Origin: Rhodanobacter sp. T12-5
Lineage (GTDB): Bacteria > Pseudomonadota > Gammaproteobacteria > Xanthomonadales > Rhodanobacteraceae
Reading direction: 5' to 3'
NCBI RefSeq assembly: GCF_008329435.1
Contig: NZ_NPKN01000005.1
Coordinates: forward strand, 124,001-188,000
Length of the DNA stretch: 64,000 bases
Numbering within the stretch: position 1 is the first letter of the stretch; each line of letters begins with the position of its first letter. Shown here piece after piece: positions 1 to 64,000 of the stretch. Made by a program: the position numbers and the translations under genes. The notes under the pieces are model-generated. The model was given only the letters and a program-made list of their open reading frames with translations. It was not told the origin of the DNA and did not search any database.

Positions 1-1
1 C

Positions 2-454
2 CAGCGTGGCGTGCTGGCCTGCGGCAATTTCGCGCTGACCGCGGTGCTGCTGATCAAGTTCGCCGAGATGGCGGCGAAGCTGATCCCGCAGTGGGAGATC
101 ATCGACTACGCGTCCGCCGGCAAACCGGACGCGCCCAGCGGCACCGTGCGCGAGCTGGCCACGCGGCTGGGCAAGGTGCGCCAGCCGTTGCTGGAAGTGC
201 CGCTGGAGCAGACCGTCGGCGTGCGCGAGACCCGCGGCGGCACGCTCTCGGGATCGCAGGTGCATGCGCTGCGCCTGCCCGGTTTCGTGATCGGCGTCGA
301 GGCGATCTTCGGCATGCCGGACCAGACCCTGAGCCTGCGCCACAACGCCGGCAGCAGTGCGAAGCCCTATGTGGGTGGTGCGCTGCTGGCGATCCGCAAA
401 GTGTCCGGCCTGGTCGGCCTGCATCGCGGACTGGATGCGGTACTGGAGCTGTAG
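2..454 (+). CDS. dapB: 4-hydroxy-tetrahydrodipicolinate reductase, C-terminal part (5' end outside window)
   Basis: DapB reduces the dehydrated product of hydroxy-tetrahydrodipicolinate with NAD(P)H in the diaminopimelate/lysine pathway of the cytosol. The reading frame is already open at base 2, so the N-terminal nucleotide-binding half lies outside the window. Visible are the substrate-domain segment ending in HxxKxDAPSGT form (here YASAGKPDAPSGT, where the catalytic Lys/substrate-binding Gly-Thr lie) and the family C-terminus with HNAGSSAKPYVGGALLAIR. The length from the catalytic motif to the stop fits complete DapB. No partner follows on this strand; the next gene is convergent only 14 bases away. 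The internal GTG at 11 is not a real start. Identification is by motif recognition and is secure. Confidence 0.93.
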   Translation, partial: QRGVLACGNFALTAVLLIKFAEMAAKLIPQWEIIDYASAGKPDAPSGTVRELATRLGKVRQPLLEVPLEQTVGVRETRGGTLSGSQVHALRLPGFVIGVEAIFGMPDQTLSLRHNAGSSAKPYVGGALLAIRKVSGLVGLHRGLDAVLEL

Positions 455-468
455 CGGAGTCTTCCGGT

Positions 469-1161
469 TCAGCGGCGGCTCGCCGCCGTGCTGTCGGCCT
501 GCGCGGGCAATGCGTCCCGCAGGTGGCGTTGCAGTGACAGCAGGCTCTGCTGCGCCTGATCCAGCATCGTCGCCATCTGGCTGACCACATGCAGGAACTC
601 GCGCGATTGCACATCCCCGGAGTCGAGGTCGGTCAGCGTGTCGATCATCCGCGGGCCGTCCATCACCAGCGCCAGGTTCGCGCTCAGGCTGGTGCTGACA
701 TCGCGCTGGTTGGCGTAGACCGCGGAATAGCGCTGCATGCGCTCCCGGTCGATCCAGCTGGCGGACTGATCCGCCACCGCCACATCCCAGGCTTCGTGGC
801 GCAGGGTCGGCCACTTCAGGCTAAGTTGAAAATTCCTGGCCGAGACCTGCGACTGGATATGCTGCGCGATCGTCGCTTCCGGCGCGTGCGCCTTGAAGTC
901 CTGTACCAGACCGTCGCGAATCGCGGCGAGTCGCTTCGCTTGCCGTGCGTCCTGCGCCAGCGAAGACTCGATTGCATCCAGGTTGGAACGGATCTCCGCA
1001 TCGATACGCAGGCTGGCCGCTTCGGCGGCGTGGACATGGTGCGCGTGCTCGATCCATGCCTCCAGCCCGAGCGCGGTGAGGATGCTGAGTACGATCATCA
1101 GATAGTGCTTGGCGAAATCCCTGAAGGACTCCAGCCGAACCTTCGGCAGTTCGAGGTGCAT
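469..1161 (-). CDS. hypothetical membrane-anchored protein
   Basis: A 230-residue protein of unrecognised family. After a short charged N-terminus (LPKVRLESFRDFAKHY) there is one hydrophobic segment at about residues 20-36 (LMIVLSILTALGLEAW), then a long, mostly helical soluble part rich in Ala, Gln and Arg with heptad-like stretches around residues 45-100 and 185-225. That layout suggests a single-pass inner membrane protein with a periplasmic or cytoplasmic coiled-coil domain. It lies downstream of, and on the same strand as, the sigma factor and its partner (87-base gap), so it may be read from the same transcript. No catalytic motif is visible; no function is assigned. Confidence 0.7.
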   Translation of the reverse strand: MHLELPKVRLESFRDFAKHYLMIVLSILTALGLEAWIEHAHHVHAAEAASLRIDAEIRSNLDAIESSLAQDARQAKRLAAIRDGLVQDFKAHAPEATIAQHIQSQVSARNFQLSLKWPTLRHEAWDVAVADQSASWIDRERMQRYSAVYANQRDVSTSLSANLALVMDGPRMIDTLTDLDSGDVQSREFLHVVSQMATMLDQAQQSLLSLQRHLRDALPAQADSTAASRR

Positions 1162-1248
1162 GCTGTTTCCGGCGATGGCGGACGGACTGCGAAGAGTAGC
1201 GGATCACCCGGTTCCGGTTTCAACCGGACGCCGGGACGGTTCGGGAAT

Positions 1249-1731
1249 TCAGGTGGTCGGGCCGTGAAGGTGCCGCTGCCACTGCCCCAGCAGCCACGAC
1301 GCGCCGAGGCAGCCGGCCAGTGCCAGCAGCCAGCGGGTGGCCGGTGCATGCGGCGTGGGCAGGACCGTGGCGAACGACGGCAGCCACGCGTCGCCGTACA
1401 TCGCCGTCACCGCAACGGCGGCCACGGCCAGCGCGATCGTCAGCAGCAGCATCAGCGTGAATTCGAAACGTGTACCGGAGGCTGCCCGTCGCGCCGGACT
1501 GGCGGCGACCCGTGCGGCCATCTGCCGCGCGAAATCCGCCGGCAGCGCATCCGGCAACGGTTCGCGCAAGGCGCGCGCGAGCAGGCGGTAGCGTCGGCTG
1601 CGTGCGTCGTCGCCGGCCGGATCGAGCTGCAGGCGCTCGCGCCGCATGGCGTTTTCCTGCGCCAGCCATTCGCGCTCATGCGCGGCGGTGTCGAAGGACG
1701 GGATGTGGTCGTCGATGTGCTGGATAGTCAT
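1249..1731 (-). CDS. putative anti-sigma factor / sigma-linked membrane protein
   Basis: A 160-residue protein whose ATG overlaps the stop of the ECF sigma gene (ATGA at 1728-1731), so the pair is translationally coupled. The N-terminal 85 or so residues are soluble and charged, followed by two hydrophobic helices (about residues 93-112 and 130-150) and a short basic tail. Membrane proteins encoded directly behind an ECF sigma factor are usually its anti-sigma factor, which holds the sigma at the membrane until a signal arrives. No zinc-binding HxxxCxxC anti-sigma motif is seen, so the role is inferred from context and topology only. The long upstream extension of the open frame runs over the sigma gene and is rejected. 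Confidence 0.75.
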   Translation of the reverse strand: MTIQHIDDHIPSFDTAAHEREWLAQENAMRRERLQLDPAGDDARSRRYRLLARALREPLPDALPADFARQMAARVAASPARRAASGTRFEFTLMLLLTIALAVAAVAVTAMYGDAWLPSFATVLPTPHAPATRWLLALAGCLGASWLLGQWQRHLHGPTT

Positions 1732-2303
1732 GCTGCAACTCCGGTCCGCGCTTCGAGCACGCCTCGCAGGCGCAAACGTGAGCGGAACAAGTGGCTCTTG
1801 ATGGTGCCGCTGGCCAGGCCGGTGATCCGGGCGATCTCCGGGATGGTTGTCTCTTCGAGGTAATACAGGGTCAGCAGCGTGCGCTGCAACGGCGGCAACT
1901 GCTCGATCGCGGCGTGCAGGTGGCGCGCTGCTTCCTCGTCTGCACAGGATGCCTCCAGGTCGAAGCCGTCGCCGATGCTGTCGACCAGCGAATAGTCGTC
2001 GTCGGCACCGTTGTCGACCAGCGGGATGCGCTTGTGCTGCAGATGGCGCAACGCGATGGTATACGCGACGCGCCCGATCCAGGATTTCAGCGCGCTCTCG
2101 TAGCGGTATTGATGCAGGCACTGGTGCACGCGCAGGAAAGTGTCCTGGCACAGCTCGCGCGCGTCCTCCGGGTTGCGCACCATGCGCTGGATGATGTGCC
2201 AGCACAGCCCCTGGTACTCGCGCACGAGGCGCTCGAACGCGCCCGGCCGGTTGGCCAGCACGGCGTCGACCAGCTCGCGGTCGGGGTTGCGGATGTCATC
2301 CAT
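1728..2303 (-). CDS. ECF-type RNA polymerase sigma factor (sigma-70 family)
   Basis: The 191-residue protein starting MDDIRNPDRELVDAVL has the two-domain build of ECF sigma factors. Region 2 holds FERLVREYQGLCWHI, the DARELCQDTFLRV stretch (core binding/-10 recognition) and SWIGRVAYTIALRHLQ. Region 4 holds LPPLQRTLLTLYYLEE and the helix-turn-helix TIPEIARITGLASGTIKSHLFRSR. It directs RNA polymerase to a small regulon. The open frame extends 17 codons upstream, but that part is unlike the family, so ATG 2303 is chosen. The gene is coupled to its downstream membrane partner by a 4-base overlap and is divergent from the DUF6249-like gene at 2425, a plausible target. Subgroup cannot be fixed by eye. 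Confidence 0.92.
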   Translation of the reverse strand: MDDIRNPDRELVDAVLANRPGAFERLVREYQGLCWHIIQRMVRNPEDARELCQDTFLRVHQCLHQYRYESALKSWIGRVAYTIALRHLQHKRIPLVDNGADDDYSLVDSIGDGFDLEASCADEEAARHLHAAIEQLPPLQRTLLTLYYLEETTIPEIARITGLASGTIKSHLFRSRLRLRGVLEARTGVAA

Positions 2304-2424
2304 GGCGCAAGGGATACGCGCAGGCGGGCAACGGTTGCAAGCCTCGCGTTGCAACCGTCCGGCGGCTGCCCGTATCTATCGCTGCGAAGGTCCCACATTC
2401 CACATCCACACACAGGAGCATTCC

Positions 2425-2751
2425 ATGGACTTCGGCATACTGATCCCGATTACGCTGTTCATCTGCATCGCTTACGCGATCAAGGTCGTGATGGACGCGA
2501 TGGTGCGTCGGCACATGGTCAACGCCGGCGGTTCGGAGGAGCTGGTCAATTCGCTGCTGCGCGACGAGGAATTGCGCCGGCGCCATTCCTCGCTGCGCTG
2601 GGGCGTCGTGCTGCTGGCGGTGGGCGTCGGCTTCGGGTTGATCCAGTGGTTCGGCTGGCAGCAGGTCACCCCCGGCATGATCGCGGTGTTGGCCGTGGTG
2701 ACCGGCCTGGGCAACCTGGTGTTCTTCACGATCTCGCGCAAGCTCGGCTGA
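2425..2751 (+). CDS. small inner membrane protein, DUF6249-like
   Basis: A 108-residue protein with an N-terminal membrane helix (about residues 3-22), a short charged middle (residues 25-58, with EELVNSLLRDEELRRR) and two more hydrophobic helices to the end. Topology and the motif order resemble the DUF6249 proteins that often sit beside ECF sigma genes in Xanthomonadales. A good ribosome site (AGGAG at 2414-2418) fixes the start at ATG 2425, not the upstream starts in the open frame. It is divergent from the sigma factor, and the 121-base gap between them must hold both promoters. It may therefore be part of the sigma regulon, which is inference. Biochemical function is unknown. Confidence 0.8.
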   Translation: MDFGILIPITLFICIAYAIKVVMDAMVRRHMVNAGGSEELVNSLLRDEELRRRHSSLRWGVVLLAVGVGFGLIQWFGWQQVTPGMIAVLAVVTGLGNLVFFTISRKLG

Positions 2752-2812
2752 AGCTGGTTCAATGGCGGGGCATCTGCCGCGTCGTCGGCATGCCCTCGAG
2801 TGAGCCGGCCGC

Positions 2813-3433
2813 ATGAACGAACAACTGCTGTTCAACCTGGTGGATCTGGCCGGCACGTTCGCGTTCGCGATCAGCGGCGCGACCGCGGCCAGGCGTTGCA
2901 ACCTCGACCTGTTCGGCATCCTGGCGATCGCCTTCATCACCGCCTGCGGCGGCGGCATCGCGCGCGACTTGTGCATCGGCGCGATCCCGCCGGCGGGGCT
3001 GTCGGACTGGCGCTACCTGGTCACCGCGATCGTGGCTGCCCTGCTCACCATCGTGGCGTATCGCTGGGTGGAGCGGCTGACTTATCCGGTGCGGCTTTTC
3101 GACGCGATGGGGCTGGGCCTGTTCGCGGTGTACGGCGCGCACAAGGCGTTGCTGTTCGGCCACAACGCCGAGGTGGCGATCCTGCTCGGCATGATCACCG
3201 CGATCGGCGGCGGCATGGCCCGCGACGTGCTGCTGGCGCGCGTATCGGTCGTACTGCAAAAAGAGATCTATGCGCTGGCGGCTTTTGTCGGTGCGGCGCT
3301 GACGGTGATCGGCGAGCATTACGGCTGGCCGGCGGTGTGGGCGACCTGGCTGCCGATCCTGGCCTGCTTCGCGCTGCGTTTCCTTTCGCTGCACTACCAC
3401 TGGAACCTGCCGCGATTCGGGCGCGAGTCGTGA
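2813..3433 (+). CDS. TRIC-type cation channel family protein (UPF0126/YadS-like)
   Basis: A 206-residue, seven-helix membrane protein made of two tandem repeats, each with a glycine-rich signature: ITACGGGIARDLCIG in the first half and ITAIGGGMARDVLLA in the second. This duplicated GGGxxRD pattern is diagnostic of the bacterial UPF0126 family, the prokaryotic relatives of trimeric intracellular cation channels, which conduct monovalent cations across the inner membrane. Length is normal for the family. The gene stands alone, 61 bases after the preceding gene and 157 bases before the ABC exporter. Family assignment is firm; physiological role in bacteria is poorly defined. Confidence 0.92.
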   Translation: MNEQLLFNLVDLAGTFAFAISGATAARRCNLDLFGILAIAFITACGGGIARDLCIGAIPPAGLSDWRYLVTAIVAALLTIVAYRWVERLTYPVRLFDAMGLGLFAVYGAHKALLFGHNAEVAILLGMITAIGGGMARDVLLARVSVVLQKEIYALAAFVGAALTVIGEHYGWPAVWATWLPILACFALRFLSLHYHWNLPRFGRES

Positions 3434-3590
3434 TCGACCGCTCGGCGATTTCGCATGTGCGTCGTGTGCCGCGGATCGCGCGCGCGGACGTCGCCCGATC
3501 TGCCATCGGTCACGTTGGCGGCCCATGGGGCGCATGTTAAGTTTCGGGGATTGCGGGCCGCGTGAGTCCGCCACCAGGGGAAGGAAATCC

Positions 3591-4547
3591 ATGACGTCAC
3601 CCAGTGTCAGTGTCGAGTCGGTCACCAAACGGTTCTCGGGGCATACCGCCGTGAACAAGCTGTCCCTGGACGTGTACCCGGGCGGCATCTTCGGCCTGCT
3701 CGGGCCGAACGGTGCGGGCAAGTCCACCACGATCCGGCTGATCATGGGCATCCTCGAACCGGACCAGGGCAAGGTGTCGTTGTTCGGTTCGTCCGACGGC
3801 AGCCGCAAACTGTCGGCGCGCATCGGCTACCTGCCGGAGGAGCGCGGCCTGTACAAGAAGATGAAGGTGCTCGATCACCTGATCTTCCTGGGCGAGACCA
3901 AGGGCATTTCGCGCGGCGATGCACGCCGTCGCGCGCTGGCGTGGCTGGAACGGCTCGGCATCGCCGACTGGGCGCTGAAGAAGGTCGAGGACCTGTCCAA
4001 GGGCATGCAGCAGAAGGTGCAGTTTGCCGGCGCGCTGCTGCACGATCCCGACCTGGTGATCCTCGACGAGCCGTTCTCCGGACTCGACCCGGTCAACGCG
4101 CAGGTGATGAAGGACATCGTGGTGGGCATCGCCAAGGCCGGCCGCACCGTGCTGTTCTCGACCCACGTGATGGAGCAGGCCGAGCGCATGTGCGACCGCA
4201 TCGCGATCATCGCGCGCGGTGAGACGGTGGTGAGCGGCACGGTGGCGCAGGTCAAGGCGGATTTCGGCGGACGCCACGTGGCGCTGGGCTTCAGCCACGA
4301 CCGTGAGCGCGCCACCGCGATCCTTGCCGATCCGCGCCTGATCGCCCGGGTCGACGACTACGGTGCCAGTGCCGAGCTGAAGATGGCCGACGGTGCCGAT
4401 CCCGAGCAACTGCTGGCCGCGCTGGTGCGCGAAGGCGTCGGCCTGCGCCGCTTCGAAGTGGTGGAACCCTCGCTGCAGGCGATCTTCATCGCCAAGGTCG
4501 GTGCCGATCCTGCCGCCATCCCCCTTCCCGCCGGAGTCGCCGCATGA
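3591..4547 (+). CDS. ABC exporter ATP-binding protein (NatA-like, DUF4162 C-terminus)
   Basis: The 318-residue cytoplasmic ATPase has Walker A at residues 38-45 (GPNGAGKS), the ABC signature at about 135-142 (LSKGMQQK), Walker B at 155-160 (LVILDE), D-loop SGLD and the switch histidine in LFSTHVMEQAE. The last 80-100 residues form the DUF4162 extension typical of NatA/YhaQ-type ATPases. ATG 3591 is preceded by GGGGAAGGA and is preferred over the upstream in-frame codons. It overlaps the permease gene by 4 bases (ATGA at 4544), and together they form a two-gene ABC-2 exporter. NatAB relatives pump sodium or toxic compounds out; the substrate here is unknown. Confidence 0.95.
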   Translation: MTSPSVSVESVTKRFSGHTAVNKLSLDVYPGGIFGLLGPNGAGKSTTIRLIMGILEPDQGKVSLFGSSDGSRKLSARIGYLPEERGLYKKMKVLDHLIFLGETKGISRGDARRRALAWLERLGIADWALKKVEDLSKGMQQKVQFAGALLHDPDLVILDEPFSGLDPVNAQVMKDIVVGIAKAGRTVLFSTHVMEQAERMCDRIAIIARGETVVSGTVAQVKADFGGRHVALGFSHDRERATAILADPRLIARVDDYGASAELKMADGADPEQLLAALVREGVGLRRFEVVEPSLQAIFIAKVGADPAAIPLPAGVAA

Positions 4548-5860
4548 AGAAGATTTTTGCCGTGATCCGGCGCGAGTTCGTCGAGCGTGTGCGCACCAAG
4601 GCGTTCGTGATTTCTACCGTGCTGCTGCCGGTGTTCATGGTGCTGATGGTGCTCTTGCCCGGCCTGATGATGAGCGGCGGCGACCGCACCCGCAACGTGG
4701 CCGTGGTGGATGCTTCCGGCGGCGGCCTGGGCCAGCCGGTGGGCAAGGTGCTCGAGGCGGCCACCTTCGGTGACGCCGAAGGTGCCAAGCCGCGCTACCG
4801 GGTGCAGGTGTTCCCGGCCGATGCGGCCAGCCTCGCCCAGGTGCGTGACGGGTTGATCGCCAAGACCGGTTTTGCGAAAGGTCGCCAGCACGACGGCTGG
4901 GATGGCGTGCTGGTGCTCGCCGACAACACGTTGGCCAGCGGCAAGCTCACCTACTACGGTGACAACGTGACTTCGCCCGAATCCATGTCGCGGCTGCGAC
5001 GGGACGTCTCCGAGGCGCTGGCCGGCGTGCGCCTGGCCAAGTCGGGCGTGGATCAGGCGCTGGTGTCCAAGGCGATGGCACCGGCCGACCTGGACACCAC
5101 CAAAGTGTCCGACGGCAAGCTCACCGGCCAGAGCGGCAAAGCCTCGTTCATGATCGCGTACTTCATGGGTTTCGTCCTGTACCTGGCGACCCTCATCTAC
5201 GGCCAGCAGACGATGACTTCGGTGATCGAGGAGAAGACCTCGCGCATCATGGAAGTGCTCACCTCGTCGCTGACCCCGTTCCAGATGCTGCTGGGCAAGG
5301 TGTTGGGCGTGGGTCTGGCCGGGTTGACGCAAATGGCCATCTGGGTCGGCTCGGCCTTCGTCCTGGGCAGTCAGGGCGCGCGTCTGGCCGGCGCGTTCGG
5401 CGTGAGCGCCGAGGCGGCCAGGAGCTTTGCGATACCGGGCATCGCGCCGAGCCTGCTGGTGGTGTTCCTGCTGTATTTCGCGCTGGGCTTCCTGCTTTAC
5501 GGCGCGTTGTATGCCGCGATCGGCGCGATGTGCAACACCATCCAGGAGACCCAGCAGTACGCGATTTTCGTCACCATGTTCGTGCTGGTGGGTTTCTTCG
5601 CGGTGTTCGCGCTGATCAAGGACCCCACCGGGACTCTCGGCGTCACGATGTCGTACATCCCGTTCTTTTCGCCGTTCACCATGCCGGTGCGCTGGTCGAT
5701 GACTTCGGTGCCGTTGCTGCAGCTGTGCGTGTCGCTGGCCTTGATGGTGCTGGCCTTGCTGGCCTGCGTGTGGCTCGCCGCACGGATCTATCGCACCGGC
5801 ATCCTGATGTACGGCAAGAAGCCGTCCTGGGGCGAACTGTGGCGCTGGATCCGGGCGTGA
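4544..5860 (+). CDS. ABC-2 type exporter permease (NatB-like)
   Basis: A 438-residue membrane protein with a first transmembrane helix at about residues 22-42, a large extracytoplasmic domain (roughly 45-200), then five or six helices in the C-terminal half (beginning with FMIAYFMGFVLYLATLIYG). The segment VIEEKTSRIMEVLTSSLTP after the second helix is the conserved cytoplasmic coupling region of ABC-2/NatB permeases. The start codon overlaps the stop of the ATPase gene, so subunits are made together. It would form the transmembrane path of the exporter. The transported substrate cannot be read from the sequence. Confidence 0.94.
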   Translation: MKKIFAVIRREFVERVRTKAFVISTVLLPVFMVLMVLLPGLMMSGGDRTRNVAVVDASGGGLGQPVGKVLEAATFGDAEGAKPRYRVQVFPADAASLAQVRDGLIAKTGFAKGRQHDGWDGVLVLADNTLASGKLTYYGDNVTSPESMSRLRRDVSEALAGVRLAKSGVDQALVSKAMAPADLDTTKVSDGKLTGQSGKASFMIAYFMGFVLYLATLIYGQQTMTSVIEEKTSRIMEVLTSSLTPFQMLLGKVLGVGLAGLTQMAIWVGSAFVLGSQGARLAGAFGVSAEAARSFAIPGIAPSLLVVFLLYFALGFLLYGALYAAIGAMCNTIQETQQYAIFVTMFVLVGFFAVFALIKDPTGTLGVTMSYIPFFSPFTMPVRWSMTSVPLLQLCVSLALMVLALLACVWLAARIYRTGILMYGKKPSWGELWRWIRA

Positions 5861-5869
5861 CGGAACGGG

Positions 5870-5950
5870 TGAGAGCGACTTCGGTCGCGATGCTCCTGCC
5901 CCGAACCACCCGGAAGAGCCAGGAGCCTCGCGGCTGAAGCCGCTCCCACG
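5870..5950. repeat. paired REP-like inverted repeat
   Basis: Two imperfect, inverted copies of the dispersed palindrome lie here: GAGCGACTTCGGTCGCGATG (from about 5871) and CGCGGCTGAAGCCGCTCCCA (5930-5949). The same element recurs at 13729, 21859 and 50139. It separates the convergent ends of the ABC permease and dinB and could fold into a hairpin in either transcript. Confidence 0.8.
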
Positions 5951-5974
5951 AAGAAGCGGCTCGTCGGGGTTACC

Positions 5975-7090
5975 TCAGCGGGCATCGAACAGGTCGCGCT
6001 GCGCGCGGTAGCTGTCCTGGTCGACGAAGCCGGCCAGGCCCACGCCGACCAGGCGGTAGCGGCTGTCGACCGGGCGCTCGACCCGTTCGCGCAACGCGCA
6101 GGCGATGTCGGCCAGTTCGTTCGCCGATATCGGTCGCCGGGCCGGGGTGAGGCTGCGCGTGAGCGTGTGGAAGTCCGCGGTCTTCAGCTTCAGCACGACC
6201 GTACGCGCCACGCGATGGTTCTCGCGCTGGTAGCCGGCCCAGGCTTTCTCGGCGAGCCGGCGGATATGCGGTTCGAGTTCATCCAGCAGCAGATCGTGCT
6301 CGAACGTGTCTTCGGCGGAAATCTGCAGGGTCGGTCGTTCCGGCTGCACCGCGTGGTCGTCGATGCCGCGCGACAGCTCGTGCAGGCGGCGACCCCAGCG
6401 ACCGAAGCGTTGCTCCAGTTCGACCAGCGCGAACGGGCGCAGGTCGCCGACGGTGGCGATGCCGAGCGCGGCCAGTTTGGCCTCCATCACCTTGCCGACG
6501 CCGGGCAGCCGGCCGACCGGCAGCGGCGTGAGGAATGCCTCGACCTGGTGCGGACGGATGACGCACAGGCCGTCGGGCTTGTTCCAGTCCGAGGCGATCT
6601 TGGCCAGAAACTTGTTCGGTGCCACGCCGGCCGACGCGGTGAGCCGGGTCTCTTCGCGGATCGCGGTGCGGATCGCCTCGGCCGTGGCGGTGGCCGAGGG
6701 CAGGCCGGTCTTCGTCGTGGTGACGTCGAGGTAGGCCTCGTCCAGCGACAGCGGTTCGATCAGCTCGGTATGCCGCGCGAAGATCTCGCGTACCTGCCGC
6801 GACACCGCCTTGTAGCGCACGAAATCCGGCGGCACGAATACCAGCTGCGGACACAACCGTTCAGCGCGGATCGCTGGCATCGCCGAGCGCACGCCGAACA
6901 AGCGTGCTTCGTAGCTGGCCGCGCACACGACAGAACGCGCGCCGCGCCATGCCACCGCCACCGGTTTGCCGCGCAGCGACGGATCGTCGCGCTGCTCCAC
7001 CGACGCGTAGAACGCATCCATGTCGACGTGAAGAATCTTGCGTGGGGCGGAAGCCAAGCCGGTTGCCGGATGGGGAAGGGGCCCGGCCAT
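5975..7090 (-). CDS. dinB: DNA polymerase IV (Y-family translesion polymerase)
   Basis: The 371-residue protein carries the Y-family palm motifs HVDMDAFYASVEQRDDP (catalytic Asp23) and SLDEAYLDV (Asp117/Glu118), the AASYEARLFGVRSAM fingers stretch, the helix-hairpin-helix thumb (LPGVGKVMEAKLAALGI) and a little-finger domain. It copies past damaged bases with low fidelity. It lacks a clear C-terminal clamp-binding motif at the very end, though a QxxLF-like element (QRDLF) is present there. The N-terminal 16 residues are unlike the family, which normally begins just before RKILHVDMD. The start codon abuts a MITE-like element (7093-7255), leaving no ribosome site outside the element. Confidence 0.95.
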   Translation of the reverse strand: MAGPLPHPATGLASAPRKILHVDMDAFYASVEQRDDPSLRGKPVAVAWRGARSVVCAASYEARLFGVRSAMPAIRAERLCPQLVFVPPDFVRYKAVSRQVREIFARHTELIEPLSLDEAYLDVTTTKTGLPSATATAEAIRTAIREETRLTASAGVAPNKFLAKIASDWNKPDGLCVIRPHQVEAFLTPLPVGRLPGVGKVMEAKLAALGIATVGDLRPFALVELEQRFGRWGRRLHELSRGIDDHAVQPERPTLQISAEDTFEHDLLLDELEPHIRRLAEKAWAGYQRENHRVARTVVLKLKTADFHTLTRSLTPARRPISANELADIACALRERVERPVDSRYRLVGVGLAGFVDQDSYRAQRDLFDAR

Positions 7091-7092
7091 TC

Positions 7093-7255
7093 TAGTGTGG
7101 CGTTGCGTACTTGATGGGACATTAGAACGAGTGCCCTTGGCCGCCAGTCAAGGCGCGAGGCGGAGTCATAGCCGTAGCTATGGCGACAACGAGCAACGCA
7201 GGATGGCGGCCAAGGGCGCCGTTATAAGTTCCAGATAGTACGCAACGCCACACTA
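7093..7255. mobile_element. MITE-like palindromic element with 19-bp terminal inverted repeats
   Basis: TAGTGTGGCGTTGCGTACT at 7093-7111 is repeated perfectly inverted at 7237-7255. A second nested pair, GCCCTTGGCCGCCA (7133-7146), is inverted at 7204-7217, and the centre has a small hairpin (CATAGC/GCTATG). There is no room for a transposase. Both ends read TA outside GTGTGG, as expected for a TA target duplication made by IS630/Tc1-mariner-type transposases. It sits between dinB and the YqcI-family gene, directly upstream of the dinB start. The element boundaries and transposase type are inferred from the repeat structure only. Confidence 0.75.
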
Positions 7256-7356
7256 TCCAGCAGTGGACAGGCCTTCACGCCCGCTAACCGTCGCCGCCCG
7301 TAGGCTCTTGCGGCAAGGCAGGCCGAGTGGTCTGCGTGGCGTGGAAACCCGGCGAC

Positions 7357-8082
7357 ATGACGATGCTCACGTGCGAGCGCGACATTCATCCGGACCCGGT
7401 GTCGACGTGGTCGACGCAGGTCGCCGCGACCGAGCGCGCCTTCGATGCATTCATCGGGCAGGCGACGTTCCCGTGCCTGGGTGCGAAGGCGGCGCACGCG
7501 CACCAGCGCCTGCATTATCTCTGTGCGCATGACATCGCCAGCGCGCGCGATGATCGTTGCATCACCGGCGCGCTGCAGGCGTTCGCGGCGCGGCATGGTG
7601 ACGGCGTGCCTTTCGTCAGCTTCGTCCTGTTTTTCCCGTGTTCCGCGCGATTGTCCGAGTCGGCATTCGAGGCGGCCCTGTGGCAACGCCTGCGCGCGAT
7701 CCATGCGATCGACCGTCGCGAACACGCTTGGGACGCCAGCGTCAGCGACGATCCCGCTTCGGCGCACTTCAGCATGAGCGTGGGCGGCAAGGCGTTCTAT
7801 GTGGTGGGCCTGCACCCGGATGCGAGCCGTAGCGCCCGCCGCTTTCAATGTCCGGCGCTGGTGTTCAATCTGCACGGCCAGTTCGAGCAGCTGCGCGCGG
7901 ACGGCCGTTACGTGAAGCTGCGCCAGGCGATCGTCCGGCGCGACGTGGCGTATGCCGGCTCGGCGAATCCGATGCTGGCCGTTCACGGCGAGAACTCGGA
8001 GGCGCGCCAGTACAGCGGGCGCGTGGTCGGACCGGACTGGCAATGTCCGTTTCGTGCAGCTGATTCCGGAGTACGCCGGTGA
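7357..8082 (+). CDS. YqcI/YcgG family protein (GntA-type heme N-oxygenase family)
   Basis: A 241-residue soluble protein recognised by the family pattern FPCLGAKAA near residue 35-45, the VSFVLFFPC segment, the FSMSVGGKAFYVVGLHPDASR block and the C-terminal N-PML--HGE-SEARQYSGR stretch. The YqcI/YcgG family includes GntA, the heme-dependent N-hydroxylase of guanitoxin biosynthesis; other members are uncharacterised. ATG 7357 is chosen; an in-frame GTG at 7327 is possible. Its stop overlaps the start of the DUF1989 gene (GTGA at 8079), and that gene overlaps an ATP-grasp gene, so three proteins are made in one coupled unit. The substrate is unknown; oxidation of an amine or guanidine nitrogen is a reasonable guess by homology. 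Confidence 0.8.
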   Translation: MTMLTCERDIHPDPVSTWSTQVAATERAFDAFIGQATFPCLGAKAAHAHQRLHYLCAHDIASARDDRCITGALQAFAARHGDGVPFVSFVLFFPCSARLSESAFEAALWQRLRAIHAIDRREHAWDASVSDDPASAHFSMSVGGKAFYVVGLHPDASRSARRFQCPALVFNLHGQFEQLRADGRYVKLRQAIVRRDVAYAGSANPMLAVHGENSEARQYSGRVVGPDWQCPFRAADSGVRR

Positions 8083-8669
8083 TCCACACCATTGCCCCGC
8101 GCAGTGGCGTCGCCTTCGAGTTGAAGCGCGACGAGCGGCTGAAGGTGATCGATCCGCAGGGCGAGCAGGTGGCCGACCTGGTCGCGTTCAACCGGAACGA
8201 TGCGGCGGAGGCGATCTCTTCCGGGCGCAGCATCGACTACGCCAGCAGGATCTACCTCAGCACCGGCGACCCGATCTACTCCAATCGCAGTCGGGTGATG
8301 CTGCGCATCGCCGAGGACACCGTCGGCCGGCATGACTTCCTGCTGTCGCCGTGTTCGGCGGAGATGTTCCGCATCATCTACGGCGATGCCCAGCCGCACC
8401 GCGGCTGCCTAGGCAACCTGGCCGAGGCGCTGGCTCCCTACGGGATAGCGGCGGATGCCATCCCGACCGCGTTCAACGTGTTCATGAACGTGCCGATCGA
8501 TCCGCTCACCGGCGTGATCCGGGTCGAGCCACCGCTGAGCCGGGCCGGCGACTACATCGTGTTCGAGGCGCAGATGGACTTGCTGATCGGCCTGACGGCG
8601 TGCTCCGCCGGGCAGTCGAACAACTTCGCGTACAAGCCCATTCGCTATGAGGTGCTGGGGCATGAGTGA
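8079..8669 (+). CDS. DUF1989 / urea carboxylase-associated family protein
   Basis: The 196-residue protein shows the DUF1989 signature: DPQGEQVADLVAFN near the N-terminus, then SRIYLSTGDPIYSN, the CSAEMFRIIYG segment, HRGCLGNLAEAL, FNVFMNVPIDPLTG, and the terminal TACSAGQSNNF block holding the conserved Cys. Family members occur next to urea carboxylase and in amine/guanidine metabolism, and the domain also appears in natural-product clusters; chemistry is largely undefined. The GTG start overlaps the upstream YqcI-family stop, and its own last 8 bases overlap the ATP-grasp start. This tight coupling argues for one pathway or complex. Confidence 0.85.
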   Translation: MIHTIAPRSGVAFELKRDERLKVIDPQGEQVADLVAFNRNDAAEAISSGRSIDYASRIYLSTGDPIYSNRSRVMLRIAEDTVGRHDFLLSPCSAEMFRIIYGDAQPHRGCLGNLAEALAPYGIAADAIPTAFNVFMNVPIDPLTGVIRVEPPLSRAGDYIVFEAQMDLLIGLTACSAGQSNNFAYKPIRYEVLGHE

Positions 8670-9762
8670 GCGGATCGTCCATGTGGCGGGCAGGCGCCAC
8701 ACCTCGTCGGCGGCGCCGCGGCGAATGGGCATGTTCGAGCGCATCCCGAAATGGCTCAACCTGATTCCCATGGTGCTGCAGTGGTTCTGGCTGGGCCTGC
8801 GCCATCGCAGCCTGACCTTGCCGTCCGCGGTCAACCCGCGGATCACCGCAGGTGGCCTGGTCGGCGATACCAAGTCGGAATACTTCGCCTGCATGGGGCC
8901 GCGCGCCCGCGCGCGGGTGGCGCCATACGTGATGCTGCGGCTCACAGGCGGCGACATGCTGGCCACCGCGTCGGCGGCGATCCGCGATGCGGGTCTGGTG
9001 TTTCCGCTGGTGGCCAAGCCGGACCTCGGCTGGTGCGGCTTTGGCGTGCGCCGGCTCGACGATGCACTGGATCTGGCCGATTACCTGGCGCGCTACCCGG
9101 TCGGCGAGGCGCTGATGCTTCAGCGCTATCTGGACGAGCCGGGCGAAGCCGGCATCTTCTACGTGCGTCGCCCGGGTCAGTCGCGCGGCTGGCTGCTCGG
9201 CATCCTGCTGCGTCATTACCCGCAGGTCATCGGCGACGGCGTGAGTACCGTGGCACAGCTGATCGAGAACGACCCGCGCCTGCAACGGGCCACGCGCAAC
9301 CAGCGCGAACACGAATGCCGCCACGATCCCGACGAAGTACCGCTACCCGGCGACAGCGTGCGCCTTTCGCTGATCGGTTCGACCCGCGTCGGCGGCCGCT
9401 ACGAGGACGGCTCGGCCGTCGCCAGCGAGGAGTTGCTGGCCGCGATAGAAGCGGTTGCCAGCGACATGCCGCAATTCCACGCAGGCCGTTTCGACGTCCG
9501 TTATCGCACCTTGAAGGATCTGCGCCACGGCCGCTTCACCATCATCGAAGTCAATGGTGCCGGATCCGAAGCCGTGCACGCGTGGGATCCGAAATATTCG
9601 GTGCGGCAGGTCTACCGCATGGTGTTCGCCAAGCAGCGCCTGATGTTCGAACTCGGCGCGGCCAATCGCGCGCGCGGGCATCGGCCGATCGGGATGGCGG
9701 CACTGGCGCGCCACCACCTGCGCCAGCAGCGGTTGATTCGCCACTATCCACCGTCGAACTGA
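8662..9762 (+). CDS. ATP-grasp ligase (D-Ala-D-Ala ligase-like fold)
   Basis: A 366-residue protein with an ATP-grasp core: FPLVAKPDLGWCGFGVRRL (nucleotide-binding Lys and glycine loop), ALMLQRYLDEPGEAGIFYVR (hinge), and FTIIEVNGAGSEAVHAWDP, where the Glu and Asn would bind magnesium. ATP-grasp enzymes join a carboxylate to an amine, thiol or hydroxyl through an acyl phosphate. An N-terminal hydrophobic stretch (residues about 25-45) is short and probably not a signal peptide. The gene starts inside the DUF1989 gene (ATG 8662) and closes the coupled operon. A different ATP-grasp gene is encoded convergently at 10758. The substrates are not predictable; it could attach an amino acid to the YqcI-family product. 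Confidence 0.82.
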   Translation: MSERIVHVAGRRHTSSAAPRRMGMFERIPKWLNLIPMVLQWFWLGLRHRSLTLPSAVNPRITAGGLVGDTKSEYFACMGPRARARVAPYVMLRLTGGDMLATASAAIRDAGLVFPLVAKPDLGWCGFGVRRLDDALDLADYLARYPVGEALMLQRYLDEPGEAGIFYVRRPGQSRGWLLGILLRHYPQVIGDGVSTVAQLIENDPRLQRATRNQREHECRHDPDEVPLPGDSVRLSLIGSTRVGGRYEDGSAVASEELLAAIEAVASDMPQFHAGRFDVRYRTLKDLRHGRFTIIEVNGAGSEAVHAWDPKYSVRQVYRMVFAKQRLMFELGAANRARGHRPIGMAALARHHLRQQRLIRHYPPSN

Positions 9763-9775
9763 TCGAAGTTTCGAA

Positions 9776-10756
9776 CTACCCCGTGCGGATTGTCCCGGCG
9801 CGCCGACGGCGCAGCCGCCATTCGAATCCGCCCAGCGCGATGCTGGCCAGCCCGAACGGCAGCAGGCTGTAGGTCAGCCGGTAGCACAGCATCGCGGCGA
9901 GCAGATCCGCGCGCGCCTCGGCGGGAAACGACGCCAGCATGATCGTCTCGAACACGCCGAGCCCGCCCGGCGAATGGCTGACGATGCCGGCCAGCACGGC
10001 GCCGACGTAGATCGGCAGGAAATCGACGAACGGCGGTGCCGACCCGGCCGGCAGCAGCACGTAGAGCGCACTGATCGCGGCCAGCATCTCCACCGTGCCG
10101 ATCAGCATCTGCATCGAGGCGATCCCGGCACCGGGAAACGCCAGGGTCCAGCGCCCCGCCGCCCATCGGCGCGGGCGCCGGCCCAGCCAGATCAGCAGTG
10201 CCGCCAACGCCAACACCAGCAGCGTGCCCGGCAACCGGCCCCAGCCGTGCGTGATCGCCGGCTGCCAGCACAGCGCGCCGGTGATCACCACGACAAAACC
10301 CAGCGCTACGCCGAGTCCGACCACGCCGACGATCCGCGCGACATCGCCGGCGCCGATGCCCTCCGCGGCATAGAGGCGATAGCGCAGGGCGGTGCCGGTG
10401 ATCGCATGGAAGCCGAGCGTGTTCGAGATGCCCTGGGTGACCGCTCCGGCGAACGCCGCAAACCCGGCGGAGACCCGATCGCCCACCACCGTGCGCGCCG
10501 CCAGTACGTCGAACAGCGCCAGCATCGCGAAACTGACCGCTGCCGCCATGACCGAATACGCGATATGCCGTGCCGGCAGCTCCGACCAGGCCGCCACCAC
10601 GTCACGCCACGCGAGATGGCTGACGTAGCGGTGCAGCAGCCACGCCGCTCCGCCGAACACCAGCAGGGAGCCACTCCACGACAACCCGCGCAGCCAGCGC
10701 GATGGCGGCTCGGCAAGCGATGAATCGGCAGCCTGCAACTGAGCCTCGCGTGCCAT
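9776..10756 (-). CDS. lysylphosphatidylglycerol synthase-like integral membrane protein (UPF0104)
   Basis: The 326-residue protein has eight or so hydrophobic helices and the UPF0104/LPG_synthase_TM hallmarks: QGISNTLGFHAITGTALRYRLY and VSHSPGGLGVFETIMLASF. This domain is the flippase part of MprF and also occurs alone; stand-alone members are usually without an aminoacyl-transfer domain, as here. ATG 10756 is separated by a single base from the stop of the upstream ATP-grasp gene, so the two are co-translated. It may move an amphipathic product or lipid across the inner membrane; substrate unknown. The extra 23 upstream codons in the frame overlap the ATP-grasp gene and are rejected. Confidence 0.87.
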   Translation of the reverse strand: MAREAQLQAADSSLAEPPSRWLRGLSWSGSLLVFGGAAWLLHRYVSHLAWRDVVAAWSELPARHIAYSVMAAAVSFAMLALFDVLAARTVVGDRVSAGFAAFAGAVTQGISNTLGFHAITGTALRYRLYAAEGIGAGDVARIVGVVGLGVALGFVVVITGALCWQPAITHGWGRLPGTLLVLALAALLIWLGRRPRRWAAGRWTLAFPGAGIASMQMLIGTVEMLAAISALYVLLPAGSAPPFVDFLPIYVGAVLAGIVSHSPGGLGVFETIMLASFPAEARADLLAAMLCYRLTYSLLPFGLASIALGGFEWRLRRRRAGTIRTG

Positions 10757-10757
10757 G

Positions 10758-11681
10758 TCAGTGCGCGCCCAACGTCGTCGGTGTGTGCTCGGGCGGCCGG
10801 GCGCGGGCGATGCGCCCGGCCACATCCAGCGCCATGCGCTCGGCCGCGGCCGGGTGCGCGGCCAGGTGCAGGAACGGTTCGATCAGCTCCAGTTCCATGA
10901 TCAGGAACCGGCCCGCGCTGATCACGCCGTCGACCCGTACATAGGCGTGATCGCCATGGCCGATCGCGGCGACCGCCGCCAGTGCGTGCGCGGCCGCGGC
11001 AAGCGTCGCGGCATCGGGCTGCGCCGGCACGGCGCTGCCGCCGTGTTCGCCCTGCACGCGATAGTCACCCGCGGCCGGACGCTTGAGCACCGCATGGCTG
11101 AACGTGCCGGCGAAATACAGCAGCGACCATTCGCCGGCGCTGACGACCTCCGGCACGAACGGCTGCACCAGATAGTCGAGCTCGCGCGGCAGCTTCGCCA
11201 CCGCCGCGTCGAACGCCGCGTCGCCGACGCTGCCGCGCACGGTATGCCAGGCGCCGCCGCTGATGCTTGGCTTGATCACCAGCGATCCCGACATCGTCGC
11301 CAGCACGCCGGGCAATTCGGCCGCGCTGGCCAGCCGCGTCGGAATGATCGGGACATCGTGCCGGGCCAGTTCGAGCAGGTAGCGCTTGTCGCTGTTCCAG
11401 CGCAGCAGGGCACTGTCGTTGATCGTCGGTACACCCAGCCGATCCAGCCGGTCCAGCCAGTCGAGGAACGCCGCGTGGTGTTTGAAATAATCCCAGATGG
11501 TGCGGATCAACACGGCGTCGAATGCCGACCAGTCCACCCGCGGGTCGTTCCACACGCAGACAACCGGGTCGACGCCGAGGCGCTGCAGCGACGCGGCCAG
11601 ATATGCATCGTCCGGCTGGATCGACGGATGGTCGGCGGATGTGGCAAAGGCACACCGACGAGCGGTAGCGGGAATGGACAT
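10758..11681 (-). CDS. ATP-grasp domain protein (RimK/DcsG-like)
   Basis: A 307-residue ATP-grasp protein. Visible are the family segment VLIRTIWDYF and WNSDKRYLLELARHDVPIIPT in the N-terminal half, the nucleotide-binding SLVIKPSISGGAWHT loop, the QPFVPEVVSAGEWSLLYFAG strand and the metal-binding C-terminal VDGVISAGRFLIMELELIEP. The pattern resembles a widespread group of RimK-like proteins that includes the D-cycloserine ligase DcsG; this resemblance is from memory. ATG 11681 has a clear ribosome site (GGAGGTG at 11686-11692, minus strand). It is followed immediately by the membrane protein at 9776. Substrates unknown. Confidence 0.83.
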   Translation of the reverse strand: MSIPATARRCAFATSADHPSIQPDDAYLAASLQRLGVDPVVCVWNDPRVDWSAFDAVLIRTIWDYFKHHAAFLDWLDRLDRLGVPTINDSALLRWNSDKRYLLELARHDVPIIPTRLASAAELPGVLATMSGSLVIKPSISGGAWHTVRGSVGDAAFDAAVAKLPRELDYLVQPFVPEVVSAGEWSLLYFAGTFSHAVLKRPAAGDYRVQGEHGGSAVPAQPDAATLAAAAHALAAVAAIGHGDHAYVRVDGVISAGRFLIMELELIEPFLHLAAHPAAAERMALDVAGRIARARPPEHTPTTLGAH

Positions 11682-11911
11682 GGCGACACCTCCAATAGCG
11701 GAAAGGGCGCCCTTGCAACGGATTCGCGTACCGAGCGTGGCGGACGGCGTCCGCTGCAGCACCCCTCGATAGCGATGGCGACGGCATGGCCGCCGCACCG
11801 GAAGCGGCAGCGCATCGCGCCGCCGGCGACAGTCTTCCGGTGCAGCCGCTGCTTGTCAATTTGCAGGATGGTTGCGACCGATCTCTACGCGAGGCCTCCA
11901 GTCGTGCCGGG

Positions 11912-12259
11912 TCATGCGGCGGATCCCCCGGAGTGCGCAGGAAGGCCGAGCGTACCGGTGACGCCCTCCACGAAAGTCCGCTCCTCACGATGGATGAAGC
12001 GTCCGGCCTGGGCCATGGCGAAGTTCGCGCGGGCCTCCGGATCGGTCTTGAGGCGCGTACGGTAGGTCTCGTAGGCGGCAAGGCTGTCGAATGCGATCAG
12101 GCCCCACGCCACATTGTTGGTGCCTTCGTGCGGCAGAAAGTAGCCGAGCAGCTCGCCACCGCAGCGGGGAATGACGCGACCCCAGTTCTCGGCGTAGGTC
12201 TGGAAGGCGGCGCGCTGGAAAGGGTCGATCTCGTAGCGAATGAAGCAGGCGATGGTCAT
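11912..12259 (-). CDS. NIPSNAP family protein
   Basis: A 115-residue alpha/beta protein with the NIPSNAP pattern: [35 protein letters not shown], then [29 protein letters not shown]. These small ferredoxin-like-fold proteins form dimers and have no well-defined role in bacteria. ATG 12259 is selected because the upstream 51 codons read across the divergent permease leader and look non-coding. Stand-alone gene; 230 bases separate it from the ATP-grasp gene downstream, a stretch in which nothing recognisable was seen. Confidence 0.88.
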
Positions 12260-12392
12260 GGATGAAGGTCGCGAGTGGAGGTCCGCGCACCGTAATGGAG
12301 CCGCCGTGGTCGACGCTTCGGTCGACGGCGAAGCATGGCCCATGCCACACGGGACTGGTGGAAACCGCATCGACAATGGCAAGGTAGCCGCC

Positions 12393-13721
12393 ATGCTTAC
12401 CGAACCCGCCAATGCCTATGCCCGCCGCCTGAACACCTGGGACGCCGCGATGATCGTCATCGGCGGCGTGATCGGGGCGGGCATCTTCCTTACGCCGGCG
12501 ACGGTGGCGCGGCATACCTCGTCGGGCAGCGAGGTGCTGATCCTGTGGGTGATCGGCGGCCTGCTTACCCTCGCCGGGGTGCTGTGCTACGCCGAGCTTG
12601 GCGCGCGCCGGCCGCAGGCGGGCGGCATCTATGTGTATCTGCGCGAGGCGTTCGGCCTGCTGCCGGCCTTCCTGTTCGGCTGGACCATGGCGTTGATCAA
12701 CTACCCCGGCAGCGTGGCGGCGGTGGCCACGATGTTCGCCGATTATTTCTGCGCGGCGATCGGCGCACCATTGCTGTACGTGAAACCGGTGGCGGTGGGT
12801 GCGATCGTGTTCATCGTCGGCATCAACCTGTTCGGCATCCGCGCCGGCGCCTGGATGCAGAACATCTTCACCGTGCTGAAACTGGCTGCGATCGCCTTGC
12901 TGGTGGTGGCCGGGCTGGTGCTGGCGCATGGCCATCTCGGCTTGGCGTTGCTGCCCGAAGCCGACCATCCGGCGTCGTCGTGGGCGTTTGCCGGCGCCTT
13001 GCTGCCGGTGCTGTTCACCTACGGCGGCTTCCATTATCTCAACGACCTCGCCGGCGAAGTGCGCAACCCGCAGCGCACTTTGCCGCGCGCGCTGGGCATG
13101 GGCATGCTGGGTGTGGTGATCTGCTACGTGCTGGCCAATTACGCCTACCTGGCCGGGCTCGGCCATGCCGGTCTCGCCGCCAGCCAGGCGCCGGCGGCGG
13201 ACCTGATGCGGCGGCTGTTCGGCGAGAACGGCGCCACCGTGATGGCGATCGGCATCGCCTGTTCCACCTTCGGTTACTGCAGCATCGCCATCGCCGGCGG
13301 CGCCCGCGTGCTGCAGACGATGGGCGCCGATGGCGTGTTCTTCCGTGCCGCCGGCCGCGTCGATCCGCGCACGCGCGCACCCCAGATCGCGCTGGCCCTG
13401 CTCGGCGCGTGGGCGGTGGTGCTGACCCTGTCCGGCAGCTTCAACCAGCTGCTCAACTACACCACGGTGGGCGAGTGGCTGGGCCACGTGTTCGGCATCG
13501 GCACGCTGTTCTGGTATCGCAAGCACTTCATCGACGAGCCGGCGCCCTACCAGGTGCCGTTCTACCCGTTGCTGCCGCTGATCTTCACGATCACCGTGTT
13601 CGGCGTGATCGTGGCCAGCGCGATCCATGCGCCCGGCGATGCGGGCATGAGCCTGGTGATCATTGCGCTGGGCGTGCCGGTGTACTACGGCTGGCAATGG
13701 TGGACGCGCAGCCGCTCCTGA
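12393..13721 (+). CDS. APC-family amino acid permease
   Basis: The 442-residue protein has twelve predicted membrane helices and the APC superfamily opening in helix 1 ([19 protein letters not shown], the unwound GxG substrate-binding turn), [24 protein letters not shown], and [27 protein letters not shown] in helix 6. Such carriers bring amino acids or peptides' breakdown products in with protons. Length is normal. It is divergent from the NIPSNAP gene; the start ATG 12393 is preceded by AAGGTAGCC. The substrate cannot be told from sequence. Confidence 0.92.
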
Positions 13722-13728
13722 CTTTTTT

Positions 13729-13811
13729 GCGGGAGCGGCTGCAGCCGCGATGCCTTTGCGCACGGTGAAGCAATGGGTGGAGGGCGTCGCGGCTGAAGCC
13801 GCTCCCACAGG
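13729..13811. repeat. paired REP-like inverted repeat
   Basis: GGGAGCGGCTGCAGCCGCGA at 13731-13750 and its inverted partner CGCGGCTGAAGCCGCTCCCA around 13789-13808 flank about 40 bases of spacer. It is the best preserved pair of the family seen at 5870, 21859 and 50139. It lies between the permease and the GH50-like gene; a T-run (13723-13728) precedes it. Confidence 0.85.
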
Positions 13812-13840
13812 TTTCGACTTGACGCGGAGGTTGCCTGGCG

Positions 13841-15979
13841 ATGAAGCGTCGTGCATGGATCGTGCTGTGCCTGTGCGGGCTGGGCGCCTGCCATGCCGGC
13901 ACGCCCGGTGTGGCGGATCTGGCCAATGCCGGCGCGGGGACCCACATCACCCTCGATCACGTGCAGCGCGTGGGTGCCGTCGAGCGCGCCAGCGACGGCG
14001 TGGTGCAGCAGCGCTACGCGTTCCAGCCGGCGGCACACCCGCAGATCGTGATTGCGCCAGCCGATGGGGCATGGGACTGGTCGGGGCAGGGCGAACTGCA
14101 CATGCGCGTGCAGAACGCGATGCCGTGGGCGGTGACGCTCGCGGTGGAGATCGAAGACGCGACGGGGCAGCGATTGCAGGCGACGGTCGGCGTGCCGGCC
14201 GGGCCGGCGCAGACGGTGGTGATCCCGCTGCGCGCCGAGTCGCCACGCAGCGAGGGCATGCAGTCCGGACCGCCGATGCCGTTCGACGATCACGGCCGGT
14301 TGATCCTGCTGGCGACCACGGTACAAGGCGCACTGGACCTGCAACGGGTCAGCGCGATCCGGATCGCCGTGCCTGCGCCGCAGGCCGCGCAGACCTTGCT
14401 GTTTGGCCGGGTCGATACGGTGCCGGGCGAGGCCGGTTTGCGCGCGGCGTACACCGGCATCGTCGACCGTTACGGCCAGTTCACCCGCAGCCGGTGGCCG
14501 GAGAAAATCGCTACCGATGACGCGTTGCGCGCCGCGCATGTGCGTGAGCCATCGGTACCGGTGAAGGTGGTCGGGCAGGACGAATATGGTGGACGTCCGG
14601 ACGTCCGGAATCTGCACAAGACCCATTGGTTCCACACGCAGAGGGTGGATGGCCGCTGGCGGCTGGTGACACCCGACGGCCATGCGTTCTTCTCGCTCGG
14701 CGTCAACGCCGTGAACGCCGACGGTGGCCGCAGCTATGTCGAGGGCCGCGAATTCATGTTCACCGGCCTGCCAGCGGACAGTGGCGAGTGGGCGGTGTTT
14801 TACGGCAGTGGCGACAACCGCAGCAAGGACCAGGCGGCCAGCCAGGGCATCGGCTACAACCACGGCCGCTGGTTCGATTTCTACGCGGCCAATCTGTATC
14901 GCCTCGACGGCAAGGATTGGCCAGGCGCGTGGCGTGCACGCACGCTGGACCGGTTGCAGGCGTGGGGTTTCAACACCATCGGCAACTGGAGCGACCCCGC
15001 CTTGGGCCGGGCCCATCGCCTGCCGTATACGCGTTCGATCAACATCGCCGGCAACTACGCCAACGTGGCTACTGGCTTCGATTGGTGGGGCCGCATGCCC
15101 GACCCGTTCGATCCGCGCTTCGTGCAGGCCACGGAAGCGGCGGTGGCGAAGGCGAGTGCGGGCGTGCGCGACGATCCCTGGCTGCTCGGCTACTTCGCCG
15201 ACAACGAACTGGCGTGGGCCGGCACCGGCCCGCAAGGCCGCTGGGGTCTCGCGCTCGGCACGCTGGCCGGCGACGCGAAAAGCCCGGCCAAGCAGGCCTT
15301 CATTGCGATGTTGCGCAAGCAGTACGTGGCGCCGGAAACGCTGTCCGCGGCCTGGGGCATCGCGTTGGGTTCATGGCGTGCGCTGGACGCCACCGGTTTC
15401 GCCGCGCCCGCGCCGGACGAGGCACACCCGGCGATCGCGAACGACTACCGCGCCTGGCTGCGGCTGTATGCCGACACCTATTTCCGCACCGTTGCCGACG
15501 CGATCCATCGGCACGATCCGCACCACCTGTTCCTCGGCGGCCGCTTCGCCGTCAATACGCCCGAAGCCGTCGCCGCCTGCGCCAGGTACTGCGACGTGGT
15601 CAGCTTCAACGTCTACGCCGACCTGCCGCAGCACGGCTTCGACGTCGCCGCGATGCATGCGCTTGACAAGCCGGTGCTGATCAGCGAATTCCACTTCGGC
15701 TCCGACGATCGCGGCCCGTTCGGCAAGGGCGTGGTGTCGGTGTGGAACGAGTCACAGCGCGGCGAGGCCTATGCGCGCTTCGTCGCCGCCGCGGTCGCCA
15801 ATCCCGACGTCGTGGGCGTGCACTGGTTCCAGTACGTCGACCAGCCGGTGACAGGGCGCTTGCTCGATGGCGAGAACAGCCATATCGGACTGGTGGGGAT
15901 CACCGATATTCCGTTTGGCGGCTTTGTCGAGGCGGTGCGCGTGGAGAATCGGAAGGCGATGCAGTCGGTAGCGCGTTGA
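13841..15979 (+). CDS. putative glycoside hydrolase lipoprotein, GH50/beta-agarase-like
   Basis: A 712-residue exported protein with a lipoprotein signal (LCLCGLGAC, Cys17). An N-terminal beta-sandwich region (about 30-200) precedes a (beta/alpha)8 barrel that resembles agarase-type GH50 enzymes: GRWRLVTPDGHAFFSLGVNAV, LQAWGFNTIGNWSD, DDPWLLGYFADNELAW (acid/base Glu456), and PVLISEFHFG (nucleophile Glu616), then GVHWFQYVDQP. The two glutamates are spaced as in clan GH-A enzymes. It would cut a beta-linked polysaccharide or host glycan outside the cytoplasm. True agarose activity is unlikely for a non-marine organism; the real substrate is unknown. No sugar transporter is adjacent. Confidence 0.8.
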   Translation: MKRRAWIVLCLCGLGACHAGTPGVADLANAGAGTHITLDHVQRVGAVERASDGVVQQRYAFQPAAHPQIVIAPADGAWDWSGQGELHMRVQNAMPWAVTLAVEIEDATGQRLQATVGVPAGPAQTVVIPLRAESPRSEGMQSGPPMPFDDHGRLILLATTVQGALDLQRVSAIRIAVPAPQAAQTLLFGRVDTVPGEAGLRAAYTGIVDRYGQFTRSRWPEKIATDDALRAAHVREPSVPVKVVGQDEYGGRPDVRNLHKTHWFHTQRVDGRWRLVTPDGHAFFSLGVNAVNADGGRSYVEGREFMFTGLPADSGEWAVFYGSGDNRSKDQAASQGIGYNHGRWFDFYAANLYRLDGKDWPGAWRARTLDRLQAWGFNTIGNWSDPALGRAHRLPYTRSINIAGNYANVATGFDWWGRMPDPFDPRFVQATEAAVAKASAGVRDDPWLLGYFADNELAWAGTGPQGRWGLALGTLAGDAKSPAKQAFIAMLRKQYVAPETLSAAWGIALGSWRALDATGFAAPAPDEAHPAIANDYRAWLRLYADTYFRTVADAIHRHDPHHLFLGGRFAVNTPEAVAACARYCDVVSFNVYADLPQHGFDVAAMHALDKPVLISEFHFGSDDRGPFGKGVVSVWNESQRGEAYARFVAAAVANPDVVGVHWFQYVDQPVTGRLLDGENSHIGLVGITDIPFGGFVEAVRVENRKAMQSVAR

Positions 15980-16108
15980 CCGCCGTCCCGAAAAGGTCGG
16001 ACGTGGCCAAGCTATATTGCAGCCTCGCCGATTCCGGCCTCCGGAGCGAGGCGACAGTGATGATCGTTCATCGTCGGCGCGAAGTGTCATCTTGAAAAGG
16101 GGACATCG

Positions 16109-17914
16109 ATGAATACTGGCTGGAAACTCCTTGTCGGCATGCTGATCGCGACCTCCCTCGCGTGCCCGATTGCTCCCGCCGCGGTGGCGCCATCCGCCTC
16201 CGCCGATATGGGCGAGAACGTGACCGTCGACCTGCACCGCATGATCCCGATGCGCGATGGCGTGAAATTGGCTGCGACGATCTGGAAGCCGGCGGACGTG
16301 CGCGAACCGTTGCCCGTGGTACTGGTGATGACGCCGTACATCTCCGATGAAACCCAGCAGCGCGCGGTGAAGTTCGCGGAAAACGGCTACGTTTACGTCA
16401 GCGTGGACGTGCGTGGTCGCGGCACTTCGCAGGGCAAGTTCACGCCGCTGTACGGCAACGGACCCGACGGCGCCGACGTCATCGCGTGGCTGGCGGCGCA
16501 GCCCTGGTGCGACGGCCGCGTGGTCACGCGCGGCGGCTCCTATCGAGGCATGGATCAATGGCAGATCATCGCGCAACATCCGCCGCACCTGGCCGCGGCG
16601 GTGCCGACGGCGGCGGTCTATCCGGGCTGGGATTTTCCGCAGCCGAAAGGCATCTTCCTGAGCTACATGGCACGGTGGCTGGCGTATACCAGCGGCCATA
16701 CGGGCAACGACAACCTGTTCGGGGACGACAAGTATTGGCAGACGCGTTTTGTGCGTGCCTACGAGTCCGGCCAACCGTTCCATGAACTGGCCGACCTTGC
16801 CGGAACCAACCGCGACGCGTTCCTGGAGTGGCTCGCGCATCCTGCCTACGACAGCTACTGGGCGGCGTTCAATCCGAAGCCTGCGGATTATGCGTCCGTC
16901 GACATTCCGATCCTCACCATCACGGGTTACTTCGATGGCGACCAGCGCGGCGCGTTGCGTTATTACCGCGAATTCATGGCCAATGCATCGGCCAAGGCCA
17001 AGTCCCGTTTCTATCTGTTGATCGGCCCATGGGACCATCCGGGCACGCGCGCGCCGCAGGAGAAACTGGGTGGCCTGACGTTCCCGAAGAACTCGGTGCT
17101 GGACATCGACCAGTTGCATATCGACTTCTTCAACTGGGTGCTCAAGGCCGGCAAGCGGCCGGCCATGCTGAGCGATCGCGTCAACTATTACGTCATGGGT
17201 GCCGGCGAGTGGCGTCACGCGGCATCGTTGAAGGACCTGTCGACGCATACCCTGCGGCTGTACCTGAGCTCCCCCGACGGTCCGGCCAGCGACGTGTTTC
17301 ATTCCGGCTACCTCGCCGAATCGGCCCCGGCGAAGCAATCGCCGGACACGTTCCGCAGCGCGCCGCTGGCGTTGGAACCGGCCGATGAGCTGCTCAAGCG
17401 CCCGGACGACAATGACCTGACCGATGCTTCGACGGCGTTCAAGGCCGAACGGCTCGTCTACCAGAGCGAAGCGATCGATGCGCCCATGACGATCGCCGGT
17501 GTCATGGATCTGGTCGCCCATGTCTCGCTCGACGTTCCCGACACGGACATCGGCTGCGAGATCGAGGCGCTGTTGCCGCAGGGCCGCACCATCGTGCTCG
17601 GCCAGGACTTCGTGCGGGCCCGGTTTCGCAGCGACTTGTCCACGGAGAAGCCAGTCACCCCGGGTGCCATCGAATCCTATAGGTTCGACGGCTTCGGATT
17701 CACGGTCAGGGAATTGCCGAAAGGTACCCGCCTGCGCGTCGTCCTGGCGCCGATCAACACGCCGTCCTTGCAGAAGAACTACAACAGTGGCGGTCGCATC
17801 GGTTACGAAACAGCGGACACGGCGCGGACCGCGCTGGTCTCGGTTCACCTGGACCCGAAACATCCCAGTTACCTGGAGTTGCCGCTGGCGCCGGAATCGG
17901 GCGCGGCAAAATAG
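16109..17914 (+). CDS. CocE/NonD family serine hydrolase (X-Pro dipeptidyl-peptidase S15-like)
   Basis: A 601-residue protein with an N-terminal signal peptide (hydrophobic residues 5-27, cleavage near AVAPSASA). The alpha/beta-hydrolase domain shows VPMRDG-type start (MIPMRDGVKLAATIWKP), the oxyanion Tyr region VMTPYISDE, DVRGRGTSQG, and the nucleophile elbow GGSYRG with Ser144. The catalytic-His region reads GPWDHPGTRAP. A C-terminal jelly-roll domain (about 370-600) is the X-Pro peptidase C-terminal type. Family members cleave esters, beta-lactams or X-Pro peptides outside the cytoplasm. Stand-alone gene; ribosome site AAAGGGG precedes ATG 16109. Confidence 0.9.
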   Translation: MNTGWKLLVGMLIATSLACPIAPAAVAPSASADMGENVTVDLHRMIPMRDGVKLAATIWKPADVREPLPVVLVMTPYISDETQQRAVKFAENGYVYVSVDVRGRGTSQGKFTPLYGNGPDGADVIAWLAAQPWCDGRVVTRGGSYRGMDQWQIIAQHPPHLAAAVPTAAVYPGWDFPQPKGIFLSYMARWLAYTSGHTGNDNLFGDDKYWQTRFVRAYESGQPFHELADLAGTNRDAFLEWLAHPAYDSYWAAFNPKPADYASVDIPILTITGYFDGDQRGALRYYREFMANASAKAKSRFYLLIGPWDHPGTRAPQEKLGGLTFPKNSVLDIDQLHIDFFNWVLKAGKRPAMLSDRVNYYVMGAGEWRHAASLKDLSTHTLRLYLSSPDGPASDVFHSGYLAESAPAKQSPDTFRSAPLALEPADELLKRPDDNDLTDASTAFKAERLVYQSEAIDAPMTIAGVMDLVAHVSLDVPDTDIGCEIEALLPQGRTIVLGQDFVRARFRSDLSTEKPVTPGAIESYRFDGFGFTVRELPKGTRLRVVLAPINTPSLQKNYNSGGRIGYETADTARTALVSVHLDPKHPSYLELPLAPESGAAK

Positions 17915-18167
17915 CCGCACGGTGACACGATCGCCGGGGCGTCAAGGTTTCAGAAGCCAACGACCGGCCTCGTTTCATGCACGGCCGATGCGCCACGCAA
18001 AGGTCGCGCCTCCACCGGGCTGATGATGGGTACACACCCCGTGCTGGCCGAGGGAGGCATCCTGCCGGGGCCGGAGGAATCGGTTAGGCTGGCGCCACCG
18101 CCAGGGGAGGGGTGGTGGCATGGGGATGCCGCCGGGCGGTTTTCCTTTCACCGAGTCAGGGGGATTT

Positions 18168-18596
18168 ATGGGTACTTCTTCGTGGGCCGCGCTGGCCGGC
18201 ATGGGTCTGGTCGGGATCCTGGTGATGGTCGTCGTGGGCATCCTGCTTGCGGCACTGGTGCTGAGCGTGTCGTTCCGCCTGGTGGTCGGCTACATGCCGT
18301 CCTACCTGCGCGCGGTGGGAGCGCTGGTGCTGACCTGGATCGCGGTGGTCGTAGCGATGGCAGTCGTGGGCATGGTGACGCAGGGAGCCGTCGGCGGACT
18401 GTTGTCGATGATCGTGAATTTCCTGGTCGGCGCTGCCATGGTGAACTATCTGCTGCTGGCGCAGGACGGCAGCCAGATCGGCTACGGCAAGGCTTGCACG
18501 GTGCAACTGGTCTACAGCGTGATCGCTATCGTGCTGGGGGTGATCTTCTTCGCCGTCATGGCGGTGCTCTTCGGCGGCATGCTGACGCACGTGTGA
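18168..18596 (+). CDS. hypothetical four-helix membrane protein
   Basis: A 142-residue, very hydrophobic protein with four likely membrane helices (about residues 7-32, 49-75, 80-100 and 112-140) and a short polar GSQIGYGKA loop. No family was recognised. ATG 18168 follows CAGGGGGAT; an in-frame ATG at 18120, also behind a purine-rich stretch, would add a proline/glycine-rich leader. The 253 bases upstream (17915-18167) hold no gene I can support. The gene is convergent with the membrane protein at 18644, and a perfect hairpin lies between them. Confidence 0.7.
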   Translation: MGTSSWAALAGMGLVGILVMVVVGILLAALVLSVSFRLVVGYMPSYLRAVGALVLTWIAVVVAMAVVGMVTQGAVGGLLSMIVNFLVGAAMVNYLLLAQDGSQIGYGKACTVQLVYSVIAIVLGVIFFAVMAVLFGGMLTHV

Positions 18597-18600
18597 CCCA

Positions 18601-18629
18601 GCGGAGGGGTGAACGCTTCACCCCTCCGC
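18601..18629. terminator. perfect 13-bp hairpin between convergent genes
   Basis: GCGGAGGGGTGAA (18601-18613) pairs exactly with TTCACCCCTCCGC (18617-18629) across a 3-base loop. It begins 5 bases after one stop and ends 15 bases before the convergent one, as expected of a shared bidirectional transcript end. No T-run follows on either side, so termination or RNA-stabilising activity is inferred from position. Confidence 0.55.
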
Positions 18630-18643
18630 GTGGCCAGCATTGT

Positions 18644-19051
18644 TCAGGCCAGGCTGGTAGCGACGCCGAAGCCGATCGCCATGATCACCGCCACCGCCAT
18701 GCAGGCGCTGCCGGGGCGAATGCGGCGGGCGTCGATGCGTGGCACCAGCCGCCACAGCAGGATGCTGCCGACCAGCATGTCCAGCACCAGCATCCAGCGC
18801 AGCAGGCCGGAACTCAGCAGCGCGCCATAGGGCGGATGCAGATGACCTTCGTAGGCGGCCACGCCGACGACGAGCAGCATGCCGAGCATCGTCCACAGCA
18901 GGCAGGCGAGATAGATGCGATTGAACACCACCGCGCAGCGTTCGGTCCAGCGCAGCACCGACCAGCCGATCAGGGCGAACACCAGCGCAGCCATGCTGCT
19001 GTACAACACCCACCACAGCAGGCTGCTGATCACGGTAAGCAGAGTGGTCAT
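18644..19051 (-). CDS. hypothetical four-helix membrane protein
   Basis: A 135-residue protein with four likely membrane helices (residues about 5-28, 37-60, 76-95 and 108-132); the third holds GLLRWMLVLDMLVGSILLW. Family not recognised. Its ATG overlaps the stop of the Mpo1-like gene (ATGA at 19048-19051), so the two are translationally coupled, suggesting a shared lipid- or membrane-related role. The longer frame upstream is a shadow of the Mpo1-like gene. Confidence 0.75.
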   Translation of the reverse strand: MTTLLTVISSLLWWVLYSSMAALVFALIGWSVLRWTERCAVVFNRIYLACLLWTMLGMLLVVGVAAYEGHLHPPYGALLSSGLLRWMLVLDMLVGSILLWRLVPRIDARRIRPGSACMAVAVIMAIGFGVATSLA

Positions 19052-19518
19052 ATGACTTGCTTGAATCCCAGTCCGCGCAGCAGCTTGGCCATCAGCCATG
19101 CCGGGCCGATCAGCAGATAGGCCAGGTCGGTGAGAAAGCTCGGTTTGCGTCCCTCGAACTTGTGGCCGATGAACTGGCCGATCCAGGCGACCACGAAGAC
19201 GCCGATGGCCAGGTAGCAAAGCTGGGCGACACCGAGCCGCGAGTACAGGAAGTTGGTGAGCAGGCCGAGCAGGGCGAACGCGATCAGCAGCGCGACGGCC
19301 AGCCGGTGCGAGTGCTTCCAGTACCAGTAGAACGCCAGCACCATCACCAGCACCGCCCACGAGCCGGGGCGCAGCTGGCTGACAGGCACCGGGATCGCCC
19401 ACAACAGCGCGATCACCGACCACACGATCGGCGGCACGCAAAACCAGTGGAACAACCGGTTGGTCGGGTTCTGGTGGTCGCCGCTGTAACTGTCGAGCCA
19501 GCTCTGCATGTCGCGCAT
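19048..19518 (-). CDS. Mpo1-like (DUF962/YGL010w) membrane protein
   Basis: The 156-residue protein shows the DUF962 signature SYSGDHQNPTNRLFHWFCVPP, whose His-N-H pattern supplies metal ligands in yeast Mpo1, and the distal GQFIGHKFEGRKPSFL block with another conserved His. Four membrane helices are visible. Mpo1 is an iron-dependent dioxygenase of 2-hydroxy fatty acids (alpha-oxidation); bacterial members are assumed to act similarly but are little studied. Start ATG 19518 follows GGAG. It overlaps the next membrane protein gene by 4 bases. Confidence 0.87.
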   Translation of the reverse strand: MRDMQSWLDSYSGDHQNPTNRLFHWFCVPPIVWSVIALLWAIPVPVSQLRPGSWAVLVMVLAFYWYWKHSHRLAVALLIAFALLGLLTNFLYSRLGVAQLCYLAIGVFVVAWIGQFIGHKFEGRKPSFLTDLAYLLIGPAWLMAKLLRGLGFKQVI

Positions 19519-19576
19519 CGGGGCAACTCCGGGTTGGGTATGGTCCTGCTGGCATCCGGCCTGAATATATCCCGAT

Positions 19577-19664
19577 CCGTTCGGGCTGAGCGTAGCGCCG
19601 AAGGCGCGAAGTCGACGCCTCGCGCGATGCGCTTCGACTCCGCCGCTGCGCTCAGCGCGAACGG
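19577..19664. repeat. long imperfect inverted repeat between purC and the Mpo1-like gene
   Basis: CCGTTCGGGCTGAGCG (19577-19592) is matched, with one mismatch, by the reverse complement of 19649-19664. An inner pair built on GAAGTCGA/TTCGACTC adds a second arm. The whole folds into a large hairpin. Repeats of this sequence type are common between genes in Xanthomonadaceae; here it sits downstream of purC and upstream of the Mpo1-like gene. Confidence 0.7.
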
Positions 19665-19691
19665 GGAAGGGTGTTCGTCCGAAAACGGTAT

Positions 19692-20603
19692 TCAGTCGAG
19701 CTTGATACCGGCCAGGCGCTGCAGCGCCTCGGCATACTTGGCGGCGGTGCGGGCGATCACCTCGTCCGGGATCGCCGGACCGGGCGCGGTCTTGTTCCAG
19801 TCCTGCGTCTCCAGCCAGTCGCGCACGAACTGCTTGTCGTAGCTGGGCGGGCTGATGCCGATGCGGTATTCGTCGGCCGGCCAGAAGCGCGAGGAGTCCG
19901 GCGTCAGCATCTCGTCCATCACGTACAGCTTGCCGTTCGCGTCGGTGCCGAACTCGAACTTGGTGTCGGCGATGATGATGCCGCGTTCGGCCGCATAGGC
20001 GGCTGCCCACTGGTAGATCGCCAGCGTCGCGTCGCGCACCTTGCCGGCCAGTTCGGCGCCGACCGCATCGACCACGACGTCGTAGCTGACGTTCTGGTCG
20101 TGGTCGCCGACGGCGGCCTTGGTCGATGGCGTGAAGATCGGCGCGGGCAATTGTTGCGCCTGCTTGAGCCCGGCCGGCAGCGCGATGCCGCACAGCGAAC
20201 CGCTCGCCTGATAGTCCTTCCAGCCCGAGCCGATCAGGTAGCCGCGGGCGATCGCTTCCACCGGCACCGGCTTCAGGCGCCGCGCGACCACCGTACGCTT
20301 CGCGTACAGCGCCAGGTCGGTGCCTGGCGGCAGCACTTCGGCCAGCGGTACGTCGAGCAGGTGATTCGGCACCAGGTGCGCGGTCTTGCCGAACCAGAAA
20401 TTGGACATCTGCGTGAGCATTTCGCCCTTGCCCGGGATCGGGTTCGGCAGCACCACGTCGAATGCCGAGAGGCGATCGGTGGCGACCATCAGCAGCCGGT
20501 CGTCGTCCAGCGCGTAGACATCGCGTACCTTGCCGCGGTGGATCAGTTCGAGGCCGGGCAGGTTCGATTGCGGCAAGGTGGTGGGCACGGCGGCGGGTTC
20601 CAC
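19692..20603 (-). CDS. purC: phosphoribosylaminoimidazole-succinocarboxamide synthase
   Basis: PurC joins CAIR and aspartate with ATP in step 8 of purine synthesis. The 303-residue protein has the family landmarks: [39 protein letters not shown], the first signature [18 protein letters not shown], the second signature [11 protein letters not shown], and [13 protein letters not shown]. The length suits the longer, fungal/proteobacterial type. ATG 20603 begins right at the domain. It is a single gene divergent from the cytochrome c gene at 20716. Confidence 0.97.
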
Positions 20604-20715
20604 GGATGGGGAAGCCGTCTATTGTAGCCGCTGCGGCCGGGGTGCCGGAAACGCGGGAGCGAGGGAATTCAGGCGGACTGCTAGAATTGGCGACCTTTAG
20701 CCCCATCTGTTGCCG

Positions 20716-21033
20716 ATGCGTATTTCACTGATCGCGGCCGCCTGTCTTGCCGCTGCCATCCCGACACATGTCCGTGGACAGTCTGCTGCGCCGGCTCGGC
20801 TCGGGCTTTGCGCGGCCTGTCACGGTACCCACGGCCAGGCCGGCATGCCCGGCGTGCCGAATCTGGCCGGCCAGCGGCTGGACTATCTGCGCGATGCCCT
20901 CAAGCAGTATCGCGACGGCCGCCGCAATGTGCCGGTGATGCGCGCTGCGATCGGCCCGGTCAGCGACGCCGACCTCGACGCACTGGCGCGCTGGTACAGC
21001 GTCCAATCGCCGCAGCCGCAGGATCATCCATGA
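20716..21033 (+). CDS. periplasmic class I c-type cytochrome
   Basis: A 105-residue protein with a signal peptide (about residues 1-22) and one covalent heme site CAACH, followed by the distal Met region (NVPVMRAAI) and the C-terminal [12 protein letters not shown] helix typical of small cytochromes c5/c553-like. It would carry electrons in the periplasm. ATG 20716 is chosen over the in-frame TTG at 20710. The stop overlaps the start of djlA (ATGA at 21030-21033). The link between a cytochrome and a J-domain protein suggests a role in cytochrome or envelope biogenesis, but that is only positional. Confidence 0.88.
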
Positions 21034-21848
21034 GTTTTTCCTACACGCTGTGGTTCGCCTTTTTCGGGCTGATCATCGGCCACCTGCCCGGTGCGATCAC
21101 CGGCGCGGTGATCGGGTTTGTTTTCGACAACCTGCGCTACAGCCAGCGCAAGCGCGCGATTCCGGAAGCCGGCGGCTTCGTCGGCCCGTTGTTCACCCTG
21201 CTCGGCGCGGTGGCGAAATCCGATGGCCGCGTGTCGGAGCAGGAGATCGCGGTAGCCGAGCGCCTGATGACGCGGATGAATCTGAGCGCGGAGTTGCGCA
21301 AGCAGGCGGTGGCCAGTTTCAACGTCGGCAAGCAGCCCGAGTTCGATGTCACGCAGACCATTACCGCCCTGCGCAACTGGGTGGGCCTGCGCCGCGACCA
21401 TGCCTTTCCGGTGCTCGACGTGGTGATCGAGACGGTGCTGGCCGAAGGCAACCCGTCGCCGGAGAAGATGTCGATCCTGCGCCAGCTGGCCTTTGCGCTG
21501 CGCATCAGCGACATGGAGTTGATGGCCCTGATGGCGATGAAGGGTTACGCGTGGAACGCCGGCGGCCCGCGCGGCCACGGTCATGGCCACGCGCATGGTT
21601 CGACCGGTTCGGGCGGCTACGTGCCGCCGCAGCGCTCGGCGCAGGGGCCGGACCCGTACGCGGTGCTCGGCATCGATCGCAACGCGGACGATCGCGCGAT
21701 CAAGCGCGCGTATCGCAAGCTGATTTCCGAACACCACCCCGACCGCCTCGGCGACCTGCCCGAGGACATGCGCAAGCGCGCCGAGGCGCGCGCCAGCGAT
21801 ATCAACGCTGCGTACGACCGGATCAAGGAAATGCGCGGGTTCAAGTAG
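21030..21848 (+). CDS. djlA: membrane-anchored DnaJ-like co-chaperone (TerB + J domain)
   Basis: The 272-residue protein follows the DjlA plan: an N-terminal membrane helix with GxxxG spacing ([18 protein letters not shown]), a TerB-like helical domain (about 48-155), a His/Gly-rich linker ([19 protein letters not shown]), and a C-terminal J domain with the HPD motif in [16 protein letters not shown] domains stimulate DnaK; DjlA acts at the inner membrane. Its ATG overlaps the cytochrome stop. Identification is confident, with the His-rich linker a possible metal-binding oddity. Confidence 0.93.
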
Positions 21849-21858
21849 GCATTAGACT

Positions 21859-21926
21859 GTGGAGCGGCTTCAACCGCGATGCCCTTGTCTGCACCAAAGG
21901 CATCGCGGCTGAAGCCGCTCCCACAA
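21859..21926. repeat. paired REP-like inverted repeat
   Basis: TGTGGAGCGGCTTCAACCGC begins at 21859 and the inverted copy GCGGCTGAAGCCGCTCCCAC ends at about 21925, with a short internal GATGCC/GGCATC arm that closes the hairpin. It lies in the 104 bases between djlA and rpe and is the same family as at 5870, 13729 and 50139. Confidence 0.85.
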
Positions 21927-21952
21927 AGACACCCGATCCGGTTGGCACTCAA

Positions 21953-22621
21953 ATGACCAAGCAATCCCCCATCATCGCCCCATCCATCCTCGCCGCCGAC
22001 TTCGCGCGGCTCGGCGAGGACACCGCCGCGGTGCTTGCCGCCGGCGCCGACTGGGTGCATTTCGACGTGATGGACAACCATTACGTGCCGAACCTCACGA
22101 TCGGCCCGATGGTGCTGCAGTCGCTGCGCAAATACGGCATCACGGCGCCGGTGGACGTGCACCTGATGGTCAGACCGGTCGACCGCATCGTGCCGGACTT
22201 CGCCAAGGCCGGCGCCAGCCTGATCAGTTTCCATCCGGAAGCGAGCGAGCATATCGACCGCACGTTGGGGCTGATCAGGGATTCCGGCTGCCAGGCCGGG
22301 CTGGTGTTCAACCCGGCCACGCCACTGGATTACCTCGACTACGTGATGGACAAGCTCGACCTGATCCTGATCATGTCGGTGAACCCCGGTTTCGGTGGCC
22401 AGAAGTTCATCCCCGGCACGCTGGACAAGCTGCGCCAGGCGCGCGCACGGATCGAGGCGAGCGGCCGCGCGATCCGCCTTGAAGTGGACGGCGGCGTCAC
22501 TGCCGACAACATCGGCGCGATCGCCGCTGCCGGCGCCGATACGTTCGTGGCCGGTTCGGCGATCTTCCACGCGAAGGATTACGGTGCCGAGATCGCCGCC
22601 ATGCGCAAGGCGATCGATTGA
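21953..22621 (+). CDS. rpe: ribulose-phosphate 3-epimerase
   Basis: Rpe interconverts ribulose-5-phosphate and xylulose-5-phosphate in the pentose phosphate pathway. The 222-residue TIM barrel has [31 protein letters not shown] (metal-binding His and catalytic Asp), [29 protein letters not shown] and [12 protein letters not shown] with the second catalytic Asp, then the phosphate loop [14 protein letters not shown] 21953 is correct for the family. The last eight codons have been duplicated downstream as a 35-base tandem repeat, but the first copy carries the working stop. Confidence 0.97.
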
Positions 22622-22698
22622 GGATGTGCGCTGCCATGCGCAAGGCGATCGATTGAGGATGTGCGCCGCCATGCGCAAGGCGATCGGCTGAGGACCCC
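22595..22698 (+). repeat. 35-bp tandem repeat derived from the 3' end of rpe
   Basis: The sequence around ATGCGCAAGGCGATCG occurs at 22601, 22636 and 22671, an exact 35-base period. The first copy codes for the rpe C-terminus (AAMRKAID and stop); the second and third are outside the gene and differ by one to three bases. Each carries the stop codon. The likely origin is slippage or unequal exchange after the gene end. Confidence 0.9.
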
Positions 22699-22710
22699 TC
22701 AAAGCCCGTC

Positions 22711-22730
22711 ATCCCTGCGAAGGCAGGGAT
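22711..22730. repeat. short palindromic repeat
   Basis: ATCCCTGC and GCAGGGAT pair around a 4-base loop. The motif CGTCATCCCTGCGAAGGCAG is of the common intergenic type found scattered in proteobacterial genomes. It follows the rpe tandem repeats. Confidence 0.6.
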
Positions 22731-22788
22731 CGCGTCTCCAGCCGGCTGAAATGCACGACAAGCCGGCAAAGACTCTTCGACGCTTCCA

Positions 22789-22816
22789 TAAAAAACCCGG
22801 CGCAGTTGCGCCGGGT
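22789..22816 (-). terminator. intrinsic terminator (minus strand)
   Basis: On the minus strand a ten-base stem ACCCGGCGCA/TGCGCCGGGT is followed directly by a run of Ts (A-run 22789-22795 on plus). It lies 168 bases downstream of the sortase stop codon and would end the sortase operon transcript. Confidence 0.75.
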
Positions 22817-22983
22817 AAACGTCGTCGGAATGACGTGAGAGGAAACACCAGTGATTGGCTGTGCCGATGCGATCGCTGCAGAGGGAGGGGTCAACCATCG
22901 CACCGGCACGTTCCACGGCAATGGAACCGGTGCCAATCACAAGTTCTGACCGGGGCGCTCCGGGTTGGTTCCCGCCGGTTCGA

Positions 22984-23568
22984 TCATCCGCTGCCGCCGT
23001 TCAGGCGGCGCGCCTGGACCACGTAGCGCAACGGCCCGCCGGGCACGATCGCGTCGAACGGATAACAGGTGACCAGCCACAGCCCGTCCATCGCGTCGGC
23101 AGCGGGCAGGCCGTGCTGGCGGCTGTCGACGATGCGACTGGCTTCCACCTGGTAGTCACTGCCGCCGGCCGGGCCCTCCAGGTGCACGCGGTCGCCCGGG
23201 CGCAACGCCTTCAGAAAGCTGAACTGGGTGTCGCGGTGGGCGCTGATGACGACGAGCCCGGGCGTTCCGGGCCGTGCGCTGCCCGGCGTCCAGCCGGGGC
23301 CGAACGCCAGCGCCTGGCCGCTGGCATCGTCGAGCACGATCAAATTCCGCTTTAGCCGCGGCACGCTGAGCCGGGCCAGCGGCGCGATATCGGCCCACGG
23401 CCACGGCCGCTGCGTGCGGCGGCCGTGGTCGGAGTGCGCCCAGGCGCGCTCCAGCAGTACCTGCGCCAACGCCGCCTTGGCGTGGATCCAGCCGGCATCC
23501 AGGCCCAGTCCGGCCGCCAGCGCCAGCGCGGCGAACATCAGGTAACGCCAGCCACGCCGCCGGTTCAT
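22984..23568 (-). CDS. class GN sortase
   Basis: A 194-residue transpeptidase of the proteobacterial class GN (dedicated) type. An N-terminal membrane anchor (about residues 9-33) is followed by the sortase beta-barrel: ISAHRDTQF with catalytic His111, LVTCYPF with Cys168 and the Arg of PLRYVVQARR completing the triad. Such sortases cleave the C-terminal signal of a single partner encoded beside them and join it to an amine in the envelope. The partner is the upstream VIT/VWA gene, whose stop overlaps this ATG (ATGA at 23565-23568). A two-component pair of the matching type lies divergently at 26162 and 27460. Confidence 0.93.
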   Translation of the reverse strand: MNRRRGWRYLMFAALALAAGLGLDAGWIHAKAALAQVLLERAWAHSDHGRRTQRPWPWADIAPLARLSVPRLKRNLIVLDDASGQALAFGPGWTPGSARPGTPGLVVISAHRDTQFSFLKALRPGDRVHLEGPAGGSDYQVEASRIVDSRQHGLPAADAMDGLWLVTCYPFDAIVPGGPLRYVVQARRLNGGSG

Positions 23569-25526
23569 CGCGCCGCCCGCTGCATCCGCCAAGCCAGTGC
23601 CGCCAGCAGCAGGCCGAGCAGGGCCAGCCACCCTTCCAGTTCGGCCGGGGTGGCGGTTTGCGCGAAGTGGGTGCCGGACGGCATCACGTTGGGGATCCGT
23701 GTGTGCTTGAGCGCGGCCTCGGCGCTGCGTGCCGGCGTCGTGTCCACTGCCACCAGGCTGGTGTAGCGGCTGACCAGATGGGCGGCGAGTGCGGTGCGGG
23801 TGATTTCCCCGACCAGTTCCTCCGCGTTGCCGCCGCGGGCGAGTCGATCCTCCAGATCGGCGATGCGCGATTGAGCCCACAGCCGGTCCAGCCCCTCGGC
23901 GGGTGCCGGTGTGGACAGGTCCGCCGGTACGGTCCAGTCGCGATCGGCCAGCTTGCCGTGCACCTGCACTTTCGCGATCCGCTGCGGCAGTTTCGCGGTA
24001 ACCAGCAATGGCTCGCCCAGGTACAGGTCCGGCAGCTGGCGCGGATACGCTTCGCTGCCCGCCGGCCAGTCCACGCGCAGGTCGCGCAGGGCCGGGTGGT
24101 CGAGCTTGGCCAGCAATTGCTGCATCGATGCGGCGAGCGAACCGGTATCCGCGATCACGGTTTCGCTGCCGCGGCCGTGGCGTGCCGCTGCCTGCAGGAA
24201 CTGCGCGTTCGGGGCGCTGCCGATGCCGATCGGGAACAGCCGCGAATCGCCCAGTCGTTCGTCGATCAAGTGCATCAGCCCGTTCGGGTCATCGACCGCG
24301 CCATCGGTGGCGAACAGCACCTGGCGGACATAGCCGGGCGGCGCGTGGCCGCCGAGTGCAAAGCGCAGCGCCGGCTCCATCTCGGTGCCGCCACCGGCCT
24401 GCAATTGGCCCACCCACGCGCGCGCCTGCTGCAAGGCCGCGGGCGTGGCGGCCACGGCCTGTTGTTGCCATGGGTTGAGGATCGAGTTGAATTCGACCAC
24501 GTTGAAACGATCGCCCGGTTGCAGCCGGCTCAACGCCAGGTCCAGTGCGGCGCGCGCCTGGCGGATCGATTCGCCGCCCATCGAGCCGGAGGTGTCGATG
24601 ACCAGGATCAGTTCGCGCGGCAACCGCTGCGCCTGCTGCTGCGGCGGCAACAACATCAGCATCGCGTAGTGCGTGCCGTCGACGTCCTGGCTGAAGCTGG
24701 CCACGTTCGGCTGGGTCCGTGGCTGCGGCGTCCAGTGCAGCACGAAGTCGCGATCGGGCAGCACGCTGTCGTCGCGCAGGCGGATGTTCCACAACTTGCC
24801 CTGCCGCTCGCTGACGATCGCGTGGCTGGGGCTGGCCACGTCGGCCAGCGGCACGCCGGCATCCAGCCGCACCGCGATATGCGTGCGCAGCGGCGCCGAC
24901 GCGTCGTCATCGGCAAACACCTGCGGCGCGTCGATGCCGGTATCGCCTGGCTGCGCGCCGGTTTGCATGTGGTAGCGCGGGGTGAAGGTGAGCGGGAAGC
25001 GCAGCGAGAATTCGCCGGCCTGGTAATCGATCCGCTGCCAGTAATGCAGCACGATCGTCACTGCCTCGCCCGGTGCCACGTTGGTGACAGCGGTGCGGAA
25101 CAGGTTGCCGTTGTCCGCCTCGATCAACGCGGCCTTGCGCCCCTCGGTGCGGGCCTGCTCGAACACCTTGCGCGCCGCTTCCTTCGGCTTGATGTCGGCC
25201 ACGATGCGGCGCTCGCCGATGTCCAGCGCCATCGAGTACACCGCCGCGCCGACGGGCAGCGGCAGCAGGTAATCGCCCTCCAGCCAGTCCTTTCCGGTGT
25301 TGCGGAACTGCTGGCGCACCTGCACCTCGGCGACCAGCCCGCTGACGTGGTATTCCACGTCGGTATCCAGGCTGGCCAGGCTTTGCATGTGGCCGGCCCG
25401 ATCGTGCAGGCGCAGCTCGCCGCTGCCCGGCGTACCGGCGTGCGCGGCCATGCCGAACAGCAAACCGCAGAGCGCGAGCAAGCAACACAGTGCAGATGGG
25501 AATCGTCGTGAGGCAGGCATGGTCAT
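23565..25526 (-). CDS. marine-proteobacterial-type sortase target protein (VIT and VWA domains)
   Basis: A 653-residue exported protein. A signal peptide (about residues 8-32, ending in AHAG) leads a VIT domain (roughly 40-170), a spacer, then a von Willebrand A domain with MIDAS motif DTSGS at residues 311-315. The C-terminus ends in a sorting-type signal: a QTATP motif, a hydrophobic helix GWLALLGLLLAALAW and a basic tail RMQRAAR. The usual motif in this family is LPxTA-like, so the Leu-Pro is lost here. Substrate of the coupled class GN sortase. Vault-type VIT/VWA proteins bind other proteins through the metal site. ATG 25526 has an AAGGA site; a terminator upstream (25654-25681) isolates it from the small genes. 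Confidence 0.92.
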   Translation of the reverse strand: MTMPASRRFPSALCCLLALCGLLFGMAAHAGTPGSGELRLHDRAGHMQSLASLDTDVEYHVSGLVAEVQVRQQFRNTGKDWLEGDYLLPLPVGAAVYSMALDIGERRIVADIKPKEAARKVFEQARTEGRKAALIEADNGNLFRTAVTNVAPGEAVTIVLHYWQRIDYQAGEFSLRFPLTFTPRYHMQTGAQPGDTGIDAPQVFADDDASAPLRTHIAVRLDAGVPLADVASPSHAIVSERQGKLWNIRLRDDSVLPDRDFVLHWTPQPRTQPNVASFSQDVDGTHYAMLMLLPPQQQAQRLPRELILVIDTSGSMGGESIRQARAALDLALSRLQPGDRFNVVEFNSILNPWQQQAVAATPAALQQARAWVGQLQAGGGTEMEPALRFALGGHAPPGYVRQVLFATDGAVDDPNGLMHLIDERLGDSRLFPIGIGSAPNAQFLQAAARHGRGSETVIADTGSLAASMQQLLAKLDHPALRDLRVDWPAGSEAYPRQLPDLYLGEPLLVTAKLPQRIAKVQVHGKLADRDWTVPADLSTPAPAEGLDRLWAQSRIADLEDRLARGGNAEELVGEITRTALAAHLVSRYTSLVAVDTTPARSAEAALKHTRIPNVMPSGTHFAQTATPAELEGWLALLGLLLAALAWRMQRAAR

Positions 25527-25653
25527 TCCTTGAAGTTGAAAGGTGGCACGGTTGCATTGCCGCACGGACAGCGGCCGAAGCGCCGACGCAACGGAGCCGG
25601 GATGCGGTGCAATCGGGGCGAAACGCTGACGGCGTTTTCCATGGATGGCGCGC

Positions 25654-25681
25654 AAAAAAAATCCCCTCGCAAGCGAGGGGA
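25654..25681 (-). terminator. strong intrinsic terminator (minus strand)
   Basis: On the minus strand TCCCCTCGC/GCGAGGGGA (nine pairs, 2-base loop) is followed by eight Ts (A-run 25654-25661 on plus). It lies between the small gene ending at 25724 and the sortase-target start at 25526, so it either ends the small-gene transcript or attenuates read-through into the sortase operon. Confidence 0.88.
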
Positions 25682-25723
25682 GAACAACCACCATGTCGGA
25701 GGGAACAGGGGGCGGAGCAGGCG

Positions 25724-25855
25724 TTACATCGGCTGCCAATCCGGGTCGGTTTCATCCTGGCCCACGTCCGGCGCGACTCCTTTCGCGCCGAACGTGCCAG
25801 TGCCTTCCACGGCAAATGGGTTGAAACGGAATGGATGGGAAAAGAGCTTCGACAT
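25724..25855 (-). CDS. small protein of 43 residues, unknown
   Basis: A short frame begins MSKLFSHPFRFNPFAVEG and ends DETDPDWQPM. A good ribosome site (GAGGAGA, 8 bases before ATG 25855) and its place directly behind another tiny gene with the same MSK start and similar ribosome site argue that it is translated. It is soluble, rich in Phe, Pro and Asp. It is followed by a strong terminator. No family is known to me; a natural-product precursor-like or regulatory peptide is possible but unsupported. Confidence 0.5.
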   Translation of the reverse strand: MSKLFSHPFRFNPFAVEGTGTFGAKGVAPDVGQDETDPDWQPM

Positions 25856-25865
25856 GACAGTCTCC

Positions 25866-25985
25866 TCAGTGGATGCCCAGCAGCAGGCCGAGCAGCAGCG
25901 CGCCCAGCGCCAAGGTCATGCGCAGGGGTTCGAAGCCTTGCAGTTCGGTGTTCGGGTCGCGTTCGGTGATTTCGGTTTTTGACAT
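25866..25985 (-). CDS. small single-helix membrane protein of 39 residues, unknown
   Basis: The frame codes for MSKTEITERDPNTELQGFEP followed by one hydrophobic helix (residues about 23-38, LALGALLLGLLLGI) and a His end. A ribosome site (GGAG) precedes ATG 25985, and the next small gene starts 10 bases after its stop. The charged head plus single helix is typical of small membrane proteins that bind a larger partner. It is the first gene read leftward from the divergent region shared with the sortase response regulator. Confidence 0.5.
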   Translation of the reverse strand: MSKTEITERDPNTELQGFEPLRMTLALGALLLGLLLGIH

Positions 25986-26018
25986 GAGCGTCTCCACGTG
26001 CGGTGCACGGTTCCCATC

Positions 26019-26082
26019 AAACCGGCCGCAGCGGCGCGACGACCGGCGCAATGCGGCCGGTTTGCCGCTGGCTTGTGGCAAA
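26019..26082. promoter_or_regulatory. inverted repeats in the divergent control region of the sortase system
   Basis: AAACCGGCCGCA (26019-26030) is perfectly inverted as TGCGGCCGGTTT (26052-26063) over a 21-base spacer. A second pair, TTTGCC (26061-26066) and GGCAAA (26077-26082), overlaps it. These lie in the 176-base gap between the small genes and the response regulator gene, where both promoters must be, and are candidate binding sites for that regulator. Confidence 0.45.
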
Positions 26083-26161
26083 TCGCTGGCAGTTGCACCA
26101 GGCGACTTGCGTCGGCGCGGCGCGCATAGCACGCTGCGCGCACTACAACAGGGAGCGCGCC

Positions 26162-26851
26162 ATGGGCCGCAGCATTGCCATCGTCGAAGACGAACCGTTG
26201 ATCCGCGCCAACTACGTCGAGGCGCTGAACCGTTTCGGCTACGACGCGCGTGGCTACGGCTCGCGCCAGGAAGCATCCAGCGCCTTTGCGATGAAATTGC
26301 CGGAGCTGGTGATCATCGACATCGGCCTCGGCGACGAACCGGAGGGCGGCTTCGACCTGTGCCGCGAACTGCGTGCGAAATCGTCGACGCTACCGCTGAT
26401 CTTCCTCACCGCGCGCGACTCGGATTTCGACGTGATCTCCGGTCTGCGCCTGGGCGCCGACGACTACCTCAGCAAGGACACCAGCCTGCACCAGCTGGCT
26501 GCGCGCATCGCCGCGCTGTTCCGCCGGATCGAATCGCTGAAGGCACCGGCGTCCAGCGAGACGGTGATCGAGCATGGCCCGCTGAAGCTGGAGTCCGAGC
26601 GCATGCGGATCAGCTGGAACGGCGAGGAAGTGCCGCTTACCGTCACCGAGTTCTGGATGGTGCACACGCTGATCCGTTTCCCCGGCCACGTGAAGAACCG
26701 CGACCAGCTGATGCGCGAGGCGGAGCTCGTCGTCGACGACGCCACCATCACTTCGCACATCAAGCGCATCCGCAAGAAGTTCATCGCGGTGGCACCGGAA
26801 TTCGACGCGATCGAAACCGTGCACGGCGTGGGCTACCGGTGGAAGCCGTGA
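26162..26851 (+). CDS. pdsR: OmpR-type response regulator of the dedicated sortase system
   Basis: The 229-residue protein has a receiver domain with acidic pocket Glu9/Asp10, phospho-acceptor Asp53 (LVIIDIGL), Thr83 and Lys105, then a winged-helix DNA-binding domain from about residue 130 (PLTVTEFWMVHTLI ... DATITSHIKRIRKKFI ... ETVHGVGYRW). The EGGFDLC insertion after the Asp and the wing sequence match the regulators encoded with class GN sortases. ATG 26162 follows GGGAG. It is co-transcribed with the exported protein and sensor kinase downstream and divergent from the sortase genes it probably controls. Confidence 0.9.
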   Translation: MGRSIAIVEDEPLIRANYVEALNRFGYDARGYGSRQEASSAFAMKLPELVIIDIGLGDEPEGGFDLCRELRAKSSTLPLIFLTARDSDFDVISGLRLGADDYLSKDTSLHQLAARIAALFRRIESLKAPASSETVIEHGPLKLESERMRISWNGEEVPLTVTEFWMVHTLIRFPGHVKNRDQLMREAELVVDDATITSHIKRIRKKFIAVAPEFDAIETVHGVGYRWKP

Positions 26852-26865
26852 GGTGGCGCGTGCCG

Positions 26866-27447
26866 ATGCGCCGCGTGCTGTCGTTGCTGGCGCTGGGTGT
26901 GGTGACTACATTGGCGCAGGCAGCTACGCCGGTGGACAACACGCTGGCACGTGGCGCCCGCGACGGTGACACGCCGGCGTGGGTGATCACAGCCGCCACA
27001 CCCGCCGGCTGGACACGCGACTGTTGCACCTATGCACGGGCGATCGGTGTCGACGCCGTGCTCTACCAGGGCGAGTGGAGCGGCAATCCGCAGCGGGTGA
27101 TGGTACTCAACGTGTGGCCCCGCAAACTGCCGACGCTGGCTGCCGAGGTCGAGGCCGATCGCAAGCGCTACCTGCAGCACGATCCGGCCGGCAAGGTCTC
27201 CGGTTTTGCCGTGCACCATCCGGCGATGCCATGCGAGGCAACCGTGTACAGCGGCAGCGATCACGTCGATGACGTGGTGGTGTTTTGCGATCCCGGTACG
27301 GCCAGCGGCGTCCGGCTGAGCTGGTCGATGGCATTCGACGCTGCCGATCCGTCACGCCGTGCATTGCTTGGCGATTTCATGCAGGTGGTGGTGGCATCCC
27401 GATGGATGCGGGATACGTCCATGCCCGCGCGTGCGCCGGGCCGCTGA
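26866..27447 (+). CDS. exported hypothetical protein within the sortase two-component operon
   Basis: A 193-residue protein with a signal peptide (residues 1-18, ending LAQAA) and a soluble domain of no recognised family; it has four or five cysteines, including the adjacent pair in RDCCTYA, which could form disulphides in the periplasm. An in-frame GTG at 26848 would overlap the regulator stop (GTGA) and is an alternative start. It lies between the response regulator and the kinase, separated from the latter by only 12 bases, so it is likely part of the same signalling unit, perhaps a periplasmic sensor subunit; that is inference. Confidence 0.72.
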   Translation: MRRVLSLLALGVVTTLAQAATPVDNTLARGARDGDTPAWVITAATPAGWTRDCCTYARAIGVDAVLYQGEWSGNPQRVMVLNVWPRKLPTLAAEVEADRKRYLQHDPAGKVSGFAVHHPAMPCEATVYSGSDHVDDVVVFCDPGTASGVRLSWSMAFDAADPSRRALLGDFMQVVVASRWMRDTSMPARAPGR

Positions 27448-27459
27448 TCGCCCAGCCGC

Positions 27460-29490
27460 ATGAGCCTGCGTCGAAAACTCCTGCTGGTTGCACTGTGCAC
27501 CCTGGCGCTGCCGATCGCCGGCTGGCTGTACGTGCGGCAGATGGAAGCGTTGCTGCGCGAAGGTCAGGCGCAGGCCTTGCTGGCCTCGGCCGGCGCGGTG
27601 GCACGCAGCCTGGTGGTGACCGGCGCAGTGCAGTCGGCGCCGGCGCGGGGCTGGTACGTGCAGTCGGCCGCGGGGCCGATCACGGTGGACGGTTATGGCG
27701 ACGATTGGGCGCCGTTGACGCCGTGGAGCCAATCGCTGGGTCAGCATGGCAAATTGCTGCTGGCCGCGGACGACACCTGGTTGTATCTGTACGCGGACGT
27801 GCGCGACACCCGGCGCACACGCGCCGATGCCGCCGATGTCGGCGCACTCGCCGCCGATCACCTGATCCTGACCCTGTCCAACGCCGCCGGACAACGGCGC
27901 TACCTGCTGGCCAGTGCGGCACCGGGGTCGCTCACGGCGCGGCCGCTCGATCCGGCGGTCGACGGCCTGCCCGAGCTGATCGCTGCGCAGTGGCAGGAGG
28001 ACGGCAGCGGCTATCACGTCGAACTGCGCCTGCCGCGCAATCTGCGGTTGCACGCGTTGGGGGTCGGCGTCTACGACGCGTCGGCGGGAGGCGATCGGAT
28101 GGCTTCCGATACGCGACCGCTGATCCGCTATTCGGAAACGCTCTCCGGCGAGCTGGCCCAACTCGTGCCCGACCGCGTGCAGGCACGCGTGCTGGCACCG
28201 CAAGGCTGGTTGCTGGCGCGCAGCGGACGTCTCGACACCACGCCCGGCAGCGATGGCCAGCCCGGCTGGTTCGCCTCGCTGGTCTACCGATCGCTGCTGG
28301 CGACCAGGCTGGAGGATGCGGATCTGTGGTCGCAGGACGTGCCGCGGCTGGACACCGCCGAAGTCGGCGCCGCCGGCGGCGGCAAGCCGGTGGCGGTCTG
28401 GCGCAACGGCGAGGAGCGCGGCAGCGTGGTACTGGCTGCCGCGGTGCCGATCCAGCACGCCGGCAAGGTCGATGGCGTGCTGCTGCTGGAGCAGGCCAGC
28501 CGCGCGGTGCCGCTGCTGGCCAACAAGGCCTTGCTCGGCCTGCTGCTGACCAGTTTCGGCGTGCTGCTGGTAGCCGGCGGCATCCTGCTCGCGTTCGCCA
28601 CCCGGCTCAGCCTGCGGCTTGGTCGGCTGCGCAACGCGGCCGAGCGCGCGCAACTCAACGATGGACGTCTGGACGGCTTGTTCGAACGCGGCAAATTCCC
28701 GATGACCGATGCACCGGACGAGATCGGCGACCTGGCACGCAGCTTCGAGCGCTTGTTCGAGGTGGTCGGCGGATACACCGATTACCTGCGCACGCTCGCC
28801 TCGAAACTCTCGCACGAACTCAACACGCCGCTGGCGATCGTGAAGTCGTCGCTGGACAACCTCGAGCATGCACTGCAGGAGCGGTCCGCGCTGCCGGCCG
28901 AAGCACAGCCGTACCTGGCCCGTGCCCGCGACGGCGTGGCGCGGCTCGGCGCGCTGGTGCGCGCGATGAGCGAGTCGAGCCGGATGGAACGCTCGATCCT
29001 TGCCGCCGAACCCGAGGACGTCGACCTGCGCGACGTGGTGCGCGGCTGCGCCGACGCCTATCGGCCGCTGATCGATACGCGCCGGCTGGAATGCACGTTG
29101 CCCGACACGCCGCTGTACCTGCATTGCGCGCCCGAGCTGATCGCCCAGGCGCTGGACAAGCTGCTCGACAACGCGCTGTCATTCACCCCGCCGAACGGCT
29201 GGCTGCGGCTGGAACTGCGCAGCACGCCGGACGGCGCCGAAATCGAGCTGGCCAATCAGGGCCCGCCGTTGCCCGCAACGATGCAGGGCCGCTTGTTCGA
29301 TTCGCTGGTCAGCCTGCGCGACAAGGCCACCCCCGGCGATGCCCCGCACCTGGGCCTGGGCCTTTACGTGGTACGGCTCGTGGCCGAACGCCACGGCGGC
29401 ATCGCCAGCGCCCGCAACCTCGACGACGGCAGCGGCGTGGCGTTTTCGCTGCGCCTGCACGGCATGCCGCGCCAGCGCCTGAGTGGCTGA
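27460..29490 (+). CDS. pdsS: sensor histidine kinase of the dedicated sortase system
   Basis: A 676-residue membrane kinase. The first helix (about 5-24) and second helix (about 350-378) bracket a large periplasmic sensor domain of some 320 residues, containing a beta-rich CBM9-like stretch (GPITVDGYGDDWAPLTPWSQ). Then come HAMP, a DHp domain with the H-box SHELNTPLA (His452), and the ATPase domain with N-box LDKLLDNALSF and G-box HLGLGLYVVRLV. It matches the PdsS kinases of proteobacterial sortase clusters. The usual OmpA-type partner gene (pdsO) is not in this window. Confidence 0.92.
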   Translation: MSLRRKLLLVALCTLALPIAGWLYVRQMEALLREGQAQALLASAGAVARSLVVTGAVQSAPARGWYVQSAAGPITVDGYGDDWAPLTPWSQSLGQHGKLLLAADDTWLYLYADVRDTRRTRADAADVGALAADHLILTLSNAAGQRRYLLASAAPGSLTARPLDPAVDGLPELIAAQWQEDGSGYHVELRLPRNLRLHALGVGVYDASAGGDRMASDTRPLIRYSETLSGELAQLVPDRVQARVLAPQGWLLARSGRLDTTPGSDGQPGWFASLVYRSLLATRLEDADLWSQDVPRLDTAEVGAAGGGKPVAVWRNGEERGSVVLAAAVPIQHAGKVDGVLLLEQASRAVPLLANKALLGLLLTSFGVLLVAGGILLAFATRLSLRLGRLRNAAERAQLNDGRLDGLFERGKFPMTDAPDEIGDLARSFERLFEVVGGYTDYLRTLASKLSHELNTPLAIVKSSLDNLEHALQERSALPAEAQPYLARARDGVARLGALVRAMSESSRMERSILAAEPEDVDLRDVVRGCADAYRPLIDTRRLECTLPDTPLYLHCAPELIAQALDKLLDNALSFTPPNGWLRLELRSTPDGAEIELANQGPPLPATMQGRLFDSLVSLRDKATPGDAPHLGLGLYVVRLVAERHGGIASARNLDDGSGVAFSLRLHGMPRQRLSG

Positions 29491-29546
29491 AGCCGCGCTT
29501 CGCCTACAATGGCCGCTTCCTCGTTTGGCCATCCGGATTTTCCCAC

Positions 29547-31037
29547 GTGATCTCCCCCGATAAAATCAGCCGAGCCGAATTCGACGCGCTGGTGGCCCAA
29601 GGGCATACGCGCATTCCGCTGGTTCGCGAGGTGTTTTCCGACCTCGACACGCCGCTGTCGGTGTACCTGAAGCTGGCCGATGGCCCGTACACCTTCCTGT
29701 TCGAATCGGTCGAGGGCGGCGCCACCTGGGGACGCTATTCGATCATCGGGCTGCCGGCGAAGCGGGTGTATCGCCTGCGCGGACATGAGCTAGAGGTGGA
29801 GGATTCCGGCGAGGTCACCGAGCGCCGCCATCTGGATGAACCGCTGGCGGAAATCGAGAAGCTGCGCGCGCAGTACGACGTGCCGCGGCTGCCACAACTG
29901 CCCGCGTTCTCGGGCGGTCTGGTCGGCTACTTCGGCTTCGAGACGATCGGCTACATCGAGCCGCGGCTGGCGCAGTGGGATCGCCTGGATGAGCTGGGCA
30001 CGCCCGACGTGCTGCTGATGCTGGCCGAGGAAGTGGCGGTGTTCGACAACCTCAAGGGCAGGCTGTACCTGATCGTTCACGCCGACCCCGCGCAGCCGCA
30101 GGCTTACGCCGAGGCGCAGCGCCGGCTCGACGCGCTGGTCTACCGGCTGCGCCAGGGCGGCGCCTCGTATCCGCAGCTCACCCAGTCGATCGCGCTGGAC
30201 GAGAGCGATTTCAAATCCTCGTTCACGAAGGACGAGTTCGAGGCGATGGTGGAAAAGGCGAAGGAATACATCCGCGCCGGCGACATCTTCCAGGTGGTGC
30301 CGTCGCAGCGCCTGAGCGTCGGTTTCAACGCGCGGCCGGTCGACGTGTACCGCGCGTTGCGCGCGTTGAATCCGTCACCGTACATGTACTTCGTCGATCT
30401 CGGAGAGACCCAGATCGTCGGCTCTTCGCCGGAGATCCTCGCGCGGCTGAAGGACGGCAAGGTGGTGGTGCGACCGCTCGCCGGCACGCGCCGGCGAGGC
30501 GCCACGGAAGAGGAAGACCAGGCGCTGGAGACCGAGCTGCTGGCCGACCCGAAGGAGCGGGCCGAGCACGTGATGCTGATTGATCTCGGCCGCAACGACC
30601 TTGGCCGGATCAGCGAGACCGGCAGCGTCGAAGTGAGCGACTCGTTCGTGGTCGAGCGTTACTCGCACGTGATGCACATCGTCTCCCAGGTGCAAGGCAC
30701 CGCACGCGAAGGCTTGAGCTACATGGACGTGCTGAAGGCCACCTTCCCGGCCGGTACGCTCAGCGGCGCGCCGAAGGTGCGCGCGCTGGAGATCATCCAG
30801 GAACTGGAACCGTACAAGCGCAACATCTACGGGGGCGCGATCGGCTGGATCGGCTGGTGGGGCGACGCCGACACCGCCATCGCGATCCGTACCGCGGTGA
30901 TCCACGGCGGCCGCCTGCACGTGCAGGCCGGCGCTGGCATCGTCTACGACTCCGATCCCGCCGCCGAATGGGAGGAGACGATGAACAAGGGCCGTGCATT
31001 GTTCCGCGCGGTGGCGCAGGCGGCGAAAGGGCTGTGA
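29547..31037 (+). CDS. trpE: anthranilate synthase component I
   Basis: TrpE turns chorismate and ammonia (from TrpG glutaminase) into anthranilate, the first step of tryptophan synthesis. The 496-residue protein starts with GTG 29547 (ISPDKISRAEF). Motifs: LxSxE-like N-terminal regulatory site region (TFLFESVEGGATWGRYSIIG), GDIFQVVPSQRLS, ALNPSPYMYFVDLG, VGSSPEILARL, RPLAGTRRRG, DLGRNDLGRI, and ATFPAGTLSGAPKVRALEII in the chorismate-binding domain. No trpG follows; instead a chorismate-lyase-like gene overlaps by GTGA at 31034. A much longer open frame upstream is a shadow of pdsS. Confidence 0.97.
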   Translation: MISPDKISRAEFDALVAQGHTRIPLVREVFSDLDTPLSVYLKLADGPYTFLFESVEGGATWGRYSIIGLPAKRVYRLRGHELEVEDSGEVTERRHLDEPLAEIEKLRAQYDVPRLPQLPAFSGGLVGYFGFETIGYIEPRLAQWDRLDELGTPDVLLMLAEEVAVFDNLKGRLYLIVHADPAQPQAYAEAQRRLDALVYRLRQGGASYPQLTQSIALDESDFKSSFTKDEFEAMVEKAKEYIRAGDIFQVVPSQRLSVGFNARPVDVYRALRALNPSPYMYFVDLGETQIVGSSPEILARLKDGKVVVRPLAGTRRRGATEEEDQALETELLADPKERAEHVMLIDLGRNDLGRISETGSVEVSDSFVVERYSHVMHIVSQVQGTAREGLSYMDVLKATFPAGTLSGAPKVRALEIIQELEPYKRNIYGGAIGWIGWWGDADTAIAIRTAVIHGGRLHVQAGAGIVYDSDPAAEWEETMNKGRALFRAVAQAAKGL

Positions 31038-31702
31038 AGGCGTTCCGCCGGGTGTGCCTGTTCGCGCTGCTGTCGATGATCGGCTGCAACGTCGCCATCG
31101 CACGAACTGCGGCGGCGCCGAAATGGCCCGATACGCCGCTCGCCCGAACCCAGGCGCTGGCCCTGCTGCAGACCCTCAATGCCGACTTGCTCAGCCATGA
31201 CAGCGCGACGTTGACACTGGAGCATTGGTGCGGCGCCCATCACATGGCGACGCCGGCACGCGTCGTTGCACAACGTGTGCATGGTGGCGACAAGCCGTTG
31301 CCACCGCAATGGCGCGCGCGGTTGGCGATCGATGCGAGCGAGCCGGTGAAGTACCGACGGGTGCGGTTGAAGTGCGGCGATCACGTGCTGTCCGAAGCGG
31401 ACAACTGGTATCTGCCGAACCGGCTGACTGCCGCGATGAATCGCCAGCTCGACAGCACCGACACGCCCTTCGGCAAGGTGGTGCAGCCGCTGCATTTTCG
31501 CCGCGAGACGCTAAGCGCCGACTTGCTGTGGTCGCCACTGCCTGCTGGCTGGGAGTTGCATCGCACGCAGATGCAACCGACCGCACGCGCGCTGGCCATG
31601 CCACACTTTCTGCTGCAGCATCGCGCGTTGCTGTTCGCCGGCGATGGCCGGCCGTTCAGCGCGCTGGTCGAGACCTATACCGATCAGGTGTTGGCGTTCT
31701 AG
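31034..31702 (+). CDS. exported protein with chorismate-lyase-like (UbiC/UTRA) fold
   Basis: A 222-residue protein with an N-terminal signal sequence (hydrophobic residues 6-22). The core pattern YRRVRLKCGDHVLSEADNWY, PNRLTAAMNRQL and TDTPFGKVVQPL follows the order seen in UbiC (strand, PxSTL, LGKTPLGRYLF), so a chorismate-lyase-like fold is inferred; the conserved terminal Glu lies in SALVETYTDQVLAF. It is translationally coupled to trpE (GTGA at 31034), but export makes a role on cytoplasmic chorismate unlikely. Its 3' end overlaps the convergent AmiD-like gene by 3 bases. Function unknown. Confidence 0.72.
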   Translation: MKAFRRVCLFALLSMIGCNVAIARTAAAPKWPDTPLARTQALALLQTLNADLLSHDSATLTLEHWCGAHHMATPARVVAQRVHGGDKPLPPQWRARLAIDASEPVKYRRVRLKCGDHVLSEADNWYLPNRLTAAMNRQLDSTDTPFGKVVQPLHFRRETLSADLLWSPLPAGWELHRTQMQPTARALAMPHFLLQHRALLFAGDGRPFSALVETYTDQVLAF

Positions 31703-32490
31703 CCAGCGGTTCGCGTAGTGCTGCCGGATTCGATTTGCTGCGCCAGGTTGTAGAGGATGCGCAGGTCCTCGGCGTCGAGCGTGTCGCCGTCGATGCCACG
31801 GAAGTGGTTGTGGAAGGCGTGCACGGCGGCGGGACGATCTTCCAGCGGATAGCCGACCAGACCCAGCGCCATCCACGGATCGAAGCCGGCCGGCGGATCG
31901 ATCAGTATCCCTTGCGGCCATAACCCGAAGCCGGCATCGGCGAGCTGCTTCCATGGAAACAGCGGGCCGGGGTCGGGTTTGCGCGCGGGCGCGAAATCCT
32001 GATGACCGACGATCTGCGTGCGCGGTATGTGCAGGCGGTCGGTGAGGTCGGTGAGCAGGCGCAGTAGGCTGTCGATCTGCGGTTGCGCGAACGGCGAATG
32101 GCCGTCGTTGTCCAGCTCGATGCCGATGGAGGCGGAGTTGATGTCGGTGATCGTGCCCCAGTGCCCCGGGCCGGCATGCCACGCGCGCAACTGGTCGGAC
32201 ACCAGTTGGTAGACGTGGCCGTCGCTGCCGATGAGATAGTGCGAGCTGACCGGGCCACCGCTGTTTCGTGTGCGCAGGGTATCCAGGCTTTCCTGCACCG
32301 AATGCTGGTCGGTGTAGTGCAGCACGATCAACACGGGCCGGCGGATGTCGTGGTTGGGCGAAGGCACCCAGGTCGCCAGCGGATTGCGCGGCGGCAGCGG
32401 CGCACAGGCGGCGAGCAGTGCGACCAGCACCAGCAGGGTCGCGCGGCGCAGCAGGCGGCCCGGCGAAAACGGACCTCTCATAAGGATCAT
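31699..32490 (-). CDS. AmiD-like N-acetylmuramoyl-L-alanine amidase (lipoprotein)
   Basis: A 263-residue lipoprotein (lipobox LLAAC). The Amidase_2 domain shows the zinc ligands in VLHYTDQHSVQESLDTL, SHYLIGSDGHVYQLV, SIGIELDN and GHQDFAPARKPDPGPLFPW, as in E. coli AmiD, which cuts the bond between MurNAc and L-Ala of peptidoglycan fragments at the outer membrane. A C-terminal tail (about 190-263) resembles the AmpD/AmiD peptidoglycan-binding extension. ATG 32490 overlaps the stop of the serine hydrolase gene upstream. It is the last gene of the six-gene coupled cell-wall-peptide operon starting with lysA. Confidence 0.9.
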   Translation of the reverse strand: MILMRGPFSPGRLLRRATLLVLVALLAACAPLPPRNPLATWVPSPNHDIRRPVLIVLHYTDQHSVQESLDTLRTRNSGGPVSSHYLIGSDGHVYQLVSDQLRAWHAGPGHWGTITDINSASIGIELDNDGHSPFAQPQIDSLLRLLTDLTDRLHIPRTQIVGHQDFAPARKPDPGPLFPWKQLADAGFGLWPQGILIDPPAGFDPWMALGLVGYPLEDRPAAVHAFHNHFRGIDGDTLDAEDLRILYNLAQQIESGSTTRTAG

Positions 32491-33539
32491 TGCAGGTACC
32501 GCTGGGCGATCGCCAGCACGGTGCGGTATGGCTCCGGCTCGTTGCGGTTGCTGAGCAGGATGATCGTGAGGTGCTGCTTCGGCCAGCGCACGATCACGTT
32601 GCGGAAGCCGATGCTCTCGCCGGAATGCCACAGCGTGTCGCCGGTGATGCGCCAGCCGAAACCGTAGCTGGCCTCGTACGGTTCGCCGACGACCTTCACG
32701 TGCGGGCTGAAGGCGAGCTTGCGCGAGGCGTCGCTGAGCAGGCGGTCGTCGTACAGCGCGGCGTCCCATCTGGCCAGGTCGTCGATCGAGGAATAGATGC
32801 CGCCGTCGCCGCGGGTGGCGCTGGTGACGCTCTGGTCGGTGCGCGTCCAGCGACCGTTCTCCTCACTGTAACCGTAGGCGCGATTCGTCACTTCGGGGCC
32901 GCCGCGCACGTACATCAGCGTGTGGTCCATGTGCAGCGGCTTGAAGATGCGCTGCTGCATGAATGCCGGCAGGCTTTCGCCCGAAGCCTTTTCCACCACC
33001 AGCCCGAGCAGCACGTAGCCGGTGTTGCTGTAGCGGTAGGCCGTACCCGGCGCGAAGTAGCTCTTCGACGTGGCCGACAGCATGCGCAACACGTCCTGGT
33101 CGTCGAGCTGTCCGGTGGTGCCTGGTGGAATCAGCTCTTCGTAGTCGATCAGCCCGCCGGTATGACTCAGCAACTCGCGCAGCGTCACCTTGTCGGCCAT
33201 CCCGGGCAACGAGGGCAGCCAGTGGCGGATCGAATCGCCGAGCTTCAGCTTGCCGTCCTCGGCCAGCAGCAGGATCGCCGCGGCGGTGAACTGCTTGCTC
33301 ACCGAGGCAAGCCGGTAGTCGGTGGCCGGCGTGGCGGCGATGTGCTGCTCCATGTTCGCCATGCCGTAGCCGCGACGGACCAGCGGCTTGCCATCCTTGA
33401 GCACCAGCAGCGAGGCACCGGGAACGTTGCCGGCGTATTTCCGCATCAGGTGGTCGGTGTGCTGCGCGGCGTCGGTGGCGGTGGCTGCGCAGCTGCCGAG
33501 CAAGATCGTCGCGGCGAAAATCAACCTCGGCATACGCAT
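32487..33539 (-). CDS. serine hydrolase, beta-lactamase/penicillin-binding fold
   Basis: A 350-residue exported protein (signal peptide to about residue 22). Catalytic motifs of the class C beta-lactamase/DD-peptidase fold: SVSK (SxxK), YSN (YxN, in YRYSNTGYVLLG) and the HSG triad equivalent (LWHSGESIG). Relatives include D-aminopeptidases, DD-carboxypeptidases and esterases; with its neighbours a peptidase acting on D-amino-acid peptides from peptidoglycan is most likely. ATG 33539 has a GGAGGT ribosome site; 40 bases separate it from the VanX-like gene. The stop overlaps amiD-like (ATGA). Confidence 0.9.
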   Translation of the reverse strand: MRMPRLIFAATILLGSCAATATDAAQHTDHLMRKYAGNVPGASLLVLKDGKPLVRRGYGMANMEQHIAATPATDYRLASVSKQFTAAAILLLAEDGKLKLGDSIRHWLPSLPGMADKVTLRELLSHTGGLIDYEELIPPGTTGQLDDQDVLRMLSATSKSYFAPGTAYRYSNTGYVLLGLVVEKASGESLPAFMQQRIFKPLHMDHTLMYVRGGPEVTNRAYGYSEENGRWTRTDQSVTSATRGDGGIYSSIDDLARWDAALYDDRLLSDASRKLAFSPHVKVVGEPYEASYGFGWRITGDTLWHSGESIGFRNVIVRWPKQHLTIILLSNRNEPEPYRTVLAIAQRYLQ

Positions 33540-33579
33540 GCCAGACCTCCAGGCAGGGATTGGGACGGTGCGACCGTGC

Positions 33580-34383
33580 TCATTGCACCGGCACGTCGTA
33601 GATCGTGTGCGGCGTGGGTTCCGGCGTGAAGGTGTAGTGCCACCATTCCATCGGGTAATTGCGGAAGCCGCCGCGTTCCATCGCGCCGAGCAGCAAGGCG
33701 CGGTTCTCGCGTTGCCGCGACGTGAGGCCGGGGGTGTCGGTGTTTGCGCGCGTGCCGAAGTAGTCGAAGTCGGTGCCCATCTCCAGCGGCTCGCAGGGCT
33801 TGTCGCCGGCGACGCAGCGTTCCAGCGTGAGATCGACGGTGGCACCACGGCTGTGGCCGGAGACCGGCGCGATGTAGTCGCCGAGCAGTTGCGACTTGTC
33901 CAGCGTGGGGTAGTGCTTCGGCTTGGTGCGCTGGTCGTCCAGGTCGCGCGCCCAGCGCACGAAGTTCGCCACCGCGCGGGCGGGTCGATAGCAATCCCAG
34001 ATCTTCAGGCGCAGGTGTTGCGCGCGCAGCTCGTGTTCGACCCGGGCCAGCGCCTCGGCGACCGGGCGCAGCAGCAAGCACTTCGGCGCCAGATAGCCGT
34101 CCACCGGCGCGCCGACGAAGTTGTCGCTGCCGGCGTACTTGATGTCCTCGGCGATGTCCGGCACCAGGCTGCGGATGTCGACCAGGTTGGCGGCAGCGGC
34201 AGTTTTTGCGGGAGAAAGAGTCGGGTGTTCCGCGTGGGCGATTCCGCCGATGACGACGAGCAAGGCGAACGCGATCAGAAGCCAGGCTCTCGCAGGAGCC
34301 CGTCCGCGGGCGATCCTCCCGGGAGTAAAGGCATCGCCCGCGAGCGGGCTCCTGCGGATGGTCATGGATGGCCGGATGATCAT
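33580..34383 (-). CDS. VanX-type D-alanyl-D-alanine dipeptidase
   Basis: A zinc dipeptidase of peptidase family M15D. It has the CYRP motif (IWDCYRPARAVANF), SGHSRGATVD with zinc-ligand His and Asp, and the terminal EWWHY with catalytic Glu and third zinc His. VanX/DdpX releases D-Ala from D-Ala-D-Ala. A signal/anchor helix (AWLLIAFALLVVIGGIAHA) puts it in the periplasm. The start at ATG 34383 overlaps the upstream stop (ATGA); an in-frame ATG at 34365 also exists. The codons between the start and the signal helix are formed by a REP-like inverted repeat (34291-34356), giving a peculiar Arg/Pro/Gly-rich leader. Confidence 0.9.
   Translation of the reverse strand: MIIRPSMTIRRSPLAGDAFTPGRIARGRAPARAWLLIAFALLVVIGGIAHAEHPTLSPAKTAAAANLVDIRSLVPDIAEDIKYAGSDNFVGAPVDGYLAPKCLLLRPVAEALARVEHELRAQHLRLKIWDCYRPARAVANFVRWARDLDDQRTKPKHYPTLDKSQLLGDYIAPVSGHSRGATVDLTLERCVAGDKPCEPLEMGTDFDYFGTRANTDTPGLTSRQRENRALLLGAMERGGFRNYPMEWWHYTFTPEPTPHTIYDVPVQ
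34291..34356. repeat. REP-like inverted repeat inside a coding region
   Basis: CGCAGGAGCCCGTCCGCGGG (34291-34310) and CGCGAGCGGGCTCCTGCG (34339-34356) form a near-perfect inverted pair with short GGCGAT/ATCGCC arms inside. It is a different palindrome type from the GGAGCGGCTTC family. It lies wholly within the N-terminal codons of the VanX-like gene, in frame. Confidence 0.85.
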
Positions 34384-35954
34384 GGGCTGCAGCTTCCGAT
34401 GCGCTGGAAGTCGAGGTCTTCGTAGTCGGAGCTGAAGTCGCCGTTCGGATCGAGCTTGGCCATGCGCAGGGTGACCGGATGGTCGGGGCTGGCCGCATGG
34501 AAATCCAGCCACGCATCCAGGTCGCCGGGGTCGTCCCAGTGCACCAGATAGCGCGTGCCAAGGCGCATCACCGTGCCGGTCAGCGTCGGCGACTTCACCG
34601 CTGCGAAACGCACCTTGCCGTCGCGCGGGCACAGCGAGACGTCGCCGAACCACGGGTCGTACCAGGTACCCGTCCACGCCGCCATGTCCTCCGCAGCAGC
34701 CGGCTGCTGTGTCGAGGTATCCGGCAGCGGCGATTTCCCGGCGTGCTGTTTCGCCGTGCGCTCCAGCGCGTCGGCGTACCAGTTCACATCGTGCGGATCG
34801 CCGGGTTGGGTGAAGTGTTTGGTCAGCGCTTCGCCCAGCACGGTGCGTGCGTCATCGGCTTCGCCGTTGATCATGAAGACGAAGCCGTTCTTGTGGTCGG
34901 GCAACAGCGACAGCATCGAGTACATGCCGTTCAAGGTGCCGGTGTGCCAGACGTTCCACTGGCCGTCCACGTCGGTCATGCGCCATCCGTAACCGTAGGC
35001 CATGATGTGCGAATTGTCCCAGGCCCGGCGCTGTGCGGACACCGGAATCAGCATGTGTGGCGCCTGCAGGATCTGCCGCTGCGCCGGCGACAGCCATTCC
35101 AGCTGCGCGGGCGTAGGCACCAGCCAGTTGCGTGCCCAGCTGAGCATGTCGGTGAGGTCGCAGCGGATGCCGCCGGCCGCGGCCGAGGTGATCGCGGGAA
35201 TCGCGGCCTCCTCGGGAATCGCCACATTGCGACCGTCGTCGCGGCGATGCGGGGTGGCGACGTCGCCGACCGCGTCGCGGTTCCATGCACCGACCTGGCA
35301 GCGATCCAGGTGCAGCGGCGCGAACACTTCGCGGCGCATCAGCGTTTTGTACGGTGCGCCGCCCGCGGCGGCGGCGACTTCGCCGGCCACCACGTAGAGC
35401 AGGTTGTCGTACTGGTATTGCGAGCGGAAGCTGTAGCCGGGCTTGATGAAACGCAGGCCGTGGATGATGTCGGCGCGGGTGAAGCTGTTCGGTTCCGGCC
35501 ACAGCATCAGGTCGCCGCCGCCTTCGGGCAGGCCGCTGGAGTGGGTGAGCAGGTCGGCCACGCGCATGTTCGCGGTGACCCACGGGTCGTGCATGCGGAA
35601 CTGCGGCAGGTACTTCGTCACCGGGTCGTCCCAGCGCAGCTCGCCCTGGTCGACCAGCCGCCCGAGCAGGGCGGTGGTCATCGCCTTGCTGTTGGAGGCG
35701 ATCTTGAACAGGGTATCCGGCGTGATCTTCCGGCCCGAGCCGGCGACGGTTTCGCCGACGGTGCGCGTGTAGACGACCTGTCCGTTCTCGATCACGCCGA
35801 CGGCGATGCCGGGCAGGTGGTAACGGGCGACGGTGGCGTCGACGATCTTGTCGTAGGCAGCGGTTTTGGCCCCGGGCGTGGCCGCGTGGACGAGTGTGCA
35901 ACCCAGCCCGAGTACCGCGGCGAGCAGCAGGTGCGGCTTAATGATGGGCGGCAT
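34380..35954 (-). CDS. serine hydrolase, penicillin-binding/beta-lactamase fold with C-terminal extension
   Basis: A 524-residue exported protein (signal peptide ending near VHAA). Motifs: SxxK in FKIASNSKAMTTAL, YxN in QYQYDNLLYVVAGEV, and HTG in NVWHTGTLNGMYS. A C-terminal DUF3471-like domain (about 400-524) with the AWTGTWYDPWFGDV start follows, as in several D-aminopeptidase/esterase relatives. Probably a peptidase for D-amino-acid or muropeptide substrates. ATG 35954 lies 17 bases inside the M19 dipeptidase gene, and the stop overlaps the VanX-like start, so translation is coupled on both sides. Confidence 0.9.
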   Translation of the reverse strand: MPPIIKPHLLLAAVLGLGCTLVHAATPGAKTAAYDKIVDATVARYHLPGIAVGVIENGQVVYTRTVGETVAGSGRKITPDTLFKIASNSKAMTTALLGRLVDQGELRWDDPVTKYLPQFRMHDPWVTANMRVADLLTHSSGLPEGGGDLMLWPEPNSFTRADIIHGLRFIKPGYSFRSQYQYDNLLYVVAGEVAAAAGGAPYKTLMRREVFAPLHLDRCQVGAWNRDAVGDVATPHRRDDGRNVAIPEEAAIPAITSAAAGGIRCDLTDMLSWARNWLVPTPAQLEWLSPAQRQILQAPHMLIPVSAQRRAWDNSHIMAYGYGWRMTDVDGQWNVWHTGTLNGMYSMLSLLPDHKNGFVFMINGEADDARTVLGEALTKHFTQPGDPHDVNWYADALERTAKQHAGKSPLPDTSTQQPAAAEDMAAWTGTWYDPWFGDVSLCPRDGKVRFAAVKSPTLTGTVMRLGTRYLVHWDDPGDLDAWLDFHAASPDHPVTLRMAKLDPNGDFSSDYEDLDFQRIGSCSP

Positions 35955-37152
35955 GGCGCTCGACCTCGCCCCATACGCGCAGCAGGTTGCCGCCCCACAG
36001 CTTGGCGATGTCGGCGTCGCTGAAGCCGGCCTTGCGCAGGGCGGCGGTGACGTTGCGGGTTTCGCCGGCATCCTTCCAGCCGGTGATGCCGCCGCCGCCG
36101 TCGAAGTCGGAGGAGAGGCCGACGTGGTCGATGCCGGCGACCTTCACCATGTGCCGGATCTGCTTCACGTAGTCGTCCAGGGTGGCCAGCGGGTATTTCT
36201 TCTGGATCTCGGCCATGCCGGCTTCCATCTCCGGACGGTAGTCGTCGGCGTCGCTGTCGTATTCCTTTTCGCCGGCCTGTTTCGCCACGGCTTCCTGCAG
36301 TTTCTTTTCCGCGGCCGCGCGGCCCGGGTCGTTCTTCAAAAATTCCTTGTAGGCGACGGCGTCGATCACGCCGCCCTTGGCGGCGATCGCGCGCAGCAGG
36401 TCGTCGGGCAGGTTGCGCGGGTGGTCGAGCACGGCGCGGGCGCCGGAATGGGTGGCGATGATCGGCGCGCTGGATGCCTTCAGCGCATCGCGCACGCAGT
36501 TGTCCGACGCGTGCGAGATGTCGACCATCATGCCGAGTTCGTTCGCGCGCTTCACCACGGCGCGGCCGAAATCACTCATGCCCTTGTCGCCGGCGCTGTT
36601 CATCGCCGGCTCGCCGTGTTCGGTGTCGGGCAGCGAGCTGGTGCACAGGTCGTTGTTGCCGACGTGGACCAGGCCGACGGAGCGCGCGCCGCGATCGAAC
36701 GCGGCATCGAGGCGGTGCAGATCGTGGCCGAGCGAATAGGCGTTCTCGATTTCGATGGTCGCCGAGAGCAGGCCGGCCTTGTGGTTGGCCACCAGCTGTT
36801 CGGGCGTGGTGGCCAGGCGAATGCGGTCGGGGTAGGCGAGCAACATGTGGCCTATGGCATCGTACTTCTGCCGGGCCTGTGCACGCGCCTTGGCGTAGCC
36901 GGCGGCGTCCAGCTTGTGTTGCGGCACCCAGATCACGAAGAACGCCGCGTCGAGGCCGCCGCGCTCCATCTTGCCCAGGTCGACCAGCAGGCGCGTGTCC
37001 TTGCCCGCGTCGAAACGTGGCTCGCCCATGTAGTTGAAGGGGATGTCGACGTGGCTGTCGATGGTGATCGGCGGATCCTGCGTGGCGTGTGCCGGCACGG
37101 CGGCGCCCATGGTCAGGGCGGCGAGGATGGCGAGGCGGGCGGTCATGTTCAT
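35938..37152 (-). CDS. M19 membrane dipeptidase (renal dipeptidase family)
   Basis: A 404-residue exported zinc enzyme (signal peptide with cleavage after AHAT). The binuclear-zinc motifs are DSHVDIPF (HxD), the Glu bridge in ATIEIENAYSLG, and GLSSDFDGGGG; MMVDISHAS and ATHSGARAV carry the other histidines. M19 enzymes cleave dipeptides with a D- or L-residue at the C-terminus, for example L-Ala-D-Glu-type or L-D dipeptides. ATG 37152 overlaps the lysA stop (ATGA at 37149). The context suggests hydrolysis of L-Xaa-D-Ala or similar fragments in the periplasm. Confidence 0.93.
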   Translation of the reverse strand: MNMTARLAILAALTMGAAVPAHATQDPPITIDSHVDIPFNYMGEPRFDAGKDTRLLVDLGKMERGGLDAAFFVIWVPQHKLDAAGYAKARAQARQKYDAIGHMLLAYPDRIRLATTPEQLVANHKAGLLSATIEIENAYSLGHDLHRLDAAFDRGARSVGLVHVGNNDLCTSSLPDTEHGEPAMNSAGDKGMSDFGRAVVKRANELGMMVDISHASDNCVRDALKASSAPIIATHSGARAVLDHPRNLPDDLLRAIAAKGGVIDAVAYKEFLKNDPGRAAAEKKLQEAVAKQAGEKEYDSDADDYRPEMEAGMAEIQKKYPLATLDDYVKQIRHMVKVAGIDHVGLSSDFDGGGGITGWKDAGETRNVTAALRKAGFSDADIAKLWGGNLLRVWGEVERHAAHH

Positions 37153-38450
37153 GCGGTTTCCCAGTTTCGCGCCGGCTGTTCGCCGGCAATCATTTCCTCG
37201 AAGTGCTGGCGGCGGCGCACCACGGCGTAGCGGCCGTCCTGCAACAGTACTTCGGCAGCCAGCGGTCGCGAGTTGTAGGTGGACGCCATCGACGTACCGT
37301 ACGCGCCGGTGCCCTTGATCAGCAACAAGTCGCCGCTTGCGCATTCGGGCAGCTCGCGGTCACGGGCGAACGTGTCGCCCGTTTCGCAGACGGGCCCGAC
37401 GATGTCGTAGCGGGTCGTCGGACGGGCTGCATCGGACACCGGCACGATGTCGTGCCAGGCGTCGTAAAGGCTCGGTCGCAGCAGGTCGTTCATCGCCGCG
37501 TCCAGCACCAGGAACTGGCGTTCGATGCCCGTCTTGATGCGGACCACCCGGGTCAGCAGCACGCCGGCTTCGGCCACCAGGTAACGGCCCGGCTCCAGCA
37601 GCAGGCGGCCGTGGTAGCCGGCCAGCGCGGTACGGATCACGCCCACGTAATCGGCAGCGGCGACCGGCCGATCCGTGCCGGCGCGATAGCACACGCCGAG
37701 GCCGCCGCCGACATCGATGCTGGTGATCGAATGGCCCGCCTGGACAAGCTCCCGCCAGAACGCCGCGACCCGCTGCAGCGCGAGGCGGAACGGTTCCAGG
37801 CTGAGGATCTGCGAGCCGATGTGCACGTGCAGGCCGTTGAGCTGCACGTGCGAAAGCTGTTTGCGCTCGGCGAACCAGCGGCGCGCCTCCTCGATGCTCA
37901 CGCCGAACTTGTTTTCCGATTTGCCGGTGGAGATCTTCGCGTGGGTACGCGCGTCGACATCCGGATTGATGCGCACCGCGGCGCGCGCGATCACCTGCCG
38001 CGCCTGCGCCAGCCGCTGCAAGGTGTGCAGTTCGTCGAGCGACTCGACATTGAAGCGGGCGATGCCGACGCTGAGCGCGCCGGCGATCTCGTCGGCGCTT
38101 TTGCCGACGCCGGAAAACACGATGCGGTCGGCCGGTATGCCGGCATGCAGGGCGCGGCGCAGCTCGCCGATCGAGACGATGTCGGCGCCCACGCCGGCGT
38201 TCGCCATCAGCTGCAGGATGGCAAGGTTCGGGTTGGCCTTGACCGCGAAGCAGATGGTGGCGTCGAGGCCGTCGAGCGCCGACTGCAGTTCGCCGATGCG
38301 CTGGCGGATCGCCGTCGCGGAATAGGCGTGAAATGGGGTGGGAATGCGCTGCGCCAGCTTTTCAAGGTCGACCCCGTCGAAGTGGCGATGGTCGGCGGTG
38401 GCTGGGGCGCTGTCGATGGCGGCAACCGGCGTGGGCTCGTTCGTTCTCAT
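37149..38450 (-). CDS. lysA: diaminopimelate decarboxylase
   Basis: LysA removes CO2 from meso-diaminopimelate to give L-lysine. The 433-residue PLP enzyme (fold III) has the PLP-lysine in CFAVKANPN (Lys71), the HVHIGSQI motif, DVGGGLG, the phosphate-binding EPGRYLVAEAG and the second-barrel C-terminus with CETGDTF and GAYGTSMASTYNSRP. ATG 38450 is chosen; the frame upstream reads into repeat-like intergenic sequence. Being the first gene of a coupled operon of peptidoglycan-peptide hydrolases, it could convert mDAP freed from stem peptides, besides serving biosynthesis. A 150-base gap separates it from the TonB receptor. Confidence 0.95.
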   Translation of the reverse strand: MRTNEPTPVAAIDSAPATADHRHFDGVDLEKLAQRIPTPFHAYSATAIRQRIGELQSALDGLDATICFAVKANPNLAILQLMANAGVGADIVSIGELRRALHAGIPADRIVFSGVGKSADEIAGALSVGIARFNVESLDELHTLQRLAQARQVIARAAVRINPDVDARTHAKISTGKSENKFGVSIEEARRWFAERKQLSHVQLNGLHVHIGSQILSLEPFRLALQRVAAFWRELVQAGHSITSIDVGGGLGVCYRAGTDRPVAAADYVGVIRTALAGYHGRLLLEPGRYLVAEAGVLLTRVVRIKTGIERQFLVLDAAMNDLLRPSLYDAWHDIVPVSDAARPTTRYDIVGPVCETGDTFARDRELPECASGDLLLIKGTGAYGTSMASTYNSRPLAAEVLLQDGRYAVVRRRQHFEEMIAGEQPARNWETA

Positions 38451-38500
38451 CGTCGGTTGCAAGGCGGTGTTCCGTGTCGAGGGGCGCCCGACGCGGCTGT

Positions 38501-38595
38501 CGCGCAGGTCCCGGGCAAAAGGCAACTCGCCAACCGCGAGCCGAGGTCCCACGTCAAAAAAAGGGCGACTCGCCAACCGCGAGCCGCCCAAGGGG
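38501..38595. repeat. direct repeat between the TonB receptor gene and lysA
   Basis: The 17-base string ACTCGCCAACCGCGAGC occurs twice, at about 38524 and 38570, each preceded by purine-rich AAAA/GGGCG. It lies in the 150-base gap between the receptor stop and lysA start. The origin is unclear; it may be a local duplication. Confidence 0.5.
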
Positions 38596-38600
38596 GGGCG

Positions 38601-41600
38601 TCAGAAATCCATGCTGAGGGTGAGCTGGGTGAAGCGCGGTGCCTGGAAGCTGATCGGCGATCCGAAATTCTGGTTGGTGCTGTCGCCAATCGTGGTCTGC
38701 AGGTCCTGATCGACGTTCAGCGTGCGCTTCGAGTTGAGCAGGTTGTAGACCGCCAGCTTGGCCTTGAAGCGGCCCTTGTCGCCGATCGGCAGCAGGTAGG
38801 TGACGCTGGCGCCGATGTTGTACGTCCATGGCGTGCGGCCGTACTTGCCGCGCGGCGAGTTCACGTAGACACGGTCGGCGGAGTTGGTCGAGCTGCAGTT
38901 CTGCACGCAGATGTAGTAGCTGTGGTAGTTGCTGTAATCGAACGGATTGCCCACGCCGAAACCGGTGATCGGCGTGCCCGACAGTGCCTGCACGTCTGCG
39001 CCGATCAGCCAGTGCGGGGTCAGCGCATAGGTGCCGCGCAGCTTGAGTTGGTGACGGCGGTCGTTCGGCAGGTAGCCGTCGCCGCCGAAGTTCACCCACG
39101 GGTCGTCGAAGTTTTCGGTGCGGCCGGTGTCGTCGAAGTTGGTGTCCGAATTGACCGGGCCTTCGGCGTTGCCGCGGCTCCACGACAGCGTGTACGACGC
39201 ATTGAACGCCCACTTCTCGTCCCACGCGCGATCGATCTGGAACTCCACGGCGGTATAGGTGCGCTTGGGCTTCACCCAGCCGCGCTGGCCGATGTAGGTC
39301 AGGACCGGATCGCCGTTCGCGTCGACGCCATCCTGGCGATACATCGCCCAGCCTTCCTTGGAGGTGTCGACGGTGAGATACCCGTCAGGCGTACCGTCGC
39401 AATTGGTGTCGCCCCACACCTGCACCTTGGAGCCGGGGTTGGCCATCACCCAGCCGATGTAGCCGTTCTCGCCGCACTGCGCGGTGGCGCTGATCTCCAT
39501 GTCGTCGATCGCGTTGTGCAGGCGGCGGTAGGTGCCGCTCACGCCCCACGACCACTTGTCGTCGAGCATCTGCTGGAAGCCGAGGATCGCCTCGTCCTGG
39601 TAGACCTGGTCCATGTCGTGATCGACCTCGGAACGCAGGTCGCCGACAGTGCCGTCGCCTTGCGAAGTATCCACGCCACCCAGTTGCGGGCCGAGGATCG
39701 GCATCGCATATTCGTTGCCGTCGCGGTTCTTGGTCTCCCAGCCGCCGAACGCGTAGTAGGTGCGCTGGTCGAGCAGGCCACCGGCCTGCTTGATGTTGAT
39801 CACGTTGGCGACCGGCAGGTAGTAGCGGCCGAGGTTGCCGAACAGCTTGGTGGTGCCGTCACCCTTCATGTCCCATGAAAAGCCCAGTCGCGGCGCGATC
39901 ATGTTGTCCATCTTGATGTAGCTGCGGCCGGAACCGTCCTTGTTGTCGAAGCCGTCGTCGCGCAGACCGGCATTGAGCAGCAGGTTCGGCGTGACCTGCC
40001 AGTTGTCTTCCACGTAATAGGCCGAGTTGGTCGACTCGAACGTGCCGTTGATCTCGTAGCGCCGCGCGCGGACGTAGCCGGTGTAGCCGGGCGGGATCAC
40101 GCCGCCGCCATTCGGGTTGGAGATCGAATCGCCCGGGTTGCCGGCGTAGACGGTGTAGTAGATCGCGTCGGGGCCGGGGTAGTAGCGATCGTAACCGGAC
40201 GTGTTCGTCTCGTGGTCGAAACCGAAGCGCACGAGGTGGTCGCCGAGGGTCCACTCGAAATCGGCGCGGGCCTGCTTGCGCACGTCGTTGCGGTGCGCCA
40301 CCGAGGTGCTGGTGGTGCAGCCCAGGGCCATGTCCGGCGTGGCGATGTTGCCGTCGGTGCCGACGTGGTTGCATTCGAGATCGCTCAGGGCGCGGTTGAA
40401 TGCCTCGCGTTCGTTGCGGCCGTACATCAGCTTCATCGACAGGTTGTTGGTCAGGTAGCTGGTGCCGGTCAGCGCCCAGTTGCGGCCGCCGTTGTCGGTG
40501 TAGATCTCGTCGGTCTTGCTGCCGCGCGTGTGGCTGGCAAGGTCGTAGTTGTAGACGCTGCCGACGTTCGAGTCCTTGTCGGAGAAAGCCATGAACTCCA
40601 GCAGGTTGCTGTCGTTGATGTGCCAGTCCACCTTGGTGCCCCAGAAGCCGGGATGGGCATTGTTGCGGGTCATGGTCTGGCCGAGGTCGTCGGTATTGCG
40701 CGGGGTTTCGGCGCGTGCCTCGTACATGGCGAAGAAGAACAGCTTGTCCTTCACGATCGGGCCGGAGGCGTAGACGTTGGTCTTGAACAGCGAGTCGCGG
40801 TCTTCGCTGGAGACGAGGTACAGATCACCGTTCTTGCGGTAATGATTGTCGCCGGCCGAATGCCAGTCGGCCGGCTCGGCGGTGATCTCGGCACCGAACT
40901 TGAATTCGTTCGTGCCCGAACGGGTCACCGCGTTGATCACGCCGCCGGTGGTGCGGCCGAACTCGACCGAATAGCCGCCGGTCTTGACCTGGAACTCCTG
41001 GTAGAACGCGAACGGAGCCGACGAGAAGCCGTTGCGGTTGTAGAAATCGGTGACGTTGAGGCCGTTGATGTAGAACGAGTTCTCCGCCACCGATGAACCG
41101 CCGAAGGAGATGCCGCCGAAGCCGGCGATGCCCTTGTTGACGCCCGGCGCCAGCACCGCCACCGAGGTGATGTTCTGGTCCACCGGTATGCGGGCCAGTT
41201 GCTCGCGGGTGACGTTGGTGGCCGATTCGGTCGAGGTGACGTCGACGCCGGGCAGGATGCTGCCGCTGACGTTGACCGTTTCCAGGGTGGTCGTGGCCGC
41301 GGCGGCGCCGAGGTTGACCGTGGTGGCATTGCCGAGGCTTACCGTGACGTTGACCGGTTGCCCGACCGGCGCACCGCCCTTGCTGCCTTCCAGCGTATAG
41401 GTTCCGACCGGCAGGAACGGGAAGCGGTAGTTGCCCTTGTCGTCGGCGGTCACCGAGCGGGTGAATCCGTTGTCGGCGCTGTGCACGGTGATCACGGCAC
41501 CGGCGGCGGTATGGCCGACCACCGAGCCGTCGTTGCTGCCCGCGTAGGCGGCAGGTGCGCCCATCGACAGAAGGCCTGCGCCCAGCGCCACGCAAAGGAC

Positions 41601-41633
41601 GGTCCTGCGAAATTTATGGTTGCTGCTGCCCAT
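38601..41633 (-). CDS. Oar-like TonB-dependent outer membrane receptor with carboxypeptidase-regulatory domain
   Basis: A 1010-residue outer membrane protein. A signal peptide (about 1-31) is followed by a carboxypeptidase-regulatory-like beta-sandwich (about 33-110: GAVITVHSADNGFTRSVTADDKG...YRFPFLPVGTYTLEG), a plug domain (about 120-235, with VTREQLARIPVDQNITSV, SFYINGLNVTDFY and EFQVKTGGYSVEFGRTTGG), then a 22-strand barrel ending in an aromatic-terminated strand (LTLSMDF). Oar-type receptors import large ligands or peptides with TonB energy. ATG 41633 has a GGGGAT site. Its position between a transglutaminase-like gene and the lysA operon suggests peptides or muropeptides as ligand. Confidence 0.93.
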   Translation of the reverse strand: MGSSNHKFRRTVLCVALGAGLLSMGAPAAYAGSNDGSVVGHTAAGAVITVHSADNGFTRSVTADDKGNYRFPFLPVGTYTLEGSKGGAPVGQPVNVTVSLGNATTVNLGAAAATTTLETVNVSGSILPGVDVTSTESATNVTREQLARIPVDQNITSVAVLAPGVNKGIAGFGGISFGGSSVAENSFYINGLNVTDFYNRNGFSSAPFAFYQEFQVKTGGYSVEFGRTTGGVINAVTRSGTNEFKFGAEITAEPADWHSAGDNHYRKNGDLYLVSSEDRDSLFKTNVYASGPIVKDKLFFFAMYEARAETPRNTDDLGQTMTRNNAHPGFWGTKVDWHINDSNLLEFMAFSDKDSNVGSVYNYDLASHTRGSKTDEIYTDNGGRNWALTGTSYLTNNLSMKLMYGRNEREAFNRALSDLECNHVGTDGNIATPDMALGCTTSTSVAHRNDVRKQARADFEWTLGDHLVRFGFDHETNTSGYDRYYPGPDAIYYTVYAGNPGDSISNPNGGGVIPPGYTGYVRARRYEINGTFESTNSAYYVEDNWQVTPNLLLNAGLRDDGFDNKDGSGRSYIKMDNMIAPRLGFSWDMKGDGTTKLFGNLGRYYLPVANVINIKQAGGLLDQRTYYAFGGWETKNRDGNEYAMPILGPQLGGVDTSQGDGTVGDLRSEVDHDMDQVYQDEAILGFQQMLDDKWSWGVSGTYRRLHNAIDDMEISATAQCGENGYIGWVMANPGSKVQVWGDTNCDGTPDGYLTVDTSKEGWAMYRQDGVDANGDPVLTYIGQRGWVKPKRTYTAVEFQIDRAWDEKWAFNASYTLSWSRGNAEGPVNSDTNFDDTGRTENFDDPWVNFGGDGYLPNDRRHQLKLRGTYALTPHWLIGADVQALSGTPITGFGVGNPFDYSNYHSYYICVQNCSSTNSADRVYVNSPRGKYGRTPWTYNIGASVTYLLPIGDKGRFKAKLAVYNLLNSKRTLNVDQDLQTTIGDSTNQNFGSPISFQAPRFTQLTLSMDF

Positions 41634-41686
41634 ATCCCCATCTCCCCATCGACGCCGTCGATGCCTCAAATGAAATAGCTGCTGGT

Positions 41687-43210
41687 TCAGTTGTTGTTGC
41701 GTCCCTGCGACACCGGATGGATCTGCCAATCGAAGTCGTAGCCGGTCTGGTCGAAGTAGAGGTTGCCGCCACGCCACTCCGCCTCGCCGCGTTGCGAGTC
41801 CACGTTGTCGGAACGAAAGTGCTGCTTGGGCGGCACGAAGCGGCGCCCGTAGTCGGCGTTGAACGCGATGCGGTACGCATCGAGCCCGCCGAGGTAGAAC
41901 CACTCCAGTGCCTTGTCGTCACCCGGGCCCGGGTGCAGGCGCCCGGTGGTGACATCCATCGGCACCCATCCGTACGGCGCCAGGTACAGGTAGCCCCAGT
42001 CGTGGATGTTGCTGTAGCCGGTGCCGTCGTCCGAGAACACCATGCCCGACTGCCAGCGCGCGGGAATGCCGTTGAGGCGCAGCAGGGTCATCAGCAGCAG
42101 CGTCTGCTGGCCGCAGTCGGCATGGCCGGCGTGCAGCGCGTAGTCGCTGATGTTGCTGATCGTCGAGTATTCGCGTGCGCCGGCCCACGGAATCCTGTCG
42201 ACCGCGGCGAACAGTTTCTGCGCGATGCGGTACGGGTTCTTCTCGTTGCCGACCACCTTGCGCGAGAACGCACGCATCGCGTCGGTGAACACGATGTGCG
42301 GCGCGCGCTCGGCGACGAACGGGGCCAGTTCCGGGGTGATCGTTTCGGCCTGCACCTTGGCCGGGTCGATCGCGTGGTACTGCGCCAGCAGGGTGACTTC
42401 ATAGGTGACGGAGAACACCGTCTTGTGGCCGGCCACCGCAGGCTTCTCCAGGTACACCGTGCGCTGCGCCGCGGACGCCGGCGCGATGTCGTGTTTTGCC
42501 GGCACGCTGGCGACATAGCGGATGTCCTCCTGCTGGCCCGGGATCGCTTGCGGGTAGGGAATCCATGCGCGCACGGTTTCGCCGGCGGGCACCGCATCGG
42601 CATCGACGGTGAGTGTCTGGGTCATGCGTACGCGTCGCGGCAGCACGCTGCTGCGATGCTCGCCGAGCGCCGCGTGGTAGATCGCGCGCTGGTGGGCGTT
42701 CAGCGATTCCATCGGGCCGTCGGTGATCGGCGTCTGCACCGCGCGGCGCGCCACTGCTTGCGGGCTGATCCGGAACAGGTTGCCGGGCGAGCGCTTGAAG
42801 TAGAGCGTGCGGCCATCGATCACCTGATGCTCGAACAGGCCGGCAGCGTCCCATTTCGCGAATTCGGCGTCGGTCAGGTCGGGAATCGACTCGCGCACGC
42901 GCGCCTTGACCTCGTCCGCGCTGAGCGTGAAGTCGAGCAGGATGCGGCGCATGCGTTCGTGCTGGAAAGCCAGCGCGGTTTTCGTGTCGGCGTCGATGCC
43001 CGGCTGTGCCAGTGCGTCGGCGATCGCCGTGTCGGCGGCCTTGAAATGGCCGGCGTCGATCTGCGCCATGATGGGCGCGACGGCGCCGCCGGGTGAGGCT
43101 GCGTCGGCCAGTGCGAACGGGCTGGCCGGCAGCGCGAGCAGGCACAGCAGCATGCGCAGCGCACGGCCACGGCGGCATACTTTCCTCGCGACAGGCAGCA
43201 ACCCATTCAT
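41687..43210 (-). CDS. exported transglutaminase-like superfamily protein
   Basis: A 507-residue protein with a signal peptide (to about residue 37). The second half holds a transglutaminase-like core: Cys in HAGHADCGQQTLLLMTLLRLNGIPARW, His in YSNIHDWGYLYLAPYGW, and Asp in VPMDVTTG. The first half is a beta-rich domain with DUF-type features. These papain-like enzymes usually cleave peptides or amide bonds in bacteria. ATG 43210 follows GGGGTG. It is the first gene leftward from the divergent promoter region and precedes the TonB receptor by 53 bases, so the two are likely co-transcribed. Confidence 0.9.
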   Translation of the reverse strand: MNGLLPVARKVCRRGRALRMLLCLLALPASPFALADAASPGGAVAPIMAQIDAGHFKAADTAIADALAQPGIDADTKTALAFQHERMRRILLDFTLSADEVKARVRESIPDLTDAEFAKWDAAGLFEHQVIDGRTLYFKRSPGNLFRISPQAVARRAVQTPITDGPMESLNAHQRAIYHAALGEHRSSVLPRRVRMTQTLTVDADAVPAGETVRAWIPYPQAIPGQQEDIRYVASVPAKHDIAPASAAQRTVYLEKPAVAGHKTVFSVTYEVTLLAQYHAIDPAKVQAETITPELAPFVAERAPHIVFTDAMRAFSRKVVGNEKNPYRIAQKLFAAVDRIPWAGAREYSTISNISDYALHAGHADCGQQTLLLMTLLRLNGIPARWQSGMVFSDDGTGYSNIHDWGYLYLAPYGWVPMDVTTGRLHPGPGDDKALEWFYLGGLDAYRIAFNADYGRRFVPPKQHFRSDNVDSQRGEAEWRGGNLYFDQTGYDFDWQIHPVSQGRNNN

Positions 43211-43245
43211 CACCACACCCCGATTTCGGAATCCCCTGAAACTGC

Positions 43246-43274
43246 TGTGTAACACGCTTGCAAATGACGGTCAA
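43246..43274 (-). promoter_or_regulatory. candidate sigma-70 promoter for the transglutaminase/TonB-receptor unit
   Basis: On the minus strand TTGACC (43269-43274) and TACACA (43246-43251) are 17 bases apart, about 36 bases ahead of ATG 43210. The region to the right (43275-43325) is AT-rich and includes the imperfect palindrome GAATCAGATATTC (43303-43315), a possible operator shared with the divergent plus-strand genes. Both are by eye only. Confidence 0.4.
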
Positions 43275-43374
43275 TAATTTATGCTTCGATCAAATTAGAA
43301 AAGAATCAGATATTCCTTCACGTTGAAAACCCGTCGGCCGCGCCTATCCGCGAACGACCCAGGAGGGGCTGCTT

Positions 43375-44526
43375 GTGATCCATACGGTATGGCCGTACCT
43401 GGCCGTGATGCTGCTTGCCGCGGGCCTGTTTCCGGCGGTGGAGCGTCGCTACGGCTGGAAGCTGTTCTCGGTGCTGCCGCCGATCGTGCTGACCTACCTG
43501 CTGGTGACCGCGCTGGCGGTGTCGGGCCTGTGGCAGGTCAACGAGGAGATCCATGCCGCGCAGTCGATGCTGGTGGCGCGGCTGGTGCCGGCGCTGCTGT
43601 TCCTGCTGATGATCAACTGCGACCTGCGCGCGATCTGGGCGTTGGGGCCGCGCGTGCTGGCGGTGTTCGCGTGCACCTCGGTCAGCCTGTTCGTGGCCTT
43701 CATCAGCGCCTTCCTGATCTATCACCGCTGGCTGCCCGGCGATACCTGGCAGCCGCTGGCCGCGCTCTCCGGCAGTTGGGTCGGTGGCACCGCCAACATG
43801 ATCGCGGTGAAGCAGGCGATCGGCATGTCCGACGGGCTGCTGGCGATGTCGCTGCTGACCGACGCGCTGTGCTATTCGATGTGGGTGGTGGTGCTGTTCT
43901 CGGTGGCGCGGCTGGCGCCGGCCTTCAACCGCTGGACCCGTGCGAAGTCCAGCGGCGATATCGAGGTGGCGGTGGCGACTCCGGGCGGCCCGACCACGCC
44001 GGACAGCGTGTTGCTGTGGCTGGGCATGGCCCTGCTCGCCGCGGCGCTGGCCGGCTGGCTGGCGACCAGGCTGCCGACCTCCAGCATGCTCAGCGCGACC
44101 ACCTGGACGATCCTGCTGGCCACCGGCGCGGGCCTCGTCGTCGCGCATACGCCGCTGGCGCGCTATCCCGGGGCCAGCACGATTTCCGGCGCGCTGCTGA
44201 TCAGCGTGGTGGCGGTGCTGGCCTCGCAGAGCAACTTCCAAGGCATCGCCGCCGCGCCGCTGTACCTGTTGTGCGGGGTTACCATCATCGCGATCCACGC
44301 GGTGCTGCTGGTCGGCTTCGCCAAGCTCTTTCGCTTCGATCTGTTCCTGTGCGGCATATCCTCGCTGGCGCATATCGGTGGCGTCGCCGCCACGCCGATC
44401 CTTGCGGCCAGCTACTCCAAGGCGCTGGTGCCGGTAGGCATCCTGCTGGCGTTGCTGGGCTATATCCTCGGTACCGGCTTCGGCATCGTGGTGGCCCATG
44501 TGATGTCGGTACTGGCGGCCGGTTGA
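43375..44526 (+). CDS. DUF819 family membrane transporter-like protein
   Basis: A 383-residue protein with ten or more membrane helices and the DUF819 landmarks: TYLLVTALAVSGLW, LSGSWVGGTANMIAVKQAIGMSDGLLAMSLLTDALCYSMW, and LCGISSLAHIGGVAATPILAASYSKALVPVGILLALLGYILGTGFG. The repeated GGTAN/GGVAATP motifs are like two inverted carrier repeats. DUF819 proteins lie next to muropeptide or dipeptide catabolic genes in many bacteria and are thought to be carriers. GTG 43375 has AGGAGG 8 bases upstream. It heads the plus-strand operon with NlpC/P60, epimerase and RpiR genes. Confidence 0.87.
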   Translation: MIHTVWPYLAVMLLAAGLFPAVERRYGWKLFSVLPPIVLTYLLVTALAVSGLWQVNEEIHAAQSMLVARLVPALLFLLMINCDLRAIWALGPRVLAVFACTSVSLFVAFISAFLIYHRWLPGDTWQPLAALSGSWVGGTANMIAVKQAIGMSDGLLAMSLLTDALCYSMWVVVLFSVARLAPAFNRWTRAKSSGDIEVAVATPGGPTTPDSVLLWLGMALLAAALAGWLATRLPTSSMLSATTWTILLATGAGLVVAHTPLARYPGASTISGALLISVVAVLASQSNFQGIAAAPLYLLCGVTIIAIHAVLLVGFAKLFRFDLFLCGISSLAHIGGVAATPILAASYSKALVPVGILLALLGYILGTGFGIVVAHVMSVLAAG

Positions 44527-44552
44527 TGTCACTTCCCTACAGGACCAGGACG

Positions 44553-45956
44553 ATGCGATTTTCCCTGCTTGCCGCCGCCTTGCTGAGCCTCGCCTTCGGC
44601 GCCGGGTCGACCGCCGCGCGCGAGGCCCCGCCGGCGTTGGCGATCCCGCCTTCGGGCGTGCTCGGGGTGGGCGAGGCGCAGCTCACCCCGGCGTTCTGGA
44701 TCGGCCTGCAGAGCGAGCCCGATCGGGTGATCATGGATCGCGCGACGATCGAGGCGCAGAACGCAAAGCTGTTGCAGATCGACCCGTCGATGCACGACCT
44801 GCGCGCGCTGCCGAAGAACCTGAGCCGCGCACAGGTGGCCGGCTGGATCGAGGCGCTGTCGGAGCTGCCGAAGCATCCGCTGTTCGATGTCGATGGCAAG
44901 CCGGTACCCGCCGCCACGCTGAAAGGCGTGGTAGACAACCTCGCACTCGGCGCGATTCCCGCGCAACAGCCGACGCGCTACGGACTCATCGTGCAGCGCG
45001 CCGCGCTGCGCACGTTCCCGACCACGTTGCGCGTGTTCAGCGCCAAGGGCGACACCGACATCGACCGCTTCCAGGAAAGCGCCGAGTTTCCCGGCACGCC
45101 GGTGGCGATCGTGCATGCCAGTGCCGATGGCCAGTGGGTGTTCGTGGTCAGCCCGCGCTATGCCGCGTGGACCGAAAAACGGAAGGTGGCCGAAGGCAGT
45201 GCGACGCAGGTGTTCGGCTACGTCGACAAGACGCCCTACCGGGTGGTCACCGGGGCCAGCGTGCGCACCGTGTTCACCCGCGAGCAGCCGGCGCTGTCGC
45301 AGTTGCAACTGGACATGGGCACGCGCGTGCCGGTGCTGACCGACCTGCCGCCGGACCAGCCGGTCAACGGGCAGACGCCATACGCCACGCACGTGCTCGA
45401 GTTGCCCGTGCGCGCGGCCGATGGCACGCTGAAGCTCGCGCCGGCGCTGCTGCAGAAAAATACCGACACTTCCGGTGACTACCTGGCGCTGACCCCGGCC
45501 AACATTATCCGGCAAGCGTTCAAGTTCCTCGGCGAACGCTACGGCTGGGGCCACGCGTACGACGGCCGCGACTGCTCGGGCTTCGTCTCCGATGTGTATC
45601 GCAGCATGGGCGTGCAGATGCCGCGCAACACCAGCAAGCAGGCGATCAGCCCCGCGCTGGAGCATCGCGCGTTCACCGGCAAGGACAGCCGCGAGGCGCG
45701 TCTCAAGGCAGCGCACGAACTGCAGGTGGGCGACCTGGTCTACATCCCCGGCCACGTGATGATGGTGATCGGCCAGTTCAACGGCCAGCCCTACGTGATC
45801 AATGACGTCGGCGGCATGACGTATCGCAAACCCGGGGGCGGTTTCGGCCACGTCAAGCTCAACTCGGTCGCGGTGATGCCGCTGATCCCGAACCTGTACA
45901 ACCACGAGCAGAGCTACGTCGATCGCATGACCAGCATCGTGCGCATCCGCCGGTGA
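44553..45956 (+). CDS. NlpC/P60 endopeptidase with SH3 domains
   Basis: A 467-residue exported hydrolase (signal peptide about 1-22). The middle carries two SH3b-like domains (about 115-300), and the C-terminal papain-like domain has Cys341 in GRDCSGFVSDVY, His401 in GHVMMVIG and a third polar residue in YVINDVG. Such enzymes cut the D-iGlu-mDAP bond of murein peptides, as YkfC does beside an epimerase. ATG 44553 has the AGGA site; an in-frame ATG 44526 overlaps the transporter stop. It would release L-Ala-D-Glu for the epimerase encoded next. Confidence 0.92.
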   Translation: MRFSLLAAALLSLAFGAGSTAAREAPPALAIPPSGVLGVGEAQLTPAFWIGLQSEPDRVIMDRATIEAQNAKLLQIDPSMHDLRALPKNLSRAQVAGWIEALSELPKHPLFDVDGKPVPAATLKGVVDNLALGAIPAQQPTRYGLIVQRAALRTFPTTLRVFSAKGDTDIDRFQESAEFPGTPVAIVHASADGQWVFVVSPRYAAWTEKRKVAEGSATQVFGYVDKTPYRVVTGASVRTVFTREQPALSQLQLDMGTRVPVLTDLPPDQPVNGQTPYATHVLELPVRAADGTLKLAPALLQKNTDTSGDYLALTPANIIRQAFKFLGERYGWGHAYDGRDCSGFVSDVYRSMGVQMPRNTSKQAISPALEHRAFTGKDSREARLKAAHELQVGDLVYIPGHVMMVIGQFNGQPYVINDVGGMTYRKPGGGFGHVKLNSVAVMPLIPNLYNHEQSYVDRMTSIVRIRR

Positions 45957-45958
45957 AC

Positions 45959-45969
45959 GGGATATTCCC
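45959..45969. promoter_or_regulatory. GGGATATTCCC palindrome upstream of the epimerase gene
   Basis: A perfect 11-base palindrome straddles the region just after the NlpC/P60 stop, in the 100-base gap before the epimerase gene. A related GATATTCC occurs in the 43.3 kb divergent region. It is a possible RpiR-type operator; evidence is the symmetry and repetition only. Confidence 0.3.
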
Positions 45970-46056
45970 GAGCTTCCGCGCAATGACCAACAAGATGCGG
46001 TTCGACACTCTCCACGAACGCTGCTCCACAAGACAACAGCCATTGGCCACACATCC

Positions 46057-47154
46057 ATGAAAATCACCGACATCCAGTTCGGCATGTTGCGGGTGCCGTT
46101 GAAGACCCCGTTCAAGACCGCGTTGCGCACGGTCAGCACGATCGAGGACATCGTGGTGATGGTGCATACCGACACCGGCCAGGTCGGCTACGGCGAGGCG
46201 CCGGCCACCGCGGTGATCACCGGCGATACCCACGGCTCGATCATCGACGCGATCCGCCATTACATCTCGCCGCGCCTGATCGGCCAGGACATCGCCAACC
46301 TCAACCACATCACCCAGCTGATCCAGAGCGCGATGGAGAAAAACACCAGCGCCAAGGCGGCGGTGGAAATTGCCATCTACGACCTGTGGGGCCAGCTCTA
46401 CGGTGCGCCGCTGTACAAGCTGCTGGGCGGCGGCGATCCGGTGATCACCACCGACATCACCATCAGCGTCGACTACATCGACAAGATGGTGGCCGATTCC
46501 ATCTCGGCGGTGGAGCGCGGTTTCGAGTCGTTGAAGATCAAGGTCGGCAAGGACATCGGCGTCGACATCGAGCGGGTCAAGGCGATCTACGCCGCGGTGG
46601 AAGGCCGCGCGCTGCTGCGGCTGGATGCGAACCAGGGCTGGACCGCCAAGCAGGCGGTGTACGCACTGCAGACCCTGGAGGACGCCGGCATCAAGCTGGA
46701 GCTGATCGAACAGCCGGTGAAGGCGCGCGACCTCGCCGGCATGCGCTACGTCACCGAGCGCGTGCACACGCCGGTGATGGCCGACGAGAGCGTGTTCGGC
46801 CCGATGGAAGTGATCGAGCTGATCCGCATGCGCGCCGCCGACATCATCAACATCAAGCTGATGAAGACAGGCGGCATCTCCAACGCCATCCGCATCGCCG
46901 ACATCGCCGCGATGTACGACATCGAATGCATGATCGGCTGCATGCTGGAAACCAGCATCAGCGTGGCGGCTGCGGTGCACGTGGCGGTGGCCAAGTCCAA
47001 TGTGATCGCCAAGATCGACCTGGACGGCCCGTCGCTGGCGCAGTTCAATCCGGTCGACGGTGGGGTAATCTTCAACGAGTCGGAAATCTCGGTGACGGAC
47101 GCCCCCGGCCTGGGTATCCGCGAGATACGGGGTCTGGAGAGGATCGAAGGTTGA
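46057..47154 (+). CDS. L-Ala-D/L-Glu (dipeptide) epimerase
   Basis: An enolase-superfamily enzyme of 365 residues that inverts the Glu alpha-carbon of L-Ala-D-Glu from murein so that ordinary peptidases can use it. Seen are the acid/base lysines Lys160/Lys162 (SLKIKVG) and Lys267 (INIKLMKTGG), metal ligands Asp190 (LLRLDANQGW), Glu218 (LIEQP) and Asp243 (MADESV), and the GCMLETS and KIDLDGP sequences that mark dipeptide epimerases. The stop overlaps the RpiR gene start (TGATG at 47152). Specificity for Ala-Glu is supported by the NlpC/P60 neighbour. Confidence 0.93.
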   Translation: MKITDIQFGMLRVPLKTPFKTALRTVSTIEDIVVMVHTDTGQVGYGEAPATAVITGDTHGSIIDAIRHYISPRLIGQDIANLNHITQLIQSAMEKNTSAKAAVEIAIYDLWGQLYGAPLYKLLGGGDPVITTDITISVDYIDKMVADSISAVERGFESLKIKVGKDIGVDIERVKAIYAAVEGRALLRLDANQGWTAKQAVYALQTLEDAGIKLELIEQPVKARDLAGMRYVTERVHTPVMADESVFGPMEVIELIRMRAADIINIKLMKTGGISNAIRIADIAAMYDIECMIGCMLETSISVAAAVHVAVAKSNVIAKIDLDGPSLAQFNPVDGGVIFNESEISVTDAPGLGIREIRGLERIEG

Positions 47155-48011
47155 TGTCGCCGCTGGTCAAAATCCGTTCGGAACGCGACCAGATGTCGGC
47201 GGTGGAGCGGCGCATTGCCGACTTCATACTGGAGAACGCGCAGCTGCTGCGCGACTACTCTTCGCAGCAACTGGCCAATGCGTTGGGGATCAGCCAGTCC
47301 AGCGTGGTCAAGTTCACCCAGAAGCTGGGCTTCAAGGGTTATCCGGACCTGAAGTATTCGGTCGGCGAGGCGATCGCCCGCGCCGACAACGGCGACGCGC
47401 CGCAGCTGGCCGCGGCCAGCGAGGGCGAGGCCGGCGGCTCGTCCGCCGGCAATCTGTGGAGGCGCAAGTCCGAGGCTGAGGAGGCGACCCGGCTGATCAA
47501 TCCACCGGAGACGCTGCACGCCGTGGCGGACGCGATCGAACAGGCCGGCCGCAACGGCAAGGTGTTCATCATCGGGTTGGGCGAAGACGACATCTACGCG
47601 CGCAACTTCGCGCTGCGGCTGTCGCTGCTGGGCATCCTCACCGTGCACAACTTCGATACCGCGCGGATGACCGCGAACATCTCCGTCGCCGGCGCCGGCG
47701 ACGTGTTGCTGGTGTTCTCCGAGCACGGCAATCATCCGGCGCTCGGAAAGATTGCCCGCTTCTTTCGCGAGCGCCGCGGCCAGGTGATCACGGTGACCCG
47801 GCATACCGCCAACCCGCTGCGCACGCTGGCCGACCTCGCACTGGTGGTGTCGGCGCACGACGAACTGCCGTACATCCAGCCGTTGCTGTACCAGTCGGCG
47901 CTGCAGCACCTGCTCGACGGCGTGTTCGTGCAGTTGTGTGAAGGTGGCGGCGACCGCCATGCACAGTTGCTGGCCAACCTCGATCGCATCCAGCTGATGC
48001 TGGAGCCGTAG
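47154..48011 (+). CDS. RpiR/MurR-type transcription regulator (HTH + SIS domain)
   Basis: The 285-residue protein has an N-terminal HTH_6 domain (MSAVERRIADFILENAQLLRDYS, then the helix-turn-helix LANALGISQSSVVKFTQKLGF) and a C-terminal SIS sugar-phosphate domain (about 118-250, with FIIGLGEDDIYARNFALRL and VFSEHGNHPALG). RpiR proteins sense phosphosugars; the E. coli member MurR senses MurNAc-6-phosphate. It is coupled to the epimerase by TGATG and probably controls the murein-peptide genes on both strands. The SIS serine motif SxSG is altered here to SEHG, so ligand type is uncertain. A GCCCGC-GAT-GCGGGC hairpin lies at 48035-48049 after the stop. Confidence 0.92.
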   Translation: MSPLVKIRSERDQMSAVERRIADFILENAQLLRDYSSQQLANALGISQSSVVKFTQKLGFKGYPDLKYSVGEAIARADNGDAPQLAAASEGEAGGSSAGNLWRRKSEAEEATRLINPPETLHAVADAIEQAGRNGKVFIIGLGEDDIYARNFALRLSLLGILTVHNFDTARMTANISVAGAGDVLLVFSEHGNHPALGKIARFFRERRGQVITVTRHTANPLRTLADLALVVSAHDELPYIQPLLYQSALQHLLDGVFVQLCEGGGDRHAQLLANLDRIQLMLEP

Positions 48012-48103
48012 CCGCCGGGAATCGGGAAAGCTTCGCCCGCGATGCGGGCTCTAGGTCCAACAACAGCGTATCGCGTGACGATGATCTGCCGGATGGAGAA
48101 TTC

Positions 48104-48889
48104 ATGATTGTTTACCGTCGAACCGTTGCCTTGCTGGCGCTCGTCGTCACGCTTGCCGGCGCCGCGCACGCCGCTGCGGCGACCACGCCATGGCACGACG
48201 CCCGCCAGATGGTGCTGGTCACCACCGCCGACTGGAATGCCGACCACGGCACGCTGCGCACGTTCGTGCGCGACGGCGAAGGTTGGCGCGAGGTGCGCGC
48301 CGCCACGCCGGTGACGATCGGCAAGAACGGCGCCGGCTGGGGCCTCGGGATGAACGCGCCGCAGAATGATGCCGGCGGCCCGGTCAAACGCGAAGGCGAC
48401 AACCGCAGTCCGGCCGGCGTATTCCGCATCGGCGACACCTTCGGCTACGCCGCCAGCGTCGATACCGCGATGCCGTACCTCGCGCTCAATGCCACCCAAT
48501 ATTGCGTCGACGTCAGCGGCGCGGCGCACTACAACCGCATCGTCGATGCGAAGGTGGTCGGCGCCGACGCGGTGAAGGGCTCCACCGAACCGATGCGGCG
48601 CGACCTCCATGCGAACGGCGACCAGCGCTACCGCATGGGCTTCGTGATCGAGCAGAACCCGCAGGCGAGGCCGCAGGCGGGCAGCTGCATCTTCGCCCAC
48701 CTGTGGAAGTCGCCGACCGATGCAACCGCCGGCTGCACCGCGATGACGCCGGCGGTGATGCAATCGCTGCTGGCGTGGCTGAAGCCGCAGGATCATCCGG
48801 TGTTCGTGCTGCTGCCGCAGGCCCAGTACAAGCGGTTGCGCGCCGACTGGAAGTTGCCGCGCGTCGACGCGAGCGGTGATGCTTCATGA
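48104..48889 (+). CDS. exported YkuD (L,D-transpeptidase catalytic) domain protein
   Basis: A 261-residue protein with a signal peptide (to about residue 24). The single YkuD-type domain shows NRSPAGVFRIGDTFGYA and the catalytic HLWKSPTDATAGCTAM block, where His and Cys give the H-x(n)-S/T-x-G-C active site. L,D-transpeptidases link or trim murein peptides, and some act as L,D-carboxypeptidases. It is coupled to the symporter by ATGA at 48886. In this locus a trimming role on stem peptides is possible. Confidence 0.85.
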   Translation: MIVYRRTVALLALVVTLAGAAHAAAATTPWHDARQMVLVTTADWNADHGTLRTFVRDGEGWREVRAATPVTIGKNGAGWGLGMNAPQNDAGGPVKREGDNRSPAGVFRIGDTFGYAASVDTAMPYLALNATQYCVDVSGAAHYNRIVDAKVVGADAVKGSTEPMRRDLHANGDQRYRMGFVIEQNPQARPQAGSCIFAHLWKSPTDATAGCTAMTPAVMQSLLAWLKPQDHPVFVLLPQAQYKRLRADWKLPRVDASGDAS

Positions 48890-50124
48890 GCGCGACCACG
48901 CGCGTCCTCATCGGGCTGGCCGTCGGCGCGGCGATCGGCCTGCTGCTGGCCAACCAGAACCCGTTGCTGGCGCTGCAGGTGGCCAACGTGGCGCAGCCGA
49001 TCGGCAAGCTGTGGTTGAACGCACTGCAGATGACCGTGGTGCCACTGGTGCTGGCGCTGGTGGTGGTCGGCGTGAACACCGCCAGCGACGCGGCCGCGTC
49101 CGGCCGCATCGCACGGCGTGCGATCGTGGTGTTCGTCGTGGTGCTGACCGGTGGCGCGCTGTTTGCGGCGCTGGCCGCGCCGCTGGTGTTTTCCTGGTTC
49201 CCGCACCGCCCGGAACTGACCGTGGCGCTCAATCATGCGACCTTGCCATCGGCGGCGCAGGTCGCACCGATCAGCTGGGTCGACGCACTTGTCGCGATCG
49301 TGCCCAACAACGCGGTGATGGCTGCAGCGCAGAGCGCGATGCTGCCGCTGGTGGTGTTCGCGCTGTTTCTCGGCTTTGCGCTGACCCGGCTTGCGCCGGA
49401 ACGGCGTGCGCTGCTGATGGAATTTTTCCAGGCGATCGCCGACGCGATGATCGTGATCGTGCGCTGGGTTTTGTGGGTCGCGCCGCTGGGCGTGTTCGCG
49501 CTGATCCTTTCGGTGTGCGCCCGCTCGGGCCTGGGCATGCTCAGCGCGCTCGGCGTGTATGTGCTGGTGGAGTGCCTGCTGTACCTGGCGGTCACCGTGA
49601 TGATGTTGCCGGTGGCGGTGATTTTCGGCGGCGAGCGCCTGCGTCGTTTCGCGCTGGCACTGCTGCCGGCGCAAGCGGTGGCGATCAGCACGCAATCCTC
49701 GCTCGCCTCGCTGCCGGCGATGCTGGAAAGTGCGGACCGGCGGCTCGGTTACCCGAAGCCGGTCGCCGCGCTGGTGTTGCCGATGGCGGTGACCCTGTTC
49801 CGCCTTACCAGCCCGGTCCAGTACATGACCTCGGCGGCCTTCATCGCGTGGGCCTACGGCGTCGACCTGTCCACCGCGCAACTGGTCGCCGGTGCACTGC
49901 TGGCGGTGGTGATCAGCCTCGGCTCGGTCGGCTTGCCGGGCCAGGTCACCTTCATCGCCACCAACCTGCCGGTGGCGCAGGCGATGGGCCTGCCGCTGAG
50001 CCCGCTCGGCCTGATGCTGGCGGTCGACACCATTCCCGACGCGCTGGCCACGCTGGGCAACGTCACTGCCGACGTCACCGCCGCCAGCGTGGTGACGCGG
50101 CAATCGCGGCGCGACGCCGCATGA
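48886..50124 (+). CDS. dicarboxylate/amino acid:cation symporter (DAACS family)
   Basis: A 412-residue carrier of the GltP/DctA/Glt family with eight helices and two re-entrant loops. Typical are LWLNALQMTVVPLVLALVVVGVN, the serine-rich hairpin region AISTQSSLASLPAML, and the GSVGLPGQ/DTIPDALATLGNVTAD C-terminal block with the conserved Asp and Asn of substrate and sodium sites. Likely substrate: glutamate, aspartate or another small acidic/neutral amino acid. ATG overlaps the YkuD gene stop. It fits uptake of D/L-Glu or D-Ala made outside the cell. Confidence 0.92.
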   Translation: MSATTRVLIGLAVGAAIGLLLANQNPLLALQVANVAQPIGKLWLNALQMTVVPLVLALVVVGVNTASDAAASGRIARRAIVVFVVVLTGGALFAALAAPLVFSWFPHRPELTVALNHATLPSAAQVAPISWVDALVAIVPNNAVMAAAQSAMLPLVVFALFLGFALTRLAPERRALLMEFFQAIADAMIVIVRWVLWVAPLGVFALILSVCARSGLGMLSALGVYVLVECLLYLAVTVMMLPVAVIFGGERLRRFALALLPAQAVAISTQSSLASLPAMLESADRRLGYPKPVAALVLPMAVTLFRLTSPVQYMTSAAFIAWAYGVDLSTAQLVAGALLAVVISLGSVGLPGQVTFIATNLPVAQAMGLPLSPLGLMLAVDTIPDALATLGNVTADVTAASVVTRQSRRDAA

Positions 50125-50138
50125 GCAGGCTCCGCCTT

Positions 50139-50215
50139 TGTGGGAGCGGCTTCAGCCGCGATGCTCCTGATGTTTGCGCCGCCCGAAGAGCATCGCGACT
50201 GAAGTCGCTCCCACA
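50139..50215. repeat. paired REP-like inverted repeat
   Basis: TGTGGGAGCGGCTTCAGCCG starts at 50139; the inverted copy with CGACTGAAGTCGCTCCCACA ends at 50215. Inner GATGCTC/GAGCATC arms complete a long hairpin. It lies between the symporter and the FAD oxidase genes and belongs to the same family as those at 5870, 13729 and 21859. Confidence 0.88.
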
Positions 50216-50265
50216 GGTCTACAGGTGTACAGCGTCGAACGAATCCAACTACAAGAGCGTTTCCC

Positions 50266-51411
50266 ATGAGCGTGATTGATGCCGACGTGATCGTGATCGG
50301 TGCCGGCATGGCCGGCGCCTCGGCCGCGTATTTCATGGCGCCGCATGCACGCGTGCTGGTGCTGGAACGCGAAGCGTATGCCGGCATGCATTCGACCGGT
50401 CGTTCGGCGGCGCTGTTCAGCGAAACCTACGGCTCGGCACAGGTACGCGCGCTGACCCGTGCGACCCGGCCGTTCCTGGCGCAACCGCCTGCGGGGTTTG
50501 CCGAGCACCCGATTCTCACCCCGCGCGGCGCGACGATCATCGGCAGTGCCGCGCAGGCAGATGGGGTGCGTGCGATGTACGAGGCGATCGTGCCGTTCAC
50601 CCGCGACATCGAATTGCACGACGCCGCCCGCGTGCAGGCCGCCGTGCCGGTGCTGAAACCGGAGTTTGCCCAGATCGGCCTGCACGAGCCCGGCGCCGCC
50701 GACATCGACGTCAACGAGCTGCACCAGGGCTTCCTGCGCGGCCTGCGCGCGCGCGGTGGCCAGTTGCGCCTCAACGTCGACATCCGCGCGATCAGCCATG
50801 GTGCGGACGGCTGGCAGATCGACGACGGTGGGCAGGTGTTCCGCGCGCCGTTGCTGCTCAACGCTGCCGGCGCCTGGGTCGACCAGGTCGCCGTGCTGGC
50901 CGGCGTGGCCCCGCTCGGCATCATGCCGAAACGGCGTTCGGCCTTCGTGTTCGATCCGCCGGAACATGTCGACACCGCGCACTGGCCCTTCGTCCACGCT
51001 TTCGACGAAAGCTTCTACTTCAAGCCCGACGCGGGCCTGTTGCTCGGTTCCTGCGCCAACGCCGATCCGGTCGAGCCGCACGACGTGCAGCCGGAGGAAT
51101 ACGACATCGCGCTGGGCATCCACCGCATCGAGGAAGCGACCACGATGACCATCCGCCGCCCGCGCAGGACCTGGGCCGGCCTGCGTTCGTTCATCGCCGA
51201 CGGCGACCTGGTCGGCGGCTTCGCGGCCGATGCGCCCGGTTTCTTCTGGGTCGCCGCGCAAGGCGGCTACGGCATCCAGACCAGCGCGGCGATGGGCGAG
51301 GCCTGTGCGAATCTCGCGCTCGGCCGGCCGCTGCCATCGCCACTGGTCTACGCGGGGCTGTCGGCGTCAATGCTGGCGCCGCGCCCGCAGGGCGCCGGAA
51401 TGGCGCGCTGA
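50266..51411 (+). CDS. FAD-dependent oxidoreductase (DAO/DadA-like amino acid oxidase)
   Basis: A 381-residue flavoenzyme: N-terminal dinucleotide site VIVIGAGMAGASAAYFM, the HSTGRSAALFSETYG loop seen in D-amino acid/sarcosine oxidase relatives, LLNAAGAWVDQVAVLAGV, and a C-terminal FAD-binding end FWVAAQGGYGIQTSAAMGEACANL. This subgroup is related to D-arginine/D-amino acid dehydrogenases (DauA-like) and would oxidise D-Ala, D-Glu or other D-residues to 2-oxo acids. It follows the amino acid symporter after a REP element. A long hairpin lies between it and the convergent wza-like gene. Confidence 0.88.
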   Translation: MSVIDADVIVIGAGMAGASAAYFMAPHARVLVLEREAYAGMHSTGRSAALFSETYGSAQVRALTRATRPFLAQPPAGFAEHPILTPRGATIIGSAAQADGVRAMYEAIVPFTRDIELHDAARVQAAVPVLKPEFAQIGLHEPGAADIDVNELHQGFLRGLRARGGQLRLNVDIRAISHGADGWQIDDGGQVFRAPLLLNAAGAWVDQVAVLAGVAPLGIMPKRRSAFVFDPPEHVDTAHWPFVHAFDESFYFKPDAGLLLGSCANADPVEPHDVQPEEYDIALGIHRIEEATTMTIRRPRRTWAGLRSFIADGDLVGGFAADAPGFFWVAAQGGYGIQTSAAMGEACANLALGRPLPSPLVYAGLSASMLAPRPQGAGMAR

Positions 51412-51464
51412 TCTCATCAATCGAAATGGACGTCCATGCGGCCATGTAAAGCCGAGCTGCGTCC

Positions 51465-51522
51465 GCGAAACGAAACAAAGGCTTCATGGCGTAGCCCTTG
51501 CTGAAAGGGTGCCATGAAGCCT
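51465..51522 (-). terminator. long hairpin with T-rich tail ending the wza-like gene
   Basis: AGGCTTCATGGC (51479-51490) pairs perfectly with GCCATGAAGCCT (51511-51522), with an inner CCCTT/AAGGG arm. On the minus strand the hairpin is followed by a T-rich stretch (TTTGTTTCGTTTCG). It sits 37 bases past the wza-like stop and could also stop the plus-strand transcript from the FAD oxidase gene. Confidence 0.75.
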
Positions 51523-51559
51523 CGATGGGACTGGATCAGGGAGTCGCTTGCAGTTGCAA

Positions 51560-52660
51560 TCAGAGACCTCGCTGATTCGCCAGCGCGGCGGTGCCGATGA
51601 CACTCGATATCGGCAGCAGCTGACTCAGCACGCGATTCCATTCGGTCACGCCGGAAGGCCCGACCCACACCACGTCACCCGGCCGCATGACGAAATTGTC
51701 GGCCAGCGCGAACGCGGCGGGCGAATGCCCATTGAGATGGAACACCGTGGCCGGCTCCTCCTGCAGGTTCGCCACGCCACGGATCACGTAGATCGCCTTG
51801 CTGTCGGAGGTTATGGGATTGAGGCCGCCTGAGCGTCCGATCACCTGGGTGAGATTCATGCTGGTCTTGAACGTGATCGCCTGCGGCCTGATCACCTCGC
51901 CCATGACGTACACCTCCCTGCTTTCGTTGTACGGCAGGAACAGGTCGTCGCCGGGTTTCAGGTAGATGTCGCCGGAGGTGGCGCCTTTCCCCTGGCCGAG
52001 CGTATTGAGGTTGATGTGGTACTCCTTCCCGTCGCGCGTCAGCACCAGGTCCGAAAGGTCGGCCAGATCGGTGTTGATGCCGGCACTGCCGACCACCTGG
52101 TTCAGCGTCATCGGCACCGCGCCAATCGGCTGCGGGTCGGTTTTCGTGAACGCGCCCCGCAAGGTGATCCGCTGGCTGCCGTAGCCGACCACGTTGACAT
52201 CGACCTGCGGATTCTCGACATATTTGCCGAGCTTGCTGCTGATCGTCTGGCGAAGCTCCTCGATGGTCATGCCGGCGACCTTGATGTTGCCGATGTACGG
52301 ATAGAACAGCGAGCCATCGGATCTCACCAGGCGGCCGTTGGCGACCGTCTGCTGTTGCGATCCCGCCGGCGAGGTCAGCTCGGGATGGTCCCATACCGTG
52401 ATGTAGAGCGAGTCGCCGGGACCGATCTGGTAGGGCTGCGGTTGGTAGCTGACCAGTTCAGGCGCAATCGGCTGGTTCGACGTCCCGGCCTGGGTACTGG
52501 TCAGTACGTCTGGCGTGATCAACACCAGTTTTACGTGCCCGCTTTCGGGGGAGTTGCCGTTGGTGAGCGACCGCGTGGACATGTGTTGACCAGGCACTAT
52601 GGCGCAGCCGTGCAACAGTAAAGCCGACAATGCGAACCCCGCCAAAATGAAATGCTTCAT
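51560..52660 (-). CDS. Wza-like outer membrane polysaccharide export lipoprotein
   Basis: A 366-residue protein with lipobox HGC (Cys19). It has the polysaccharide export (Poly_export) domain YQIGPGDSLYITVWDHPEL, FYPYIGNIKVAGMTIEELRQTISSKL, two SLBB repeats (ITLRGAFTK..., VYVMGEVIRPQAITFK) and a C-terminal amphipathic part. Wza octamers form the outer membrane channel for capsule or exopolysaccharide and dock on the Wzc kinase. It is transcribed away from the wzb/wzc genes, with a 763-base divergent region between. ATG 52660 has GGAGGT. Confidence 0.95.
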   Translation of the reverse strand: MKHFILAGFALSALLLHGCAIVPGQHMSTRSLTNGNSPESGHVKLVLITPDVLTSTQAGTSNQPIAPELVSYQPQPYQIGPGDSLYITVWDHPELTSPAGSQQQTVANGRLVRSDGSLFYPYIGNIKVAGMTIEELRQTISSKLGKYVENPQVDVNVVGYGSQRITLRGAFTKTDPQPIGAVPMTLNQVVGSAGINTDLADLSDLVLTRDGKEYHINLNTLGQGKGATSGDIYLKPGDDLFLPYNESREVYVMGEVIRPQAITFKTSMNLTQVIGRSGGLNPITSDSKAIYVIRGVANLQEEPATVFHLNGHSPAAFALADNFVMRPGDVVWVGPSGVTEWNRVLSQLLPISSVIGTAALANQRGL

Positions 52661-53423
52661 GGGTTGACCTCCAGACCGATACCTGTATTCAAGCAAAGGG
52701 AAGCCATGCCCAAAAAGGCGCATTGGCAAGCTTGTTTTCCCACCTCGTCAAATTGCATTTTCCGACACGACTTTCCCCCACCCTTGACTCATTGTCGTCG
52801 TCCGATCGCAGGAGAATGTGACCTGTATCGGAGGGCGATGTGAGCCTAATGAAAGCTGTTCATTTGGATAGCGGAAAGGGGATACAGAAACGCACATTGA
52901 GCGTGAAGAGAGCGTATTTTCTTAACAGGTACTCTTCATCTCTATGAAACGGACCCGGCGCCGCACATTTCAGGTTCTTCGGGGGAGGTGCCGGAAGCGC
53001 TACAAGCCATTAAAAAAAATGGTAAATACCGGCCCACTTCGGCCTCGTTGGCGGCGGTGCTGCAGCCGTTTTACCCTGCATCCGTGCGGGCGATACGGCG
53101 GTCGGCGACGCCGTTTTTTTCTCTTCGGCAGCTTCGCGAAAGCTTCACCTTGGCGATATTAAACTGGCCGCTTTCGCGAATATGGCGTGAATCAAATGTC
53201 ATTATTCTTCCAGCACGGACGATCGGTCCGTGAATTTCATGTCTAATTTGATTATCCGATTTTAACCGAATGTAGAGTGGCAACGTCGATGCGCGCCAAG
53301 AACATCAGCCGGATGAATGCCGCAGCGTGTCATCGGCACCAGCCTGCGCCAGCGCGTGTCGACAGAAGTCGATGCGCGAGGACTTGGCGGCTGCTTCAAG
53401 TCATGACAGGGCGGTGGGTCGAT
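52661..53423. promoter_or_regulatory. long AT-richer divergent control region of the polysaccharide locus
   Basis: This 763-base stretch between the wza-like and wzb-like genes has no gene I can support, and base composition is clearly more AT-rich than elsewhere (for example 52860-52960 and 53160-53275). It holds an inverted repeat CACGGAC/GTCCGTG (53214-53232), and a hairpin with seven Ts at 53095-53120. TTGATT at about 53248 could be a -35 box for wzb. The region probably contains both divergent promoters and an untranslated leader. Confidence 0.55.
53095..53120 (+). terminator. candidate leader terminator/attenuator ahead of the wzb-wzc genes
   Basis: ACGGCG (53095-53100) pairs with CGCCGT (53109-53114), followed by seven Ts (53114-53120). 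The stem is short (six pairs, eight-base loop) but the T-run is clear. Placed some 300 bases before the first structural gene, it could attenuate a long leader transcript. Confidence 0.45.
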
Positions 53424-53858
53424 GTGTTCAAGAAAATCCTGATCATTTGCGTGGGCAATATCTGCCGCAGCCCGACGGCGGAATATCTCTTGCGCCGGCA
53501 ACTTGCCGATCGGGATATCCAGGTCGGCAGCGCCGGGCTGGGCGCGCTGGTGGGACATCCGGTCGAAGGCCATGCCATGGCGATCTTGAAGGAACGTGGC
53601 ATTGACGCCTCCGGACACCGCGCGCGCCAGGTCGATGCCGTGATGTTGCGGGAGGCCGACCTGGTGCTGGGCATGGAGCGCAGGCACCTGGCAGCCACCG
53701 CACGGCTGGCACCGGAAGCCAGCGGAAAGATGTTCCTGCTGGGCAAGTGGAGCGACTTCGAAAGTGTGCCCGACCCTTACCGGCAGCCCCGGCGGGTTTT
53801 TGAAAACGTCTTTGGCCTCATCGAGCGAGGCGTCGACAGCTGGCTTCGCTATCTGTGA
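53424..53858 (+). CDS. Wzb-like low-molecular-weight protein-tyrosine phosphatase
   Basis: From GTG 53424 the 144-residue protein begins FKKILIICVGNICRSPTAEY, with the CX5RS phosphatase loop (Cys9, Arg15, Ser16) and the acid loop DPYRQP near residue 115. It removes phosphate from the C-terminal tyrosines of the Wzc-type kinase encoded 28 bases downstream, allowing polymerisation cycles. ATG 53403 is an alternative start adding seven residues; GTG gives the usual family length. First structural gene of the plus-strand polysaccharide operon. Confidence 0.93.
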   Translation: MFKKILIICVGNICRSPTAEYLLRRQLADRDIQVGSAGLGALVGHPVEGHAMAILKERGIDASGHRARQVDAVMLREADLVLGMERRHLAATARLAPEASGKMFLLGKWSDFESVPDPYRQPRRVFENVFGLIERGVDSWLRYL

Positions 53859-53886
53859 ACTTCCCCCCTTTCAAGGACCGGCTTCC

Positions 53887-56094
53887 ATGACCACCAGGCA
53901 AACTTTTTCGCCGCGCGACGATGATATCGACCTGCGGGCCATCCTCGGTACCTTGCTCGATCACAAATGGCTGATCAGCGCGATCACCCTGTTCTTCTTC
54001 GTCGCTTCGGTGCTGTATGCGGTGCTGGCCACGCCGATCTACCAGGCCAGTGCCGTCGTGCAGGTCGAGAAGACCACGCCGAGCCTGCCCGGCCTGGATG
54101 ACGTCGTGCAGACGCTCGGCATATCGACCTCGCAGGCGGTTACCGAGATCGCGCTGCTTACCTCGCGCACGGTGGTCGGGCAGGCCATCAGCAATCTCAA
54201 GCTGGATGTGGAAAGCGAGCCGGAGCACTTCCCGGTGGTGGGCGGTTACATCGCGCGCCACTTCACGCCAGCCAGCCCCGGCATGGTCGCGCCTCCGCTG
54301 GGCGGCCTGAGCCGCTACGACTGGGGCGGCGCGCAACTGGACATCTTTCAGCTGGACGTGCCGAAGGATCTGCTGGACCAGCCGCTGCACCTGGTCGCCG
54401 GCGAAAACGGCGCCTATGTACTGAGCAACGACGACAACGAAGTTTTGCTGACCGGCTGGGTGGGCGAGTCGGCAACCGCCAACGGCATAACGATGCAGGT
54501 GAAGACGCTTCGGGCCAACCCGGGAACCGCTTTCGACGTGGTCAAGCACGCGCAGCTTCCGCTGATCTCCAAGGTGCAAGGCAAGCTCGTCGCCACCGAG
54601 CAGGGCAAGGACTCGGGCATCATCGAGCTGGACTACCGCAGCGCCGATCCGGTGCTCGCCACCCAGTTGCTCGAGCAGATCAGCTCGCTCTATGTACGCC
54701 AGAACGTCGACCGCAACTCGGCGGAGGCGGCGAGCAGTCTCAAGTTCGTGAAGGAGCAATTGCCGAAAGTGAGGCTTGAGCTGGAGCAGGCAACGCAGGC
54801 GATGAACACCTTCCAGACCCGCGCGCACTCGGTCGACATCAGCATGCAGACCAAGGCACTGCTGGATCAGATCGTGGCGATCGATGCGAGCCTGGGGCAA
54901 CTGCACATGCAGATGAGCGACATGCAGCATCACTTTACGCCGGAGCACCCGGCGTACAAGGCGCTGGCGCAACAGATCGGCGACATGGAAGGGCAGAAGG
55001 CCGCGTTGCAGAAACAGGTCGGCAAGCTGCCCGATACCCAGCAGCAGATGTTGCGCCTGGCGCGCGACGTCCAGGTCAGCAACCAGACCTACACCAACCT
55101 GCTCAATCAGGCCCAGCAACTGAACATCGCCCGCGCCGGCACGGTAGGCAACGTGCGCGTGATCGATCACGCGGCCACGGATACGTCCCAGCCGGTCTGG
55201 CCGCGGGGAGTCCTGCTGGTGTTGGGCGGCACGATATTCGGAGGCCTGCTTGCGGTCGGGCTGGTGTTCCTTCGTCAGCTGCTCAACCGCGGTGTCGAGG
55301 ATCCGGCTGCCATCGAACGCCTGGGGCTGCCCGTGTATGTCTCCATTCCGCGCAGCGAACTGCAGCGTGCAAACGCCTTGCGGATCGTCGGCCATCGCCG
55401 TGCCGCCAGCAAGCAGAGCCTGCTGGCGCTCAGCGCTCCGGCCGACATGGCGACCGAGGCATTGCGGAGTCTGCGAACCAGCCTTCATTTCGCGCGACTG
55501 GAAGCCAAGAACAATCTGCTGCTGATCTCGAGTTCCAGGCCCGGCGTCGGCAAGAGCTTCGTCGCGGCCAACCTGGCCGCGGTGAGTGCCGAGGCGGGCC
55601 AGCGAGTGCTGCTGATCGACGCGGACATGCGCAAGGGCACGCTGCACAGGGTGGTCGGCGGCAAGGCCGAGCAGGGGCTGTCCGAGTTGATTTCCGGCCA
55701 GGCCGATCTTCCGCAGGTCCTGCGCAGCGTCGATGGCGTCAACAAGCTGTTTTTCATTCCACGCGGCAAGATACCGCCCAACCCCTCCGAGCTGCTGATG
55801 CACGCGAGGTTCACTTCGATGCTGGAAAGCCTGAAGCCGCGCTTCGACCTGATCATCATCGACACGCCGCCGATCCTCGCCGTCACCGATGCCGCCGTGA
55901 TCGGACATTACGTCGGTACCAGCCTGCTGGTGGTGCAGTTCGGCGTCAATCAGCCGCGCGAGGTCGCCCTGGCCAAGCAGCGCTTCGAGCAGAACGGAGT
56001 CGCCATCAAGGGGGCCATCTTCAACCTGGTCGAGAAGCGCAGCGCAGGTCATTACGCCTATGCCTATTACGCGTACGCGTCGGCCAAGTCGTAA
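53887..56094 (+). CDS. Wzc-like polysaccharide co-polymerase and tyrosine autokinase
   Basis: The 735-residue inner membrane protein has a Wzz domain (helix at about 32-54, periplasmic coiled coils about 250-430, second helix about 440-462) and a cytoplasmic BY-kinase: Walker A SSSRPGVGKS (Lys556), Walker A' LLIDADMRKG, Walker B DLIIIDTPP, and a C-terminal tyrosine cluster (YAYAYYAYA). It controls chain length and export with the Wza-like channel and is reset by the Wzb-like phosphatase. ATG 53887 is 28 bases after wzb. Well conserved. Confidence 0.95.
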   Translation: MTTRQTFSPRDDDIDLRAILGTLLDHKWLISAITLFFFVASVLYAVLATPIYQASAVVQVEKTTPSLPGLDDVVQTLGISTSQAVTEIALLTSRTVVGQAISNLKLDVESEPEHFPVVGGYIARHFTPASPGMVAPPLGGLSRYDWGGAQLDIFQLDVPKDLLDQPLHLVAGENGAYVLSNDDNEVLLTGWVGESATANGITMQVKTLRANPGTAFDVVKHAQLPLISKVQGKLVATEQGKDSGIIELDYRSADPVLATQLLEQISSLYVRQNVDRNSAEAASSLKFVKEQLPKVRLELEQATQAMNTFQTRAHSVDISMQTKALLDQIVAIDASLGQLHMQMSDMQHHFTPEHPAYKALAQQIGDMEGQKAALQKQVGKLPDTQQQMLRLARDVQVSNQTYTNLLNQAQQLNIARAGTVGNVRVIDHAATDTSQPVWPRGVLLVLGGTIFGGLLAVGLVFLRQLLNRGVEDPAAIERLGLPVYVSIPRSELQRANALRIVGHRRAASKQSLLALSAPADMATEALRSLRTSLHFARLEAKNNLLLISSSRPGVGKSFVAANLAAVSAEAGQRVLLIDADMRKGTLHRVVGGKAEQGLSELISGQADLPQVLRSVDGVNKLFFIPRGKIPPNPSELLMHARFTSMLESLKPRFDLIIIDTPPILAVTDAAVIGHYVGTSLLVVQFGVNQPREVALAKQRFEQNGVAIKGAIFNLVEKRSAGHYAYAYYAYASAKS

Positions 56095-56372
56095 TCGACG
56101 CAGCGGAATCCGTACCCATGATCCAGCAATGCCAGGTGTCCTCATGATCGCGAAAGTCACCTTGTTGGGTGCCGGCTGCGGTGGACGCATCGCCAGGCCG
56201 CGCATGGGGCGAGGGCGCCATCGGCTGCGTGTCGGGTTCGGCGGGGGTGGCGGTTGGTCCGCCCGACGCACCGGCAACGAAGCCGATTGCAGCGGCCATC
56301 TGCGGATACGTGTGCTGCTTCCGCAATCGTTAACCGCGGGCTCCCTTCTTCCGGCGGGGGGCTGAGCGCGAC

Positions 56373-57704
56373 ATGTCTGCGCTGGAGTCCAGCATTCGAC
56401 GTCTGGTCGTCCTTCCGAAAGGTTGGCGCGCCGCGCTGGGCGCCATCTCCATGCTTTGGATTGCGACCGCGCTCGGCGCAGGCATGGCGTTTCTCACGCA
56501 GGCGCTGCTTGCGCACGAGTTGGGTCCGGCGTTCTACGGCCTTTTCACCTCTTCGCTGGCCATGGTGAGCATCATCGCGCCGCTGGCAGGTTTCGGAGTG
56601 TCGCAGTTCTGGTTGAAGGTGTATGGCGCCGAAGGATGGGCGGCCGACCGCTGGCTACGTTCGTCACGGCAATTCCTGACGACGACCACCTTGCTGACGC
56701 TGGCGCTCATCACGATGTGGGCCTTCACCGGCGCACCGGCAGACTCCAGGGTGACCTTGCTGCTGCTGCTGCCGATGGTGCTGGCCACCCTGGCTGCAGC
56801 GCTGCTCGGCAGCAAGTTGCGGCTGGAGGAACGTCACTCGGCATTGGCCCTGTGGCAATTGATCGCTCCGGGCAGCCGCTTGCTGGTGGCAGCCATGTTG
56901 TTGGTGGTGCCAACGCTGGCCGTGCACTTCGTGGCTACCGGTTACGGGGTAGTTTCGCTGGCGGTGACCTTGCTCGCAGCACCGCAGGTGTTCGCGATGC
57001 TGCGCGGCGATATACGCCTGCATGGGCACGGCCGGCGTCCCGCGCCGACGGGCGATATCCGCCCTACGCCCGGCCCGATGCAGCTGTGGTCGCAGGCGTG
57101 GGCCTATGGCCTGGCCGCCGTGCTGTACCCGGTCTTCTTCCAGATCAGCACGGTGCTGCTCAAGTACATCGATGGGAATATCGAGGCCGGCATTTTCGGG
57201 ATCGCTCTGGCTGTGATGACGGCGATCTATCTGATCCCGGCAACGCTCTACCAGAAATTCCTGCTCTCCAAACTGCATCGCTGGGCCGTGCATGACACTG
57301 CGAAGTTCTGGCTGGTTTATCGAAATGGCAATCTCGCCATGTTGATCTCGGGTGTGTTGTTGGGCGCGATGGTGATGCTTTTCGCGCCGTGGATGGTGCC
57401 ACTGGCTTTCGGTGAAAAATACCGACCAGTGGTGCCGGTTTTGCTTGCGCTGGCGGTATGCATTCCGATCCGTTTTCTGTCCGCTGGTGTGGGATCGGCA
57501 TTGCTCACCGAGCGGCATATGCGATATCGGGTATTCACGATGGGCCTTTGCGCCGTCGTGGTGGTGCTTCTCAATCTGATCCTGATCCCGACGTACCACG
57601 AAATGGGTGCCGCAGCCGCCACTGTGGTTGGCGAGACGGTGTTGCTGCTGGCTACATATGTCGGTGTTCGTCGCTTCTACGCGAATCGGGAGACGCCGCC
57701 TTGA
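56373..57704 (+). CDS. Wzx-type oligosaccharide flippase/polysaccharide transporter
   Basis: A 443-residue protein with twelve or more membrane helices, no soluble domain, and the MATE/MOP-superfamily start GMAFLTQALLAHELGPAFYGLFTSSLAMVSIIAPLAGFGVSQFWLK. A further mark is the LLKYIDGNIEAGIFGIALAVMTAIY repeat of the second half. It would move lipid-linked repeat units to the periplasmic face. A 278-base gap (56095-56372) after wzc contains no supported gene. No Wzy polymerase is present in the window. Confidence 0.9.
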   Translation: MSALESSIRRLVVLPKGWRAALGAISMLWIATALGAGMAFLTQALLAHELGPAFYGLFTSSLAMVSIIAPLAGFGVSQFWLKVYGAEGWAADRWLRSSRQFLTTTTLLTLALITMWAFTGAPADSRVTLLLLLPMVLATLAAALLGSKLRLEERHSALALWQLIAPGSRLLVAAMLLVVPTLAVHFVATGYGVVSLAVTLLAAPQVFAMLRGDIRLHGHGRRPAPTGDIRPTPGPMQLWSQAWAYGLAAVLYPVFFQISTVLLKYIDGNIEAGIFGIALAVMTAIYLIPATLYQKFLLSKLHRWAVHDTAKFWLVYRNGNLAMLISGVLLGAMVMLFAPWMVPLAFGEKYRPVVPVLLALAVCIPIRFLSAGVGSALLTERHMRYRVFTMGLCAVVVVLLNLILIPTYHEMGAAAATVVGETVLLLATYVGVRRFYANRETPP

Positions 57705-57861
57705 CCTCAGTGCAACAACTCACACGCACGTGGCAATCGTCGCGCGCTGCCCACCGGCTATCGCTCGTCGTGGGCGCAGTAATACTGGTCCCCGCTGGTT
57801 TCCTCGCGGATCTTTCGGGCGCGTTCGTTTGCTGCTCGAAGGGGGTCCCGGAGTGAGCCAA

Positions 57862-58779
57862 ATGAATCGCATGCAAGGCAACAGGCCGATGGAATTCGCG
57901 GAACATTCCGCTTCCTGGAACCCGCGCACCGAAATCGCCCCGGTGGCACCGGTGAGCGTGGTGGTTCCGTGCTTTCGCTGTGCTGACACGATCGCCAGCG
58001 CTGTCGCCTCCGTCGCGGCCCAACTCCTGCGGCCGGCGGAGGTGCTGCTGGTGGATGACGGCAGCGGTGACGGGACGCTTGAGTGCCTGCAACAACTTGC
58101 CCGGCAGTATCCCGAGGGTTGGATCAAGGTGCTTTCGATGCCGCGCAATGGAGGTCCCTCCGGTGCGCGCAACCTGGGCTGGGAACATGCGACCCAGACC
58201 TGGATCGCCTTTCTCGACGCGGACGATACCTGGCACCCGCACAAGCTCAAGCTCCAGATGGATGTGCTGAGGCGCGATCCGCAAATTGCCCTGCTTGCCC
58301 ATCCGATGAACGTGCAGACGCGCGACGCACCGGCCCCGGCGCTGACCTATCCGCTGAAGGTGAAGGTGGCCGGTCGCCACTTGCTGCGAATTCGCGCCTC
58401 GTTTCCGACGGCTTCGATCGTGTTGCGCCGGCACTTGCCGTTCCGCTTCGATGAGAGCCGCAAGCGCGCGGAGGATTTTCTGCTGTGGGCGCAGATTCTC
58501 CTCCATGGCTATCGATGCGCACGCATCAATCAGGTGCTGGCTTCATGGCACAAGGAGCCCTTTGGCGCGGGCGGCCTCAGTGGCGACCTCGCTGCCATGT
58601 ACGCGGCTGCCGTGGACGTACGGCGGGAGCTGCATGCGCAAGGCCTGATCGGCCGGACGCAGTGGCAACTCCTCCACTGGATCGGCCTGGTGCGCTACGC
58701 GCGGCGTCGCGTCATCACGTTCGCACGGCGCCGGGCCGCGGCCAGACTCCAGCCAGCACAACGTGACAAGACGTCATGA
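57862..58779 (+). CDS. family 2 glycosyltransferase
   Basis: A 305-residue GT-A enzyme: VSVVVPCFRCADTIASAVAS, VLLVDDGSGDGTLE (UDP-sugar-binding Asp pair), NGGPSGARNLG and WIAFLDADDTWHP (DXD metal site), then FDESRKRAEDFLLWAQIL with the catalytic ED. It would add a sugar to the lipid-linked repeat. Possible start GTG 57853; ATG 57862 has GGAG at proper distance. The stop overlaps the next gene by 4 bases (ATGA at 58776). Donor and acceptor unknown. Confidence 0.9.
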   Translation: MNRMQGNRPMEFAEHSASWNPRTEIAPVAPVSVVVPCFRCADTIASAVASVAAQLLRPAEVLLVDDGSGDGTLECLQQLARQYPEGWIKVLSMPRNGGPSGARNLGWEHATQTWIAFLDADDTWHPHKLKLQMDVLRRDPQIALLAHPMNVQTRDAPAPALTYPLKVKVAGRHLLRIRASFPTASIVLRRHLPFRFDESRKRAEDFLLWAQILLHGYRCARINQVLASWHKEPFGAGGLSGDLAAMYAAAVDVRRELHAQGLIGRTQWQLLHWIGLVRYARRRVITFARRRAAARLQPAQRDKTS

Positions 58780-60398
58780 CGCAAACATGCGAAGAACCAG
58801 ATCATGGCCATAACCTCGGAAGCGTGTTGCACGGAAGTTTCGGCTACGGCGAAGGCGGCATGCACGACGGGCGGGTTGCCGTCGGCGACGTCCCGCCACA
58901 GCGGCTGCGCGGTTCGGCGGGTGGCGAAATGAACGCTTCGCTGCGGCATGAACAAAATGTGCCCGGATTGGCCGGCCACGGCGACAACGTCCAGATATTT
59001 GCGCGGGAGTGCCAGGCGTCCGTGGATTTCTCGCCGCTCGATCATCAAGCGCGCGATGCGGCTGAACTCGACCCGGTGTCCATCGCGGACCTGTTGCGGA
59101 ATGCCTTTGTCTATCCGCCTCACTCGATCTACCAAAGCGTGAAGTTCGCCATTTCCGGCTTCGAGGAAGATCAGGACCTTTGTCGCGATCCGCAATTCCA
59201 TTTCCGCTACCAGTCGGCGTCGGCCTCGCGGCCGCGGATGGACGCGTCGGGATGCGAGTCGTTGTTGAAGACTTATCACGATTTGTTGTGCGACGCCGTT
59301 TCGATGTCGACCGCCCGCATGCGTTCGCCGTGGTTCCTGCAAAGCGGTGGCAAGGATTCCACCTCGATCGCCATCGCGGTGGCGGAGGCCAGGCCGGACG
59401 CCGTTTGCATGACTTATCTGGGCGGGCGCGAGGAGGACGAAATCGATTCCGCCCGCTTCGTCGCCAACCAGCTGGGCCTTCGCCATGAGGCGCTGGTATG
59501 CGATCCGGGCCGCGCCTACGACCGGTATCTGGCGATGGTGCCGACCATGCCGTTGCTGACCGCCGACTTCGCCATGCTCTCCTACGCCGACCTGGTGACC
59601 GAAATCGCTGCCAATGGCGGCGATGGCGTCGTCGACGCCCTGGGATCGGACAACTATTTCGGCATGCCCATCCATTGGCGCCAACGGTTGAAGGCTCTGC
59701 TGGCGCTCAGGCTGCGGCTGCCACGCGGCATCGTGGAGTCGAGTCTCTTCAGCAGGAATTTCCGGTTGTCCTATGTGCTGGGAACATTGCAAATGGACAC
59801 GTTCGAACGCTGCTTCCCCGGCTCGCGTTTCAGCGACTCCGAGGTGGATGCGCTGCTCGGTCGCAAGCTCGCCGACCGCTCCAGGCAACGGCTGGAACTG
59901 TTTCGCGCCGATATCCAGGCGGCGCCGTCGCTTGAGGCGCAGCGTCGCGTGGCGGCGACGATCGTCGAGGCGGCGACCTTCGGCAAGGGCATGTTCACTA
60001 CCAGCGCGTTGTCGCTGTCGCTGGCCTATCCGTACCGGGATACCCGGTTGTGCGACTGGATCTTCCACGAGGTACCGGACGTCCTGCTGATGGGACCGGG
60101 AGGCGTCAACAAGGTCCTGGTGCGCGAGCACATCGCCCAGCATTTCCAGCACCTGCCCTACGTGCGCCTGAAGGGGAGCTTCCGTTTCGACCTGTGCGGG
60201 CTGGCCCGGCAGCGCTTCGACCAGGTGCACGCATTTGCCGTGCAGGGCCGAGCATTGCTGCCCGGCGCCGTGTGCTGGCTGGAGAGCCACCGCAACCGTC
60301 TGGACAACAAGTATTTCGCTTCGAAGTTCTATCTGCTGGCGGTCACCTTGCCGTGGCTGCTCAGCCGGATGGGGAAATCCATCCCGGGGGCACCATGA
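58776..60398 (+). CDS. asparagine-synthetase-like ATP pyrophosphatase, paralogue 1
   Basis: A 540-residue protein with the synthetase (PP-loop) domain of asparagine synthetase family but no N-terminal glutaminase: there is no Cys2 start, and only the segment before the synthetase domain (ADLLRNAFVYPPHSIYQSVK) is kept. The PP-loop is SGGKDS (residues 190-195), where AsnB has Leu or Val for Lys. Other blocks: MTYLGGREEDEIDSARFVANQLGLRHE, NGGDGVVDALGSDNYFG, and terminal GPGGVNKVLVREH, SFRFDLCGLARQRF, DNKYFASKFYLL. It should adenylate a carboxylate and join an amine. An about 85-residue unusual N-terminus precedes it. ATG overlaps the GT2 stop; the stop overlaps paralogue 2. Confidence 0.87.
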   Translation: MTQTCEEPDHGHNLGSVLHGSFGYGEGGMHDGRVAVGDVPPQRLRGSAGGEMNASLRHEQNVPGLAGHGDNVQIFARECQASVDFSPLDHQARDAAELDPVSIADLLRNAFVYPPHSIYQSVKFAISGFEEDQDLCRDPQFHFRYQSASASRPRMDASGCESLLKTYHDLLCDAVSMSTARMRSPWFLQSGGKDSTSIAIAVAEARPDAVCMTYLGGREEDEIDSARFVANQLGLRHEALVCDPGRAYDRYLAMVPTMPLLTADFAMLSYADLVTEIAANGGDGVVDALGSDNYFGMPIHWRQRLKALLALRLRLPRGIVESSLFSRNFRLSYVLGTLQMDTFERCFPGSRFSDSEVDALLGRKLADRSRQRLELFRADIQAAPSLEAQRRVAATIVEAATFGKGMFTTSALSLSLAYPYRDTRLCDWIFHEVPDVLLMGPGGVNKVLVREHIAQHFQHLPYVRLKGSFRFDLCGLARQRFDQVHAFAVQGRALLPGAVCWLESHRNRLDNKYFASKFYLLAVTLPWLLSRMGKSIPGAP

Positions 60399-61906
60399 AT
60401 ACTGAGCCGGCCGTTGGCAAGAAAATGAACACGCCCGATGTACAGATTCGGCAGGGAGGTTCCGGCACGCGCGCCAGGCCCCGGATCCAGATCAATGTGT
60501 CGCCGCATGCGGGTGAAGTCGATTTCTCGGCGCTCGACGGACACGCCGGCGGGAGGGCCCCGATCGATCGGGTATCGATCGCCGATCTGCTGCGCAATGG
60601 GTTCGTCTATCCGCCGCACACGATTTTCGGCGACGTGAAAGTTGCCATCACCGGTTTCGATCCGGCCCAGGACCTGCATCAGGATCCCGTATTTCATTTC
60701 GCACGACAGTCGGCCGCGGCGCAGCCGCGGCCTGCCGCAGACTCCGTGGAAGATGCGCAACTGCTGAAGACTTATCATCGATTGCTGTGCGAAGCGGTGG
60801 CGCGTTCGACCGCCACCATGCAATCGCCATGGTTGCTGCAGAGTGGCGGCAAGGATTCCACCTCGATGGCCATTGCGGTGGCGGAAGCCGCGCCGCAGAC
60901 GACCTGCATTACCTATCTTGGCGGGAGCGAAGAGAACGAGGTCGAATCCGCCCGGTGCGTGGCGCGAAAGCTGGGGTTGCGTCACGAGTCGCTGGTTTGC
61001 GATCCGGGCCGGAGCTATGACCGCTACCTGGCGAGCGTGCCCCGGATGCCTTTGTTGACCGCGGATTTCGCCGCGCTTTCCTATATCGATCTGGCGACCG
61101 AGATCGTCGCCAACGGCGGCGACGGCATCATCGACGCGCTGGGTTCCGATCCGTATTTCGGTGTGCCTGCCCATTGGCAGAATCGAGCCCTGGCCATGCT
61201 GGCGCGAGGGGTGCGATTGCCGTCTTCGGTGCTCGAATGGCGCCTGGTCGGCAACAGCTTCGGGCTGTGCTATGCCCTGGGCACGCTGCAGATGGACGAC
61301 TTCGAACGCTTTTTCCCCGGCTCGCGCTTCACCGATGCGGAGGTCGACGGGTTGCTGGGCTGCGAAACGGCCGCGCTGTCCAGGCGTCGACTTGAAATTT
61401 TCCGTGCCGATATCGCGCAAGCATCTTCGATGGAGGCAAGGCGCAGGGTGTCGGCAACGATTCTGGAGTCCGCGATCTTCGCCAAGGGGATGTATACCGC
61501 CAAAGCTTTGGCCCTGCATCTGGCCTACCCGTATTGCGATACGCGTTTGTGCGACTGGGTATTCCATGAGGTGCCGGATGACCGCCTGATCGGCCCCGGC
61601 GGGGTCAACAAGGTACTCGTGCGGCGGCATATCGCCCAGCACTTCCAGAACCTGCCCTACGTCGCGGCGAAGGGTTCCTTCCGCTTCGACGTATGTGGGC
61701 TGGCGCAGCAGCGCTTCGATCAGGTGCACGCGTTCGCCGCGCAGGCGCAGGAGCTGCTCCCGGGCGCTCCGGACTGGCTGGAACGCCATCGCAGCCGATG
61801 GCACAACAAGTATTTCGCATCGAAGTTCTACCTGCTGGCGATGACGTTGCCGTGGTTGCTCAGTCGCCTGAAGGCAGCCTCCGACCAAACTCGTGTTGCC
61901 CACTGA
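60395..61906 (+). CDS. asparagine-synthetase-like ATP pyrophosphatase, paralogue 2
   Basis: 503 residues, clearly duplicated from its neighbours: VSIADLLRNGFVYPPHTIF, SGGKDS at 150-155, ITYLGGSEENEVESARCVARKLGLRHE, NGGDGIIDALGSDPYFG, GPGGVNKVLVRRH and SFRFDVCGLAQQRF all line up with paralogues 1 and 3. N-terminal region is shorter (about 45 residues before VDFSALD) and begins with a Gly/Arg-rich stretch. It lacks the Ntn glutaminase, so ammonia or another amine must be supplied directly. ATG 60395 overlaps paralogue 1 (ATGA). Role inferred: amide formation on a sugar acid or acyl group of the polysaccharide. Confidence 0.87.
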   Translation: MNTEPAVGKKMNTPDVQIRQGGSGTRARPRIQINVSPHAGEVDFSALDGHAGGRAPIDRVSIADLLRNGFVYPPHTIFGDVKVAITGFDPAQDLHQDPVFHFARQSAAAQPRPAADSVEDAQLLKTYHRLLCEAVARSTATMQSPWLLQSGGKDSTSMAIAVAEAAPQTTCITYLGGSEENEVESARCVARKLGLRHESLVCDPGRSYDRYLASVPRMPLLTADFAALSYIDLATEIVANGGDGIIDALGSDPYFGVPAHWQNRALAMLARGVRLPSSVLEWRLVGNSFGLCYALGTLQMDDFERFFPGSRFTDAEVDGLLGCETAALSRRRLEIFRADIAQASSMEARRRVSATILESAIFAKGMYTAKALALHLAYPYCDTRLCDWVFHEVPDDRLIGPGGVNKVLVRRHIAQHFQNLPYVAAKGSFRFDVCGLAQQRFDQVHAFAAQAQELLPGAPDWLERHRSRWHNKYFASKFYLLAMTLPWLLSRLKAASDQTRVAH

Positions 61907-62005
61907 AAAGAGCCCCTTTCCATGACCAGAAAAATGCCGACCCCAACTTTTCGCCGATCCGTTCGTGATGAATCGGTGAGCGTGGCTGGACGATGAGGGT
62001 TCAGC

Positions 62006-63646
62006 GTGAAACGCGCTAAATGTCCGGCGGGAAGCCAGGTCATATCCCGTCGACCCAGCCCCTCCGTCAGCGAAGGAATGCCCCGCGAAGAAAACGACCA
62101 TGCGCCTTTTGCGGCTGTCTTTTCGCCGCGCGAATTCGATGATCCGACGATGGCTCATATGCAACCGAAGACAGACGCGACGCTGGATGCCGGGGAGACC
62201 GGGTCGCGTGTTCAGATCGCCGCGTCGCCCTACCTGGGTGGGCAGGAGGTGGACTTTTCGATGCTGGACGATCGCCGCGGCGGCAATGTCCTGCTGGACC
62301 CGGTATCGATGGCTGATCTGCTGCGCAACGGATTTGTCTATCCGCCTCATTCCATCTACAGCGACGTCAAAGTGGCGACCCTGGGCTTCGATCCGGCGCA
62401 GGACTTGTACGACCAGCCGCGGTTTCACTTCGCACTTCAGTCGTCCGACGCGTCATCGAGGCCGGCAGCTGCCGCCGTGGACGATGCGCAACTGCTGAAG
62501 ACCTACCATCGCCTGCTGTGCGATGCGGTATTGCGTTCCACGCAGGACATGCAGTCGCCATGGTTGTTGCAGAGCGGTGGCAAGGATTCCACTTCGTTGG
62601 CCATCGCCGTGGCCGAAGTCAGCCCGCGGACCACGTGTTTTACCTACCTTGGGGGGCCCGAGGAGAACGAGGTAGCTTCCGCACGTCGCGTGGCGCGGGA
62701 GCTCGGTCTGCGCCACGAAATGCTGATCTGCGATCCGGGCCGGGCCTACGACCGCTACCTCGCAATGGTGCCGGAGATGCCGCTGCTGGCAGCGGACTTT
62801 GCCCTGTTGTCCTATGCCGACATGGCTACGGAAGTGGGCATCCGCGGTGGTGACGGAATCATCGACGGACTGGGTTCGGACGTCTATTTCGGTGCGCCGG
62901 TGAGTCGACGGCAGCGCATGATATCGATGCTGGCCTGGGGCATGCCGCTGCCGCCGTGGTTGTTCAGGATCGGTCCGGTTCGCCGGAGTTTCAAATGTTG
63001 CTATGCCCTTGGCACGCTGCAGATGGGTCGCTTTGAACGGCTTTTCCCAGGTTCGCGTTTCACCGATGCCGAAGTGGACGACTTGCTCGGCCGCCCGGTC
63101 GCGGCTCGTTCCCGGAAACGGCTTGGAACGTATCGCGACGACATCGATGCGGTCGATTCGGCGGAGGCGGTGCGCCGGATATCGCTAGCGATCGTGGAGT
63201 CCAATGCCTTTGCCAAAGGCATGTACACCGCGCGCGCGATGTCGTTGCGCGTGGGCTATCCGTTCTGCGATGCGCGCTTGCGGGACTGGGTTTTCCATCA
63301 CCTTCCGGATGATCGCCTGATCGGCCCCGGCGGCGTCAACAAGGTGCTGGTACGCAGGCATATCGAAAGCCGGTTCCAGCATCTGCCGTATATGACCGCG
63401 AAGGGTTCCTTTCGCTTCGACCTGTGCGGGCTGGCCAGGCAACGCTTCGACCAGGTGCACGCGTTCGCCCTGGAGGGACGGGCGTTGCTGCCCGGTGCCG
63501 CGCACTGGCTGGAATCCCATCGCAGCCGGTTGGACAACAAGTACTTCGCCTCGAAATTCTACCTGCTCGCGGTCATGTTGCCGTGGTTGCTGAGCCGCAC
63601 GAGCGGTTCGAGGGTCGTCGGCGTGAATGAGGGGTCGGCAGAATGA
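62006..63646 (+). CDS. asparagine-synthetase-like ATP pyrophosphatase, paralogue 3
   Basis: The third copy, with VSMADLLRNGFVYPPHSIY, SGGKDS, FTYLGGPEENEVASARRVARELGLRHE, RGGDGIIDGLGSDVYFG, and the same C-terminal GGVNKVLV/SFRFDLCGLARQRF/DNKYFASKFYLL end. From GTG 62006 (GAGG site) it has 546 residues; ATG 62078 or 62150 are alternatives giving an N-terminus closer to paralogue 2. A 99-base gap separates it from paralogue 2. The stop overlaps the Tat-exported beta-helix gene. Differences between the three copies cluster in the region between the DGLGSD motif and the GSRF motif, the likely substrate-determining part. Confidence 0.85.
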   Translation: MKRAKCPAGSQVISRRPSPSVSEGMPREENDHAPFAAVFSPREFDDPTMAHMQPKTDATLDAGETGSRVQIAASPYLGGQEVDFSMLDDRRGGNVLLDPVSMADLLRNGFVYPPHSIYSDVKVATLGFDPAQDLYDQPRFHFALQSSDASSRPAAAAVDDAQLLKTYHRLLCDAVLRSTQDMQSPWLLQSGGKDSTSLAIAVAEVSPRTTCFTYLGGPEENEVASARRVARELGLRHEMLICDPGRAYDRYLAMVPEMPLLAADFALLSYADMATEVGIRGGDGIIDGLGSDVYFGAPVSRRQRMISMLAWGMPLPPWLFRIGPVRRSFKCCYALGTLQMGRFERLFPGSRFTDAEVDDLLGRPVAARSRKRLGTYRDDIDAVDSAEAVRRISLAIVESNAFAKGMYTARAMSLRVGYPFCDARLRDWVFHHLPDDRLIGPGGVNKVLVRRHIESRFQHLPYMTAKGSFRFDLCGLARQRFDQVHAFALEGRALLPGAAHWLESHRSRLDNKYFASKFYLLAVMLPWLLSRTSGSRVVGVNEGSAE

Positions 63647-64000
63647 GCACGGCGAAAGGCATGGCGGAGATATCCGACGGCCGGCGCGCGTTCCTGCGCC
63701 GTTCGTTGTTTTTGATCGTGCCTGTGGCGCTGCCCGCCTTGGCGCTGCCGGTGGCGGCGCGCGGCAAGGCGTCCGCGGCCGATTCGAAGGCTGCGACGAT
63801 CGACGTGCGACACAAGGGTGCGCTGGGTGACGGTGTGCACGACGACACCGCCGCCATCCAGGCGGCTATCGATGCGCTTCCGGCGGCGGGCGGCACCGTC
63901 ACGATTCCGGACGGCAGCTACATGATCGATGCCGCGCGCCCGCTCCGGTTGCGTTCCAACATGCACTTGCAGATGGCGCCGGCGGCCACGCTCCGCGCCA
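63643..64000 (+). CDS. Tat-exported pectate-lyase-like beta-helix protein (3' end outside window)
   Basis: The first 119 residues are visible. They start with a twin-arginine signal (DGRRAFLRRS, then a hydrophobic stretch to about residue 40), followed by the opening of a right-handed beta-helix of the Pectate_lyase_3/GH28 type: VRHKGALGDGVHDDTAAIQAAIDAL and GGTVTIPDGSYMIDAA. In a polysaccharide operon such proteins are usually lyases, epimerases or hydrolases that trim the polymer. ATG 63643 overlaps the stop of paralogue 3. Catalytic residues lie outside the window. Confidence 0.87.
   Translation, partial: MSTAKGMAEISDGRRAFLRRSLFLIVPVALPALALPVAARGKASAADSKAATIDVRHKGALGDGVHDDTAAIQAAIDALPAAGGTVTIPDGSYMIDAARPLRLRSNMHLQMAPAATLRA

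Follow-up and report, generated by a model that had tools for sequence, protein, structure and literature searches.

Members of the asparagine-synthetase family are known from surface-polysaccharide gene clusters, among them WbpS, WbqG and PGN_1234, which are grouped in the model TIGR03108. Elsewhere in the family, beta-lactam and carbapenam synthetases, which perform intramolecular ring closures in antibiotic pathways, keep a full, inactive glutaminase-like domain, and the hydroxyamidotransferase TsnB9 (7ylz) of a natural-product pathway has a complete N-terminal domain. According to the available excerpts, WbpS is assigned to the eps_aminotran_1 family (PMC7468200), WbpS and its homologues produce uronamides (PMC7468200, PMC3684757), TIGR03108 members are described as glutamine-dependent (PMC3684757) and AsnB-like enzymes also make lactams, peptide amides and nitriles (PMC13060819). 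Amides between uronic acids and amino acids occur in bacterial capsules, O-antigens and exopolysaccharides (EPS) (PMC4663550, PMC11637428): the Vibrio polysaccharide VPS, a substrate of the beta-helix lyase RbmB, has glycine bound to its uronate through an amide (PMC11637428), and in an EPS of Vibrio alginolyticus the GalA residues of one repeat bear alanine and serine amides (PMC4663550). The excerpts available of these two papers name no enzyme fixing the amino acids.

Here we analyse a stretch of 64,000 nucleotides from Rhodanobacter sp. T12-5 (the window), which contains three adjacent asparagine-synthetase-like genes; our literature search found no published work on this synthetase family. 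We consider it an even bet that the trio are catalytically competent amide synthetases which share the asparagine-synthetase fold, lack a glutaminase domain and act in an exopolysaccharide pathway.

Results

Three adjacent synthetase-like genes in an exopolysaccharide locus

The three open reading frames lie on the same strand and match PF00733 with scores of 39-43 bits against a curated cut-off of 21 (Table 1), confirming the initial annotation of three asparagine-synthetase-like neighbours; 47 of 47 aligned family members match this model at E <=0.001. The proteins are 64-68% identical over 462-490 residues (BLASTP), or 62-66% over the pairwise alignments made for dN/dS. The long identical blocks described earlier hold only in part, SGGKDS being present in all three and the middle gene having FVYPPHTI, SFRFDVCGL and HNKYFASKFY. 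Genes 1 and 2 overlap by ATGA; starts and overlaps are approximate throughout, since genes were called by a simple codon-score script. Alignment with relatives from Rhodanobacter sp. UBA5168 (L017) gives likely starts for genes 1 and 3 leaving about 31-41 residues ahead of the conserved region, so that the divergent N-termini of 45-85 residues, once suggested to select partners, mostly reflect the choice of the first possible start codon. In L017 the first copy has its MNASL start at 8297, in overlap with the stop (8300) of the EpsG-type gene ahead of it, and no remnant of other genes was found in the leader of gene 1 when sought.

Table 1. Positions of the genes and active-site codons in the window
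Feature	Position	Strand	Basis and remarks
Wzb-type low-molecular-weight phosphotyrosine phosphatase	53403..53858	+	PF01451 E 2e-35
Wzc-type chain-length/tyrosine kinase	53764..56094	+	PF23607, PF13807, PF02706, PF13614; true start probably later than 53764
Wzx-type flippase	56373..57704	+	PF01943 E 3.4e-9
Family 2 glycosyltransferase	57829..58779	+	PF00535 E 1.9e-29; ORF open from 57607
AsnB-like synthetase 1	58776..60398	+	PF00733 E 4.8e-11; likely start 58929 (MNASL), aligned with L017 copy 1
PP-loop SGGKDS, gene 1	59343..59360	+	Sequence
AsnB-like synthetase 2	60395..61906	+	PF00733 E 7.1e-10
PP-loop SGGKDS, gene 2 (residues 150-155)	60842..60859	+	Sequence; kept in 95/95 copies analysed
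Asp252 codon, LGSD motif, gene 2	61148..61150	+	Profile alignment with E. coli AsnB Asp351; 95/95
Lys426 codon, gene 2	61670..61672	+	Aligned with E. coli AsnB Lys449; 95/95
AsnB-like synthetase 3	62006..63646	+	PF00733 E 4.5e-11; likely start 62150 (MAHMQPK), aligned with L017 copy 3
PP-loop SGGKDS, gene 3	62573..62590	+	Sequence
Right-handed beta-helix gene, 5' part	63643..64000	+	Overlaps gene 3 by 4 bases (ATGA); continues to L004:1789

The proposed exopolysaccharide operon stands: the locus is of the Wzx/Wzy type, with scanned Wzb, Wzc, Wzx and family 2 glycosyltransferase (GT2) genes upstream, the GT2 having TuaG as its nearest NCBIfam model, below cut-off. Past the window end come the remainder of the beta-helix gene (read at L004:644-1789), a family 4 glycosyltransferase (GT4), a candidate EpsG-type polymerase, further beta-helix genes and, on the opposite strand, a WecA-type initiating transferase. 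The locus also has a Wza-type gene in reverse orientation, all these families being assigned by membership of clusters with scanned members. The beta-helix protein has, by eye, an export-signal-like start. As a whole it matches a phage tail fibre best (phmmer, 1.9e-25), followed by mannuronan C5-epimerase 4 (1.2e-9), so that the likeness to an epimerase is no more than a fold-level hint. A further PF00733 match (G000:C5:77150) was set aside as lying in an ORF that is GMP-synthetase-like by reading.

A synthetase fold without a glutaminase domain

The predicted structure of gene 2 (pLDDT 86.5, pTM 0.88) has an AsnB-type fold, as expected from the initial annotation, and the best 12 rows of the structural alignment are all AsnB-type. 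In 11 of these 12 the alignment starts at residue 72-97 of the relative and in one at residue 7, and TIGR03108, a model of 628 positions, aligns with the window proteins from about position 165 (165-176) through the PP-loop. The segment preceding the PP-loop thus corresponds to the last part of a glutaminase domain plus linker, the short bridge recognised initially. By structural alignment beta-lactam and carbapenam synthetases are 11-14% identical to the window protein, and TsnB9 differs from the window proteins in its longer chain. Sequence alone, searched with one window gene, retrieves no significant solved structure (best, a nanobody, E 0.072), which weighs against our reading, and a search with the family profile retrieves only QueC (E 0.0026) and beta-lactam synthetase (E 0.44). 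The likeness to QueC, seen in 34 of 47 members at E <=0.001, covers about 55 residues around the PP-loop.

No characterised class claims the family: the window genes reach at most 31 bits against NCBIfam models with cut-offs of 150-817, namely 21-27 bits for TIGR03108 (cut-off 816.9), at most 30.8 bits for the asparagine synthetase equivalog TIGR01536 (267.1) and 17-21 bits for QueC TIGR00364 (150.3), the latter in the PP-loop segment only. Chance similarity is rejected because profile, predicted fold and synteny concur. The family is thus a genuine subfamily of a known fold, restricted to one lineage.

None of the three proteins begins with Met-Cys, so the catalytic Cys2 is absent as first reported, and none matches a class II glutaminase profile, which leaves them without an N-terminal Cys-nucleophile glutaminase domain. 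Neither is such a domain encoded separately nearby, as far as a search restricted to class II tells: a profile built from seven AsnB-type proteins found no match at E <=1e-3 in six-frame translations of the window and 74 further stretches, and the two proteins added as checks, which did match, are among its seven sources and hence prove that the search ran rather than its reach. A TrpG-like gene, i.e. of the class I glutaminase type, lies at L004:12965-13561 beside trpD- and trpC-like genes and is taken, by reading, as a tryptophan synthesis gene.

The ATP side of the active site is retained and the amine side altered

For residue conservation we aligned 95 of 103 known family places (48 in the window's family, 55 in the sister family, where stretches of 37 of 43 genomes were analysed), leaving out a copy overlooked by the gene caller (L059:16798-18276) and seven sister-family places in six genomes. 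SGGKDS, Asp252, Lys406, Arg410 and Lys426 (gene 2 numbering) show no variation in 95 of 95 copies, and Asp243 is kept in 94, being His in copy 1 of L132. Lys426 falls on AsnB Lys449 (mature numbering), which we take to be a catalytic residue, and Asp252 on Asp351, whose role we likewise presume from AsnB; in the gene 2 model Lys426 lies within a low-confidence loop (423-427). As the first reading of the sequence had it, the PP-loop carries a Lys in all three proteins (SGGKDS) where E. coli AsnB has a hydrophobic residue (SGGLDS), and this Lys together with the missing glutaminase also separates the window proteins from the glutamine-dependent TIGR03108 members. Compared to E. coli AsnB and human ASNS, which have the Cys and the glutaminase domain, Glu348 and the Tyr of the GGY motif are replaced by Leu and Pro: at the position of Glu348 all 95 copies have a hydrophobic residue (Leu 83, Met 8, Ile 4), and the Tyr aligns with Pro258, unvarying in 47 aligned members. 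With PP-loop, Lys and Asp invariant and the Glu348 and GGY-Tyr positions replaced, the sequences indicate that the ATP side of the active site is retained and the amine side altered.

The hydrophobic residue in place of Glu348, together with the finding that no ammonia source is co-encoded, makes an amino acid or another primary amine the more likely co-substrate, as judged from sequence, over glutamine-derived ammonia. Still, the missing glutaminase leaves room for free ammonia, a point against our reading, and the family could consist of ammonia-using uronamide synthetases which, like WbpS, convert a uronic acid to a primary uronamide, free ammonia replacing glutamine. Such a function, which we rate as rather unlikely, would agree with the finding that 42 of 47 members weakly match the profile of eps_aminotran_1, to which WbpS belongs, and with PesC, an AsnB-like enzyme taking ammonia instead of glutamine according to the excerpt available (PMC13060819). 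It fits poorly with the loss of Glu348 in every copy and with WbpS itself, described as glutamine-dependent in the accessible part of PMC3684757, and a single primary amide hardly explains three divergent copies.

Distribution and genomic neighbourhood

Searched with one window gene, the 45 genomes of the window's genus yield 10 with a match at E <=0.001, three of them strong: the window genome and G063 with three copies each and G023 with one. The same triplet in the same order, sought by a genome search as initially advised, recurs in L017, which represents G063 in the counts (probably one genome), and this recurrence makes the triplet more than chance. In the window's family 19 of 233 genomes match at E <=1e-30, with up to six copies per genome; a sister family within that order has matches at E <=1e-15 in 43 of 395 genomes. 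Among 369 genomes of the class sample only the window's own matches at E <=1e-30; among 398 of the phylum sample six match at E <=1e-6, three strongly, all within the two families, and three weakly, of which the two that were read (L090, L092) are full-length AsnB types. A plasmid collection gave no match, and a pattern scan of genome contigs reaches close relatives only. Across the genus, family, class and phylum samples, every strong member falls in one of two families that belong to a single order, probably Xanthomonadales.

When the genes from 75 stretches are clustered into neighbour families, most copies prove to lie in exopolysaccharide loci of the Wzx/Wzy type. In the window's family many loci hold GT2, EpsG, one to three AsnB-like genes, beta-helix and GT4 genes with Wzc and Wzx, and a common order in the sister family is Wzb, WecA-type transferase, Wzc, AsnB-like, one or two beta-helix genes, GT4 and Wzx, often with pyruvyl transferase, GT2 and EpsG. 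The WecA-type transferase of L128, the sole one scanned, carries a UDP-GlcNAc 2-epimerase-like domain. Directly 3' on the same strand, a beta-helix gene follows in 54 of 74 arrays, with overlapping frames in 41 of these; the window array counts among the other 20 because the window end cuts its beta-helix gene, and the copy overlooked in L059 also precedes one. The direct upstream neighbour is Wzc in 37 of 74 arrays and EpsG in 18.

A beta-helix gene is not seen downstream of 19 of the 74 arrays, the window's aside (17 with another neighbour, two at a stretch edge). Upstream these have a flavin monooxygenase (five), an EPS-cluster GT2 (four), a tyrosinase (two), Wzc (one, at an edge) or others (seven). 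The flavin monooxygenases of lone-copy loci are KMO-like by reading, and in two that were scanned the VioC model scores below cut-off. In two sister-family genomes a tyrosinase gene is the direct upstream neighbour of a lone copy, and by gene calls the two overlap in one of these genomes; three EPS stretches of the window's family have a tyrosinase gene downstream. Tyrosinase genes occur in 11 of 19 copy-bearing genomes of that family compared with 17 of about 211 others, a tally whose genomes are not independent and whose 230 genomes may differ slightly from the 233-genome sample. The tyrosinase genes of the window genome are on another contig, away from the triplet.

The arrays without a beta-helix gene, some beside a flavin monooxygenase or tyrosinase, speak against our reading, and lone copies beside other genes show that the family can be recruited elsewhere and that its substrate need not always be this EPS. 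The carboxylate might not be that of a sugar uronate but belong instead to a pyruvate ketal added by the pyruvyl transferase, a free amino acid or an aromatic acid, with some copies recruited to small-molecule amides. Pyruvyl transferase clusters in 19 and 9 loci point to a pyruvate ketal, and the VioC/KMO-like flavin monooxygenases and tyrosinases beside lone copies to small molecules; we nevertheless think this unlikely in view of the beta-helix gene being the commonest downstream neighbour, with mannuronan C5-epimerases among its solved relatives, and of loci such as L112 and L119 having no pyruvyl transferase within the stretch read.

A sugar-nucleotide dehydrogenase gene is present by clustering in seven loci of the window's family, and that of L077 passes TIGR03026 and resembles UDP-glucose dehydrogenases. 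Linked dehydrogenase genes were found in four of eight genomes tested in this family. They are unlinked in the other four, in all 14 sister-family genomes tested and in the window genome, where none lies near the locus, and this counts against a uronate.

Copy number, duplication and selection

The 74 arrays comprise 55 with one copy, 17 with two (a fused protein counted as two) and two with three, so three copies are not needed for the basic function, and the triplet is a copy-number state of the family and not, as first assumed, its unit. Each of the three window copies pairs with the L017 copy of the same number at 100% bootstrap, and copy-specific clades also occur in two sister-family genera (tree built by a quick method, then repeated with bootstraps). 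One ancient duplication into a first and a later copy is rejected for 19 first and 21 later copies (AU test, p 1.1e-7), L052 being omitted since its two copies are not adjacent; gene conversion could yield the same outcome. Retention by position fits a separate specificity of each copy, as had been proposed; against it, and against our reading, genus g26 has no column in which the six first copies all share a residue and the six second copies all share a different one. Independent duplications have specificity columns in common no more often than chance would give (p >=0.099), the exception being the non-independent Rhodanobacter pairs.

That adjoining copies form an obligate hetero-oligomer rather than separate enzymes would be hinted at by one natural in-frame fusion of two copies (L112:7560-10538, 992 residues) with complete motifs in both halves, and by the adjacency of copies within an array, yet the single-copy state of most arrays makes this highly improbable.

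Between the window and L017 the three orthologous pairs have dN/dS values of 0.13, 0.14 and 0.22; Wzc gives 0.18, GT4 0.16 and the beta-helix gene 0.38. The synthetase copies are under purifying selection. These values, well under 1, the invariant PP-loop, Asp252, Lys406, Arg410 and Lys426 and several lone copies away from Wzc all argue against non-enzymatic, ATP-binding relics controlling Wzc or adjoining glycosyltransferases, a role which the frequent position directly behind Wzc and the changed Glu348 position would permit and which we regard as very unlikely.

Discussion

Our data are compatible with a model, to which we give roughly equal odds of being right or wrong, according to which these proteins are ATP-dependent amide ligases adenylating a uronate carboxylate of the repeat unit and joining it to some amine that is not ammonia released from glutamine. 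Fold, residues and context make both the adenylation and the amide formation plausible. Each synthetase would bind ATP at its PP-loop and adenylate a carboxylate, the likeliest being C6 of a uronic acid, either in a cytoplasmic sugar precursor or in a lipid-linked repeat, and an amine would attack the acyl-AMP to give the amide. Flipping, polymerisation and export of the repeat would then fall to Wzx, Wzy and Wzc. The beta-helix protein of the same operon, which appears to be exported, may work on the modified uronate as an epimerase or lyase. Extra copies might act on additional uronates or amines within the repeat, or build hetero-oligomers. The uronate is suggested by the beta-helix partner, the linked dehydrogenase genes and the precedents, with the reservation that the best solved relative of the beta-helix protein by sequence is a phage tail fibre and not an epimerase.

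The tyrosinase and flavin monooxygenase neighbours of lone copies offer a weak lead towards aromatic amines. If some amines were phenolic, these enzymes could oxidise and cross-link the matrix, tandem ligases each fixing a different amine on the uronates of one EPS as parts of a decoration module, which strikes us as a long shot.

The family shows a tight association with a single type of polysaccharide locus and with the beta-helix enzyme encoded there. It often lies beside an enzyme type which reworks sugar acids, and so it may add amide groups to the slime polysaccharide. If our model is true, these compact glutaminase-free ligases would be direct candidates for the amide-linking of amino acids to polysaccharide uronates and a possible tool for amidating sugar acids, and the genomes naturally carrying one, two or three copies make the idea testable.

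Genes accompanying the AsnB-like arrays

Clustering the genes of 75 stretches placed the WecA-type transferase of the sister-family genome L128 in a family of 49 members with a median length of 778 aa, and the beta-helix genes in one of 123 members across 59 stretches. The third AsnB-like copy of L059 has a beta-helix gene of its own downstream. In two Rhodanobacter genomes, i.e. the window genome (L004) and a second triplet carrier (L017), beta-helix genes flank a transposase-like gene, which has the look of an IS630-type one.

Five genomes belonging to a single genus (L053, L056, L057, L061, L067) carry a lone AsnB-like gene directly 3' of a gene for a VioC/KMO-like flavin monooxygenase. Searching the family genomes for tyrosinases returned, within the genus of the window, only G000 (the window genome), G063 (probably that of L017) and G029. 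As the G029 tyrosinase is just 25% identical to the tyrosinase cluster of L149/L150 (other stretches of the window genome), the latter type was seen, within the genus, in no others than the two triplet-bearing genomes.

Coordinates of the accompanying genes
Stretch	Position	Feature	Remark
L128	3473-5260	WecA-type transferase with C-terminal UDP-GlcNAc 2-epimerase-like domain	single protein
L004	8630-9712	transposase-like helix-turn-helix protein	minus strand
L017	17639-18778	transposase-like helix-turn-helix protein	minus strand
L004	5464-6753, 9838-11058	further beta-helix paralogues	near EPS locus
L017	16239-17465, 18847-20195	further beta-helix paralogues	near EPS locus
L123	5755-7230, 7221-8765	tyrosinase, then lone AsnB-like gene	directly adjoining; overlap by our gene calls
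L116	5600-7111	tyrosinase	directly upstream of lone AsnB-like gene
L149	6051-7541	tyrosinase family	away from window
L150	4340-5623	tyrosinase family	away from window
L053	6223-7686, 7683-9164	VioC/KMO-like flavin monooxygenase, then lone AsnB-like gene	four-base overlap
L059	16798-18276	third AsnB-like copy of one EPS locus	after second GT4 gene
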